Assembly (NCBI GenBank): GCA_027484685.1
Contig: JAIXSO010000038.1
Coordinates: forward strand, 1-47,412
Direction of reading: 5' to 3'
DNA length: 47,412 nt
Source: Bacteroidota bacterium
GTDB taxonomy: Bacteria; Bacteroidota; Bacteroidia; UKL13-3
The translations under genes were made by a program, and so were the position numbers. How positions within the stretch are numbered: the first letter of the stretch is position 1; each line of letters starts with the position of its first letter. Of this stretch, positions 1 to 47,412 are shown piece by piece. A model generated the notes under the pieces. It saw only the letters and a list, made by a program, of their open reading frames with translations, did no database searches and was not told where the DNA came from.

Positions 1-108
1 ATTACCACTTTGAAAATTTGTGCAACAGGAGAAAAACGAAGGTGGCTGGATGCTCTTTTTGATACGGTACCTAAAACAACTGCTCCTTATATCTTTTCTA
101 ATGCATAA
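1..108 (+). CDS. C-terminal tail of an unidentified protein (5' end outside window)
   Basis: An open frame enters from the left edge and runs 35 codons to a TAA at 106-108. The encoded tail includes TGEKRRWLDALF and ends in PYIFSNA. Codon use looks like that of the neighbouring genes. I do not recognise the family. The 121 bases to the next gene, which is convergent, contain a 10-bp inverted repeat (139-148 with 173-182) that could act as a weak transcription end, although it has no good T-run. Confidence 0.4.
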   Translation: MTTLKICATGEKRRWLDALFDTVPKTTAPYIFSNA

Positions 109-229
109 TTTGGGTTTAATAGTTGTTTAACAATAGCTTTTAAGTAAAGTTTTATAAGTGATTGATTCATTGTTTACTTAAAGTAGTATTATAATTCAAG
201 CATTTATTGTTCATTTAACCAAATTGGCT

Positions 230-904
230 TTAAAATATTTCTATAAAATACCCAATTTGTAAAAAATCTCTTCCTGTTTCATCATTAATTTTATAGTCGA
301 ATTGGTGTAAATAACCAACTTGCAAAGTGGTTGATTTTGATGGTTTGTAATTAAATGCAACTTGCATTCTGTTTCTTTCAAAATAGGGCTCATTATCGGT
401 AAAGAAAATTTCGTTGCTTGTACTAACTTGATAAGGTTTATAATTATTTTTTTCTTTACCAAATGGGTAAGACAAACCTAATCTATACCTAAACCTATTT
501 CTATAACCATTGGAAGTAAACCTTAATTCTGTGCGATATCGTTGCTCAATTTTTAATTTTCCTAACGATTGAAATAAAACAATTTGCGGCCAAATTCTGA
601 ATTCATTGTTATTTTTTGGAGTTACAAAATCTCCACCTTCCCTATAGGTTTGATAACTTCCTGCACCTAAGGTAAATGTGGCATTACTATGAAACTTATA
701 ATTAAACCCTGCCTTGTATTCGTAATAATGGAAATTATTATAAAATTTTAAAGAACGCAATTGCGATTCGCCAAATAAACTCCATTTGTTATTTACATTC
801 AATTTTAAATTGACAATATTCCAACTGCCTAAATCAAAATTTTGAGCTATGATTATTGGAGTTGACAAAATGAATATTAAGGTAATTAGTGAAACTCGTT
901 TCAT
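230..904 (-). CDS. DUF2490 family outer-membrane beta-barrel protein
   Basis: A 224-residue protein with a Sec signal peptide (about residues 1-20, ending IIIAQ) followed by alternating aromatic/polar beta strands. The pattern of FGESQLRS, a central IEQRYRTELRF stretch and a final QIGYFIEIF fits the DUF2490 family, whose members are predicted small outer-membrane barrels of unknown substrate. The C-terminal residue is Phe, as is usual for barrel proteins folded by the Bam machinery. It is the last gene of a minus-strand run and lies 18 bp after the MscS-like gene, so it is probably co-transcribed with the efflux genes. Its role in that operon is not known. The family call is from recognition; the barrel fold is inferred. 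Confidence 0.75.
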   Translation of the reverse strand: MKRVSLITLIFILSTPIIIAQNFDLGSWNIVNLKLNVNNKWSLFGESQLRSLKFYNNFHYYEYKAGFNYKFHSNATFTLGAGSYQTYREGGDFVTPKNNNEFRIWPQIVLFQSLGKLKIEQRYRTELRFTSNGYRNRFRYRLGLSYPFGKEKNNYKPYQVSTSNEIFFTDNEPYFERNRMQVAFNYKPSKSTTLQVGYLHQFDYKINDETGRDFLQIGYFIEIF

Positions 905-922
905 ACTTTATTTAAAAACAAC

Positions 923-1420
923 TTACTTCTTTTCAATCGTTGAAATTGATTTTTGAAATATATGAGAATTTGGAATGGTAATTAATTCGCCACTAGTTGT
1001 TTTTAAATGAACAAAGAAATAAGTAAGGTCAATTACTTCGCCCTCAAAAGGGCAATCTTTATCTAGTACTTTAATGGTATCGCCTATTTTTACAGGGTGA
1101 TTAAAAAACAACAATAAGCTAGAAGTAATATTCGATAACAACGACCATTGAGCAAAAAAAGCAATACCTAATGCTGTTAAAAGTGTTCCAACAAAAACAG
1201 CAATTTCGCTTTGTTTTAGCCCCCAAATAGCCGAAAGCAAAATGGTAACAGTTAAGAAACTTAAAATATGAACCGACTTAATAATCATTTTTCTTCTACC
1301 CCTTTGTAAGTGGGTATTCTTAAGTGAATTATTTACAAATGTTGTTGTAATATAATACACCAAAAAGTAGCTGATAATAACTAAACTGCTCTCAATAAGT
1401 TGAATTTTGAATGGCTCCAT
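923..1420 (-). CDS. Short MscS-family mechanosensitive-channel-like protein
   Basis: A 165-residue membrane protein. Two or three hydrophobic helices (about residues 10-30, 45-68 and 73-105) precede a small beta domain. The GTLLTALGIAFFAQWSLLSN stretch matches the pore-lining helix of MscS, and HPVKIGDTIKVLD plus ITIPNSHIFQKSI match the MscS beta domain. Family members of about 280 residues carry a further cytoplasmic alpha/beta domain, which is missing here because the protein ends right after the beta domain. It may be a minimal osmotic-release channel or a structural protein. It sits between the TolC-like gene (40 bp) and the DUF2490 gene (18 bp) in one apparent operon. Confidence 0.8.
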   Translation of the reverse strand: MEPFKIQLIESSLVIISYFLVYYITTTFVNNSLKNTHLQRGRRKMIIKSVHILSFLTVTILLSAIWGLKQSEIAVFVGTLLTALGIAFFAQWSLLSNITSSLLLFFNHPVKIGDTIKVLDKDCPFEGEVIDLTYFFVHLKTTSGELITIPNSHIFQKSISTIEKK

Positions 1421-1460
1421 TGCTTTGTTTAAAATGAATTATTTAAAGAAACAAATTTAA

Positions 1461-2912
1461 TTATTTCCAACCTCCACCCAAAGCTTTGTAAATATTAACA
1501 CCTGCTAGTTTCAAATTCTTATTATTTATAATTAACTCCAATTCGGCCTGCAATGAACCTTGTTGAGCAATTAACACCTCTAAATAAGTGGCCTTTCCAA
1601 CCATAAATAATTGATTGGATACTTCAACTGATTGATTCAAAATTTGCGATTTTTGTTTTTTCAAATTATTCATTTCTTTCAAATTTTGAATATTGGAAAG
1701 CTCGTTTGTTACTTCTACAAATCCATTGAGAATTGTTTTTTGATATTCGAAGATGGCATTAAGTTGTGATGCTTTTGCTGTATTAAAATGTGCCTTTAAA
1801 GCATTTCTATTTACAACAGGAGTAACTAAATTTCCAAGTGTATTGTAGGCCAAAGATGCAGGTGCTTGAAATAAATACTGTGGGTCGAAGGCTTGAAAAC
1901 CAAAGCCTGCCGTAATATTTAAATTTGGATAAAAAGCTGCCTTAGCTGTTTTCAAATCAAAATTACTTGCCTGAACCATTAATTCCGATTTACGAATATC
2001 AGGCCTGTTTTTCAATAATTGCGAGGGAATACCTGCATTAAAATCTTGAGCAATTTCGTTATCAAGCAGCTCTTTATTCCTACTAATTGTTTGTGGGAAT
2101 CTTCCAATTAAAAAATTTATTTTATTTTCAAATAAAACTATTCGTTGTAAAGTTTCTTTTTCTAAAATTTTTGATTGTAACAAATTAGCTGAAAACTGCT
2201 GCAATGCCAATTCATTAGCCAATCCTGCTTCCTTTTGTGCATTTACAGTTTGCAGCGCATCTTGTTGTTTTAAAATGGTTTTTTGCACCAACTCCAATTC
2301 ATTATCTAAAGCAAGAAGTTCGTAATATGCAGTAGCCACCTCTGCTATTAAATTTGAAATAATAAAATTAGTTCCTTCAATAGTTGCTAAATAATTGGAA
2401 ACTGCCGATTTACGTTGGTTTCTTAATTTACCCCAAATATCAAGCTCCCAAGAAGCTTGCAAACCAATATTCATATCGGGTAAATCGATGGGAACAATTT
2501 GGCCTGGAGTAATTTGGGTAGAGATATTTCCAGCTCCATCCATAGTATACAAACCAAATTTACGTACTCCACCACCAATATTTAAACCAACTTGAGGTAA
2601 TAAAGCGCCTTTAGCTAATTTAACACCCGCACGCGAAATTTCAATTTTTTGAAGTGCCATTTGCAAGTCCAAATTATTGATCAAAGCCGAGTCAATAAGT
2701 TGTTCCAATGTAGGGTCTGAAAAATATTTTTTCCAATTAATATTAGCAATATTTAAACTATCGGTTGAAGTATTATAACTTGTGGGTAAAACCTTTTCTT
2801 TAACAGTGGCTGCCTTGTATTTGGGGGCGCACCCCACAAATACAGTTACCACCAAATAAAAGGCCAACCTCATTTTATTAAATAATAAATATTGCACTCT
2901 TTTCTCTATCAT
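1461..2912 (-). CDS. RND efflux outer-membrane channel (TolC/OprM/NodT type)
   Basis: A 483-residue outer-membrane factor, the exit duct of a tripartite efflux pump. It has the two-fold repeat of outer-membrane efflux proteins, with WELDIWGKLRNQRKSA in the first half and the usual LLKNRPDIRKSELMVQASNF at the start of the second half; the latter is a hallmark of the NodT/OprM branch. A likely better start is the internal ATG at 2873, which places a short signal with a lipobox-like FVGC in front of Cys15, so the protein would be lipid-anchored as in OprM. It follows the permease gene by 20 bp and completes the MFP-permease-channel set. Confidence 0.93.
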   Translation of the reverse strand: MIEKRVQYLLFNKMRLAFYLVVTVFVGCAPKYKAATVKEKVLPTSYNTSTDSLNIANINWKKYFSDPTLEQLIDSALINNLDLQMALQKIEISRAGVKLAKGALLPQVGLNIGGGVRKFGLYTMDGAGNISTQITPGQIVPIDLPDMNIGLQASWELDIWGKLRNQRKSAVSNYLATIEGTNFIISNLIAEVATAYYELLALDNELELVQKTILKQQDALQTVNAQKEAGLANELALQQFSANLLQSKILEKETLQRIVLFENKINFLIGRFPQTISRNKELLDNEIAQDFNAGIPSQLLKNRPDIRKSELMVQASNFDLKTAKAAFYPNLNITAGFGFQAFDPQYLFQAPASLAYNTLGNLVTPVVNRNALKAHFNTAKASQLNAIFEYQKTILNGFVEVTNELSNIQNLKEMNNLKKQKSQILNQSVEVSNQLFMVGKATYLEVLIAQQGSLQAELELIINNKNLKLAGVNIYKALGGGWK

Positions 2913-2932
2913 CTTTATGATTGTTTTTTTAA

Positions 2933-5900
2933 TTAATAATTGTTTTTATGGGCGATATTTTTTTTATTCAATTTATCTTCAATGGTGGCAAATACCACAT
3001 ACAAACCTGGAATAATAATAACTCCAAAAATGGTTCCAAATAGCATACCTCCTGCCGATGCAGAACCAATGGTTTTATTTCCAATAGCCCCAGCTCCACT
3101 AGCCAACATCAATGGAATTAATCCTGCCACAAATGCAAACGAAGTCATTAAAATAGGCCTTAACCTTAAGGTAGCTCCTTCAATTGCGGCTTGTAAAGGA
3201 GTATAACCTTCGCTGTGTTTTTGTGAAGCAAATTCCACAATCAAAATGGCATTTTTTGCCAATAACCCAATCAACATAATCATGGCAATTTGGGCGTAAA
3301 TGTTATTTTCTAAACCCATCATGTATAAAAACAAAAAGGCGCCAAATATTCCAGTTGGCAACGATATAAGAACAGGCAGCGGTAAAATAAAACTTTCGTA
3401 TTGAGCTGATAGCAATAGGTACACAAATAACAAGCAAATGGCAAAAATAATGATGGATTCATTGCCTGCGTTGGCTTGATCTCTTGACGAACCTGCCCAA
3501 TCATAATCAAATCCTTTTGGTAATTTCTCTTTAGCTGTTCTTTTAATGGCTGCAATGGCATCACCACTACTAAATCCTTTGGCAGGCTCGCCAGTTAACA
3601 TGGCAGAAGTATACATGTTATAACGAGTAACTTGTTCGGGTCCGTATGTTTTGGTTATGCTTACAAATTCTGAAATAGGCACCATTTCGCCTTGCTTGTT
3701 TTTTACAAACATTTTTAAAATATCTTCGGGCATTGCTCTATACTCAGGAGATGATTGAACCATAACCCTGTACAACTGTCCAAATCGAATAAAATTTGTA
3801 GCATACTCACTACCTAAATAGGTTTGTAAAGTACTTAATACATCCTCAATTACAACCTTTTTTTTTTTTTTTTTTAAGTAATCAATATTCACCATTAGCT
3901 GAGGAAAGCTTGCATTAAATGTGGTGAAAGCATTTATAATTTCTGGCTGTTTATTCAGTTCTTTTACAAATTCGTTGGTTACCTTTTCAAGTGCCTTTAA
4001 ATCGCCTTTACCCGATTTATCAAGCAATCTTAGTTCAAATCCGCTTGAATTACCATAACCAGGAACTGGAGGTGGTGTAAAAAATTCAATTTTTGCATCT
4101 TTTATATAGTTTGTTTTTTCATTTAACTGTTGTATGATTTCTTTGTCTGACAATTTGCGTTCTTTCCATTTTTTCAAACCAATTAAATTCATGCCATAAG
4201 TGGCACCTACACCCTCCGAAAGAACACTAAATCCTGCCAATGTAGAAACAGAAGCCACTCCTTCAATACTAGCAGCTACTTTTTGAATTTCATCTGCAAT
4301 TTTTTCAGTACGTTCAAGTGTTGCACCTTCTGGAGTTAAAATATTGGCATAAATGGTTCCTTGATCTTCGTTTGGAATAAAACCAGTAGCTATAATCTTA
4401 CCAAATAAGCCAGTACCAAAAACAAAAACAAGTAAAATACCAAAAGTAACCACACGTCTATTGGCTACTAACGAAACAAGCCTTTGGTATTTACCCTCCA
4501 AGGCCGAATATTTTTTATTGAAACCATCAAAAAATTTGGTTAACCAATTTTTACTTTTTTCATCATTATGATGATGGTTATTTTTTAGCATAATAGCACA
4601 CAAAGCTGGCGTTAATGTTAAGGCTATTACTCCTGAAAGTACAATAGATACAGCCATGGTTAATGAAAACTCACGATAAAAAACACCCGTTGGACCAGAA
4701 ATAAACGAAACAGGAATAAAAACAGCCGACATTACCAATGTTATAGATACAATGGCACCGCTAATTTCAGGCATTACCTCTGATGCTGCTTTTTTAGCAC
4801 CTACATTTAACTTAACCATCTTGTAATGTATGGCTTCAACCACCACAATGGCATCATCAACTACAATTCCTATTGCCAAAACCATAGCAAAAAGGGTAAT
4901 TAAATTCAAAGAAAAACCCATTAATTGCATAAAAAAGAAAGTACCTACCAACGAAACCGGAACTGTTAAAATAGGTATAAGGGTAGAGCGCCAATCTTGC
5001 AAGAAAATAAATACAACTATTGAAACTAAAATAAACGCTTCCAATAAAGTTTTAATTACTTCATGAATGGAAGCATCTAAAAATGCAGAAACATCGTAAC
5101 TAACAGTATAATCCATGCCCGCAGGGAAGTTTACTTTTAGTTCATCCATACGTTTTTTTATATTTTTTATAACTTCACTTGCATTACTACCTGGTCTTTG
5201 TTTAATTAAAATGGCAGCCGATGGTTTTCCATTTTCTTTCGAAATTACATCATACTCCTGCGAACCAAATTCTACAGTAGCTATGTCTTTTAGTTTTAAA
5301 ACTTCACCATGTTCATTGCTTTTTATAATAATGTTTTCGTACTCTTGAGGGGTATTAAATTTACCAGTATATTTTAATACGTACTGAAGTTGTTGGGCTT
5401 GACGGCCTGAACTTTCACCTACTTTACCCGGAGCAGCTTCAATGTTTTGTTGTTTTAAACATTTAATAACCTCATCGGTAGAAATAGAATAGGTGGTTAA
5501 TTTAGCGGGGTTTAGCCAAATTCGCATGGCATAATCGCGCGAACCCATAATATCGGCAAAACCAACACCATCAATCCTTTTTAACTCAGCTAATAAATTA
5601 ATATCAGTATAGTTGTATAAAAACTTTTCATCCATTTGTTCATTATTACTTAAGATATTTAAGTATAACAACATACTATTTTGAACTTTTTCTACAATAA
5701 CACCCGCTTTTATGGCTTCTTCTGGCAACTCATCTAAAGTAGAAGCTACCCTATTTTGAACATTTACAGCAGCAATTTCAGGGTCTGTTCCCGATTTAAA
5801 AATAATTTGAATAACACTGGTGCCGTCATTTCCAGAAACTGACGACATATAAGCCATTCCTGGCACTCCATTAATAGCACGCTCCAACTGTGTTACCACA

Positions 5901-6079
5901 GCCTTTACACATGCTTCGGCATTAGCACCGGTGTATTTTGTGGTAACATTTACTTCTGGTGGCGCAATATCCGGAAATTGGGTCATGGGCAATTGAGTTA
6001 AACCCAAGCCACCCAATAGTAAAATAAATAATGAAATAACAATTGATAGAACAGGACGATGTATGAACTTTGAAACCAT
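2933..6079 (-). CDS. RND efflux inner-membrane permease, HAE1 (AcrB/MexB) type
   Basis: A 1048-residue proton-driven multidrug permease, nearly the same length as E. coli AcrB. Transmembrane helix 1 is followed by LTQLPMTQFPDIAPPEVNV. The proton-relay aspartates are in GIVVDDAIVVVEA, the relay lysine is in GLLAKNAILIVEFA, and the two periplasmic porter loops are intact. It lies 23 bp after the adaptor gene and 20 bp before the channel gene. The coding strand contains an uninterrupted run of 18 A at 3858-3875, read as a short poly-Lys segment in the second porter loop. The aligned length around it still matches AcrB, so the frame seems right. Substrates cannot be told from sequence. Confidence 0.96.
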   Translation of the reverse strand: MVSKFIHRPVLSIVISLFILLLGGLGLTQLPMTQFPDIAPPEVNVTTKYTGANAEACVKAVVTQLERAINGVPGMAYMSSVSGNDGTSVIQIIFKSGTDPEIAAVNVQNRVASTLDELPEEAIKAGVIVEKVQNSMLLYLNILSNNEQMDEKFLYNYTDINLLAELKRIDGVGFADIMGSRDYAMRIWLNPAKLTTYSISTDEVIKCLKQQNIEAAPGKVGESSGRQAQQLQYVLKYTGKFNTPQEYENIIIKSNEHGEVLKLKDIATVEFGSQEYDVISKENGKPSAAILIKQRPGSNASEVIKNIKKRMDELKVNFPAGMDYTVSYDVSAFLDASIHEVIKTLLEAFILVSIVVFIFLQDWRSTLIPILTVPVSLVGTFFFMQLMGFSLNLITLFAMVLAIGIVVDDAIVVVEAIHYKMVKLNVGAKKAASEVMPEISGAIVSITLVMSAVFIPVSFISGPTGVFYREFSLTMAVSIVLSGVIALTLTPALCAIMLKNNHHHNDEKSKNWLTKFFDGFNKKYSALEGKYQRLVSLVANRRVVTFGILLVFVFGTGLFGKIIATGFIPNEDQGTIYANILTPEGATLERTEKIADEIQKVAASIEGVASVSTLAGFSVLSEGVGATYGMNLIGLKKWKERKLSDKEIIQQLNEKTNYIKDAKIEFFTPPPVPGYGNSSGFELRLLDKSGKGDLKALEKVTNEFVKELNKQPEIINAFTTFNASFPQLMVNIDYLKKKKKKVVIEDVLSTLQTYLGSEYATNFIRFGQLYRVMVQSSPEYRAMPEDILKMFVKNKQGEMVPISEFVSITKTYGPEQVTRYNMYTSAMLTGEPAKGFSSGDAIAAIKRTAKEKLPKGFDYDWAGSSRDQANAGNESIIIFAICLLFVYLLLSAQYESFILPLPVLISLPTGIFGAFLFLYMMGLENNIYAQIAMIMLIGLLAKNAILIVEFASQKHSEGYTPLQAAIEGATLRLRPILMTSFAFVAGLIPLMLASGAGAIGNKTIGSASAGGMLFGTIFGVIIIPGLYVVFATIEDKLNKKNIAHKNNY
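3858..3875 (-). repeat. 18-nt homopolymer (poly-A on the coding strand) inside the RND permease gene
   Basis: Eighteen identical bases (T on the plus strand) fall inside the permease frame and supply most of six consecutive lysine codons. A run of this length is prone to polymerase slippage, and also to sequencing error. The frame on both sides is open and conserved. Confidence 0.9.
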
Positions 6080-6102
6080 TTAAGTTGTTTTTTATTTATT
6101 AA

Positions 6103-7212
6103 TTAATTGATGCTTTTAATAGCTTGTCGTGAAGGAATTAACTGTGTAAGGATTTTCTCACCTTCTTTTACCAATTGAATGCCTTCTAATAGTATTTTTT
6201 CGTTTGGATTTAAGCCTGAATCCACAACGTAAACATTCTTCATGCGTAGTTTTGGTATAATTCTTTTCATGTGAACTATATTGTCGCTATCAACAACAAA
6301 AACATAAATATTATCTTGAATTTCGAAGGTAGATTTTTGAGGTATTAGCATGGCTTTTTTCAGCGCTTGTTTAATAATAATTTTACCACTTGAACCTTGC
6401 TTCAATATTCCGTTAGGGTTATAAAATCTAGCTCTAAAAGCTACATTACCTGTTTCTTTATCAATTTCACTTTCTACTGTTTCTATTTTTCCTTTGCCCG
6501 GAAAAAGTTGATTATTTGCCATTACCAATTCTACTTCATTGCTGTGGGCATTTTTATTGCTTGCAGTCATGTTTAAGTATTCGCTTTCCGATACGTTAAA
6601 ATAAGCAAAAATTTCTTTATTGTTCGAAAACTCAGTAAGCAAAGTTCCTTCGTCAATCAAACTTCCAATTTTATTTGGAATACGATTGATAATCCCATCA
6701 AATGGAGCAGTAATTCTAGTTAATGATAAATTTAATTGAGCGGTAGCCATATTTGCTTTTGCTTCATCAATCCTAGCTTTGGCAGCTTCTAATTTTATTT
6801 CCGCTACTTGCAATTCGGTTTTAGAAATAATTTTTTTTGCTAACAAAGTTTGCATGTTTTTAACTTCAAGTTCAGCTCCTTTGGCTTCGGCTTGGGCGTT
6901 TTTAAGCATGGCATTTGATTTACTCAACTCTTCTTTGTAATGATTATTGCTCATAGCAAATAATAGCTGACCAGCTTTTACTGGCTTTCCTTCATCTACA
7001 TAAATATTTTCAATAAAACCTTTTACACGAGCGCGTATATCAACATTATGCATGGCGTGTATATCGGCCACATATTCTTTGCTAAATGAGGTATCAACCA
7101 CCAATGGTTGAGCAATAGGAAATTTTTCTTCTTTTTCTTTGGTTTCTGTAGTAGAGCAGGCTGCTATAAATAATAATGCAACCGAACTCAATTGCAATGC
7201 AATTTTATTCAT
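6103..7212 (-). CDS. RND efflux periplasmic adaptor (membrane fusion) lipoprotein, AcrA type
   Basis: A 369-residue adaptor that links the inner-membrane permease to the outer-membrane channel. The signal peptide ends in a clear lipobox (IAAC, Cys19), so the mature protein is lipid-anchored. The order of parts is a barrel-sandwich strand pair (VDIRARVKGFIENIYVDEGK), a coiled-coil hairpin at about residues 80-150, the second half of the lipoyl domain (LTRITAPFDGIINR), then the beta-barrel and membrane-proximal domains. It is the first gene of the efflux operon. No TetR or AraC regulator lies beside it; the next upstream gene, on the same strand, is an unrelated small protein. Confidence 0.94.
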   Translation of the reverse strand: MNKIALQLSSVALLFIAACSTTETKEKEEKFPIAQPLVVDTSFSKEYVADIHAMHNVDIRARVKGFIENIYVDEGKPVKAGQLLFAMSNNHYKEELSKSNAMLKNAQAEAKGAELEVKNMQTLLAKKIISKTELQVAEIKLEAAKARIDEAKANMATAQLNLSLTRITAPFDGIINRIPNKIGSLIDEGTLLTEFSNNKEIFAYFNVSESEYLNMTASNKNAHSNEVELVMANNQLFPGKGKIETVESEIDKETGNVAFRARFYNPNGILKQGSSGKIIIKQALKKAMLIPQKSTFEIQDNIYVFVVDSDNIVHMKRIIPKLRMKNVYVVDSGLNPNEKILLEGIQLVKEGEKILTQLIPSRQAIKSIN

Positions 7213-7494
7213 TTATTGGATGAGATTGTAAGTTAGTTTGTGATAAAGGATAAAGACTAAGCCAAAAGTATATTGGCTTCTTTTTGTTAATTTAATGAGC
7301 GTAATCTTTCAATTACAACTTTGTTTTCACCTCATTTCATTATAGGAAGTTATTCCAAACAAATCCCATTAGTAAAGCATTATTTATTTAAATAATCCAA
7401 TGTAAAATGATTATTAAATCATTTATTACAATGGTAATAAAACTATAAAACTTTGAAAGTGGGATGAATCTAAAAACCTATCTATTGTTTAAAA
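7213..7494. other. Intergenic region upstream of the efflux operon, with a large imperfect palindrome
   Basis: There is no gene here. On the minus strand a -7-type box TACTTTTG (plus-strand 7263-7270) lies about 50 bp before the adaptor gene, but I see no good -33 partner. At 7397-7434 a 38-bp imperfect palindrome with CCA/TGG ends could be a repressor site or the transcription end of the upstream gene. Confidence 0.4.
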
Positions 7495-7896
7495 TTAACA
7501 AAAAGACTTTTGAAGGCTTATTTTAGGTGGAGGAACGGTTAGTTCAGGATGGTAATATTCAATAAATTTTTCTTCATCAATTACATTAACCAAATAAGTT
7601 GGTAAAACCTCAAAACAGAAAATTTCTGGATAATATTGAGCGGTAAAAAAATCATCTTCTTCTTCCCAATTAATACTTGGAGATTCCATTTGATTACTGT
7701 TTTTATTTACAGGCACATTTTGATGATGCGAATTTTGAATATTTAAATAATGTGTTTTATTGTTACCATTATTTAAATTGGGTGTATTTGTTTTATAGTT
7801 GAAATTAACAAAATTGAAACCAATAAAAAACAACAAAACAGATACCTGCAAAGGCAGCAATAAGTTTATGATGAATTTATTATTTGTGTATTTCAT
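7495..7896 (-). CDS. Hypothetical membrane-anchored protein
   Basis: A 133-residue protein that I do not recognise. Residues about 8-32 form one hydrophobic segment (LLLPLQVSVLLFFIGF), followed by an Asn/His-rich linker and an acidic, aromatic C-terminal part (INWEEEDDFFTAQYYPE) ending in KISLQKSFC. The likely topology is N-terminal anchor with the rest in the periplasm. The gene looks real because a Bacteroidota-type promoter lies directly upstream (7905-7940). Distance to the efflux operon is 282 bp, so co-transcription is doubtful. A small protein of this size next to an efflux operon could be a regulator or an accessory subunit, but nothing in the sequence shows that. Confidence 0.6.
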   Translation of the reverse strand: MKYTNNKFIINLLLPLQVSVLLFFIGFNFVNFNYKTNTPNLNNGNNKTHYLNIQNSHHQNVPVNKNSNQMESPSINWEEEDDFFTAQYYPEIFCFEVLPTYLVNVIDEEKFIEYYHPELTVPPPKISLQKSFC

Positions 7897-7904
7897 TACG
7901 GCCG

Positions 7905-7940
7905 CAAAAGTAGGCTCTTTAAAGCTTTATAATTGTCAAA
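7905..7940 (-). promoter_or_regulatory. Predicted Bacteroidota promoter, nearly leaderless
   Basis: On the minus strand TTTG (plus 7937-7940) is followed after 24 bases by TACTTTTG (7905-7912), matching the -33 TTTG and -7 TAnnTTTG elements known for this phylum. The expected start site would fall within a few bases of the ATG of the 133-residue gene, giving an almost leaderless mRNA. Confidence 0.5.
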
Positions 7941-8107
7941 GATTAGTAAAAATAAGGCATAGGACATCGTTAAACAAACAGGAATTATTATTAATTTAAA
8001 AATCAACAACTTTTTAGTCCTTTTATAAGAGAGAATTGCCATGTATGGAGTTTTGTTTTGAAGGTAGAAAAAGGGGTAATAAAATTGTATTCAATAATTT
8101 AAAAAAT

Positions 8108-8350
8108 ATGAAAACACCTTTTAACAAGTTTCTTTACATCGGCTTCATCATCATGGGATTATACCAAACTTTTTTTACTAAAGATTATATGCAAGCAGCC
8201 GCATCTATGGGAATTGGCTTAGCTTTTGACCCATTTGATACTGAACAAAAATGGAACGAAAGACCTATTTGGCAAAAAGCCGTTTTAATTATTCATTTAG
8301 CTGCAGTGGCCGCTTTATTTGGTTATGGAGTCGGTTTAAATGATAAATAA
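8108..8350 (+). CDS. Small two-helix membrane protein of unknown function
   Basis: An 80-residue protein starting MKTPFNKFLYIGF. Two hydrophobic stretches (about residues 8-20 and 58-76, the latter AVLIIHLAAVAALFGYG) flank a loop with YMQAAASMGIGLAFDPFD. The frame can be extended upstream to 8036, but those 24 residues are charged and unlike a membrane-protein start, so I chose the ATG at 8108. Its stop is only 9 bp from the stop of the convergent VOC gene. I do not know its function; small proteins of this shape are common in Bacteroidota genomes. Confidence 0.65.
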   Translation: MKTPFNKFLYIGFIIMGLYQTFFTKDYMQAAASMGIGLAFDPFDTEQKWNERPIWQKAVLIIHLAAVAALFGYGVGLNDK

Positions 8351-8359
8351 AACCAAACA

Positions 8360-8869
8360 TTAATTACTTGAAGGTTCCCAAAGTTCTATTTTATTGCCTT
8401 CATTATCCATAATATGAACAAACTTTCCGTAATCAAAAGTTTCAATCGAATCTAAAACGTTTACACCATTTGCTTTTAATTGAGCTACTAATCCTTCTAT
8501 ATTTTGCACACGGTAGTTAATCATAAACTCTTTTTTTGAAGGCGCAAAATATTCACTTCCTTTTTTAAATGGGCTCCATTGCAAAGTGTTTATTTCATCA
8601 GGTTTATCTTTGCTCCTCGATTCAAAGCTAGCACCATAATCATTGGCATCAATTCCTAAGTTGTTTTTGTACCATGCCCTTATTTCCTTTGGGTTTTCAG
8701 AGAAAAAGAAAATACCACCCACACCAGTTACTTTAGGAGAGGTATCGTTAGTTGGGGGAGTGTTGGTTTTTTGTTCCATGTTTTGTTTTACTTTATATTC
8801 AAAGTTGCAACTTACAAAAGTTACATTCATAACAAACAAAACTGCTATTAATATGAGTGCGTTTTTCAT
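8360..8869 (-). CDS. VOC-superfamily (glyoxalase/dioxygenase fold) protein with lipoprotein signal
   Basis: A 169-residue protein. Residues 1-21 form a signal with Cys21 after FVS, then comes a Thr/Pro-rich linker (about 22-48). The rest is one VOC unit of about 115 residues: GVGGIFFFSENPKEIRAWYK at its start, a middle YFAPSKKEFMINYRVQ and a closing VHIMDNEGNKIELWEP, whose last Glu is at the usual metal-ligand position. VOC proteins are normally cytoplasmic, so export is odd. An alternative start at Met31 would give a plain cytoplasmic protein, but the signal peptide looks too good to be chance. The substrate is unknown; glyoxalase or antibiotic-binding roles are possible. Confidence 0.8.
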   Translation of the reverse strand: MKNALILIAVLFVMNVTFVSCNFEYKVKQNMEQKTNTPPTNDTSPKVTGVGGIFFFSENPKEIRAWYKNNLGIDANDYGASFESRSKDKPDEINTLQWSPFKKGSEYFAPSKKEFMINYRVQNIEGLVAQLKANGVNVLDSIETFDYGKFVHIMDNEGNKIELWEPSSN

Positions 8870-9142
8870 TGGAGGTTTTTGGTAGTTTTTATGTTGAGTT
8901 TTTTTCTTCCTTATTCATGCCCAAATCTTCCTTAAGTTCGTTAAAATCATGCATATCAATTATTTATATAAACAAACTTGTGCGCCTTATCAAATTATAA
9001 ATCTTCCTAAAAGCAAATTTTGCACTTTTATCTTTGAAGGTTAAACTTAATTTAAAACAAAAGTATTTAGTACAATCACTAATGCAAGCAAAGCTTTTAA
9101 AACAAGCAAGTAATTAGGCAGTATTTTTCATTAGAGTTTATA
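8870..9142. other. Intergenic region without a convincing gene
   Basis: AT-rich spacer between two minus-strand genes. A 21-codon open frame on the minus strand (8889-8954) is present but has no support. No strong hairpin was seen. Confidence 0.4.
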
Positions 9143-9307
9143 TTAGTTACTTTTTATGTTTTCCAATTCTTCCAGCTTTAACATCAAATCCTTTTCTTTA
9201 TCTCTATACATAGATGCCAATTCGTATGATTGGGCAGCAACCGCTTTCATTTTCTTTTCTGTTATTTCTTTAAGCTGCTCAGTTAATTCCTCCTTAGTGT
9301 ATTCCAT
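9143..9307 (-). CDS. 54-residue UVR-motif-like small protein
   Basis: A short frame from an ATG at 9307 to TAA at 9143. The protein starts MEYTKEELTEQLKEI and continues with AVAAQSYELASMYRDKEKDL, which matches the UVR helical-hairpin consensus of UvrB, UvrC and McsA (pattern: AA, aromatic, two alanine-type positions, RD, hydrophobic). It is predicted all-helical and highly charged. UVR hairpins are protein-protein docking elements, so this could be an adaptor for a UVR-bearing partner. There is no partner beside it. The reading frame, composition and motif make it likely to be real despite its size. Confidence 0.6.
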   Translation of the reverse strand: MEYTKEELTEQLKEITEKKMKAVAAQSYELASMYRDKEKDLMLKLEELENIKSN

Positions 9308-9358
9308 GAGGTTGTAATATTATTAAATTTTACATTCGTTATCATTTATTAGTAAATT

Positions 9359-9444
9359 CGACCCTTTTAGGGTCGTAAATGCATATTTATTATAAACCCC
9401 CGAATTTCATTCGTGGCTATTAACATTAAACCCTTTCAGGGTTT
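9359..9444. repeat. REP-like palindrome cluster, left border of the island
   Basis: Three small inverted repeats: arms CGACCCT/AGGGTCG (9359-9365, 9369-9375), CGAAT/ATTCG (9401-9413) and AAACCCT/AGGGTTT (9428-9434, 9438-9444). All have 3-nt loops. The same GACCC-type hairpins recur at 13539-13656 on the other side of the island. Confidence 0.65.
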
Positions 9445-9645
9445 TGATAACCTTGCTTTTATTCATTTATAACGGTATTTATATTCCGCATTCAACATTT
9501 CGAACTTCGCATTCCGTATCTTCTCTTTATTACCATATAAACAAAAAACCAAACACCACTTAAACCGCACAAGTGTGCTTAATAAAATTTTAAATTAACT
9601 TGTTTTAATGACTGTAATAAATATGTTTGTAATATAGAAAAGTAA

Positions 9646-9680
9646 AACAAACCATGCCAAAAGGTATGGTTTGTTTTTTG
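9646..9680 (+). terminator. Rho-independent terminator-like hairpin
   Basis: A 13-bp stem (9646-9658 with 9663-9675, one G-T pair), loop AAAA, followed by a T-run. The upstream flank is also A-rich, so it may work in both directions. No recognised gene ends here. Confidence 0.6.
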
Positions 9681-9777
9681 TATTAATAAATAAATATAAT
9701 TAACACCTGCAATTAAATTCACAAGTTTCAAACTTCGTTTATTTATGGGTTTGTGTCAATTTAATAACAACAGAACT

Positions 9778-10515
9778 ATGGACAAAACATCAATACTATT
9801 TGCAAAGTTTGCAGGACTTCAAAAGAACTTCAAACAAATTAATTGGGCTAATGGACGAACACGTGGTTCAATCATTGAGCATTTATTTAAACAATATGAA
9901 AAATGCACATTTGAGCTCAAGGAATTGCTGCCTGAACTTTTTTCTGATTTACCAGAAGTAAAAATTCCTGAACCATTAGGTAATGAAATTAAAGGCGATA
10001 CAATTTACACAATTAATCAAGCAACACCGATTATTCAGAGCATTGATTACATTCTTGAAGTCAGAACAAATTATCGAGTAGGAGAAAATATTATGAATGA
10101 AGAGAGACCGAAAAGAATTTTTATTAGTCATGGGCGAAGTAAAGAATGGTATAAACTTCAAGCCTATATAGAAAAGGTTATTAAGTTAGAAACACTTGAA
10201 CTTGCTCAAGAACCAATACTTGGCCGGACTGTTTTACAAAAACTAAATGATGAAGCTGGCAGATGTGGATATGCTGTAATTGTAATGACAGGTGATGATA
10301 TTGTTAATGAAGAAGTAAGAGCGCGCGAGAATGTAATGCATGAAATTGGATTTTTTCAAGGCAAATATGGATTACAAAATGTTACTCTTTTGCATGAAGA
10401 AGGTGTAAATATCCCAAGCAATATTCATGGGTTAGTTTATATTCCATTTCCTAAGGAAACCGTTGAGGCGACTTTTGGGGCGTTAACAAGAGAACTTCAA
10501 GCACAAATAATATAA
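9778..10515 (+). CDS. TIR-like nucleotide-binding protein (PF10137 type), probable anti-phage or stress effector
   Basis: A 245-residue protein from the ATG at 9778; a start 11 codons earlier is possible but less likely. Residues about 1-100 are mostly helical and unrecognised. Residues about 108-235 match the 'predicted nucleotide-binding protein containing TIR-like domain' family: KRIFISHGRSKEWYKL, then PILGRTVLQKLNDEA, YAVIVMTGDDI, RARENVMHEIGFFQGKYG and GLVYIPFP. In this family the Glu of the RAREN..E block lies where TIR NADases keep their catalytic residue. Relatives act as effectors in CBASS-like and stand-alone defence; NAD cleavage here is an inference. The DUF2158-like gene follows after 15 bp. 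Confidence 0.85.
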   Translation: MDKTSILFAKFAGLQKNFKQINWANGRTRGSIIEHLFKQYEKCTFELKELLPELFSDLPEVKIPEPLGNEIKGDTIYTINQATPIIQSIDYILEVRTNYRVGENIMNEERPKRIFISHGRSKEWYKLQAYIEKVIKLETLELAQEPILGRTVLQKLNDEAGRCGYAVIVMTGDDIVNEEVRARENVMHEIGFFQGKYGLQNVTLLHEEGVNIPSNIHGLVYIPFPKETVEATFGALTRELQAQII

Positions 10516-10530
10516 AAAACCAATTTTAAT

Positions 10531-10746
10531 ATGGCACAATACACTATAAAGGACTTTACAATCGGTGATAAAGTTTATCATTTAAGCAATACCAAACTCT
10601 TAATGGTTGCAATTGAAATTCATAATGAAATCAATGAAATTTCCTGTCGTTGGGTTGATAATGACGGAAAAGTTCAATGTATAGAGTTTATGGCTGAGGA
10701 GCTTGGTAAAGCTAAAGATTTAGGTCCGAGAGTTTCATTTATATGA
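10531..10746 (+). CDS. DUF2158/YodC-like small protein
   Basis: A 71-residue protein with the pattern of the DUF2158 family: FTIGDKVYHLSNTKLLMV, then ISCRWVDNDGKVQCIEF and a final AEEL. It is a small beta-barrel (SH3-like) fold in relatives, of unknown function. It starts 15 bp after the TIR-like gene and is almost certainly co-transcribed with it, so it may modulate or sense for that effector. DUF2158 proteins also occur alone, so this pairing could be chance. An attC-like hairpin starts 18 bp after the stop codon. Confidence 0.7.
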   Translation: MAQYTIKDFTIGDKVYHLSNTKLLMVAIEIHNEINEISCRWVDNDGKVQCIEFMAEELGKAKDLGPRVSFI

Positions 10747-10763
10747 AACGAGAAAAAACTACC

Positions 10764-10826
10764 ACTAACATATAACCATTAAACACTTCTCCACTTTTCG
10801 TAGAGTTGCGTTTAGTCATTGTTAGT
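10764..10826. repeat. attC-like imperfect hairpin
   Basis: Ends ACTAACA (10764-10770) and TGTTAGT (10820-10826) are inverted repeats; the interior can pair imperfectly, with a CTCCAC/GTAGAG-type inner stem. Size and TAAC/GTTA ends recall integron attC sites, but the outer bases do not fit the RYYYAAC/GTTRRRY rule. Confidence 0.3.
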
Positions 10827-10942
10827 ACTTTCACCTATCCACTTTTTTTTAAAAACAAATTCATTCCCAAATCAATAGTCATGCTGCAAGCATCTTCCTT
10901 GAGTTTGGAGGTGGTAGGCTAATGGAATAAAATCAATTAACA

Positions 10943-10967
10943 AGTAGTCCCGCTTGGCGGGACTACT
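10943..10967. repeat. Perfect 11-bp GC-rich hairpin
   Basis: Arms AGTAGTCCCGC and GCGGGACTACT with loop TTG. A T-run begins about 8 bases later, so it could be a poor terminator for the DUF2158-like gene, or another dispersed palindrome. Confidence 0.6.
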
Positions 10968-11087
10968 GAATGACTTTTTTATCCTTTTTAGACCTTATCC
11001 AATCCACTTTTAACCCACCCCCACCTCATAAAATACGCTTTAATTTGTATTATTGCGGCTGCAAGTAGTTTTAAGTATAAGTAGTAA

Positions 11088-13532
11088 ATGAAATATAAAA
11101 ACATTAGAGAAGAAGAACTTAAAAATAAAGTGGGTGCCGATTGGTTTAAAGCATTCGATACTACCGAAATTTTAGGAAATATTGACTTTACAGTATTGCC
11201 AAAACAAGATAGTTTATTTGGCAGAACACCGCTACTTTGGGCCGAAGCAAAAACTGGTAATTTTGATGTGGCTACCATGTTTGTTCAGCTAGTGTTAACC
11301 ATTGGTAAAGCCCGCACTTTCGATAAAACTCTACCACCTGCTTTTTTGGGTGCTTTCGATTTTAAAAAAATTGCCTTTGTGCCATACATTAGCATTCAAG
11401 ATATATTTTACCTTAACGACTTTAACTGGAACGTAACCCCAAGTAACCACGAAACAAAGGAGTTTAAACTCATTAAGGAAAGAATAGAAGCTACCCTTAA
11501 TAAAAATAGCTCCGTTTACGATTACCAAACTGACGAAAAAGAGCTAAAATTTTTTATAGCCAATAACATAGCCAAAGCCACCGAAGCAAGCAAAATAAAA
11601 ATAGATAAAAATAATTTTATTCCTATTTATATCCGTTGGCTCGAAATTGTAAAACCCATAATAGATGTAAATTGGGACGACCTAAAAAAAGCAAATATAT
11701 TAGACAGCGATTTTTACCTAGCCGATTTATTTGTAGATGATAAAGACACACAAAAAATAGACGATGATGCTTCTATTAGAGACAACTTGTTTGTGGTGTT
11801 TCAAAACCAAGGTTACACCATAGCTAAGGAAAACATCAAGCAAATGTTTGATGCCACCATCAATATAAAAAACAGAGAAGTTTATCAGCATTTTTGGAAA
11901 CGATACAAACGCCCTCCTATTAAACAGTTTCAAGATTATATAATTGAGCGCAGAGACTTACTAGTGCCGCAAGATATACGCGAACGCAAAGGTGCATTTT
12001 TTACACCTAGGCCGTGGGTTGAACTTTCTCAAAAGTATTTAACCGATGTATTGGGCGAAAACTGGCAAGACGAATATTATATTTGGGATTGCGCCTCGGG
12101 TACAGGAAACCTATTAGTAGGCCTCACTAACAAATACAATATTTGGGCAAGCACCTTAGACCAAGCAGATGTAAAAGTAATGCACGAACGCATAGAACAT
12201 GGGGCTAACCTTTTAGAAAGCCATGTATTTCAATTTGATTTTTTAAACGATGATTTTTCTAAACTACCGCAAGGATTACAAGACATTATAAACGACCCTA
12301 AGAAACGCAAGAAGCTAGTAATATTTATTAATCCACCTTATGCGGAAGCAACCTCTGCAAAAACGATTTCAGGTACAGGAGAAAACAAAGCAAACACTTC
12401 AAATAATAATAAAACATATGAAAAGTACAAAGGCATAATAGGTAAAGCTAGTAACGAACTTTTCACACAATTCCTTGCCAGGATATACGGTGAAATCCCT
12501 AATAGCAAGATTGCAAATTTTTCAAAGTTGAAAAATTTGCAATCTTCAAACTTCTCGGATTTCCGACAATTCTTTCGAGCGAAGCTCGAAAAAATTTTTT
12601 TAGTTCCAGCAGATACCTTTGATAATGTAAATGGTAAATTCCCAATTGGGTTTTTTATATGGGATTTAGAAAAAGAAGAACTTTTTAAAGAAATTCTAGC
12701 AGATGTTTATGACAAGAATGGAAATTTTATCAGTCAAAAAACACTTTCCAATGATTCAACACAGAGTATAAACAAATGGATAAAATCATTTAATGACCCT
12801 ATCAATTCTCAAATAGGATTGATAGTAAGTTGTGCTCCAGATTTCCAACATAATAATCAATTAGCAATCCTTTCTAAACAACAAGAACGATATTGTTTTC
12901 AAATTACGGCAACTAATTTATTAAAAAGTTGCATTTATTTTTCTGTCCGTAAGGTAATTGATGCGAACTGGTTAAATGACCGTGACCAATTTTTATATCC
13001 TAATGATGGTTGGCAAACAGATACTGAATTCCAAAGCGATTGTTTAACTTTTGCGATATTTGAAAATAGCAATAGCATTCAAAGTAAATTTGGTATAAAC
13101 CATTGGATACCATTTACCGAAAACGAAGTAAACGCAAAAGAAAAGTTTGAGAGCAATTTTATGACTGATTTTATAAAAGGAAAAATAAAATCAGGAAAAC
13201 AAGATGATGGTTTATTTAACCAAGAAAATAAAACCAAACTAGCAAGTTACAGCACCAATCAAGCTTTACAATTTTCACAAGAAGCAAGCGATGTTTTTGA
13301 TGCAGGCAGAGAACTTTGGCGTTACTACCACTCGCAAAAAGATATTAACGTAAATGCTAGCTTGTACGATATAAGAGAGTATTTCCAAGGCCGCAACGAC
13401 AAAGGCAGAATGAACTCCAAAAGCACAGACGAAACATATACAGAACTAATTGGCAACTTACGCCAAAAACTAAATGTATTAGCACAGAAAATTACCCCTA
13501 AAATTTACGAATACGAATTTTTGAAACAATAA
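11088..13532 (+). CDS. Type IIG-like restriction-methylation enzyme (N6-adenine DNA methyltransferase with N-terminal nuclease)
   Basis: An 814-residue single-chain enzyme. The N-terminus carries a PD-(D/E)xK-like pattern (Asp in GNIDF near residue 33, then WAEAK near 51-55), a likely nuclease. The central SAM-dependent methyltransferase has motif I DCASGTGNLL (about 333-342) and motif IV NPPY (about 414-417), typical of N6-adenine methylation. FTPRPWVELSQKYL precedes motif I as in Eco57I-type enzymes. The C-terminal third is probably the target-recognition domain. No separate restriction or specificity gene is present. The coding sequence contains two perfect palindromes (12507-12546 and 12573-12591). 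It lies in the island bounded by palindrome clusters. Confidence 0.88.
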   Translation: MKYKNIREEELKNKVGADWFKAFDTTEILGNIDFTVLPKQDSLFGRTPLLWAEAKTGNFDVATMFVQLVLTIGKARTFDKTLPPAFLGAFDFKKIAFVPYISIQDIFYLNDFNWNVTPSNHETKEFKLIKERIEATLNKNSSVYDYQTDEKELKFFIANNIAKATEASKIKIDKNNFIPIYIRWLEIVKPIIDVNWDDLKKANILDSDFYLADLFVDDKDTQKIDDDASIRDNLFVVFQNQGYTIAKENIKQMFDATINIKNREVYQHFWKRYKRPPIKQFQDYIIERRDLLVPQDIRERKGAFFTPRPWVELSQKYLTDVLGENWQDEYYIWDCASGTGNLLVGLTNKYNIWASTLDQADVKVMHERIEHGANLLESHVFQFDFLNDDFSKLPQGLQDIINDPKKRKKLVIFINPPYAEATSAKTISGTGENKANTSNNNKTYEKYKGIIGKASNELFTQFLARIYGEIPNSKIANFSKLKNLQSSNFSDFRQFFRAKLEKIFLVPADTFDNVNGKFPIGFFIWDLEKEELFKEILADVYDKNGNFISQKTLSNDSTQSINKWIKSFNDPINSQIGLIVSCAPDFQHNNQLAILSKQQERYCFQITATNLLKSCIYFSVRKVIDANWLNDRDQFLYPNDGWQTDTEFQSDCLTFAIFENSNSIQSKFGINHWIPFTENEVNAKEKFESNFMTDFIKGKIKSGKQDDGLFNQENKTKLASYSTNQALQFSQEASDVFDAGRELWRYYHSQKDINVNASLYDIREYFQGRNDKGRMNSKSTDETYTELIGNLRQKLNVLAQKITPKIYEYEFLKQ
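12507..12546. repeat. Perfect 19-bp inverted repeat inside the methyltransferase gene
   Basis: Arms 12507-12525 and 12528-12546 are exact reverse complements with only two bases between them. The arm begins AAGATTGCAAAT. The segment encodes in-frame residues KIANFSKLKNLQS. Confidence 0.9.
12573..12591. repeat. Perfect 8-bp hairpin inside the methyltransferase gene
   Basis: Arms TTTCGAGC and GCTCGAAA around loop GAA, followed by an A/T-run. It lies 26 bases after the 19-bp palindrome. Confidence 0.8.
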
Positions 13533-13538
13533 TTTGAT

Positions 13539-13743
13539 TGACCTTGAAAAGGTCATATGTTTATAGCAATACAAAATTAGGGTTTCCAGTTCGACCCCTT
13601 CGGGGTCGCATGTTTACGTAATATTAAACTATAAACATTTGACCCCGTTGGGGTCATTTTCGCCCTCGCTAGCATCTTGCTAATGACAGTACAAAATAGC
13701 TTTCGGCTTTATTAAACCAAAACACTTTGGCTAAAACCGAAAG
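13539..13743. repeat. REP-like palindrome cluster, right border of the island
   Basis: Three perfect 7-bp hairpins with 3-nt loops: TGACCTT/AAGGTCA (13539-13555), CGACCCC/GGGGTCG (13592-13608) and TGACCCC/GGGGTCA (13640-13656). They alternate with ATGTTTA/TAAACAT spacer words. Two further hairpins follow: TAGCA/TGCTA near 13670-13683 and CTTTCGG/CCGAAAG (13700-13743). The whole 302-bp gap up to 13834 has no gene. Confidence 0.7.
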
Positions 13744-13802
13744 AGATTTCTCCATTTAAACCCAAACCCATATTTCCCGCTTTTAAAATCCTTTACAAAC
13801 AA

Positions 13803-13810
13803 TATATTTG
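13803..13810 (+). promoter_or_regulatory. Predicted -7 promoter box of the M28 peptidase gene
   Basis: TATATTTG fits TAnnTTTG exactly and lies 24 bp before the ATG. No clear -33 TTG was found at the right distance. Confidence 0.4.
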
Positions 13811-13834
13811 AATGCATAAAATATATAATTGGTA

Positions 13835-15199
13835 ATGAACAAAATTTTTATACTCTTATTTTCTCTTTATTGCTTCCAACTAACGGCTCAAACCAACGAT
13901 GCTGCTGTTATTAAACAAATTACTGACGAAGTATTGCTTAACGGAAAAGCATATTCAGACCTGCGTGATTTATGTAAAAAAGTAGGTAACCGAATTAGTG
14001 GTAGTCCGCAGGCCGAAAAAGCTGTACAGTTAATGTATAACAAAATGAAAAGTTATGGTTTTGATAGTGTGTGGCTTCAACCTGTTATGGTTCCGCGTTG
14101 GGTAAGAGGCAGCAAACAAACCGAAATTGGTAAAATTATCAATGAAAATAAACCTTATAAAGTAAATATTTTAGCTTTAGGTGGCTCAGTATCTACTCCT
14201 AAAAATGGCATAACAGCCAATGTGATTGAGGTAAAAAACTTTGAAGAATTAAAAAGTTTAGGCAAAGAAAAAATTGCTGGTAAAATTGTGTTTTTTAATC
14301 GCCCAATGGACCCAACTCAAATCAGTACAGGAAGTGCTTATGGAGGTGCGGTGAACCAACGTGGGCGCGGAGCTACCGAAGCTGCTAAATACGGAGCCAT
14401 TGGTGTAGTAGTGCGTAGTATGACTTTAGCTCACGATGAATTTGCACATACAGGCGCTATGTATTACAATGATTCGTTTCCAAAAATTCCTGCTTGTGCC
14501 ATTAGCAGTAACCATGCCGATGCATTGAGTAAATCTATCAAACAAAATAGTCAAACCAAATTTTACTTTAACTTAAATTGCCAAAACACCATTGATAGTG
14601 TATTGAGCTATAATGTAATTGGACAAATAAACGGAACTACCAAAGCCAACGAAATTATATTAGTGGGTGGCCATTTAGATAGTTGGGATGTGGGCGAAGG
14701 TGCTCACGATGATGGGGCAGGTTGTGTGCAAAGTATAGAAGTATTGCGTTTGTTTAAAACCTTAAATTTAAAACCTCAACGTACATTGCGTGCAGTACTT
14801 TTTATGAACGAAGAAAATGGTTTGCGTGGAGGCATAAAATATGCTGAGTTAGCGGCTTTGAATAAAGAAAATCATTATGCAGCCATTGAAACTGATGCAG
14901 GAGGTTTTGTTCCGCGTGGTTTTGGCATTAGCGATTCTACCGTTTATAAAAATATGGCCGCCAAAGCACATTTGTTTAGAAACTATGGTTGGGATAAAAT
15001 AGACCTTGGTGGCGGTGGGGCCGATATTGGTCCTTTAAAAAACAATTGCAAAGCATTAATTGGTTATGTACCTGATTCGCAACGTTATTTTGATTACCAC
15101 CATACCGAAAACGATGTATTTGAAGCTGTAAATGAACGCGAGTTGCATTTAGGTGCTGCCGCAATAGGCAGTTTAGTTTGGCTTCTTTGTAACGAATAA
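13835..15199 (+). CDS. Secreted M28-family zinc metallopeptidase (plasma glutamate carboxypeptidase-like)
   Basis: A 454-residue exported peptidase. The signal peptide is MNKIFILLFSLYCFQLTAQ; the frame also allows a TTG two codons earlier, but the ATG at 13835 is better. A PA-type insert (about 110-255) is followed by the M28 catalytic domain. The zinc ligands are visible: HLDSWD (about 280), the Asp in GAHDDGAG, the general base/ligand pair in NEENG, the Asp in ETDAGG and the His in DYHHTEND. The architecture matches carboxypeptidase Q-like dipeptidases that release amino acids outside the cytoplasm. It stands alone between the island and the Usp gene. Confidence 0.92.
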   Translation: MNKIFILLFSLYCFQLTAQTNDAAVIKQITDEVLLNGKAYSDLRDLCKKVGNRISGSPQAEKAVQLMYNKMKSYGFDSVWLQPVMVPRWVRGSKQTEIGKIINENKPYKVNILALGGSVSTPKNGITANVIEVKNFEELKSLGKEKIAGKIVFFNRPMDPTQISTGSAYGGAVNQRGRGATEAAKYGAIGVVVRSMTLAHDEFAHTGAMYYNDSFPKIPACAISSNHADALSKSIKQNSQTKFYFNLNCQNTIDSVLSYNVIGQINGTTKANEIILVGGHLDSWDVGEGAHDDGAGCVQSIEVLRLFKTLNLKPQRTLRAVLFMNEENGLRGGIKYAELAALNKENHYAAIETDAGGFVPRGFGISDSTVYKNMAAKAHLFRNYGWDKIDLGGGGADIGPLKNNCKALIGYVPDSQRYFDYHHTENDVFEAVNERELHLGAAAIGSLVWLLCNE

Positions 15200-15235
15200 T
15201 TTACAATAGCAAAATATAAAATACAAACTAAAATA

Positions 15236-15243
15236 TACATTTG
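15236..15243 (+). promoter_or_regulatory. Predicted -7 promoter box of the Usp gene
   Basis: TACATTTG fits TAnnTTTG exactly and lies 40 bp before the ATG of the Usp gene. A -33 TTG is not evident. Confidence 0.4.
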
Positions 15244-15283
15244 CAAACCTAGAAAAAGAAAAACTATTAATTAATTAAATAAG

Positions 15284-16144
15284 ATGAGTGCCGAGACAAA
15301 AGAATTAATTTTTAAAAAAATTGGAATAGCCATTGCTTTTTCGCCAAGGCTTGAAGCTATTATAGCTGAAGCTGTTAAAATGCAAAAAGGATTTGTATCC
15401 AACTTGTTTTTTATACATGTTGGAAAACAAAGTGCTGAAGACGAAAAAACATTAAATGAACTTTTTGATAAATACCATTTAAACAACTCGCAATTAATTT
15501 GGCGCGAAGGCGAACCTGTTGAAACTATTTTACAAATATGCGAAGATGAGCAATTTGATTTATTAGTAGCAGGTGCTTTAGAAAAAGAAAGTTTAATAAA
15601 ATATTTTATGGGCAGTGTGGCTCGTAAATTAAGCCGCAGGGTAAAATGCAGCATGTTAATGCTTACCGAACCTATGATAGAATCGAACCCTTTAAAACGC
15701 ATTGTGGTAGAAGGTTCTGATAATCCAAAAACAGTTAACACCATTGCCAAAGCCATTGAAATAGCCAAAGCTTTTGAGGTGAAATATGTAGATGTAATAC
15801 AAGAAACTGATTTAAGCAAAGCCGCTTTAATACGCAGCGATGAGTTTAAAGAAAACGAAATGGCTCATCACAAAGAGCAATTAATTAGCGAAGAAAATAA
15901 AAAACTAGAATACATTTTAAGTTGCAACGATTGTGGTGGTTTAAAAGTAAATGTAGAACGTATAGAAGGAAAGCCAGGATATGTAATTACCAAATATGCC
16001 CGCGAAAATGAAGCGGATTTATTGGTACTAAACTCACCTGATAGAAAACTAAATTTAATTGACCGTGTTTTTCCTACTGATATTGAATTTGCCTTAGCCG
16101 ATTTGCCTTGTAATTTATTATTGGTAAACGAAGATGGGGTTTAG
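15284..16144 (+). CDS. Tandem-domain universal stress protein (UspA family)
   Basis: A 286-residue protein with two Usp-like alpha/beta domains (about 8-140 and 150-284). The first has LFFIHVGK, FDLLVAGALEKESL and FMGSVARKLSRRVKCSMLML, the usual nucleotide-loop region; the second ends ADLLVLNSPDRK...LPCNLLLV and has a weaker nucleotide loop. Such proteins bind ATP or AMP and act in stress survival. The gene precedes a CPA2 cation/proton antiporter by 173 bp on the same strand. Usp-antiporter neighbourhoods are frequent, so a role in ion or pH stress is a reasonable inference. Confidence 0.85.
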   Translation: MSAETKELIFKKIGIAIAFSPRLEAIIAEAVKMQKGFVSNLFFIHVGKQSAEDEKTLNELFDKYHLNNSQLIWREGEPVETILQICEDEQFDLLVAGALEKESLIKYFMGSVARKLSRRVKCSMLMLTEPMIESNPLKRIVVEGSDNPKTVNTIAKAIEIAKAFEVKYVDVIQETDLSKAALIRSDEFKENEMAHHKEQLISEENKKLEYILSCNDCGGLKVNVERIEGKPGYVITKYARENEADLLVLNSPDRKLNLIDRVFPTDIEFALADLPCNLLLVNEDGV

Positions 16145-16250
16145 TTGTTGGTCCATAGACCATGGTTAATAGGCAATAGGTAAAAAGCAATAGACAATAT
16201 GCAATTTAACAATAAAGGAAAATAACAATTCAGCAATCCAACACTTTAAC

Positions 16251-16282
16251 AATCAATCACGCCTTGCGTGACTCCAAATCAA
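16251..16282 (+). repeat. 32-bp inverted repeat, left copy, flanking the antiporter gene
   Basis: This 32-bp stretch is the exact reverse complement of 17624-17655. Its core TCACGC-CTT-GCGTGA is itself a hairpin. It lies 35 bp before the antiporter ATG. The upstream sequence (16147-16250) consists of degenerate low-complexity words such as GGTCCATAGACC and CAATAG. Confidence 0.9.
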
Positions 16283-16317
16283 CAAGTCAAAAATCAATAA
16301 ATCAATAAATCCTCCCA

Positions 16318-17610
16318 ATGAAAACCTTAAACCACCACGAAACAATAAGTTTAATATTAAGCTTAGGCATATTGCTTATTGTGGCAAGGCTTGTGGGCGA
16401 ATTTTTCAGGAAATTCAAAATGCCATTGGTAGTTGGAGAATTGATGGCGGGAATTTGCCTTGGACCAAGTTTATTAGGTCAATATTTTCCGCAGGTAAGT
16501 AATTTAGTTTTAAATAAAGAAAGTAATTCGGCTATTGCGTTTAATGGCATTACTTCTATATCTGTAATTATGTTATTATTTGTAGCAGGTATGGAAGTTG
16601 ATTTATCCATCATTCGTCAGCAAGGTAAAACAGCTTTAAAAACAAGCTTTTTAGGTTTAATTATTCCTTTAGGATTGGGTTTTTTAGCAGCTTATTACTA
16701 CTTTCCATTATTTGGCGAAAACTTTAATTCGCACACCCAATTAATTTTATTTAGCTTATTTTTTGGAACAGCTATGGCTGTTTCGGCATTGCCGATTATT
16801 GCGCGCACTTTAATGGACTTAGGTTTATTTAGAACCAAAGTTGGTATGATAATAATAGCAGCCGCCATGTTTGACGATATTATTGGTTGGTTGTTATTTT
16901 CGGTAATTTTAGGCATGATGAAACCTGATACTGGCGCCCATGGTTTTATTTACACTTTAGGTTTAACCATTCTTTATTCGGTTGCCATGCTTACTGCAGG
17001 CCGCATAATTATCAATAAATCATTGCCTTGGGCACAAAAAAACTTTAGCTGGCCGGGAGGATTTTTAAGTATTTCGTTAGGTTTGGCATTTTTAGGTGCT
17101 GCCTTTACCGAATTTATTGGCATTCATGCCATTTTTGGTGCATTTATAGTGGGTATTGCTTTTGGCGATAGCGTTCATTTAACCGAAAAAACCCGCGAAA
17201 TAGTAAATCAGTTTGTTACCAATATTTTTGCACCATTGTTTTTTGTTTCTATTGGATTTAAGGTAAATTTTATTGCCAATTTCGATTTCCAAGTAACTGC
17301 TTTGGTATTAATTATTGCTGTAATTTGTAAACTATTAGGAGCAGGATTAGGCGCATTGTGGGGTGGCTTAACCAAAAAAGAAAGTTTGGCAGTAGGTTTT
17401 GGAATGAATGCCCGTGGTGCTATGGAAATTATTTTAGCATTGTTGGCTTTACAAGCCGGATTAATCAATCAAAAACTGTTTGTAGCTATAGTTATTATGG
17501 CTGTAGTTACATCGGTTATGGCAGGACCAGCTTTACAACTTTTGGTTAAACGCCAGTTAGACCAAGACAAAGAAGATTTAGACAAAGAACAAGAAGAGAT
17601 GTTTGTGTAG
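16318..17610 (+). CDS. CPA2-family cation/proton antiporter (KefB/Na+-H+ exchanger type)
   Basis: A 430-residue integral membrane protein with about 12-13 hydrophobic helices. It has the family marks: KMPLVVGELMAGICLGPSLL near the N-terminus, the ion-binding Asp pair in MFDDIIGWLLF, LFFVSIGFKVNF, and GMNARGAMEIILALLAL near the C-terminus. There is no RCK/TrkA-N or other regulatory domain; the protein ends in a charged tail. It is expected to exchange Na+ or K+ for protons across the inner membrane. The gene is exactly bracketed by a 32-bp inverted repeat. Confidence 0.9.
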   Translation: MKTLNHHETISLILSLGILLIVARLVGEFFRKFKMPLVVGELMAGICLGPSLLGQYFPQVSNLVLNKESNSAIAFNGITSISVIMLLFVAGMEVDLSIIRQQGKTALKTSFLGLIIPLGLGFLAAYYYFPLFGENFNSHTQLILFSLFFGTAMAVSALPIIARTLMDLGLFRTKVGMIIIAAAMFDDIIGWLLFSVILGMMKPDTGAHGFIYTLGLTILYSVAMLTAGRIIINKSLPWAQKNFSWPGGFLSISLGLAFLGAAFTEFIGIHAIFGAFIVGIAFGDSVHLTEKTREIVNQFVTNIFAPLFFVSIGFKVNFIANFDFQVTALVLIIAVICKLLGAGLGALWGGLTKKESLAVGFGMNARGAMEIILALLALQAGLINQKLFVAIVIMAVVTSVMAGPALQLLVKRQLDQDKEDLDKEQEEMFV

Positions 17611-17623
17611 CTGTTTGAATTTA

Positions 17624-17655
17624 TTGATTTGGAGTCACGCAAGGCGTGATTGATT
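17624..17655 (-). repeat. 32-bp inverted repeat, right copy, flanking the antiporter gene
   Basis: Exact reverse complement of 16251-16282, starting 13 bp after the antiporter stop. The internal hairpin core may also work as a transcription end, although no long T-run follows. Confidence 0.9.
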
Positions 17656-17665
17656 TAAAGATTTT

Positions 17666-17703
17666 ATTGCTGAATTGCTGAATTGCTAAATTGTTTAATT
17701 GTT
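17666..17703 (+). repeat. Degenerate 8-bp tandem repeat
   Basis: Almost five units of period 8: ATTGCTGA twice, then ATTGCTAA, ATTGTTTA and ATTGTT. It directly follows the right inverted repeat. Confidence 0.75.
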
Positions 17704-17742
17704 AGTTTTTGAATTGTAGGCAATACTCCTTGCAAATTGCAA

Positions 17743-17850
17743 TTTTTTTTCTCTCATTTCCCAAATCTTTCATCTCAACTCTCCTTTCTCACTTCTCAGT
17801 GCTCATTTCTCTTCTCTCAAATCTCATTTCACATCTCTCATCTCACCTCC
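17743..17850 (+). repeat. Pyrimidine-rich low-complexity tract
   Basis: About 108 bases made of variants of TCTCATTTC and CTTCTC. In 17751-17850, 80 of 100 bases are C or T on this strand. With the neighbouring repeats it fills the 331-bp gene-free gap before the acidic protein gene. Confidence 0.7.
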
Positions 17851-17941
17851 AAAAAAAGGCCTAAAATGAATTTAAACAATAAATAGTTAGAGTTTTAAAA
17901 CAAAACCTTATTTTCGCCCCCATTAAAAATTATAACAATAA

Positions 17942-18307
17942 ATGAAGCAATTGATAGATGCCATTAAAGCAACTTTGGCAAAAGAAGGATTTGAAGGCGA
18001 AAAATTAGTGAATCAGTTAAAAGAATTACGCCAATATTTTATTGAAAACTTAAACCAACCTGGCTATGTACGCATGATTAGATTGGCATACGAAAACATT
18101 CAAGAAAATGGCGATTACACCTTTGAATATACCGAAGATGATGGAAAAGCTAACCTTGATTATTTGTTAGATTTATTGAGCGATTATAGCAACAAATACA
18201 ACAAAGAAGAGTTGGTAGAATACCGCAAAATGATGGAAGGCGAAGAGTGGACTAGCCCTGACCAAGAGTGGGAAGGCGAAGAGGATGACGAGGAAGAAGT
18301 AGCTTAG
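17942..18307 (+). CDS. Acidic hypothetical protein
   Basis: A 121-residue cytoplasmic-looking protein that I cannot place in a family. Residues 1-85 look helical (MKQLIDAIKATLAKEGFEGE, then NLDYLLDLLSDYSNKYNKE); the last 25 residues are dominated by Glu and Asp (EGEEDDEEEVA). It starts 49 bp before the cyanophycinase start and is probably in the same transcript. A -7-like box (TTATTTTCG) lies about 30 bp upstream. The acidic tail could bind basic partners. A link to cyanophycin is only suggested by position. Confidence 0.7.
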   Translation: MKQLIDAIKATLAKEGFEGEKLVNQLKELRQYFIENLNQPGYVRMIRLAYENIQENGDYTFEYTEDDGKANLDYLLDLLSDYSNKYNKEELVEYRKMMEGEEWTSPDQEWEGEEDDEEEVA

Positions 18308-18356
18308 TTAAAAACTATCGGGGGGATTTTAGTTTTCTCACTTAAAAATTGTACCA

Positions 18357-19238
18357 TTGAATACACCAAAAGGAAAACTTATATCTATTGGAGGTGCCGA
18401 AGATAAAGGCACTGAACCAGAAAATGGATATGGGCACACAGTAAAAAGTTTAAACTTTTTTAGCTTAGCTATTTTAAAACGATTTGTTGAAGAAGTAGGC
18501 GGATCAGATAAAAAAATTGAAGTAATTACTACCGCTTCTTCTATTCCGCAAGAAGTAGGACAAAATTATATAGATGCATTTGGCAAAATAGGTTGCAAAA
18601 AAGCAGGCGTTATGAATATTCGTAACCGCGAAGACGTGCAAAATCCTGAATACATTCAACGCGTAAAAGATTGCGATGGTATTTTGTTTTCGGGTGGAGA
18701 CCAATTGCGCCTAACCAGTATTTTTGGTGGAACCGAAATTTACCAAGTATTGCACGATAGGTATTATGCCGAAAAAAGTTTTGTAATAGCAGGAACAAGT
18801 GCAGGTGCCATGGCTATGAGCAATACCATGATTTATAGTGGAAAAAGCGAGTTGGCGCATTTAAAAGGCGAAGTTAAAATTACTACAGGTTTGGCTTTTA
18901 TTCCAAATGTTATCATCGATTCGCATTTTGATAAACGTGGACGTTTTAACCGATTAGCACAAGCGGTAGCAAGCAATCCGCAATGCACAGGAATTGGTCT
19001 TGGAGAAGATACTGGAGTAATTGTTATTGATAATAATTATTTAGAAGTAATAGGTAGCGGTGCTGTTGTAATTGTCGATGGCCGAGACATAAAATTCTCT
19101 AACATTACCGATGTAAGCGAAAGTTCACCTATTTGTATTGAAAATATTAAAGTAAATATTTTAGTAAAAGGAAATGGCTATTTGCTTAAAGAACGTAAGT
19201 TTTTGCCTAATGCCAATGAAGCACACGCCAAAGCATAA
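18357..19238 (+). CDS. cphB: Cyanophycinase (peptidase family S51)
   Basis: A 293-residue cytoplasmic serine peptidase that cuts the storage polymer cyanophycin into beta-Asp-Arg dipeptides. Visible marks are GKLISIGGAEDKG at the start, GILFSGGDQLRL, the nucleophile elbow GTSAGAMAMS (Ser), and SHFDKRGRFNRLAQA with the conserved region after it (GIGLGEDTGVIV). The start codon is TTG; there is no ATG nearby in frame. No cyanophycin synthetase or isoaspartyl dipeptidase gene is in the window, so the enzyme may act on imported or environmental polymer, or the synthetase lies elsewhere. A strong terminator follows. Confidence 0.9.
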   Translation: MNTPKGKLISIGGAEDKGTEPENGYGHTVKSLNFFSLAILKRFVEEVGGSDKKIEVITTASSIPQEVGQNYIDAFGKIGCKKAGVMNIRNREDVQNPEYIQRVKDCDGILFSGGDQLRLTSIFGGTEIYQVLHDRYYAEKSFVIAGTSAGAMAMSNTMIYSGKSELAHLKGEVKITTGLAFIPNVIIDSHFDKRGRFNRLAQAVASNPQCTGIGLGEDTGVIVIDNNYLEVIGSGAVVIVDGRDIKFSNITDVSESSPICIENIKVNILVKGNGYLLKERKFLPNANEAHAKA

Positions 19239-19257
19239 CACTAAAAATCAAATAATT

Positions 19258-19293
19258 AAAAGCCTTCTAAACTTGAATTTAGAAGGCTTTTTT
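19258..19293 (+). terminator. Rho-independent terminator after cyanophycinase
   Basis: Stem AAAGCCTTCTAAA with TTTAGAAGGCTTT and a 6-nt loop, ending in a T-run. Confidence 0.9.
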
Positions 19294-19359
19294 ATGCCTA
19301 GAATTTGTTTTAAATACTACTATTTTTTTGAAATTTATTAATTAATATTACAGCCTTAT

Positions 19360-20715
19360 ATGTATGCAATAGTAGATATTGAAACAACCGGTGGACATGC
19401 ATCAACCAATGGAATTACAGAAATTTGTATTTTTATTTTTGATGGCGAAAAGGTTGTAAATGAGTACGAAACATTAATTAATCCGGGAGTTGAAATTCCT
19501 CGTTATATTGAATCATTAACTGGAATTAGTAACGAAATGGTAGCCCATGCACCCCCATTTAGCCAAGTAGCCGATGAAATTTACCAACTGCTGAAAGGCA
19601 ATATTTTTGTGGCTCATAATGTAAACTTCGACTATTCGTTTATCAAACATTCATTACAAACTTGCGGTTATCAGCTTAATACCAATAAACTTTGTACAGT
19701 AAGGCTTAGCCGTAAAATTATTCCGGGTTATGCAAGTTATAGTTTAGGAAATTTATGTGGTTATTTAAATATTCCAATGTATGCTAGGCACAGAGCCAAA
19801 GGAGATGCAGCAGCTACTGTTAAACTTTTTGAAATATTACTTTCGGAAGACCATAATGGCGAGATGGATAAAATGCTCAAAAAAGGTTCTAAAGAGCAAG
19901 TTTTACCACCTAATTTACCTAGAGAACAATATGAAAAATTGCCAAGCAAACCAGGTATTTATTATTTTCATAACCACGATGGAAAAGTAGTTTATGTGGG
20001 CAAAGCAGTTAATATAAAAAGCCGTGTGAGCAGCCATTTTTCAAACAATTCGGCTAACAAACAAAGACAAGACTTTTTAAGAGAAATACACAGCATTTCG
20101 CACGAGGAAACTGCAACTGAATTAATGGCTTTATTACTCGAATCGCACGAAATAAAACAACATTGGCCTGAGTTTAACAAAGCTCAAAAGCGATACGATG
20201 CCAAATATGGCTTATATGATTACCAAGATAGAAATGGACTAATTAGGCTTGGAATTGAAATTATTGGTAAACATCGCCATGCCAAACCTTTATTAGAATA
20301 CAGTTCCAAAACCGAAGCCATTGAACATGTAAAGCAATTGGCTACCATTTTTGATTTATGCCCACAATTTTGCGGTATTCAAAAAAATTGCATTGACGAA
20401 AATTGCGCGTGTAAAAAAATGGAAACGGTTTTTGAATACAATGCCAAAATGAACGATTTGATTGTACAATTAAGCAATAAAGAAAGCTTTTTAATTGTAG
20501 ATAAAGGCCGCAACAGAAATGAATATTCGGCTATTTATGTAAGCAAAGGTAAATTAATTGGAATGGGCTATGTGCCCAATGAAGTGCCTCAAGATAATAT
20601 TGATGAGGTTATTCATTTTATAAAAAAGTACAAAGAGAACTTTTTTATGATTAATCAAATTGCTGCATTTGCTGCCGAAAATCCTGAAAAAATTATTCTA
20701 TTGGAAGAAATTTAA
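19360..20715 (+). CDS. DnaQ-type 3'-5' exonuclease fused to GIY-YIG (UvrC N-terminal-like) endonuclease
   Basis: A 451-residue fusion. Residues 1-165 are a DEDDh exonuclease: Asp6/Glu8 in VDIETTGG, Asp in HNVNFDYSF, and His/Asp in HRAKGDAAAT. Residues about 195-275 are a GIY-YIG nuclease like the N-terminus of UvrC and Cho: PGIYYFHNHDGKVVYVGKA and RVSSHF. The remainder includes a Cys cluster (CPQFCGIQKNC, CACKK) near 355-375. Fusions of this kind are known in Bacteroidota and Actinobacteria, and are thought to act in DNA repair. The stop is only 5 bp from the stop of the convergent gene, with no terminator between them. Confidence 0.88.
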   Translation: MYAIVDIETTGGHASTNGITEICIFIFDGEKVVNEYETLINPGVEIPRYIESLTGISNEMVAHAPPFSQVADEIYQLLKGNIFVAHNVNFDYSFIKHSLQTCGYQLNTNKLCTVRLSRKIIPGYASYSLGNLCGYLNIPMYARHRAKGDAAATVKLFEILLSEDHNGEMDKMLKKGSKEQVLPPNLPREQYEKLPSKPGIYYFHNHDGKVVYVGKAVNIKSRVSSHFSNNSANKQRQDFLREIHSISHEETATELMALLLESHEIKQHWPEFNKAQKRYDAKYGLYDYQDRNGLIRLGIEIIGKHRHAKPLLEYSSKTEAIEHVKQLATIFDLCPQFCGIQKNCIDENCACKKMETVFEYNAKMNDLIVQLSNKESFLIVDKGRNRNEYSAIYVSKGKLIGMGYVPNEVPQDNIDEVIHFIKKYKENFFMINQIAAFAAENPEKIILLEEI

Positions 20716-20720
20716 AGCTA

Positions 20721-21752
20721 TTACCTAACCAACATTATATTTCCATCAACAGCTTTTTTGCTTCCATTTAAACCAGTAATGGTTATAATATATGTATAAT
20801 TGCCCGAGGAAGCTTGGTAACCATTATAATTTCCATCCCAACCTATATCGGTTCCTTGGTAAACCAAACCTCCTAAATGATCGTAAATTTGCATATAATA
20901 AGATTTATAATTGGCACCAATTGGTTCAAAAATATCGTTTAAATTATCATTGTTTGGCGTAAAAGCGGTTGGTACATAAAAGTTAAGCCTATTGTAAACG
21001 TATCTAGAAATAGAAAAAGTATCAACACAGTTAAAACTATTATATGCTGATAAAACTACTTGATAAAAACCAATATTTTCAAATACATGTCCAAATGAGG
21101 GTTTGTTAATTCCCATATTTTCTGAATTAATTTCCCAAACCCATTTGCGTATGGAAGTATCGTTAGTTGAAAATATCACTTCTTCGTTTTTTATCCAATC
21201 AATTGGAGGATTAGCAGTAAACACAGGATTAGGTTTAGGAACTACGGTTACCTTTTTAAATGCAGTATCGCTAGCACAAGCCAAATTAGTTCCTATTACA
21301 AAATAATTCATAGTACTTGTAGCTACTTCAAATATGGCATTACCCCCATTGCCATTACTCCAAGTATAATTGGTGGCACCAAAAGATTGCAAAGTAAATT
21401 TCTGATCTTTACAAATGGAGTCTGGACCTGTAATTGAAACAATGGGTTTATCTTCAATTAAAACTTTGGCTATGGTTTCATCACCCACACATTTAGCGGC
21501 ATTACTTTCAGTTACGGAAATTTGAAAAACGCCAGCAGTAGTTCCCCAATCTACCCCAATATCATTGGTTCCTTGTCCGTTAACAATAGTTCCTCCAGTA
21601 ACCAACCAATTATAGCTGGAGCCAGTATTTAAGGTTACTTTATACCTAACATTTTTCTCACCAACACAAGCAGTATCAATGTATTGCGAAAAACAATTAG
21701 AATAATAAAATAACCCTAAAACAAGGAATAATATATGAGGTTTTATTTTCAA
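20721..21752 (-). CDS. Secreted protein with gliding-motility-associated C-terminal domain (CHU_C type)
   Basis: A 343-residue exported protein. The signal peptide ends CFSQ; the middle carries Ig/PKD-like units (GSSYNWLVTGGTI, then FGHVFENIGFYQVVLSAYNS). The last 85 residues form the CHU_C domain, YVPTAFTPNNDNLNDIFEPI to DGNIMLVR, a T9SS sorting signal often found on proteins paired with PorP/SprF-type anchors. No PorP/SprF gene is in the window. It is the third of three secreted-protein genes spaced 20 and 8 bp apart, and so probably the cell-attached member of that set. Confidence 0.9.
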   Translation of the reverse strand: MKIKPHILFLVLGLFYYSNCFSQYIDTACVGEKNVRYKVTLNTGSSYNWLVTGGTIVNGQGTNDIGVDWGTTAGVFQISVTESNAAKCVGDETIAKVLIEDKPIVSITGPDSICKDQKFTLQSFGATNYTWSNGNGGNAIFEVATSTMNYFVIGTNLACASDTAFKKVTVVPKPNPVFTANPPIDWIKNEEVIFSTNDTSIRKWVWEINSENMGINKPSFGHVFENIGFYQVVLSAYNSFNCVDTFSISRYVYNRLNFYVPTAFTPNNDNLNDIFEPIGANYKSYYMQIYDHLGGLVYQGTDIGWDGNYNGYQASSGNYTYIITITGLNGSKKAVDGNIMLVR

Positions 21753-21760
21753 CTAAAATT

Positions 21761-22537
21761 TTAGTTAGCAATAATTGGATTGGCTACAGGCAATGCATTA
21801 ATTAAAAATGATTGGATTGTAATTGGCGAAGCCGCAATGGAACTAACTGCACCTGCTTCGGTTGAAGTTGGGGTTGTTGGCGTACTAAAACCATAAATTT
21901 TTAAAGTATAAGTACCAGCAACTTGACTATTTAAAACAGTGTAAAGTGTTGTTAATTGACCTGCACTAAGAGAAACTGTTCCACTTGACGCTGATGAGCC
22001 CGCGGTCAAGGTTAAAGTGCCGCTTGTACCTGGAATTACTGAATTGGTACTGTTGTATAATTGATAGCTTAATGTAAAGCTATTTCCATTACCTGTAATG
22101 CTTTTTATATCCGCAAAATTAGCAACAACAGCATTTAATGTTCCAGGAGCAGTAGCTTGGCTAAAACAATAAGTTAATAATGAATTTGCAGTAAATGTTG
22201 GTGTAGCAAAAACTTCTAAACCTAAGGTATTGGTGGTGGCACAATTGGTTACTGTTTCGGTTACCGATAATGAGCATGATTTAGAAGTAGCTGTACTATT
22301 GGTAAAAGTATTGGTGTACGATGAGCCTCTGGTTCCGCCAATTGTAGCAGTTCCTGGAGTTAAACCAACTGGTACCGTTGTTTCTGTCCATGAAATAGTT
22401 GAAGAAGAGTTAGTAGCTGAGTTAATGGTAAAATTATAACTATTTCCTGACCACATTTTCTTTTGAGCATTCGCCATAAAAGCCAATAATGTAAAGGCTA
22501 AAAGTAAAGTTGATTTAAATGTAAATTTGTTGTTCAT
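21761..22537 (-). CDS. Secreted Ser/Thr-rich protein, T9SS-operon member
   Basis: A 258-residue protein of unknown function. The signal peptide is followed at residue about 26 by KKMWSGNSYNF. The rest is Ser/Thr/Gly-rich with beta-sandwich character (GTATIGGTRGSSYTNTF). There is no T9SS C-terminal domain; instead it ends INALPVANPIIAN, nearly the same tail as the upstream gene product. It is 8 bp from the CHU_C gene and 20 bp from the PKD gene. It may be a surface adhesin or a subunit of an extracellular polymer. Confidence 0.75.
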   Translation of the reverse strand: MNNKFTFKSTLLLAFTLLAFMANAQKKMWSGNSYNFTINSATNSSSTISWTETTVPVGLTPGTATIGGTRGSSYTNTFTNSTATSKSCSLSVTETVTNCATTNTLGLEVFATPTFTANSLLTYCFSQATAPGTLNAVVANFADIKSITGNGNSFTLSYQLYNSTNSVIPGTSGTLTLTAGSSASSGTVSLSAGQLTTLYTVLNSQVAGTYTLKIYGFSTPTTPTSTEAGAVSSIAASPITIQSFLINALPVANPIIAN

Positions 22538-22557
22538 AATTATATTTATTAAATTTT

Positions 22558-23676
22558 TTAGTTTGCATTGATTGAATTTGCCGCAGGCAATGAGTTTATA
22601 GTAATATTTTGATTAACTGTTTTTTGGCAACCTAAGTCACTAGTGGCTGTTAGTGAAACAGTGTAATTGCCAATTAGATTATAAGTTTTGGTAAATGAAC
22701 TTGCACTTGATGAAGATGTACTTCCATCGCCAAACGACCATGAATAAGAGTTGATACTTCCAGACGATATGGTGGAAGTATTATTAAAAGTTGTTGGCAG
22801 GCCCACACAATAATTTAAACTACTAAAATTAGACGAAGGAACTGCTGCTGAAATTACTGTGAAACTATAATTACTATTGCTATTATTGTTAATGCTTAAA
22901 GTACTTAAATCGCAATAACGTTCATTCACTACCCCATTTGGCGCTAATTTAGTTAAACTATATTTTGAGGTAAATACGTAAAAATAAATGGAATTGGAAG
23001 CAGCAGGAATTGGAATTTTTACTGAGCCATTGGTTCCATTAAATGTTAATTGCACCAAAGTTGATGAAGCAAAATTATTGGTTAATGAATAACGTAAAAA
23101 GGCGTTTTCTACTGCATTTAAAGCCTGATTAGATGTTACATTAATGGTAACTGAATCGCCACCAGCGCAAACTATGGTTGGGTTTTGAGTTACGACAGAA
23201 AGTACTGTTGGATTAAAAGTGGTTTCCCAAACAGCCATGAAGTTATTACCTGTAGAGTCACCTATATTAAATGTGTAGTACCTTCCACTGGTAATAGCGG
23301 GTAATTTTCCAGAACTTCCATTACCAAAGCCACCAGCAGTATTATTATACATGGCTCCAACTATTGGTGTAGAGTTAGGGGAAATTATTGAATCGAATGA
23401 GAATAATGTTTGATTGGCTGAATAAGGACGCCAAACAATATTGTAATTAGCCGAAGTAGCAGTGCCACTAGGAAACTCCCAAATTGCACTTCCACTAGTT
23501 GCGTTACTATCAGCCTGAAATCTATACTGTCTTAATTTACCAAGATTGTTTAAGTTGAACCTATCATAAAAATTAAATCTTTTAGCATCGGTTCCAAGCA
23601 CTGTAGGTTGCGCCATTGTTTTAAAACAAAAGCCCAAAAACAGAAAAAAAATAATATTTCGTAACGATTTAGCCAA
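22558..23676 (-). CDS. Secreted PKD-domain protein, first gene of T9SS-substrate operon
   Basis: A 372-residue exported protein that starts at a TTG; the next upstream in-frame codons include a stop and there is no in-frame ATG before the signal peptide (SLRNIIFFLFLGFCF...MAQ). The N-terminal 170 residues are unrecognised. Residues about 285-360 form a PKD domain (YSWSFGDGSTSSSSA, GNYTVSLTATSDLGC). It ends INSLPAANSINAN, matching the tail of the next protein at 9 of 13 positions. The TTG sits in an 18-bp perfect palindrome (23673-23690). Confidence 0.8.
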   Translation of the reverse strand: MAKSLRNIIFFLFLGFCFKTMAQPTVLGTDAKRFNFYDRFNLNNLGKLRQYRFQADSNATSGSAIWEFPSGTATSANYNIVWRPYSANQTLFSFDSIISPNSTPIVGAMYNNTAGGFGNGSSGKLPAITSGRYYTFNIGDSTGNNFMAVWETTFNPTVLSVVTQNPTIVCAGGDSVTINVTSNQALNAVENAFLRYSLTNNFASSTLVQLTFNGTNGSVKIPIPAASNSIYFYVFTSKYSLTKLAPNGVVNERYCDLSTLSINNNSNSNYSFTVISAAVPSSNFSSLNYCVGLPTTFNNTSTISSGSINSYSWSFGDGSTSSSSASSFTKTYNLIGNYTVSLTATSDLGCQKTVNQNITINSLPAANSINAN

Positions 23677-23690
23677 ATTTTAAAATTTGG
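23673..23690. promoter_or_regulatory. Perfect 18-bp palindrome over the TTG start codon
   Basis: CCAAATTTTAAAATTTGG, fully self-complementary. It overlaps the start codon of the PKD protein gene. It may be an operator or an mRNA hairpin that limits translation. Confidence 0.5.
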
Positions 23691-23739
23691 TGCTAACATA
23701 CTTATTTTCTTACAAAAGTTTATGTTAAATTTAAAATAC

Positions 23740-24102
23740 CTATTTTCCTTCGGTTTCGGTTAATTTCCAACTAAATAGCATGGCCAATTCTTTAGCCTTG
23801 TTTATGGCTTTGGTTGCTATTTCTCCTTCAAAATTTTCATTTATTGTTTCACAAAAAAGTTCAATCCAAGTATCAAAATGAGGGGCTTTTATGCCTCTGT
23901 TACTATGCGAATCGTAAATATTTCCTCTAAAACCTGGTTTATCTAATAAAATAAAATACCAAAATTCTTTCATACGCGGTAAGTGGTGCTCCCAATTGGT
24001 ATTGGCAAAAAAAGGAGCTAAAGTAGTATTGGCTTTAATTTTTTCGTAAAATAGGGTTACCAATAAATCAATATCGTTTTCTGCATTAATATCTTTCTTC
24101 AT
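23740..24102 (-). CDS. Group III truncated hemoglobin
   Basis: A 120-residue heme protein of the trHb3 class, likely to bind O2 or NO or to protect against them in the cytoplasm. Marks are DLLVTLFYEKI, HHLPRMKEFWYFILLDKPGF and APHFDTWIELF, whose His is the probable proximal heme ligand; MLFSWKL closes the globin. The frame can be extended nine codons to 24129, but those codons fall inside the terminator hairpin of the upstream gene, so I chose the ATG at 24102. Confidence 0.9.
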   Translation of the reverse strand: MKKDINAENDIDLLVTLFYEKIKANTTLAPFFANTNWEHHLPRMKEFWYFILLDKPGFRGNIYDSHSNRGIKAPHFDTWIELFCETINENFEGEIATKAINKAKELAMLFSWKLTETEGK

Positions 24103-24139
24103 AAAAAAAGGCTGTTTGAATTTATTCAAGCAGCCTTTT
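24103..24139 (-). terminator. Rho-independent terminator of the DUF6588 gene
   Basis: Fifteen-bp stem (24106-24120 with 24125-24139, one G-U pair) and loop of 4; on the minus strand it is followed by a run of seven T. It abuts the hemoglobin start codon. Confidence 0.85.
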
Positions 24140-24162
24140 CCAAAGTAATTTATACCTAAAAA

Positions 24163-25314
24163 TTACAATTTAGGAATTGGAGCTAACTGCTGAATATTGA
24201 TAGCAAATGTAGCGTTGAAAGTATTGAATTGTTCTGCCGAAAACGCATGATTATACTCAGCGCCTAATGCGATTGGGCCCATTTTAAATCTTAACCCTAA
24301 AGCAGTTCTTAACGAAGAAACTGTGCTACTTAAATTTACTGGATCTTTTACATTTTCAATATAATTTTCGGGTAAATTAGTGGTACTATTTAACCTTACT
24401 GACCTTACTGGATAATAACCTTTCATACCAATTTCGGTTGTAGCACTGTTTTGAGTAATGCCTAAATATGGTGTAAAAAATGCTAATTTTTTTGAAACAA
24501 TTAACCCTACTTGGTAACCTTTATTGTTAATGCTTAATTTTTGAGAATTTTTATACTCACTGTCAGAAAGTGAACCCGGATCTCCATTGGCTTTTAAATA
24601 ATTATCTCCAAATGAAAGTTCTAAAGCATTGTTTGTAAATGTAAATAACCCAGAAATATCAATTGGTAACTTTTCTACTCCCCAAATCCATTGCGAAATA
24701 GAATGTTTTACCCCAAAACCAAAGCCACTAGAAGCAAAATCACCGCTTTGAATAGGTAAAACCCTAACCATGACCTCAGTATTTTTAAATAAACCCAAAC
24801 TAACTTGTAAAAATGGCATTGCACCAAGCGAAATTGGACTATTTTTACCTTCGAATGCCGCAATGGTATCAGTATAAATACGTTGCGGACCAATACTTGA
24901 TGGATTTAAAACCGAAACTGCAAAACGTGTACTTGAACCATCGCCTGCTATAGTTGGTTGTTTGGTATCGCCAGTTCCACCCACAGGAGTTAATAATACT
25001 TGACTATTAGGATCTGTACTTGTACCAATACCGTTTAAAGTAAAAGTTTTTGAGTCATCTCTAACAAACGACCCTCCTACTCCCATTCTAATATCAAAAC
25101 CCAACAATCCCAGAGGTTTTGCTGTGCTGTACCAAGCATCGTTTACACCACTAGCCAATCCACGCGTAACAGGCTGTAAATAAGCTCCAACTAGTTTATT
25201 AGCTTCGTCTTTACCCGCGCGAATAAAGCTAGAAACATCGTTTTGGGCAATGGCCTGATTGCTTAAAACTGCCAAGCTAGCCAAACCTAAAAATTTTTGT
25301 ATTTTGTTTTTCAT
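24163..25314 (-). CDS. DUF6588 family outer-membrane beta-barrel protein
   Basis: A 383-residue exported protein; start chosen at the ATG at 25314, which gives the signal MKNKIQKFLGLASLAVLSNQ. LVGAYLQPVTRGLASGVNDA followed by WYSTAKPLGLLGFDIRMGVG is the typical N-terminal mark of DUF6588 proteins. The C-terminal half has alternating beta strands and ends FAINIQQLAPIPKL. It is predicted to be an outer-membrane barrel of unknown cargo. It is single, ending in its own terminator; the Map gene is divergent. Confidence 0.8.
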   Translation of the reverse strand: MKNKIQKFLGLASLAVLSNQAIAQNDVSSFIRAGKDEANKLVGAYLQPVTRGLASGVNDAWYSTAKPLGLLGFDIRMGVGGSFVRDDSKTFTLNGIGTSTDPNSQVLLTPVGGTGDTKQPTIAGDGSSTRFAVSVLNPSSIGPQRIYTDTIAAFEGKNSPISLGAMPFLQVSLGLFKNTEVMVRVLPIQSGDFASSGFGFGVKHSISQWIWGVEKLPIDISGLFTFTNNALELSFGDNYLKANGDPGSLSDSEYKNSQKLSINNKGYQVGLIVSKKLAFFTPYLGITQNSATTEIGMKGYYPVRSVRLNSTTNLPENYIENVKDPVNLSSTVSSLRTALGLRFKMGPIALGAEYNHAFSAEQFNTFNATFAINIQQLAPIPKL

Positions 25315-25464
25315 AAAAATAGAATTTAAAACAAACATAATTGGTTATTTATTGCCAAGCAATTATTTAATATAATTTCTAAAAAAGCAGACCAAACTTA
25401 TGATTGGAATAGCCTATAAATTACTTTACTTTGCAGCCGAAAATTTAGAAAGCATTTTTATACT

Positions 25465-26256
25465 GTGTCGAAAAAAATAATAATAAAAACTCCTGAGCAA
25501 ATAGAGGGAATTAAAACCAGTTCTATATTGGCAGCCAAAACATTAGAAACTGTGGCTCCATTTGTAAAAACAGGAGTGACTACCAAATACCTAAACGATA
25601 TTTGTAACCAATTTATGCGCGATAACAAAGCTATTCCAGCTACTTTGGGCTACAGAGGTTATCCTGCAGAAACTTGTATTTCGGTTAATGATGTAATTTG
25701 TCACGGAATTCCAGGACCTTACGTATTGCGCGATGGCGATATTTTAAACATTGATGTTACCACCATTTTAAATGGTTACTATGGCGATACTTCCAAAATG
25801 TTTACTGTAGGCCAAGTGAGCGAATATGCTCAAAAATTAATTGATGTAACCAAAGAAAGTTTGGCTATTGGCATTGGTCAATGCAAAGCGGGCAATAGAA
25901 TTGGCTTTATTGGCAATGCCATTGATAAATATGTAAGTGCTTTTGGTTATTCAGTTGTTTACGAATTTTGCGGACATGGTGTTGGTATTAAATTTCACGA
26001 AGAACCCGAAGTTGGCCATTGCCGAACTGAAGATTTAGGACCAGAAATGGTTCCAGGAATGACATTTACCATAGAACCAATGATAAATGCAGGAAAAGCA
26101 AGAGCTAAAGTAGATAAAAAAGACAAATGGACTGCCAGAACTATTGATGGTAAACTATCGGCCCAATTTGAGCATACCATTTGTATTACCACTTCAACTC
26201 CATTGGTTTTAACCGATATCAACAACGAGTTTCCAGTACCAACCAGTATTTTTTAA
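25465..26256 (+). CDS. map: Type I methionine aminopeptidase
   Basis: A 263-residue enzyme that removes the initiator Met from nascent proteins; E. coli Map is 264 residues. The five metal ligands are all present: Asp in NIDVTTILNG, Asp in GYYGDTSKMF, His in CGHGVGIKFHEEP, Glu in TFTIEPMIN and Glu in AQFEHTICIT. The start is a GTG at 25465. A TACTTTGC box (plus 25433-25440 region) fits a phylum-type -7 promoter loosely. The agmatinase-family gene follows after 21 bp. Confidence 0.95.
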   Translation: MSKKIIIKTPEQIEGIKTSSILAAKTLETVAPFVKTGVTTKYLNDICNQFMRDNKAIPATLGYRGYPAETCISVNDVICHGIPGPYVLRDGDILNIDVTTILNGYYGDTSKMFTVGQVSEYAQKLIDVTKESLAIGIGQCKAGNRIGFIGNAIDKYVSAFGYSVVYEFCGHGVGIKFHEEPEVGHCRTEDLGPEMVPGMTFTIEPMINAGKARAKVDKKDKWTARTIDGKLSAQFEHTICITTSTPLVLTDINNEFPVPTSIF

Positions 26257-26277
26257 CAACAATATTTTTTAGATAAT

Positions 26278-27168
26278 ATGAAATTTTACAACCATAAAAA
26301 AAACTTTTTGGCCATAGCCGAAGAAGAATTTTGTAGCTACAAAAATTCAAAATATGTCATTCAATCAGCTCCTTACGAATACACTTCAAGTTATTTAAGT
26401 GGCTCAGATAAAGGCCCGGCTGCTATTATTAAAGCGAGCCAATATGTAGAGCTTTTTGATGAAGAGTTAGACCAAGAAAGTTACAAATTGGGCGGTATTT
26501 GCACTTTGCATCCTATGGATTTTAAAAACAAAGTAGATGCAAAAGCGGTAAAATTAATTGAAGAAGAAACTGCAAAATTAATTAGTGATAATAAGTTTCC
26601 GGTTACTTTAGGTGCAGAACATACCATTAGCTTAGGTTGCGTAAAAGCGGTAAAAGCTAAAACGCCAAATGTGCATGTATTACAAATTGATGCGCATAGC
26701 GATTTACGCGAAAGTTATAACGATAATCCTTACAGCCATGCAAGTGTTATGTACCGTGTGCAAGAATTAGGAGTTCCTTTAACCCAAATTGGAATTAGAG
26801 CTCAATGCATTGAAGAAGCTAATCTAATTAAAGAATCGAGCCATATACATACTTTTTATGCTCACCAAATTCGCAATAACCCAAATTGGGCAGATGAAGC
26901 ATTGGCTACACTTGGCGAAAACGTATATATTAGCATTGATGCTGATGGTTTTGACCCAAGCATTGTGCCTGCTGTAGGAACTGCCGAGCCTAACGGAATG
27001 CAATGGAACGAAACCATTCAGTTTTTGAAAAAAGTAATTGCTACTAAAAATATTGTTGGTTTTGATGTGGTAGAAATTGCGCCAGTAAAAGGCAATATTT
27101 TAACCGAATATACCATGGCCAAATTGGTTTATAAACTAATTGGTTACCTAACTTTAAAATCAAAATAA
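26278..27168 (+). CDS. speB: Agmatinase/arginase-family ureohydrolase
   Basis: A 296-residue binuclear manganese hydrolase. Metal-ligand motifs are complete: GAEHTIS, LQIDAHSDLRESY and SIDADGFDPSIVP. The substrate loop VGTAEPNGMQW resembles agmatinase more than arginase, so conversion of agmatine to putrescine and urea is the best guess; guanidinobutyrase or formiminoglutamase activity is possible. Arginine decarboxylase, its usual partner, is not in the window. It is preceded by map (21 bp) and followed by lgt (26 bp). Confidence 0.82.
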   Translation: MKFYNHKKNFLAIAEEEFCSYKNSKYVIQSAPYEYTSSYLSGSDKGPAAIIKASQYVELFDEELDQESYKLGGICTLHPMDFKNKVDAKAVKLIEEETAKLISDNKFPVTLGAEHTISLGCVKAVKAKTPNVHVLQIDAHSDLRESYNDNPYSHASVMYRVQELGVPLTQIGIRAQCIEEANLIKESSHIHTFYAHQIRNNPNWADEALATLGENVYISIDADGFDPSIVPAVGTAEPNGMQWNETIQFLKKVIATKNIVGFDVVEIAPVKGNILTEYTMAKLVYKLIGYLTLKSK

Positions 27169-27194
27169 TTTATAAAAATTAAACCTAAACCTTC

Positions 27195-28475
27195 ATGTAC
27201 GCATCGTTAAGTGATTTATTAAGAGACCTTTTTGGTTTAAACATTCCATTGCCTATTCAAACCTTTGGTTTAATGCTTGGATTATCGTTTGCAGGCGCTT
27301 TTATTACTGCCGTTAACGAGTTAAAAAGACGCGAAGGTTTAGGTTTATTAAGCCCAACCAAAACCACAGTTTGGGTTGATAAAAAAGCTACTTCAACCGA
27401 AACTTTTTTTGCCATTCTTTCTTGGTCGTTTATTGGTTTCAAATTTTTTGAAGCTTTAACCAATTACGATTCGTTGGTTCAAAATCCACAAGATTTTATT
27501 TTATCAATGCAAGGCAGTTTTGTAGGTTTAATTATTGGTGGTGCGTATGGCTATTACACCATTTATGCAGCCAATAAAAAATTAGCCGATAAAGAACCAA
27601 GAGAAGTTATTCGAGAAATGTATCCGCATAACCACATGTGGAATATTTTATTCATTGCAGCTATTTCGGGCATTTTAGGAGCTAAAATTTTTCATAATTT
27701 AGAAAACATTGATGAACTAATAGCTGATCCAATTAATTCTTTGATATCGTTTAGTGGATTAACTTTTTATGGTGGTTTAATTGTGGCTGCGGCAAGTGTC
27801 ATTTTTTATGCACGCAAAAATCAAATTGACCCCATTCACCTTTCGGATGCTATTGCACCAGGATTGATGTTAGCTTACGGAATTGGGCGTATTGGCTGCC
27901 ATTTAAGTGGCGATGGCGATTGGGGTGTAATTAACTCGGCTTACCATTTAAATGCTGCAGGCGAAATGTTTAAAGCAGCTCCCGGTTACTTCGAATCAAG
28001 TGTATTGCCGCTTTACAGCGATTACTATGCACATGAATTTGGTGGAATTCAAAATGTGAGAGCCATTTATTTTGAAGGATTTAGTTTTTTACCCGATTGG
28101 TTTTGGGGTTTTAATTACCACAATAATGTAATAAAAGCAGGTGTTCAAATGAGTAATTGCACAGGCACACATTGCTACATGTTACCAAATCCTGTTTTTC
28201 CAACTGCTTTATACGAAGCCATAGTTTGCATTTTAATGTTTGCTGGACTTTGGAAATTTAGAGCCAAGTTTACCAAACCAGGAACTTTAATTAGTTTTTA
28301 CATGATAATAAACGGCATTGAGCGTTTTATTATTGAAAAAATAAGGGTTAACACTACTTATAATATTTTTGGTTTTCATCCAACTCAGGCCGAACTTATT
28401 TCTACTTCTATGATATTGGTTGGCGCCATTATGTTTTATTATTTTAGCAAACGTAAAACCCAAAGTATAGCGTAA
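27195..28475 (+). CDS. lgt: Prolipoprotein diacylglyceryl transferase
   Basis: A 426-residue inner-membrane enzyme that moves diacylglycerol from phosphatidylglycerol to the lipobox Cys of prolipoproteins. The signature is GRIGCHLSGDGDWG (usually GRIGNFLNGE..G), preceded by LSDAIAPGLMLAYG. Later regions NPVFPTALYEAIVC and NGIERFIIEKIRVN are also typical. It is longer than the 260-290 residues of E. coli-type Lgt because of an insert of about 80 residues after the signature (about 250-330), plus extra N-terminal sequence. It ends 2 bp before the pdeM start. Confidence 0.92.
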   Translation: MYASLSDLLRDLFGLNIPLPIQTFGLMLGLSFAGAFITAVNELKRREGLGLLSPTKTTVWVDKKATSTETFFAILSWSFIGFKFFEALTNYDSLVQNPQDFILSMQGSFVGLIIGGAYGYYTIYAANKKLADKEPREVIREMYPHNHMWNILFIAAISGILGAKIFHNLENIDELIADPINSLISFSGLTFYGGLIVAAASVIFYARKNQIDPIHLSDAIAPGLMLAYGIGRIGCHLSGDGDWGVINSAYHLNAAGEMFKAAPGYFESSVLPLYSDYYAHEFGGIQNVRAIYFEGFSFLPDWFWGFNYHNNVIKAGVQMSNCTGTHCYMLPNPVFPTALYEAIVCILMFAGLWKFRAKFTKPGTLISFYMIINGIERFIIEKIRVNTTYNIFGFHPTQAELISTSMILVGAIMFYYFSKRKTQSIA

Positions 28476-28477
28476 AT

Positions 28478-29119
28478 TTGGATAATGTAATCCATTCTGT
28501 TTTTAACCAAACTTTTAGATTATTGCCTCAAAAAGCAATATTTTGGGAAGAGCAACAAACGCTTATTCTTGGTGATTTGCATTTTGGTAAAGCCACTCAT
28601 TTTAGAAAAAATGGCATTGCGCTAAGCCAAAGCATTGCCACCAACGATTTTGATAAGTTTACTGCATTACTTGACGCGCTAAAACCAAAACAAGTTTATT
28701 TTTTGGGTGATTTATTTCACTCTGATTACAATTCAGAAGTATTTGAATTTCAAGAAATTATAAAAACAAACAGCTCAGTAAAATTTGTACTAATAAAAGG
28801 CAATCACGATATTATTAAACAAACTCATTTTGAAAAAATGGGCATTCAAGTAGTTACTGAATGGATAGAAAATACTTTTATTTTTACCCACGAACCAATA
28901 CCTAAAGCAGATTTTTATAATATTTATGGGCATTTACACCCAGGAGTAAGGCTTAAAGGCAAAGCCAAACAAAACTTAAGTTTACCTTGCTTTTATTTTG
29001 CAGAACACTTTGCAGTATTGCCCGCGTTTAGCGATTTTACAGGTTTAAAAATTTTAGAAAACAAACAAGCAACAGCTATTTACTTGGTAACAGATAATAA
29101 AGTGATTAAAGCTAAATAG
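28478..29119 (+). CDS. pdeM: Ligase-associated DNA-damage-response phosphoesterase PdeM
   Basis: A 213-residue metallophosphoesterase. Motifs are LILGDLHFGKATHFRKNG (GDxH), YFLGDLFHS (GD), IKGNHD and YGHLHPG (GHxH), all needed for a two-metal site. The pattern GKATHFRKNG is diagnostic for PdeM, the phosphoesterase of the ligase-associated repair set (ligase, Lhr-type helicase, exonuclease). None of those partners is in the window, so here it is stand-alone. The start is a TTG two bases after the lgt stop, showing tight coupling. Confidence 0.88.
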   Translation: MDNVIHSVFNQTFRLLPQKAIFWEEQQTLILGDLHFGKATHFRKNGIALSQSIATNDFDKFTALLDALKPKQVYFLGDLFHSDYNSEVFEFQEIIKTNSSVKFVLIKGNHDIIKQTHFEKMGIQVVTEWIENTFIFTHEPIPKADFYNIYGHLHPGVRLKGKAKQNLSLPCFYFAEHFAVLPAFSDFTGLKILENKQATAIYLVTDNKVIKAK

Positions 29120-29272
29120 CGATAGTTTAGAAAGTGTGATTTTAAAAAATGTAGTTAACGTAATAAGTACTTGTAATACAAAAAATCAATGTTGTAAATT
29201 ATATTTGTTAACAGATTAGCATGACAGCGCATTTGAATCAGCGAAGAAATAAGTTACAAACTTATTTTATAT

Positions 29273-29322
29273 TGCCTCACAAGTGTCGCTGCGCTTAACA
29301 CTTGAGAGAGCGGGGCATTTTT
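29273..29322 (+). terminator. Probable terminator of the map-pdeM run
   Basis: Nested stem: TGCCTC with GGGGCA (outer) and CAAGTGT with ACACTTG (29280-29286, 29298-29304), then TTTTT. A separate 9-bp hairpin, AAATAAGTT/AACTTATTT, lies just upstream (29247-29267). Confidence 0.4.
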
Positions 29323-29365
29323 ATGACTATTTTGATAGATATTTACCACCTGCACCCAAAAAGAG

Positions 29366-29722
29366 ATGAGAATTTTAGATTACTTATATTATAGGTTTTA
29401 TTTATTGAACCTAAAAACTACAATGGCTGATATAGCTGAATATGGAGCTGTTATTAATTTGGTTGTTATATTGGGGTTCAATCTTATTGTTATTTGCGGA
29501 AATTTAGGAATTAACTTGTTAGTGATATTACCTTCAAGGTTATTTAGTTTGTTTTTTGGAGGTGGTACGATGGTGATTTTTTATTTTACATTTGTAAAAA
29601 GCAAACGCTATTTGCAAATAATTGAAAGATATAAAGATGAATCAAAAAAGGATAGGTTAATAGGGAAAATTATTATAATTTCATATATAATAATATCATT
29701 TCTCTGTTTATTGTATTTTTAG
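29366..29722 (+). CDS. Small multi-pass membrane protein of unknown function
   Basis: A 118-residue protein with three hydrophobic helices (about 30-50, 53-75 and 98-118). It begins MRILDYLYYRFYLLNLKTT and has a basic/acidic stretch SKRYLQIIERYKDESKKDRL before the last helix. Small proteins with a YYRFY start and a YKDESKK-type linker occur widely in Bacteroidota, function unknown. It stands alone and ends before a bidirectional terminator. A start at Met20 is possible. Confidence 0.6.
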   Translation: MRILDYLYYRFYLLNLKTTMADIAEYGAVINLVVILGFNLIVICGNLGINLLVILPSRLFSLFFGGGTMVIFYFTFVKSKRYLQIIERYKDESKKDRLIGKIIIISYIIISFLCLLYF

Positions 29723-29863
29723 AATGAATTATAATAGATTTTTAAGTATCCTACTGTTCGTAGTTTTGTGCGCTTGAGCTTAGCAAAGGATAGAACTAAT
29801 TAATAAGCTTTGCTAAACATGTAAATAGTTGAGAATACTAAAAAAACACAAAAACTACCCCAC

Positions 29864-29902
29864 AAAAAAGGGAGCATTTAAAAATAAATGCTCCCTTTTT
29901 TT
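29864..29902. terminator. Bidirectional terminator between convergent genes
   Basis: A perfect 17-bp stem (29864-29880 with 29885-29901), loop AAAA, A-run on one side and T-run on the other, so it can end transcription of both flanking genes. Confidence 0.92.
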
Positions 29903-29913
29903 ATTCGTAAAAA

Positions 29914-30372
29914 TTATTCCATTCCTCTAAACAATGGCGATGTGCCCCACGGAATGCGCGACAAAATTAACAATAAACCCAAACCATAATATATTAAACT
30001 ACGGTTGTGTTTAACTGCATCTTCGTAAGCTTTCTTGCTTTTTATTCTACCAATTTGAATTAAAGCCACAGCTATAACATTGGTTAAAGGATGTTCTAAT
30101 ACTATTAAGCGCATATCTTTATTTTTCATAAACACACCTGCGCCTTGAGCCAATGCATTTTGTACATTAGGGCTCACAAACCAAAGTATTAAACCCAAAA
30201 GCAACATAGTATGCGTAAGTGCTATTAAAATTTTGGCAGCAGTAATATCATCTTTGGTAAAAGGTTTGTTACCCAATTTTCCGTTTAAAGAGCGAACTAT
30301 TGCGTATAGTGCGGCTATTAAAAAAGCCCAACGCAACCAACTGTGAATAAGTAATAAGTAATTGTAAGCCAT
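29914..30372 (-). CDS. Four-helix membrane protein, cytochrome-b-like, unknown function
   Basis: A 152-residue integral membrane protein starting MAYNYLLLIHSWLRWAFLIA; the ATG 11 codons upstream is less likely. Four hydrophobic helices are evident, with His residues in IHSWLRW, LTHTMLL and LEHPLTN. That arrangement recalls small cytochrome-b-like proteins, but heme binding is only a possibility. It ends 12 bp from the shared terminator and is divergent from comEC. Confidence 0.65.
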   Translation of the reverse strand: MAYNYLLLIHSWLRWAFLIAALYAIVRSLNGKLGNKPFTKDDITAAKILIALTHTMLLLGLILWFVSPNVQNALAQGAGVFMKNKDMRLIVLEHPLTNVIAVALIQIGRIKSKKAYEDAVKHNRSLIYYGLGLLLILSRIPWGTSPLFRGME

Positions 30373-30500
30373 ATCTGTTTCTTTGTTTATGCAATTATAT
30401 AACATTCAAATTGCTATATTGATTTGATTAATAAACAGTTTTATACACTTTTTTATTTATTTGTATGTAATATTTATTCATTTTTATTTAATTTGTTTTT

Positions 30501-32558
30501 GTGTTAGCAGGTTACTGGCATCAAATACCGTTTGTACGCATTGTTATTCCAATGGCCATTGGAGTTGGTATAAACATGTTTTTTCCTGCCCCATTAACAG
30601 TAAGCATAATTGCTTTAATATTAAGCAGCTCAATACTTTTATTATGCTGGAAAATTTTTCAATTCAAATTTCACAATATCGTTTTTGGAATTTTTTTTAA
30701 CTTAACTTTTGGCTTAGTAGGAATTGTATTACATAACAGTCATAATCATTTAAACTACCAACAGCATTTTACCAATTACCAAAGCCAATATTTGGCAGTA
30801 ACTTTAACCGAACCTCCCCTACTTAGAAAAAACTCCATTAAATGCAAAGCGGAGGTTTTACAAGCTGTAAACCCTAATTCAACCACACAAGTTGATGGTT
30901 ATGTAATGCTTTATTTTGAAAAAGATTCGAGCTTGCTTAGCAAACTTGGCTACGGAAGTAGGTTATTGATAAAAAATACAAGCCAAGAAATTAAAGGACC
31001 ACAAAACCCTTATGAGTTTAACTATAAACGGTATTTGGCATTTAATCAAATATATAGGCAAGCTTATTTAACCGCCAAAAACTTTATTGTTATTGATGAA
31101 AATGGAGGAAATATATTATGGAAAATAGCTTACCAAGCTCAAGCTTTTTTTAACCAAACGTTGCTTACTTATGTAAAAAGCAGTTCAGAAATTGCCATAT
31201 CTAAAGCGCTACTTTATGGCTACGATGATGATATAGACCCAGAATTAGTAAGAGCTTATTCCAATACAGGAACATTGCACGTTTTAGCTGTTAGCGGAAT
31301 GCATGTAGGTTTAATTTTTTGGCTCATTAATTTAGTGCTCAAATATTTTGATAAAAAGAAATACCAACGCATTATAAAAGCCATTGTTTCACTACTAATA
31401 ATTTGGGCTTACTCCCTGCTTTGCGGGCTTTCGCCTTCTATTTTACGTGCAAGTGTTATGTTTAGTTTTGTTGCACTTGGCAATATGGTAAAAAATAAGC
31501 CAAACATTTATAACACACTAGCCGCATCGGCTTTTACCCTGCTTTTGTTTGATAGCAATATGCTAGCAAGTGTTGGTTTTCAATTGAGTTTTTTAGCAGT
31601 ATTTGGTATAGTAAGTATTCAAAAATATTTTAAACAATGGTTTACTTTTAAGTATTGGATAAGCAACCAAATTTGGAATATTATTTCGGTTTCTATAGCT
31701 GCGCAATTAGCTACTTTTCCTTTGGGATTATTGTATTTCCATCAGTTTCCGGTTTACTTTTTAGCCAGTAATTTGCTTATTATTCCTTTAACTACAATAA
31801 TTATTTTTGTGGCCATAGCCATGATATTTGCAGCTGGCTTAGCCCAACTTATTCCAATTTTCAGTTACTTAGCTTTGTGCTTTGGTTTTGTAGTAAAATG
31901 GCTTATTTATTCTACCAATATCATTGTGCTTTGGCTCGAAAAGCTCCCATTTTCGTATATTACTGGTATTCAAATTACCGAAATAGAAACCATTCTAATT
32001 TTTATTGCGGTAGCATATACATGCAATTATTTTATTACACGCAAACAATATTTAGCTAAAAATGCCCTGTTCTTTTTTATCATGGTTTTTATAGTAAATG
32101 CTTACGAAGATTTTAAAATAGAAAATCAAAAGTTTATTACCATTTATAATATCAATAAAACTTTGGCTATGCAAATAGTAAACGGCACACAAAGTACCAT
32201 TATAGCTGATAGCAGCTTATTGCATAATCCCGATAAATTTCATTTTCATTTGCAACAACATATTTGGGCAAGCGGCATAACCAAAGTTGATACCATTACT
32301 TTTAGCCAAAATTTACAAGTTAACATTAACCAACTCAATGTAAATATTGGAAATAAAATACTGCCCAATTATACCAATATTTTAACCGAAAAAATTTTTA
32401 TTGACACCAATTTACTAGCAAGTAACACACCTATTGTTATAAGTTCTAAATTAAATAATCTTCAATCTCAAAGCATTGCAAAATTTTTAAAAACAAAAAA
32501 TATTTTAGCTGATAATGTGCTTGAAAAAGGTGCAATTACCATTAATATTGAACCATAA
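30501..32558 (+). CDS. comEC: ComEC/Rec2-family DNA-uptake channel protein
   Basis: A 685-residue inner-membrane protein. An N-terminal DUF4131-like region (about 15-180) with two helices is followed by the Competence domain (about 215-490), with the mark HVLAVSGMHVGLIFWL and LCGLSPSILRASVMFSF. The C-terminal 150 residues replace the metallo-beta-lactamase domain of full ComEC; I see no HxHxDH motif there, as in other Bacteroidota ComEC. It is expected to move single-stranded DNA into the cytoplasm during natural transformation. The start is GTG at 30501. The crotonase gene begins 16 bp after its stop. Confidence 0.9.
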   Translation: MLAGYWHQIPFVRIVIPMAIGVGINMFFPAPLTVSIIALILSSSILLLCWKIFQFKFHNIVFGIFFNLTFGLVGIVLHNSHNHLNYQQHFTNYQSQYLAVTLTEPPLLRKNSIKCKAEVLQAVNPNSTTQVDGYVMLYFEKDSSLLSKLGYGSRLLIKNTSQEIKGPQNPYEFNYKRYLAFNQIYRQAYLTAKNFIVIDENGGNILWKIAYQAQAFFNQTLLTYVKSSSEIAISKALLYGYDDDIDPELVRAYSNTGTLHVLAVSGMHVGLIFWLINLVLKYFDKKKYQRIIKAIVSLLIIWAYSLLCGLSPSILRASVMFSFVALGNMVKNKPNIYNTLAASAFTLLLFDSNMLASVGFQLSFLAVFGIVSIQKYFKQWFTFKYWISNQIWNIISVSIAAQLATFPLGLLYFHQFPVYFLASNLLIIPLTTIIIFVAIAMIFAAGLAQLIPIFSYLALCFGFVVKWLIYSTNIIVLWLEKLPFSYITGIQITEIETILIFIAVAYTCNYFITRKQYLAKNALFFFIMVFIVNAYEDFKIENQKFITIYNINKTLAMQIVNGTQSTIIADSSLLHNPDKFHFHLQQHIWASGITKVDTITFSQNLQVNINQLNVNIGNKILPNYTNILTEKIFIDTNLLASNTPIVISSKLNNLQSQSIAKFLKTKNILADNVLEKGAITINIEP

Positions 32559-32574
32559 AACCAATCCAAAACCC

Positions 32575-33351
32575 ATGAACGATTTAGTATTATACCATGT
32601 AAAAGAACGTGTAGGTTATATTACCTTAAACCGCCCCGAAAAACGCAATGCATTAAGTTTTGATTTTGTGCAACAAATAAAACGTGTATTTGTGCAAGCC
32701 GAAAGTGATGAAAACTGCAAGGTTATAGTATTTAAAGGCAATGGAGAGGCTTTTTGTAGTGGTGCTGACTTAAGTAGTTTGCAAACCATGCAAAACAATA
32801 CTTACGATGAAAACTTAGCCGATAGTAAAAACTTAATGGAACTTTTTGCCATGATTTACCAATCGAGAAAAGTAGTAATAGCGCAAGTAGAAGGTGCTGC
32901 CTTGGCTGGTGGTTGTGGTTTGGCTACCATTTGCGATTTTTGTTTTGCTACAACCGATAGTAAATTTGCTTACACCGAAGTAAAAATTGGATTTGTACCA
33001 GCTATAGTAATGGTATTTTTATTGCGCAAAGTTGGCGAACAAACAGCTAAACGCATTTTATTGACAGCCGAAATTTTAACTGCTGAACAAGCTAAAAACT
33101 TTCAATTGATAAACGAAGTGGTAAACTTTGAAGAAATAGAAGAACATGTGTTCAATTTTGCCCAAAAATTGTGCAAAGGTGCGTCAGGACAAAGCTTGGC
33201 TTTAACCAAACAAATGATTGACGAAGTGCAAAACAGAAGTTTAATTGATGCCTTGAACTATGCTGCCGAAATGAACGCTTATGCGCGCCAAACCAACGAT
33301 TGCAAGAAAGGTATTAATGCGTTTTTGAACAAAGAAAAACTAGTTTGGTAA
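32575..33351 (+). CDS. Enoyl-CoA hydratase/isomerase (crotonase) family protein
   Basis: A 258-residue enzyme of the crotonase superfamily. Visible marks are ITLNRPEKRNALSFDF, VFKGNGEAFCSGADLSSL (oxyanion hole), GAALAGGCGLATICDF and FAYTEVKIGFVPAIV. The second catalytic Glu (TEVKIG) is present, but the first (usually GGGCEL) is Gly here, as in methylglutaconyl-CoA hydratases and isomerases. So hydration of simple enoyl-CoA is less likely. The upstream extension of the frame overlaps comEC and lacks homology; I chose the ATG at 32575. Confidence 0.88.
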   Translation: MNDLVLYHVKERVGYITLNRPEKRNALSFDFVQQIKRVFVQAESDENCKVIVFKGNGEAFCSGADLSSLQTMQNNTYDENLADSKNLMELFAMIYQSRKVVIAQVEGAALAGGCGLATICDFCFATTDSKFAYTEVKIGFVPAIVMVFLLRKVGEQTAKRILLTAEILTAEQAKNFQLINEVVNFEEIEEHVFNFAQKLCKGASGQSLALTKQMIDEVQNRSLIDALNYAAEMNAYARQTNDCKKGINAFLNKEKLVW

Positions 33352-33422
33352 CCAAGCTACTAGGAAAACAAGCCAAACACAAACAACTACCAACCAGCTG
33401 TTTAACAAGAAATTAATGCAAA

Positions 33423-33440
33423 ATACCTACTTATAGGTAT
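33423..33440. promoter_or_regulatory. Palindrome upstream of the envelope cluster
   Basis: ATACCTA (33423-33429) and TAGGTAT (33434-33440) are perfect 7-bp arms with a 4-nt spacer. It lies about 50 bp before the cluster's first ATG, in promoter position; probable repressor site. Confidence 0.4.
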
Positions 33441-33470
33441 AGGATATACTTTTAAATTGTACTTACTTGC

Positions 33471-33492
33471 GGTAAATATTACAATATTTACC
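33471..33492. promoter_or_regulatory. 22-bp palindrome directly before the first start codon of the envelope cluster
   Basis: GGTAAATATT and AATATTTACC are perfect 10-bp arms separated by AC, ending one base before the ATG at 33494. It could be an operator over the transcription start or an mRNA hairpin that hides the start codon. Confidence 0.55.
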
Positions 33493-33493
33493 T

Positions 33494-34912
33494 ATGAAAT
33501 ACACTTTACTAAAAATTTATATTTCAAGCCTGCTACTTTTTTCTGTAAATGCTTTTGCATCAGCACCAATAACAGTGGCTATTGCCAATTTTAAAACACT
33601 TGGCGGTGGAAGCGAAAAGGACTTTTTAGGCGCTAGTTGTACTGAAGCTATTTTTGAAATACTTACTAACGACCACACTGTAAGAGTAGTTGAACGCGAG
33701 TATTTAAACAAAATTATTGAGGAGGTAAAACTTCAAAACTCAGGTTTGGTTGATGAAAAAACAGCCATTGAAACAGGGCGACTTTTAGGTGTTCAGTATT
33801 TTGTATTTGGATCAATTACAGCACTTAACGAAACGGTAAAAATTAGTACACGAACTGTAAGTGTAACTACAGGACAAGTAATTAGTAGCAATTCAGTTAA
33901 TGGAAGTTTAAATAACCTTTTTAACCTACAAAGCGAATTAGCTAAAAAAATTACTGCTTCATTCAATATTGGCAATAGCCTTTTACAAGCCTCTAACAAT
34001 CCAAAAGCCGATTTATCAGACATTCCAATTCAGGTTTATAACAAGCTAGATAAGGTGAAAGCATTGGCTAAAACCTTTCCAATATTTGGCCTTGACCCAG
34101 CTAGAGCAAGAAAAAAAGCTGAATATCAAAATGGAATAAACTACTGCGATGAAATGATAGAAACATCGCCAAAACTTTATTTGGCCTATTATTATAAAGC
34201 ACAGTTTTTGTTACAATTAGAAAACAATGAAGAAGCTGAGGCTGCCATAAAAATTGCTAAAAAACTCAACAGTTCAGATCTAGATATAATGCTTTTAAAC
34301 GCCAATTATTTAATGATAAATAATGAAGACAATAAAGCATTAGATTTACTTACTTTTTTATCGAACAAATATCCTGAAGATGCCAGGGTTTGGTATGGAA
34401 TAGCAAAAACTCAAGCATCGGCACTTAACAACCATGCTGCTATAGAGGCTTGTATCAATGCATTAATTTATACACCAAAAATTCCTCAAGTTGAAAAATT
34501 ATTGCAAACTGTTTTAGGTGGCATGCAAGGCATAAGTGCATCTCAATTTTCGAGCAACGATGTGTATGTATTTGCTCAGTTTTATAAAACATTTTTTGAT
34601 TATGGAGTTAGCAAAACCACTGCCGACCTAGCCAAACAAGTTAACCAACTTTGGCCTGCCATGTATTTGCCATATTATGTTATGGGTACTTATCAAGCCA
34701 ATTTAAACAAAACCGAACTAGCTGAAATTTTGCTAAATGATGGTTTAAAATACAACAACACCTACCCTTACTTACACCGAGAACTAGGAAAATTATTAGT
34801 AAATAACAAAAAATGTAAAGATGGAAAAATGCATTTAACCATTTATATGCGCACTGAAACCAGTGTAGACGATTACGACCAAATTCAAAAATATTTAAAC
34901 AAGTGTAACTAA
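33494..34912 (+). CDS. CsgG/FlgT-like exported protein with TPR repeats
   Basis: A 472-residue exported protein, first gene of the envelope cluster. The signal peptide ends NAFASA. Residues about 25-150 have the CsgG/TolB-N alpha/beta pattern: ITVAIANFKTLGGGSEKDFL, VRVVEREYLNKIIEEVK, ETGRLLGVQYFVFGSI and TTGQVISS. Residues about 195-470 are TPR-like helices (YLAYYYKAQFLLQLENNEEA, ARVWYGIAK). The N-domain is shared with curli exporter CsgG, LpoB and the flagellar FlgT, all outer-membrane scaffold proteins. There is no lipobox. The next gene follows after 7 bp. Confidence 0.8.
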   Translation: MKYTLLKIYISSLLLFSVNAFASAPITVAIANFKTLGGGSEKDFLGASCTEAIFEILTNDHTVRVVEREYLNKIIEEVKLQNSGLVDEKTAIETGRLLGVQYFVFGSITALNETVKISTRTVSVTTGQVISSNSVNGSLNNLFNLQSELAKKITASFNIGNSLLQASNNPKADLSDIPIQVYNKLDKVKALAKTFPIFGLDPARARKKAEYQNGINYCDEMIETSPKLYLAYYYKAQFLLQLENNEEAEAAIKIAKKLNSSDLDIMLLNANYLMINNEDNKALDLLTFLSNKYPEDARVWYGIAKTQASALNNHAAIEACINALIYTPKIPQVEKLLQTVLGGMQGISASQFSSNDVYVFAQFYKTFFDYGVSKTTADLAKQVNQLWPAMYLPYYVMGTYQANLNKTELAEILLNDGLKYNNTYPYLHRELGKLLVNNKKCKDGKMHLTIYMRTETSVDDYDQIQKYLNKCN

Positions 34913-34919
34913 AATAAAA

Positions 34920-35990
34920 ATGAAACTAAAAACTACCATAATTACATCATTATTAGCAATTAATAGTTTGTTGGCTCAAAACTCAGATTTATTTTATAAA
35001 AAAACTGAGACCAAGCAAGAGCCAAAAAATAATACTACAAGTACAAATAAACCTATAAGTTTAAATAAAGGTCAAAAACCATTTCAAATTAATATCGGTG
35101 ATGCACGCTCTTGGATAGGAGCGAGTTATAGATTAAACTTATCGAATAGCCTAAGTTTTGGACCAGGTATTCATTTCGGAAAAATGAGTTATGATGAAGG
35201 GGACGAAAACCTTAGTATTTTGGGACTTTCTGGATTGTTTAGATATAAACCTGAAAACGGGTATTTAAAATTTGGGCCGTATGTAAACTTACCAACAGGA
35301 TCCAACAAGGATGAATTTGAAGAAACACCTATTCTGCCTGGCTTAGCACTTGGTGGGGGATACGAATTTAAAAATGGATTTGACATAGGATTGGTTCAAC
35401 ACTTAGATGTATTTTTTTTATTAGAAGTAATTGATGGAGATTATAACCCCTTATGGATGTTACCTTCCTTAAGCTTGAGCTATCATTTTGGAGAACAAAA
35501 ACAGAATGCTGAAACTTCTTACAAAATTGTGCCAAATTACAACTTACCGACTGCCGAGGGCAATTACAAGACAAAAGAAGTCCCTCCAATAGTAAAAACC
35601 GACTACGCTAAATACAATGATGAAGAACTTAAAAAACTTTTAGACCAAGCTACTGCATCAGAAAAATATAATGAAGCAAATGATATTCAAGCTGAAATAA
35701 CTAAAAGAACTGAGCAAAATAAATATGCCAAACTAAGCACCGAAGAATTAAAGAAACAATTAGAAGCTGCTTTAAAAGCTGAAGATTATACCAAGGCAGA
35801 AGCCATACAAAAAGAAATAGACAAAAGAGCAAGTCAGAAAAAAGATAAAACAACAGAAAACAGCAATAAACAACCAGCTAAAAAATCGGTAAAAGATTTA
35901 GAAGAGGAGCTTAAAAAGGCAATGGATGCTGAAGATTACAAGAAAGCAGATGAAATTCAAAAAGAAATAAACAAACTTAAAAAACCGTAA
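34920..35990 (+). CDS. Outer-membrane beta-barrel-like protein with three C-terminal UVR-like helical hairpins
   Basis: A 356-residue exported protein. The signal ends SLLAQ. Residues about 50-195 form a beta domain like the OmpA/OMP_b-brl barrels (ASYRLNLSNSLSFGPGIHFG, LALGGGYEFKNGFDIGL, LSLSYHFGEQ). A linker leads to three repeats at about 230-262, 270-303 and 324-356: LKKLLDQATASEKYNEANDI, LKKQLEAALKAEDYTKAEAI and LEEELKKAMDAEDYKKADEI. They match the UVR hairpin consensus closely. Such hairpins pair with each other, and the next protein carries one more. It is 7 bp from the gene before and 11 bp from the one after. Confidence 0.78.
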   Translation: MKLKTTIITSLLAINSLLAQNSDLFYKKTETKQEPKNNTTSTNKPISLNKGQKPFQINIGDARSWIGASYRLNLSNSLSFGPGIHFGKMSYDEGDENLSILGLSGLFRYKPENGYLKFGPYVNLPTGSNKDEFEETPILPGLALGGGYEFKNGFDIGLVQHLDVFFLLEVIDGDYNPLWMLPSLSLSYHFGEQKQNAETSYKIVPNYNLPTAEGNYKTKEVPPIVKTDYAKYNDEELKKLLDQATASEKYNEANDIQAEITKRTEQNKYAKLSTEELKKQLEAALKAEDYTKAEAIQKEIDKRASQKKDKTTENSNKQPAKKSVKDLEEELKKAMDAEDYKKADEIQKEINKLKKP

Positions 35991-36001
35991 ACTAAACTGA
36001 T

Positions 36002-36922
36002 ATGAAAATTAAATTTTACACCATTTGGTTAGCTGCACTGATAATTGTAACTATCAGTTCATGCTCAAGCACTACCTCTACTGCTAGACTTTATTCTGAA
36101 CAAAGTATTTCTCCAGATAAAGTAAAAATGCGCACAGTGGCTATTATTCCAAACAGAATGCCCATTACCATGCAAGACCCTGAATATTGGAGAAATTACA
36201 ACTGGCAATTAATAGCTAATGATTTTACTGCAAGGGGATTTAGAGTAATTGATTACAATACCACTGTAAACTTATTTACTCGTTCTGGCTTGCCATTGGA
36301 AGACACCAAAAGCTCACGCGATAAATATGCTGACTTTGCAAATGAAATAAATGCTGAGCTAGTGGTAATTCCCTATTACGGAACTTCATATAATATGCAA
36401 AGTGGTTATTTAGAAAACACACACAAATACTTAAGTGTAGGTTCATTACAATTTTATTACGCACCAAAAAATGATTTTATGGCAAGGATAGATTTTGAAG
36501 GTACTTTTGAAACTGCAACTAGTGGGCCAGCTGCGTACGCATACATGAGCGTGTTTCCAATGTTAATAGCAAGTGCTAGTGAAGAAGCGGATGCAGCCAC
36601 AACTGCAAGTACTGTTACTTTAATTGGAAATATTTGTTTATTGATTAGAGACATGAGCGCTCCAACTGACCCTGTAGCAAATTGGAAAACTGCATTTCAA
36701 AGTGGCATTTCAAAAGCTACCAGTGCTTTTTTTGATAAATACAGCCCAAGTGTAAGTAATTATAATTACGAACCAACCAAACAAAATGCTGCTCCTGCTA
36801 CCAGTAATTATGCCAGTTTTAGCATTGAAGAATTAGAATTACTAAAGAAAAATGCTGTTGAGAAAAAAGACTTTAAAAAAGCTGCTGAAATAAAAGCTGA
36901 AATTGATAATAGAAAAAAATAA
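36002..36922 (+). CDS. Lipoprotein with TolB-N/CsgG-like domain and one UVR-like hairpin
   Basis: A 306-residue lipoprotein; the lipobox is ISSC with Cys21. Residues about 40-210 look like another TolB-N/FlgO/GNA1162-type alpha/beta domain: KMRTVAIIPNRMPITMQ, WQLIANDFTARGFRVIDYN and FANEINAELVVIPYYGTSY. The last 32 residues hold a UVR-like unit, IEELELLKKNAVEKKDFKKA then AEIKAEIDNRKK, like those in the preceding protein. Docking between the two through these hairpins is a reasonable inference. It starts 11 bp after the barrel gene and 4 bp before the next gene. Confidence 0.75.
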   Translation: MKIKFYTIWLAALIIVTISSCSSTTSTARLYSEQSISPDKVKMRTVAIIPNRMPITMQDPEYWRNYNWQLIANDFTARGFRVIDYNTTVNLFTRSGLPLEDTKSSRDKYADFANEINAELVVIPYYGTSYNMQSGYLENTHKYLSVGSLQFYYAPKNDFMARIDFEGTFETATSGPAAYAYMSVFPMLIASASEEADAATTASTVTLIGNICLLIRDMSAPTDPVANWKTAFQSGISKATSAFFDKYSPSVSNYNYEPTKQNAAPATSNYASFSIEELELLKKNAVEKKDFKKAAEIKAEIDNRKK

Positions 36923-36926
36923 CACC

Positions 36927-38306
36927 ATGAAAGCAATTATTAAGTACCTATTGGTTTGTGCATTTGTTTTGTTTAAAATAAATACACAAGCTCAAACAGA
37001 AAAACCTGAATGGATTTTGAAATATCCAATCAATTCAGATTTTTTTGTTGGCATAGCCTATGCCGATAAAAAACTTGATAATTACATGGAAGCTGCAAAA
37101 AGTAAGGCTTTGCAAAGTTTGGCTAATGAAATTACAGTAAAAATAATTGGCCAAACTTCGTTACAAACCATTGAAATAAATCAAAAGGTAAAACAAAGCT
37201 ATATTAGCTCTGTAACTACCGAAACCATTAAAGAGCTAGAAGGCTACGAATTAGTTGATAGTTGGCAAGACAAACACCAATATTGGGTTTACTACAGACT
37301 AAGTAAAAAGGCCTATTACCGAGCCAAAAAGGATAAAGCAAATTCAGCTTTACAAATTGCTAAAAACTATGTAATGCTAGGAATGGAAAGTGTTAATGGA
37401 GGCAATTACAAACAAGGTTTGAACTATTATTTTATGGCTACCAATCAAATTCAAAACTACTTGTACTTTGAATATGATATAGAACTAAAGCAGCAAATAA
37501 ATGCACTGTATCAGGATGCTTACAAAAATGTGAGTAATTTTTACGCTCAAATTAACATTAAAGCACCAAGTCAGCATATTAAGCTTAAACCCTATCAATT
37601 AAACAATTATATACTAAGCTTAAATATTCAAAACAAACAAAGTTTAAAACCCATTACCAATTTCCCTTTCGTAATAAAAGTAGTTAGTGGCCAAGCCATT
37701 ATTGAAACTAACAACAAAACAGCTAACGAAAATGGAAATTTAAATTTTAAAATAAATAGTTTTGGAACCAAAAGTAAAGTACACAGTTTTAAAATAAGTA
37801 TTGATAAAGACGATTTGTTTAACGAATACATTAAATCGAATAACTTATTGGCAATTGATTTATATAAAAAGGTAAATTGCGAAAACACCATTGAAATAGA
37901 AACTGAAAATTTGTTTGTAATTATTAAATCAAACGAAAAAGCATTTAATGTAAAAACAAAAGAACAGTTTTTAGCCAGTGCTATAAAAAGTTATTTATTA
38001 CAAAATGGCGTTAGCATTACCAATAATATAAATGAAGCTAACTATTATTTAACCATCGAAGCTAACACCACCAAAGGAAACGTAGCATATGATATGCAAG
38101 TAGTTTATTTAGATGCAACAATTGTACTTAATGAAAATAGAAGAGCACCAAGTTTTACTAAAAACTTTAACGGAGTAAAAGGCCTGAAAGCTACTGAAAG
38201 TGCCGCTTCGTACGATTCATATCAAAAGCTAATTCGTAAGTTTGACGATGAACTTTATGTAGATTTACTAAAAGAAATGGGCTTAACTAACAATACCGAA
38301 GAATAA
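36927..38306 (+). CDS. Exported LPP20-like domain protein
   Basis: A 459-residue exported protein from the ATG at 36927 (signal ends NTQAQ). Residues about 25-140 match the LPP20 domain of H. pylori LPP20 and Vibrio FlgP: FFVGIAYADKKLDNYMEAAK, ALQSLANEITVKIIGQTSLQ and SWQDKHQYWVYYRLSKKAYY. The middle (about 140-330) is helical, then Ig-like; the C-terminal 100 residues include an extra alpha/beta unit (FLASAIKSYLLQNGVSITNN) that looks like a TolB-N-type strand order. It starts 4 bp after the lipoprotein gene. The call rests on pattern recognition of the N-domain. Confidence 0.72.
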   Translation: MKAIIKYLLVCAFVLFKINTQAQTEKPEWILKYPINSDFFVGIAYADKKLDNYMEAAKSKALQSLANEITVKIIGQTSLQTIEINQKVKQSYISSVTTETIKELEGYELVDSWQDKHQYWVYYRLSKKAYYRAKKDKANSALQIAKNYVMLGMESVNGGNYKQGLNYYFMATNQIQNYLYFEYDIELKQQINALYQDAYKNVSNFYAQINIKAPSQHIKLKPYQLNNYILSLNIQNKQSLKPITNFPFVIKVVSGQAIIETNNKTANENGNLNFKINSFGTKSKVHSFKISIDKDDLFNEYIKSNNLLAIDLYKKVNCENTIEIETENLFVIIKSNEKAFNVKTKEQFLASAIKSYLLQNGVSITNNINEANYYLTIEANTTKGNVAYDMQVVYLDATIVLNENRRAPSFTKNFNGVKGLKATESAASYDSYQKLIRKFDDELYVDLLKEMGLTNNTEE

Positions 38307-38348
38307 AACAACAAACAAAATCAATATAAACAACAACAAATTAAGCAC

Positions 38349-38381
38349 TTGCCAATTAAAATTAAACTTATAATAAGTTTG
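38349..38381 (+). promoter_or_regulatory. Predicted promoter with overlapping palindrome before the LPP20 lipoprotein gene
   Basis: TTG (38349-38351) and TAAGTTTG (38374-38381) are spaced 22 bases, as in Bacteroidota -33/-7 promoters. The -7 box overlaps the perfect palindrome AAACTTAT-A-ATAAGTTT (38364-38380), so a repressor bound there would block it. Confidence 0.55.
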
Positions 38382-38441
38382 GCACAACAATTGGAAGTAT
38401 TAAAAAAAATTTATTAATTGCAAAAAAAACAACTAAAAATT

Positions 38442-39014
38442 ATGAAAAAGTTTATTTATGTATTTGCTGCCGTATTAGTAGTAGCAGCTGTATCTTGTAA
38501 ATCGAAAAAAGGTGCTAAAACCACTGTTGACAAAGACTCAGGAATGGAAGTTTTAAACTTACCTTGCGATGAGTACAGAAGTTCAACCGAAACCGCTTTT
38601 AGAGCCACACAATCACAAAAAAGTTCTGACTTATCGTTATCGCGCGAAAAAGCTTTAGTAGTAGCTAAACAAAGATTATCTGGATTAGTAGAAACTAAAG
38701 TAAAATCGGTAACTGATAGATATGTAGATGAATATCAAACCAATGGTGGTTTAGAAATGAAAGGTAAATACAATAATTTAACCCGTGAAATCATCAACCA
38801 ACAATTAAACGATGTGAAAATTCTTTGCGAAAAAACTGTTCGCGAAAAAGATGGTTCGTTTACAACTTATGTAGCAGTAGAAATGAGTAAAGATGCTTTG
38901 AAAACTGCTATGGAAAGCAAACTTTCAGACAAAGCTAAATTAGCTGTAGATTACGACAAAATGAAGTTTGAGCAAATCTATAACGAAGAAATGAAAAAAT
39001 TAGACGAAAAATAA
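38442..39014 (+). CDS. LPP20-family lipoprotein
   Basis: A 190-residue lipoprotein; start chosen at the ATG at 38442, giving a signal that ends AVSC with Cys19. The mature part carries the LPP20 pattern: LSLSREKALVVAKQRLSGLV, TREIINQQLNDVKILCEKTV and SFTTYVAVEMSKDALK. Its order of strand and helix matches the domain in the preceding protein. It ends in a short helical, charged tail. A separate promoter lies in front, so this gene may also be expressed without the rest of the cluster. It is closed by a strong terminator. Confidence 0.75.
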   Translation: MKKFIYVFAAVLVVAAVSCKSKKGAKTTVDKDSGMEVLNLPCDEYRSSTETAFRATQSQKSSDLSLSREKALVVAKQRLSGLVETKVKSVTDRYVDEYQTNGGLEMKGKYNNLTREIINQQLNDVKILCEKTVREKDGSFTTYVAVEMSKDALKTAMESKLSDKAKLAVDYDKMKFEQIYNEEMKKLDEK

Positions 39015-39035
39015 GTCTAACTACTTTATAAAACT

Positions 39036-39070
39036 AAAAGCGACTACCCTTTAAAGTAGTCGCTTTTTTT
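39036..39070 (+). terminator. Terminator at the end of the envelope cluster
   Basis: Stem AAAAGCGACTAC with GTAGTCGCTTTT, 8-nt loop, then a T-run. Confidence 0.92.
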
Positions 39071-39101
39071 ATGCAATAAAACTTTACTTTTGTTTAAAAT
39101 T

Positions 39102-40178
39102 ATGGCAGGTAACTCGTTTGGAAATATTTTTAAAATAACCACTTTTGGCGAAAGCCATGGTAATGCTTTGGGTGTAGTAATAGATGGTGTTTTACCTCAA
39201 ATTGAATTTGATTACCAATTAGTTCAAGCTGATTTGAATAAACGTAAACCTGGCCAATCAAAAATTACTACTGAAAGAATTGAAGACAATGAATTTGAAA
39301 TTTTAAGTGGATTATTTGAAGGAAAAACAACCGGTGCTCCTTTAACCATTATTGTAAAAAATACAAACCAACAATCAGCTGATTACGAACATTTAAAAGA
39401 TGTTTTCAGACCATCGCATGCCGATTATACTTACCAACAAAAATATGGCATTAGAGATTATAGAGGCGGAGGCCGCCAATCAGCACGCGAAACTGTAGCA
39501 AGAGTTTTAGCAGGTTCGGTAGCCAAGATGATTTTACAAAAGGTAGGAATAACAATACATGCATTTGTAAATCAAATTTATAATATTAAGCTAGAAACTG
39601 CTACTAACGAAATAGATTTTAATTTAACTGAACAAAACATAGTAAGATGCCCAAATACTGAAACTGCCAATAAAATGATTGCTTTAATAGAGCAAGTAAA
39701 AGCCGAAGGCGATTCAGTTGGTGGAATAATTACTTGTGTTTGCAAAGGTGTTCCTGTGGGATTAGGCGAGCCTGTTTTTAATAAATTACATGCGGAATTA
39801 GGAAAAGCCATGTTAAGTATCAACGCTTGCAAAGGTTTTGAAATAGGTAGCGGTTTTGAAAGTGTGTTATTGAAAGGAAGCGAGCATAATGACGAATTTG
39901 TATTCAATAATGAACAAATTGTAACACAAACCAATCACAGTGGCGGCATTCAAGGAGGTATAAGTAATGGAATGGATATTATTTTTAAAACCGCTTTTAA
40001 ACCAGTTTCTACCATCAAACAAAAACAAAACACCATCAATTCTGCCTTTGAAAACATTGATTTTAAGGCTGAAGGCAGGCACGACCCATGTGTGGTTCCG
40101 CGCGCAGTGCCAATTGTAGAAGCCATGGCCGCCTTGGTTTTGGTAGACTTTTACCTTTTAAATAAGGTTTACCAATAG
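39102..40178 (+). CDS. aroC: Chorismate synthase
   Basis: A 358-residue enzyme that forms chorismate from 5-enolpyruvylshikimate-3-phosphate with reduced FMN, the last shared step of aromatic amino acid synthesis. Signatures are TTFGESHGNALG, NKRKPGQSKITTERIEDNEF, GIRDYRGGGRQSARETVARV and RHDPCVVPRAVPIVEAMAAL. I chose the ATG at 39102 (MAGNSFG). It stands alone after the cluster's terminator. Confidence 0.97.
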   Translation: MAGNSFGNIFKITTFGESHGNALGVVIDGVLPQIEFDYQLVQADLNKRKPGQSKITTERIEDNEFEILSGLFEGKTTGAPLTIIVKNTNQQSADYEHLKDVFRPSHADYTYQQKYGIRDYRGGGRQSARETVARVLAGSVAKMILQKVGITIHAFVNQIYNIKLETATNEIDFNLTEQNIVRCPNTETANKMIALIEQVKAEGDSVGGIITCVCKGVPVGLGEPVFNKLHAELGKAMLSINACKGFEIGSGFESVLLKGSEHNDEFVFNNEQIVTQTNHSGGIQGGISNGMDIIFKTAFKPVSTIKQKQNTINSAFENIDFKAEGRHDPCVVPRAVPIVEAMAALVLVDFYLLNKVYQ

Positions 40179-40291
40179 CTCAAATAGCTTCGTGACTTTT
40201 TAGTTTATTTTAGAATTTTACTCACTTCAAACAAAGTACAGTTTATAATTTAAAAATTTAGTACTTTATTTACAAACTTAAATAATTGTAA

Positions 40292-42139
40292 ATGAAGAGA
40301 ATTTTAATTGCAGCATTTTTATTGTTTTCAATAAATAGCTTTGCACAAACTGTAGTGCCTTGTATTACAGACGAGCTTTATGTAAAATCTATACAAGAAA
40401 ATCCACTATTAAAAGTTGAAGAAGAACGTGGTAATGAACTTGCACGTCAATATGCCTCTCAATTAAGCTTGGCAAAAAAAGGAACTGTAATATATGTGCC
40501 TGTAGTTTTTCATGTAATACATAAATATGGTTTCGAAAATATTTCGCAAGCACAAGTAAATGATGCATTGAGAGTTATGAATGAAGATTTTAGAAAGATG
40601 GCAGGAACTAAAGGAGGAACAAGTACCGATAGCCGCGCTGCTGATGCTGAAATTGAATTTAGATTAGCACAAATAGATCCTAATGGAAACCCAACTGATG
40701 GTGTTAACAGAATTTACAATGCCTCTGAAACTGATAATGGAACCGATGTAACCAAAGCTTTAAGCTATTGGGATAGCAATAAATACTTTAACGTTTGGGT
40801 AGTTAATGTAATTAACAGCTCTTCAGCCCCATCGGGCTCTATAATTTTAGGTTATGCTCAATTTCCTTTTTCGAGAACATCAAGACCAAGCACAGATGGA
40901 ATTATAGTAAGAGCTGACCAAATTGGCAACACGGGTGTTGCCCAAACTAGCCAAGCAGGAAGAACAGTAACTCACGAAGCAGGCCATTGGTGTGGTTTAT
41001 TTCATCCGTTTCAAGGTGGTTGTGTAGGCGGTACTTCAAGTAATTGTGCTTCACAAGGCGATCAAGTGTGCGATACACCTCCTGTAGCAGCATCTACAAG
41101 CGGTTGTCCTAACAGCCAAAATTCTTGCACCAACGATGTTCCTGATTTACCAGATAATATTAAAAACTATATGGATTATGCTGATGGAACTTGTATGGAT
41201 ATGTTTACAGAAGGCCAATCAACAAGGATGAAAAGTTTAATGCAAACCTTTAGATCAAACATTTACTCTACAAATAACTTAAGCGCAGCAGGTTTAAATG
41301 CTGATGGTACATATAAAATTTTAACTCCAGCATCAATTAAAGCTCCTTACTTAATTGACTTTAATGGCAATACACCTTATTGGTTTATTGAAAATTATAT
41401 GAGTGAAAACAATGGTTGGAAAGTTAATTATCAAGTAGGTTCAAACGATGGAACAAGCATGTTTATAAATAGCTATGCTAATGGTGCTGCAAGTACTTTA
41501 AATACACGCAATGCTTTTCATACTATAAATGTTGATATTACGGCATTATCTCAAGCTACATTACGTTTTAAAGTAGCTCACGCCAGAAGACTTACCAACT
41601 CTAGTGATAAATTGAATATTTTTGTATCCGACAATTATGGTAGAACAGAAATTTTAGCTAAAACATTTTCGGTTTCAGAAATGGAAACTGCTGATGTATT
41701 AGGAACAGCTGCTTTTGTTCCTACTGCTGCGCAATGGAAAACTTTAAGCTTAGATTTAACTCCTTATAAAACTTACACAAACTTTAGAGTTAGATTTGAA
41801 TTACAAGCTTTAAGAGGTAACAATACTTTTATTGATGATATTCAAATTGGAGAATTTGTAAATGGTTTAGACGATGTTAGAAATAATATTAATTTAAGCA
41901 TTAGCCCCAATCCTAGCAATGGTTTATCAACTATCTCGTTTAATAATATTAGTAAATCAAATATAAATATTAACCTATTTGATTTAAGTGGTAAATTTAT
42001 TAAAAACATTACCCAAAGTGAGTTAGCTGCAGGTGAACAAGAAATTGAATTAAATGCTAATGATTTAGTAAAAGGGGTTTATTTTATTAAAGTTGAACAA
42101 AACGACTTAAGTTATACTACTAAGTTTATTGTTAACTAA
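40292..42139 (+). CDS. Secreted M43-family zinc metalloprotease with T9SS type A sorting domain
   Basis: A 615-residue exported protease. The signal ends NSFAQ. The M43 catalytic domain (about 65-330) has the extended zinc motif VTHEAGHWCGLFHPF near residue 228, a Cys-rich loop after it (GCVGGTSSNCASQGDQVCDT) and a Met-turn in KNYMDYADGTCMDMF. A jelly-roll-like domain (about 350-520) follows. The last 80 residues form a T9SS type A domain: LSISPNPSNGLSTISF, LFDLSGKFIKN and GVYFIKVEQ. The protein is expected to be released or surface-attached by T9SS and to degrade extracellular protein. A terminator follows. Confidence 0.95.
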   Translation: MKRILIAAFLLFSINSFAQTVVPCITDELYVKSIQENPLLKVEEERGNELARQYASQLSLAKKGTVIYVPVVFHVIHKYGFENISQAQVNDALRVMNEDFRKMAGTKGGTSTDSRAADAEIEFRLAQIDPNGNPTDGVNRIYNASETDNGTDVTKALSYWDSNKYFNVWVVNVINSSSAPSGSIILGYAQFPFSRTSRPSTDGIIVRADQIGNTGVAQTSQAGRTVTHEAGHWCGLFHPFQGGCVGGTSSNCASQGDQVCDTPPVAASTSGCPNSQNSCTNDVPDLPDNIKNYMDYADGTCMDMFTEGQSTRMKSLMQTFRSNIYSTNNLSAAGLNADGTYKILTPASIKAPYLIDFNGNTPYWFIENYMSENNGWKVNYQVGSNDGTSMFINSYANGAASTLNTRNAFHTINVDITALSQATLRFKVAHARRLTNSSDKLNIFVSDNYGRTEILAKTFSVSEMETADVLGTAAFVPTAAQWKTLSLDLTPYKTYTNFRVRFELQALRGNNTFIDDIQIGEFVNGLDDVRNNINLSISPNPSNGLSTISFNNISKSNININLFDLSGKFIKNITQSELAAGEQEIELNANDLVKGVYFIKVEQNDLSYTTKFIVN

Positions 42140-42154
42140 CTCAAATAATTACAC

Positions 42155-42182
42155 AAAAAAGCCGCTAGAAGCGGCTTTTTTT
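42155..42182 (+). terminator. Terminator of the M43 protease gene
   Basis: AAAAAAGCCGCT with AGCGGCTTTTTTT and loop AGA. The stem is A-rich upstream, so it can also serve the convergent LacI gene. Confidence 0.92.
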
Positions 42183-42186
42183 ATGT

Positions 42187-43176
42187 CTATTTTATTAACG
42201 GTGTATCTACACATTGATTTTTTTGCTCAGGAATTTTTCCTTTAATTAAATCAAACAAAGTTTGCGCAGCTTTTAAGCCAACACTAAACCCTGATGTTTG
42301 TACATAAGGAACATTAAAGCTAAGTATTTTAGGCAAATAACCATCGCTTAACGCAACAATTTTAAGTTCTTCTGGAACATTTATTTTAAGTTTATAAATA
42401 GCTTTAGCCACACCTTCTAAAATCTCATCACTCATAATAAAAAGCATTTGAGGTTTTGAAGCTGAACTCCACAGTTTTATAAATGCTTCTTCAGCAGCTA
42501 TTGCACTGCTAGCAAATTTAATTTTAGGTTCTTCAATTTTATATTTTAGTTCAGTTAATGTTTCACGATAGGCGCTTAGCCTATCTTGGGTTATAGATAA
42601 CCTTTCATCACCGAAGATGCCTGCTATATTTTTACTTTTGCTTAATCTAGTTAGGTAAATTACCGCATCACTAGTGGCCTTTTTATCAGGTATGGTAACT
42701 TTATGCCAATAGTTTTCGTGCAGGGTTTTATCAAAAAAAACGATTTGTGTTTCTAAATGAACTAATTCCGAAAAGTGCTCTAAATCTGTACTTTCTTTAG
42801 TTAACGAAATCAATATACCTTCTACTCCAAGCTGAGCACAAATTTCTACATTTTGTATTTCGCGTTCTACACTGTCGTTCGATTGTAAAATCAATAAATT
42901 ATAACCCATATCGTGAGTTATATCCTCTACAGCCCTAATTACTGAAGGAGCAAAATAAGTAGATATTTCAGGAATAATTAAACCAATGGTATTGCTTTTG
43001 CCTTTTCGCAAATTAATGGCTGCATAATTAGGTTTATAACCAAGTTTGTTAGCTAATTGAGTAACTTGTTCTTTTAGCTGAGAACTCACATCAGAATGGT
43101 TGCGTAAAGCACGCGAAACCGTTGATGGATTGATATTCAAATACTTGGCAATATCCTTAATAGTTATTCTCTTCAT
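42187..43176 (-). CDS. LacI-family transcriptional regulator
   Basis: A 329-residue regulator; the ATG at 43176 gives the normal start MKRITIKDIAKYLNINPSTV. The N-terminal helix-turn-helix (about 3-25) and hinge (about 45-60) are followed by a periplasmic-binding-protein-like sensor domain with NTIGLIIPEISTYFAPSVIR, GVEGILISLTKES and VPYVQTSGFSVGLKAAQTLF. It is divergent from a TonB-dependent receptor gene, and two LacI-type boxes lie between them (43217-43240). It probably controls the receptor, the symporter and itself in response to a sugar. Confidence 0.93.
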   Translation of the reverse strand: MKRITIKDIAKYLNINPSTVSRALRNHSDVSSQLKEQVTQLANKLGYKPNYAAINLRKGKSNTIGLIIPEISTYFAPSVIRAVEDITHDMGYNLLILQSNDSVEREIQNVEICAQLGVEGILISLTKESTDLEHFSELVHLETQIVFFDKTLHENYWHKVTIPDKKATSDAVIYLTRLSKSKNIAGIFGDERLSITQDRLSAYRETLTELKYKIEEPKIKFASSAIAAEEAFIKLWSSASKPQMLFIMSDEILEGVAKAIYKLKINVPEELKIVALSDGYLPKILSFNVPYVQTSGFSVGLKAAQTLFDLIKGKIPEQKNQCVDTPLIK

Positions 43177-43216
43177 GTTATTCAAATATGACAAAAAAAT
43201 GTCAATTTATCAACAA

Positions 43217-43240
43217 CAAACGTTTGCACAACCGTTTGCA
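43217..43240. promoter_or_regulatory. Tandem LacI-type operator
   Basis: Two directly abutting 12-bp boxes, CAAACGTTTGCA (43217-43228) and CAACCGTTTGCA (43229-43240), which differ at one base. Each has the central CG of LacI-family operators, and AAACGTTT in the first is self-complementary. Confidence 0.65.
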
Positions 43241-43306
43241 TTCAGTTGCATTAGGAAGTTCAACTCATTGAATCTAATGTTGTTTTACATAAAAATAAAA
43301 ATTGAT

Positions 43307-45943
43307 ATGAAAAAAATTTACTTAAATGTATGCATGTTTTTCATGCTTTGCTTAAGCTTTAATATGGCTGTAGCTCAAAACAAAACTATTAAAGGAAAGG
43401 TAACCGACAACAAAGGTTCCGCATTACTAGGAACAGTAGTTTCTATTCCAGATTTACAGTATTCAGTTAGTACTGACGAAAATGGAAACTACACTTTATC
43501 GTTCGACTCAAAAGGGCTAACAGAAGTAACTTTAACAGCCAACTTAATGGGGTTCGAAAAAGAAAAAGCTGTAGTAAATATTGTTGCAGATAACAGTATT
43601 CAAAACTTTACATTATCGGCAGATGCATTGGGATTGAAAGAAACAGTAATTACGGGTGTATCAAACCCAAAATCAAAATTAGAGTCAAGTGTTTCTATTA
43701 GCTCAATTAGAGCCGATCAAATGTGGCAATCAGCCCCAAGAACAACGGCTGAGTTATTCCGCGCTATTCCAGGTATTCGCTCTGAAGCTTCGGCAGGAGA
43801 TGGTAATACAAACATCACAGTTCGTGGTGTGCCTATTTCATCGGGTGGTTCAAAATACTTACAATTACAAGAAGATGGTTTACCTGTTTTACAATTTGGT
43901 GATATTGCTTTTGGAACAGCTGATATTTTTTTAAGAGCAGACCAAAGTGTATCAAGAATTGAAGCTATTCGAGGTGGTTCAGCATCTACACAAGGAACCA
44001 ATAGCCCTGCAGGTATTATTAACTTTATAAGCAAAACAGGGGCCACCGAAGGTGGAAGTGTAGCAACTACTTTAGGTTTAGACTACAATAATTACAGAAC
44101 CGATTTTGATTATGGTGCACCTATTTCAAAAGATTTAAGTTTCCATATTGGTGGTTTTTATCGTTTAGGCGAAGGTGTGAGAACTGCTGGATATAATGCC
44201 AATAACGGTGGTCAAGTTAAAGCAAGTATGACTAAAAAATTCAATAAAGGTTATGCGCGTATTTACTTAAAATATTTAAATGATAGAGCTGCTGCATACA
44301 TGCCAATGCCTATTGAAGTGTCAGGCTCTAATAGCAACCCAACTTATAAATCAATGAATGGTTTTGATGCATTAACAGGAACTATTCATAGCCCATATAT
44401 GTTGCAAAATAATGGTTTAGGAGTAGATGGTGGTAGAAGAAATGTAGATGTAGCAGATGGTATGCACCCAGAATCAAAAGCTTTTGGCGCTGAGTTTGTA
44501 TTTGATTTAGGCGAAGGTTGGACAGTAGAAAACCGTGGAAGATTTTCAATTAACTCTGGACGTTTTATTGCTCCATTTCCAGCTCAAGTTGGTTCAAACG
44601 CGGAAGTGTTAAAGTCGGTTGGTAGCGCTATGGGTTTAAGTATGGCAAATGCTAACTTAACTTATGCTAATGATGGAACTGCATACACTGGTCAAAATGC
44701 AATGATTATCCATATGTTCGATACTGAACTAAAAAACTTCAACTTATTTGCAAACGACTTTAAAGTAAAGAAAAAAGTAAACGATAACTTAACCATTAAT
44801 GGAGGTGTTTACAAATCGTACCAAAATATTTCAATGGCTTGGTTATGGAATTCATATTTAGCTGACGTAAATGGTAATGGAACTCGTGCATTAAATATTG
44901 ATACTTTTGGAACTAAATTAACCCAAAATGGTCAATTTGCATATGGTGTTCCTGTTTGGGGTAACTGCTGTACAAGAAGCTATGATACCAAATACGATAT
45001 TACTGCTCCAAACATAGGTGTGGCTTACGAATTTAAAAACTTATCGGTTGATGCGAGTGCACGTTGGGATATGGGTAAAGTTACTGGTTCATTTGCTGGT
45101 GCTTCTCAATCAACTATTGATGTAAACAATGATGGTAAAATTACTGCTAACGAAATCAGTGTTTCTTCAATCAACCACACAAGTGCGCAAGTGGTAAATT
45201 ACAAATACGATTACTTATCATACTCGGTAGGTGCTAATTATAAATTAAACAATTCTACAGCCGTATTTGGCCGTTACAGCACTGGTGCTACTGCTAAAGC
45301 TGATAGAATTTTATTTAGCAGCTCAATTTTAACCAATGGTGATGCAAGAGCTACATTAGATAAAATTAACCAAGGTGAATTAGGTTACAAATACAAATTT
45401 AAAAAAGGTGGTATTTTCGTAACTGGTTTTTATGCTAGCGTAAACGAAGAAGGTGGTTACGAAGCTACTACTCAAAATGTAATTCAAAACGATTACCAAT
45501 CATTTGGTTTAGAGTTGGAAGGTGTTTATTCATTTACCAAAAACTTTGATTTAAGAGGTAGTGCTACAATAACCAAAGCCGAAATTACTTCTGGTGCTAA
45601 TAAAGGTAATGCTCCAAGACGCCAATCTCCATTAATTTACACAGTATTTGCTAATTATAAAATAGGCAAACACGCTGTAGGATTAAACTTTATTGGAACT
45701 ATGGCAGCATACACGCAAGATGATAATAAATTAGTTATGCCTGCTTATACCATTACCAATGCTTACGCTAATTTCTCAATTGCTAAAAACCTAATATTCT
45801 CTTTAAATGCTAATAACTTATTAAATAGTTTAGGCATTACAGAAGCAGAAGAAGGCTCAATTGCTGAAAACAAAACCAATATTATCCGCGCTCGTTCTAT
45901 TGCTGGTCGCTCAGTATCGGCAACTTTACGTTTAACTTTCTAA
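43307..45943 (+). CDS. TonB-dependent outer-membrane receptor
   Basis: An 878-residue receptor from the ATG at 43307; the signal ends MAVAQ. Residues about 25-110 are a carboxypeptidase-regulatory-like domain (IKGKVTDNKGSALLGTVVSI), about 120-250 the plug (NITVRGVPISSGGSKYL, IEAIRGGSASTQGTNSPAGI), then a 22-strand-type barrel ending SVSATLRLTF with a C-terminal Phe. It imports a ligand in a proton-motive-force-dependent way. Neighbours are a divergent LacI regulator and a sodium:solute symporter; no SusD-like partner is present. A loop near residues 604-615 has an EF-hand-like sequence, DVNNDGKITANE. Confidence 0.93.
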   Translation: MKKIYLNVCMFFMLCLSFNMAVAQNKTIKGKVTDNKGSALLGTVVSIPDLQYSVSTDENGNYTLSFDSKGLTEVTLTANLMGFEKEKAVVNIVADNSIQNFTLSADALGLKETVITGVSNPKSKLESSVSISSIRADQMWQSAPRTTAELFRAIPGIRSEASAGDGNTNITVRGVPISSGGSKYLQLQEDGLPVLQFGDIAFGTADIFLRADQSVSRIEAIRGGSASTQGTNSPAGIINFISKTGATEGGSVATTLGLDYNNYRTDFDYGAPISKDLSFHIGGFYRLGEGVRTAGYNANNGGQVKASMTKKFNKGYARIYLKYLNDRAAAYMPMPIEVSGSNSNPTYKSMNGFDALTGTIHSPYMLQNNGLGVDGGRRNVDVADGMHPESKAFGAEFVFDLGEGWTVENRGRFSINSGRFIAPFPAQVGSNAEVLKSVGSAMGLSMANANLTYANDGTAYTGQNAMIIHMFDTELKNFNLFANDFKVKKKVNDNLTINGGVYKSYQNISMAWLWNSYLADVNGNGTRALNIDTFGTKLTQNGQFAYGVPVWGNCCTRSYDTKYDITAPNIGVAYEFKNLSVDASARWDMGKVTGSFAGASQSTIDVNNDGKITANEISVSSINHTSAQVVNYKYDYLSYSVGANYKLNNSTAVFGRYSTGATAKADRILFSSSILTNGDARATLDKINQGELGYKYKFKKGGIFVTGFYASVNEEGGYEATTQNVIQNDYQSFGLELEGVYSFTKNFDLRGSATITKAEITSGANKGNAPRRQSPLIYTVFANYKIGKHAVGLNFIGTMAAYTQDDNKLVMPAYTITNAYANFSIAKNLIFSLNANNLLNSLGITEAEEGSIAENKTNIIRARSIAGRSVSATLRLTF

Positions 45944-45964
45944 GAGTAGTTTTAAATAAATAGT

Positions 45965-46040
45965 AGGAAAACATCAAGTATCAAACCTTAGCATTTTTTC
46001 ATTGTTCATGGCTAATGGTTTGGTACTTGTTTCCTTTTTT
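45965..46040 (+). terminator. Terminator/attenuator between receptor and symporter genes
   Basis: A long imperfect stem (45965-45991 with 46011-46034) followed by six T. It would reduce or stop read-through from the receptor gene into the symporter gene. Confidence 0.7.
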
Positions 46041-46068
46041 GTATTTTTATAATTAAATAAAATAACAC

Positions 46069-47307
46069 ATGCACATAAGTCAAATAGATATTGCCATTAT
46101 AGTAATTTACATTATCGGAATTATTATTTATGGAATCAAATCAGGTAAAAAAAGTACATCAGAAGAATACTTTTTAGGAGGTAAATCAATGACCTGGCCT
46201 GTTATTGGCTTATCTATGTTTGCAGCCAATATTTCAAGCAACTCATTAGTTGCTATAACTGGAGGAGCTTATACAAATGGCCTTTCAGTATTTAATTACG
46301 AATGGATGGCATCAGTCATTCTCGTAATTTTTTGTATTTTTATTTTACCATATTACATAAAAAGTGGCATTTATACCATGCCCGAATTTTTTGAAAAGCG
46401 CTTCGATTACCGTAGCCGTTTATACTTTTCAATTATTACTTTAATAGGAAACATATTTATTGATACTGCAGGAACACTTTATGCAGGATATAAAACCATT
46501 TCATTCATTTCAGGAGATGTAAACCCTTATTTAGTAATTGGTGGCTTAGCATTATTTGCTGCTTCTTATACAGTTTTAGGAGGCCTTTCAAGTGTAATGA
46601 AAACCGAGGTAATTAACACCTTGATTTTACTTTTTTCAGCTGTTACTTTAGCAGTAATTGTTTACATACATGCTGGTTCATGGACAGAAGTTTGGGCCAT
46701 TGCCAATTCAAAATCAGAAACCATGACTCACTTAATTTTACCAAATACCGATAAGAGTATGCCTTGGCTTGGTTTAGTTTTAGGCGTACCTCTACTCGGA
46801 TTTTATTTTTGGTGTAATAATCAATTTATTGTACAACGTGCTTTAAGTGCAAAAAATATTGACGAAGGTCGTAAAGGCGCATTATTTGCAGGTTTGCTTA
46901 AAATCCCAGTTTTATTTTTATTAGTAATACCTGGCATTATGGCCATCAAACTTTTACCTAATTTAACTGATAGTTCAGCTACCTACCCTACCCTTTTGTT
47001 TCAATATTTACCAATAGGCTTAATAGGTTTAACCATTGCTGGATTTTTAGCAGCTATGGCATCAGCAGTAAGTGCCACATTAAACTCGGCAAGCACTTTA
47101 ATTAGTATGGATATTATCCAAAAAGTTCGTCCTGATTTATCGGGAACACAAATGGTAAAAGTTGGACAAATTTCTACCATATTCTTTATGATAATTGCTG
47201 TTTTATGGGCTCCGCAAATTGCAAAATTCAATTCATTTATGGATTATATGCAAGGCGTGTTAGCATTAATATCTCCGCCAGTTGTAGCAGTTTTCTTATT
47301 AACCTGA
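46069..47307 (+). CDS. Sodium:solute symporter (SSS family), 3'-truncated by an apparent insertion
   Basis: An inner-membrane symporter of the SGLT/SSS family, 412 residues before a TGA. Marks are EEYFLGGKSMTWPVIGLSMF, AANISSNSLVAITGGAYT, SGIYTMPEFFEKRF and FLAAMASAVSATLNSASTLI. The family is usually more than 500 residues; homology runs to ISPPVVAVFLL and then stops at about 47301, where sequence that looks like an insertion sequence begins. The last few codons and the stop belong to that foreign DNA. About 100 or more residues, several helices, are lost, so the product is probably inactive. The substrate is probably a sugar, judged from the LacI and TonB neighbours. Confidence 0.85.
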   Translation: MHISQIDIAIIVIYIIGIIIYGIKSGKKSTSEEYFLGGKSMTWPVIGLSMFAANISSNSLVAITGGAYTNGLSVFNYEWMASVILVIFCIFILPYYIKSGIYTMPEFFEKRFDYRSRLYFSIITLIGNIFIDTAGTLYAGYKTISFISGDVNPYLVIGGLALFAASYTVLGGLSSVMKTEVINTLILLFSAVTLAVIVYIHAGSWTEVWAIANSKSETMTHLILPNTDKSMPWLGLVLGVPLLGFYFWCNNQFIVQRALSAKNIDEGRKGALFAGLLKIPVLFLLVIPGIMAIKLLPNLTDSSATYPTLLFQYLPIGLIGLTIAGFLAAMASAVSATLNSASTLISMDIIQKVRPDLSGTQMVKVGQISTIFFMIIAVLWAPQIAKFNSFMDYMQGVLALISPPVVAVFLLT

Positions 47308-47412
47308 GTTCGGTTTAAGCCACTAATGAAAGTTGTTGATCAAACAACATTAACATTTCAGGATTTGTTTCTTCTACATCTTTTCTGATAGATGGCTTTT
47401 TAGGAAAAAAAG
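47302..47412 (-). mobile_element. End of a probable insertion sequence interrupting the symporter gene
   Basis: Host homology ends and new sequence starts with ACCTGAGTTCGGTTTAAG. A minus-strand reading frame ends at a TAA 14 bp inside this edge, a layout typical of IS elements, in which the transposase stop lies just inside the terminal repeat. The other end is beyond the window, so family and target duplication cannot be read. Confidence 0.6.
47315..47412 (-). CDS. C-terminal fragment of a probable transposase
   Basis: The last 31 to 32 codons of a minus-strand gene, tail IRKDVEETNPEMLMLFDQQL then SLVA and stop. Its N-terminal part is outside the window. I do not recognise the family from the tail alone. 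The transposase call rests on position (starting inside an interrupted gene, ending by a putative terminal repeat). Confidence 0.5.
   Translation of the reverse strand, partial: FFPKKPSIRKDVEETNPEMLMLFDQQLSLVA

Follow-up and report, generated by a model that had tools for sequence, protein, structure and literature searches.

An accessory envelope cassette beside a resident LPP20-like gene in a Bacteroidota genome may encode parts of an outer-membrane-tethered assembly

The window analyzed here is the whole 47,412-nucleotide stretch of contig JAIXSO010000038.1 from a Bacteroidota genome, for which an initial annotation had described five envelope genes encoded head to tail at 33494-39014. Five plus-strand open reading frames (ORFs), G1 to G5, were indeed found there, with intergenic gaps of 7, 11, 4 and 135 bp.

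33494-34912, plus strand: G1 (472 aa), ORF; exported protein with a CsgG/FlgO/LpoB-like domain, then TPRs
34920-35990, plus strand: G2, ORF; putative small outer-membrane beta-barrel (by pattern) with three C-terminal UVR-like hairpins
35613-35978, plus strand: the three UVR-like hairpins of G2 (aa 232-263, 272-303 and 322-353)
36002-36922, plus strand: G3, ORF; lipoprotein with a predicted PelC/FlgT-middle/TolB-N fold and one C-terminal UVR-like hairpin
36818-36913, plus strand: UVR-like hairpin of G3 (aa 273-304; 22.9 bits)
36927-38306, plus strand: G4, ORF read from ATG; exported protein with LPP20, MG/Ig-like and predicted FlgT-middle/LptE-like domains
38379-38393, plus strand: -24/-12-like element TTGGCAC-N5-TTG, upstream of G5
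38442-39014, plus strand: G5 (190 aa), ORF read from ATG; LPP20-like lipoprotein, resident

Treating the five genes as one unit, as initially proposed, proved untenable for G5. The TTGGCAC-N5-TTG element precedes G5 in 10/10 genomes of the genus and has its sole match in the window at this position when both strands are scanned, with 0.02 matches expected on the plus strand from base shuffles. G5 or a paralog occurs in 50 of 64 family genomes, with a strong match in all ten of the genus, and the G1-G4 cassette in only three of these ten. Because it has its own conserved promoter-like element and is present where G1-G4 are absent, G5 lies outside the five-gene unit and is a resident gene, separable from G1-G4; the latter form an accessory cassette, and the cluster as first drawn is a mix of the two. 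A Sigma-70-type promoter scan returned 21 matches (24.1 expected), and a TTG-N22-TAAGTTTG match before G5 was discarded, there being 17 such matches in the window on both strands. The LPP20-like assignment of G5 applied to its family but not to the protein itself: G5 gave no LPP20 match in Pfam, whereas 9 of the 12 members of its family alignment matched LPP20 (E ≤ 1; best 5.2e-5). Profile-profile comparison of G5 with LPP20 gave a probability of 30.6 (E 5e-4), and comparison with Lpp20 (5ok8) an E value of 3.8.

Genome G006 carries 6797 bp where its close relative, genome G003, has 106 bp (BLAST boundaries). Both other carriers (genomes G006 and G009) hold two extra genes between G1 and G2 that are missing in the window copy. 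One encodes a lipoprotein of 131 aa and the other a further protein of the barrel-UVR type; the lipoprotein was considered as a DUF4810 protein and rejected, as its genome G006 copy gave no such Pfam match. Between genomes G006 and G009, G1, the second barrel gene, G2 and G3 have dS values of 0.18-0.43, compared with 0.90-1.69 for G4, G5, aroC and M43 (values above 1 are saturated and serve for rank order only), a contrast that points to exchange; with a dS of 1.28, the small lipoprotein gene departs from the low-dS block in which it lies. No target-site repeat was recognized at the cassette ends, since their longest shared string (9 bp) was no longer than in shuffles (mean 9.6). Plasmid records held no match for G1 or G3 and a single distant one for G4 (24.6% identity over 66%), in a Bacteroides operon, and phage records held no G4 match.

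This allelic variation bears on the possibility that the cassette is a variable surface locus, a receptor, adhesin or barrier to phages or competitors built on the barrel, with the ring-type proteins as assembly support. Such a role would fit the barrel half of G2, in which the window copy has 58-59% identity to those of the other carriers (85-91% in the UVR half), as well as the extra lipoprotein (50% identical between genomes G006 and G009, against 93% for G1), the suggested exchange and the two genes that the window copy lacks. However, in the comparison of genome G006 with genome G009 it is the UVR half that differs more (86% identical, against 95% for the barrel half), so the barrel variation comes down to one allele difference. 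Moreover, the dS of the small lipoprotein gene misfits a single clean transfer, the alleles number three, and the surface position is one that we infer; we regard this role as improbable.

The region had been described as lacking flagella, in agreement with the FlhA family (PF00771), the one marker used, being found in 0/10 genus genomes (the window's own genome is 99.87% complete), and the cluster is not flagellar in this genus. The FlgO/FlgP/FlgT-type domain set that had been proposed was also recovered, as CsgG/FlgO in G1, LPP20 in G4 and a FlgT-middle-like fold predicted in G3 and G4.

In G1, the CsgG/FlgO/LpoB-like domain spans ~aa 23-166 and TPRs follow from ~aa 209. Both had been assigned from the sequence, and Pfam upheld them, with CsgG at 55 bits (cut-off 20.8; best stretch, profile positions 7-106 of 210); LpoB also exceeded its cut-off (30.5 bits against 22.3) and FlgO matched under its cut-off (E 5.3e-4). 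A signal peptide was identified by eye, with no lipobox cysteine; curli CsgG carries a lipoprotein signal. The CsgG domain of the curli pore also contains two membrane-spanning beta-hairpin inserts, both of which are missing in G1 when aligned with two full-length CsgG-family proteins. The CsgG-type pore entertained initially is therefore unlikely and was rejected for G1 itself.

G2 is presumed, from its sequence pattern, to form a small outer-membrane beta-barrel at ~aa 21-192. Its UVR match is marginal, as is that of G3: one stretch of G2 scored 21.7 bits against the Pfam cut-off of 21.5 and, in the genome scan, 22.7 bits at 35880-35984, with the third hairpin alone reaching the family cut-off and the other two assigned by reading. 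The G3 hairpin exceeded the cut-off in the genome scan (22.9 bits) but fell under it in the first Pfam scan (20.0 bits), so that the hairpins initially noted in both proteins stand narrowly for G2 and according to the scan for G3. Elsewhere, UVR hairpins serve DNA repair and protease proteins as a docking module in the cytoplasm.

For G3, the CsgG/TolB-N fold claimed initially was borne out by structure prediction and not by sequence, where neither CsgG nor TolB-N was matched (Pfam; FlgO E 0.22). The model (mb5bd24817812; fold region ~aa 37-251), which is shallow (3 sequences, mean pLDDT 57), gave VIA Z scores of 13.8 for PelC, 12.8 for FlgT, 11.5 for CsgG, 11.2 for TraT, 11.1 for TolB and 9.4 for GNA1162, and its best Foldseek match was likewise PelC (E 1.5e-5), with GNA1162 at 4.1e-4 and LpoB at 5.2e-4. 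G3 and PelC superpose over 155 residues at 9% identity. The assignment to a PelC/FlgT-middle/CsgG/TraT/TolB-type fold thus holds for the predicted structure. A variable, partly hydrophobic stretch lies at aa 173-222, where two relatives have hydrophobic segments at ~aa 175-192 and 198-217 and the window copy has only one, at 201-216; in the model the stretch sits after the last strand, at low pLDDT.

With PelC as the best fold match, a CsgG/PelBC-type secretion or export pore was considered, in which G2 would act as the channel, G3 would form the ring and G1 would be a TPR adaptor. PMC12141448 describes PelBC as a beta-barrel paired with twelve PelC lipoproteins arranged in a ring, and TPR, presumed barrel and PelC-fold parts are all encoded in the cassette. 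Nevertheless, G1 lacks both hairpin inserts, the presumed G2 barrel (~170 residues) is probably small for a channel, and no synthase or fibre-subunit family was recognized among the cassette genes, which together leave such a pore with little likelihood.

G4 combines an LPP20 domain (aa 27-126), whose initial assignment is backed by Pfam (40.5 bits, cut-off 25.9), with a helical part, an MG/Ig-like domain (aa 207-325) and a predicted FlgT-middle/LptE-like domain (aa 325-455). Its model is also shallow (3 sequences, mean pLDDT 54, nearly the whole LPP20 part under pLDDT 50) and gave VIA Z scores of 10.9/10.8 for FlgT, 10.3 for LptE in LptDE, 10.3 for TraT and 8.5 for alpha2-macroglobulin. At the C-terminus, FlgT was tied by Z with LptE, HpaA and TraT; the best Foldseek match was LptE, and FlgT was not among the 50 matches listed. 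As modeled, the C-terminal domain holds as a FlgT-middle/LptE/TraT/PelC type, and the joining of an LPP20 domain to such a domain in a single chain is supported. The idea that G4 is a recent copy of the genome's two other large LPP20 genes was discarded, as it forms a separate branch (length 2.08); its tree grouping with genome G100 had a support of only 88/89.

In all, 39 large-LPP20 loci were compared, most of them from one family and thus non-independent, using profiles built partly from the same loci. A small LPP20 gene lay nearby on the same strand at 25 of these and a CsgG/LpoB-type gene at 13; 32 had one or both partners, six had both and seven neither, and five of the last are a second large LPP20 copy in the window's genus. 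Phylum counts come from a sample of 296 genomes with 5 to 7 candidates scored per genome and are therefore lower bounds, and the CsgG count is favoured by locus L086, which entered via the G1 query. Profile c8, used for the CsgG type, comprised 16 proteins, including those of L037, L042, L053, L054 and L086; among them, L037 had no CsgG/LpoB match in Pfam, and L042 (CsgG, E 0.026) and L054 (LpoB, 20.0 bits) scored under the family cut-off. The order CsgG/LpoB-type, large LPP20, small LPP20 recurs in four lineages: genome G042 (L055), genome G100 (L158, where CsgG reached 38.6 bits, over the cut-off), Bacteroides finegoldii (L160) and that of the window. At L157, the small LPP20 gene lies two ORFs from the large one.

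The expectation that these gene types would stay together elsewhere in the phylum was thus borne out, and the recurring combination appears not to be accidental. Conservation of gene order, whose absence from every relative the initial annotation would have counted against its reading, was found as synteny in relatives, but the exact cassette occurs in three genomes only. Sequence similarity between G1 and the Bacteroides LpoB-like protein is at most weak and confined to a short patch, so the leading gene of the trio may have separate origins in the two. In the literature searched, no paper came up on LPP20 together with CsgG, on DUF6175, or on LPP20 family lipoproteins and domains, and none on LPP20 lipoprotein operons in Bacteroidetes dealt with the trio by title. 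A chance juxtaposition of unrelated envelope genes with no joint function would be compatible with the independence of G5 and with the rarity of the set in the genus (3/10). It is nonetheless very improbable, given the 4-11 bp spacing of G1-G4, the UVR-like hairpins on both G2 and G3, and the domain combination repeated in four lineages; purifying selection (G1 dN/dS 0.04-0.09) and synteny in two other genomes likewise place the cluster beyond chance.

The LpoB matches suggest another possible role, in controlling peptidoglycan or the spacing between outer membrane and cell wall, with G1 and G3 acting on a cell-wall enzyme as LpoB-like activators or braces and the LPP20 proteins setting the distance. 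LpoB exceeds its cut-off in G1 and in the Bacteroides operon, LpoB structures are among the G3 Foldseek matches, and a lytic transglycosylase gene adjoins the large LPP20 gene in genome G147 (L157). On the other hand, the LpoB fold is common to many unrelated functions, and the cassette genes include no cell-wall enzyme (around the 39 loci, the Pfam scan covered just a few neighbouring genes). Overall, cell-wall control seems an unlikely role.

The reading that we prefer, with confidence about evenly divided for and against, is that the cassette, a derived version of the recurrent Bacteroidota trio, serves an assembly in the periplasm with a tether to the outer membrane. G3, G4 and the resident G5 would oligomerise into a ring or lattice beneath the outer membrane, which G1 could cap or supply with recruited clients, and the presumed G2 barrel would anchor the ring to the outer membrane through pairing of its UVR-like hairpins with that of G3. 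As the pore-forming inserts of CsgG are missing from G1, the assembly would more probably anchor or scaffold some surface structure, or connect the outer membrane to the cell wall, than form a channel itself. TolB-N and SHS2 folds also occur in non-ring proteins (LptE, TolB, LpoB). The ring is suggested by analogy with fold relatives, namely the PelC dodecamer (PDB titles), the TraT decamer and FlgP, described in PMC12222027 as forming rings and as having its SHS2 fold in common with Lpp20 and FlgT.

More tentatively, and with rather more doubt than belief, Bacteroidota may possess a non-flagellar outer-membrane ring machine with a core of CsgG/LpoB-type protein, large LPP20/FlgT-like protein and small LPP20 lipoprotein, made from one building kit with the flagellar H ring, in which some lineages swap in cassettes and exported UVR hairpins dock a barrel on the ring. 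FlgO, FlgP and FlgT are usually read as flagellar parts; if their domain set does recur as a gene group in bacteria that lack flagella, the role of these ring parts in the envelope would be broader, and flagella may have borrowed them. The trio version in the Bacteroides record would make its role testable in the laboratory.

Compared with the Vibrio H ring (FlgO, FlgP, FlgT) and the Campylobacter FlgP basal disk, the cluster shares CsgG/FlgO-like, LPP20 and FlgT-middle-like domains, a likeness at the domain level; it adds TPRs, an MG-like domain, a presumed barrel and UVR-like hairpins, in a genus without an FlhA-family gene. PelC resembles G3 as its best fold match and a fellow lipoprotein, and the cassette matches PelBC in also having a presumed barrel and TPRs; in contrast to PelBC, these lie on separate proteins and no cassette gene belongs to a Pel synthesis family. 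Clusters of CsgG, DUF4810 and GNA1162 (DUF799), found in two of the phylum genomes sampled, likewise pair a CsgG protein with a GNA1162-fold lipoprotein, but their CsgG is full length and the extra lipoprotein of the window's relatives is not DUF4810. GNA1162 family matches occurred in 10/296 genomes (9 over the cut-off), the window's genome not among them, so G3 was rejected as a family member by sequence and shares the fold only. The TraT surface exclusion decamer is similar to G3 in fold (Z 11.2), lipoprotein nature and hydrophobic stretches. TraT has two membrane helices (loop 136-139) before its beta-hairpin 180-205 (PMC12658005), whereas the G3 stretch follows the last strand in the low-pLDDT model, a differing position that makes TraT-like membrane helices in G3 doubtful. 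Finally, the B. finegoldii operon (in a record labelled plasmid) encodes LpoB-like, DUF6175, LPP20 and LPP20 proteins; a scan of six genes there gave no match to UVR. G1 and G3 lack clear homology to its LpoB-like and DUF6175 proteins, and G3 was rejected as a DUF6175 counterpart (no profile match or sequence link). By contrast, G4 is homologous to its large LPP20 protein (residues 1-446 of 625 match the A5 profile along its full length, at 257.7 bits) and G5 to its small one (34% identity), and the operon, like the cluster, places a CsgG/LpoB-superfamily gene in front, so that the order is shared.

Five genes lie in series on the + strand at 33494-39014, separated by 7, 11 and 4 bp and then by 135 bp at the last gene, as the initial annotation had described. 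Signal peptides of the encoded proteins were assigned by eye.

33494-34912, + strand: G1, exported protein; CsgG domain (55 bits) followed by TPRs
34920-35990, + strand: G2, putative small barrel by sequence pattern, with UVR-like hairpins (one of three at the family cut-off)
36002-36922, + strand: G3, lipoprotein with one UVR-like hairpin
36927-38306, + strand: G4, exported protein with an LPP20 domain (40.5 bits)
38379-38393: -24/-12 (sigma-54-like) element before G5, single occurrence in the window
38442-39014, + strand: G5, small lipoprotein

Comparison across genomes separated what had been read as a single unit. G5 was present in all 10 genomes of the genus, mostly without G1-G4: in four (G003, G001, G002 and G008) it adjoins aroC and an M43 protease gene, in two (G004 and G007) the contig ends before the protease gene, and in G005 it adjoins a large LPP20 (G4-type) gene. 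The same site spans 106 bp in G003 versus 6797 bp in its close relative G006 (BLAST boundaries), where it holds G1, genes for a 131-aa lipoprotein and a second barrel-UVR-type protein, G2, G3 and G4. Upstream of G5, a -24/-12-like TTGGCAY-N5-TTG element was found in 10/10 genomes. Based on this presence and absence and on G5's own element, G1-G4 constitute an accessory cassette and G5 a resident gene that is probably under separate control. The M43 metalloprotease (window 40292-42139), which carries a type IX secretion tail and adjoins aroC in most genus genomes, is outside the cassette.

The window copy lacks two genes that both other carriers (G006 and G009) have. Short TAAAATAA repeats were observed at gene junctions in the window (34905-34925) and in locus L063 (6410-6470 and 8120-8180), and the two genes could have been lost between them. 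Between G006 and G009, dS was 0.42 for G1, 0.18 for the second barrel gene, 0.37 for G2 and 0.43 for G3, versus 1.34 for G4, 0.90 for G5, 1.69 for aroC (partial) and 1.52 for M43. Most of the front block seems to have been transferred between lineages later than the split of its surroundings, although its small lipoprotein gene (dS 1.28) does not fit. G2 of the window shares 58-59% identity with the other two carriers in the barrel half and 85-91% in the UVR half; between those two carriers the values are 95% and 86%. G1 (dN/dS 0.04-0.09) is under strong purifying selection.

The survey proposed initially, of whether the five genes stay together across Bacteroidota, gave a mixed answer: whole G1 occurs in 3 of 64 family genomes, all within the genus, while the order CsgG/LpoB-type, large LPP20, small LPP20 (G5-type) recurs in G042 (L055), G100 (L158) and Bacteroides finegoldii (L160, with DUF6175 intervening) besides the window lineage. 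The large and the small Bacteroides LPP20 proteins are related to G4 and G5, respectively; the first two genes there show no clear relation to G1 and G3. The gene combination is real: at 39 large-LPP20 loci, a small LPP20 gene was present in 25 cases and a CsgG/LpoB-type gene in 13, with both partners at six loci and neither at seven. In the phylum sample (296 genomes), the large LPP20 profile matched 21, nine over most of its length; G3 matched six, whole-length in the window genome only and by the UVR end alone in the other five. In the literature collection searched, no paper was found on LPP20 together with CsgG, nor on DUF6175, LPP20-family lipoproteins or the LPP20 domain; papers found on LPP20, lipoproteins and operons in Bacteroidetes did not, by their titles, concern this gene group. 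For a UVR domain in a periplasmic or outer membrane protein, only Chlamydia c-di-AMP signalling work was found, apparently unrelated.

Related arrangements were also seen. The window's own genome has two more large LPP20 genes (L037, 8133-10988; L038, 8293-9693), one paired with a c8-family (CsgG-like) TPR lipoprotein gene and one alone. One gene family lies 5' of the TPR/CsgG-like lipoprotein gene in L158 (3109-7554), L087, L092 and L094; in L158 it is DUF4476 (Pfam), and large and small LPP20 genes follow. Two phylum-sample genomes carry CsgG, DUF4810-type, GNA1162 clusters (L153, 4479-6312; L154, 5788-8073), with Pfam support for CsgG in both and for DUF4810 in L153. The genus non-carrier G002 has two adjacent CsgG-like frames (L085, 2-2803), whose neighbours gave no match to the compared sets. 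The Bacteroides group continues (L160, 8559-11083) with an unnamed 335-aa protein and one that matches transglutaminase weakly (E 0.088).

UVR matches listed in the genus, with marginal scores, lay in G2, G3 and the second barrel gene, in a small number of frames that are short or truncated, and in frames of a size that we take to indicate UvrB, UvrC, ClpC and bifunctional nuclease. Exported UVR-like hairpins may be specific to the cassette within the genus.

Of the two proposed CsgG/TolB-N-like proteins, G1 is supported by Pfam and G3 by predicted fold only, its sequence giving no match to families of that group. The G3 model (three sequences, mean pLDDT 57) matched PelC (Foldseek, E 1.5e-5), GNA1162 and LpoB, with VIA-align Z scores of 13.8 for PelC, 12.8 for FlgT, 11.5 for CsgG, 11.2 for TraT and 11.1 for TolB. 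Of the two proposed LPP20-like proteins, G4 stands by Pfam, its LPP20 part being poor in the model (pLDDT 54), and G5, which itself gave no LPP20 match, is probably LPP20-like through its family, in which 9/12 members gave LPP20 hits at E <= 1, the strongest at 5.2e-5. G4 residues 325-455 resemble the FlgT middle domain (Z 10.9/10.8), with structures of LptE, HpaA and TraT scoring level; LptE was the top Foldseek match, and FlgT was absent among the best 50 rows. Residues about 207-325 resemble MG/Ig-like domains at Z about 8.5, close to the level of common arrangements.

Published work describes an SHS2 fold common to FlgP, Lpp20 and FlgT, with ring formation accompanying a sequence insert (PMC12222027), a Vibrio H ring built by FlgT and FlgO (PMC6504787), and ring formation by PelC (PMC12141448) and TraT (PMC12658005, PMC11733297). 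Because such proteins make rings, we infer by analogy that the cluster proteins may form a periplasmic ring or scaffold beneath the outer membrane, to which the putative barrel would be fastened through UVR pairing. The main rival, control of the cell wall, is favored by the LpoB matches and by a lytic transglycosylase gene neighboring one locus.

In line with a region without flagella, no gene of the FlhA family, the one flagellar marker searched, was found in the 10 genus genomes. Of 20 relatives, G042 from a different family was alone in having such a gene; because it also carries the trio (CsgG/LpoB-type, large LPP20 and small LPP20 genes), the trio may there be linked to flagella or type III secretion. 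H. pylori Lpp20 (HP1456) is reported to be tied to the motor accessory FapH (PMC11756786). A pore of CsgG type, one form of the secretion pore suggested initially, was rejected for G1: in contrast to CsgG, G1 has neither of the two inserts from which CsgG builds its membrane barrel nor, with its signal peptide read by eye, a lipobox.
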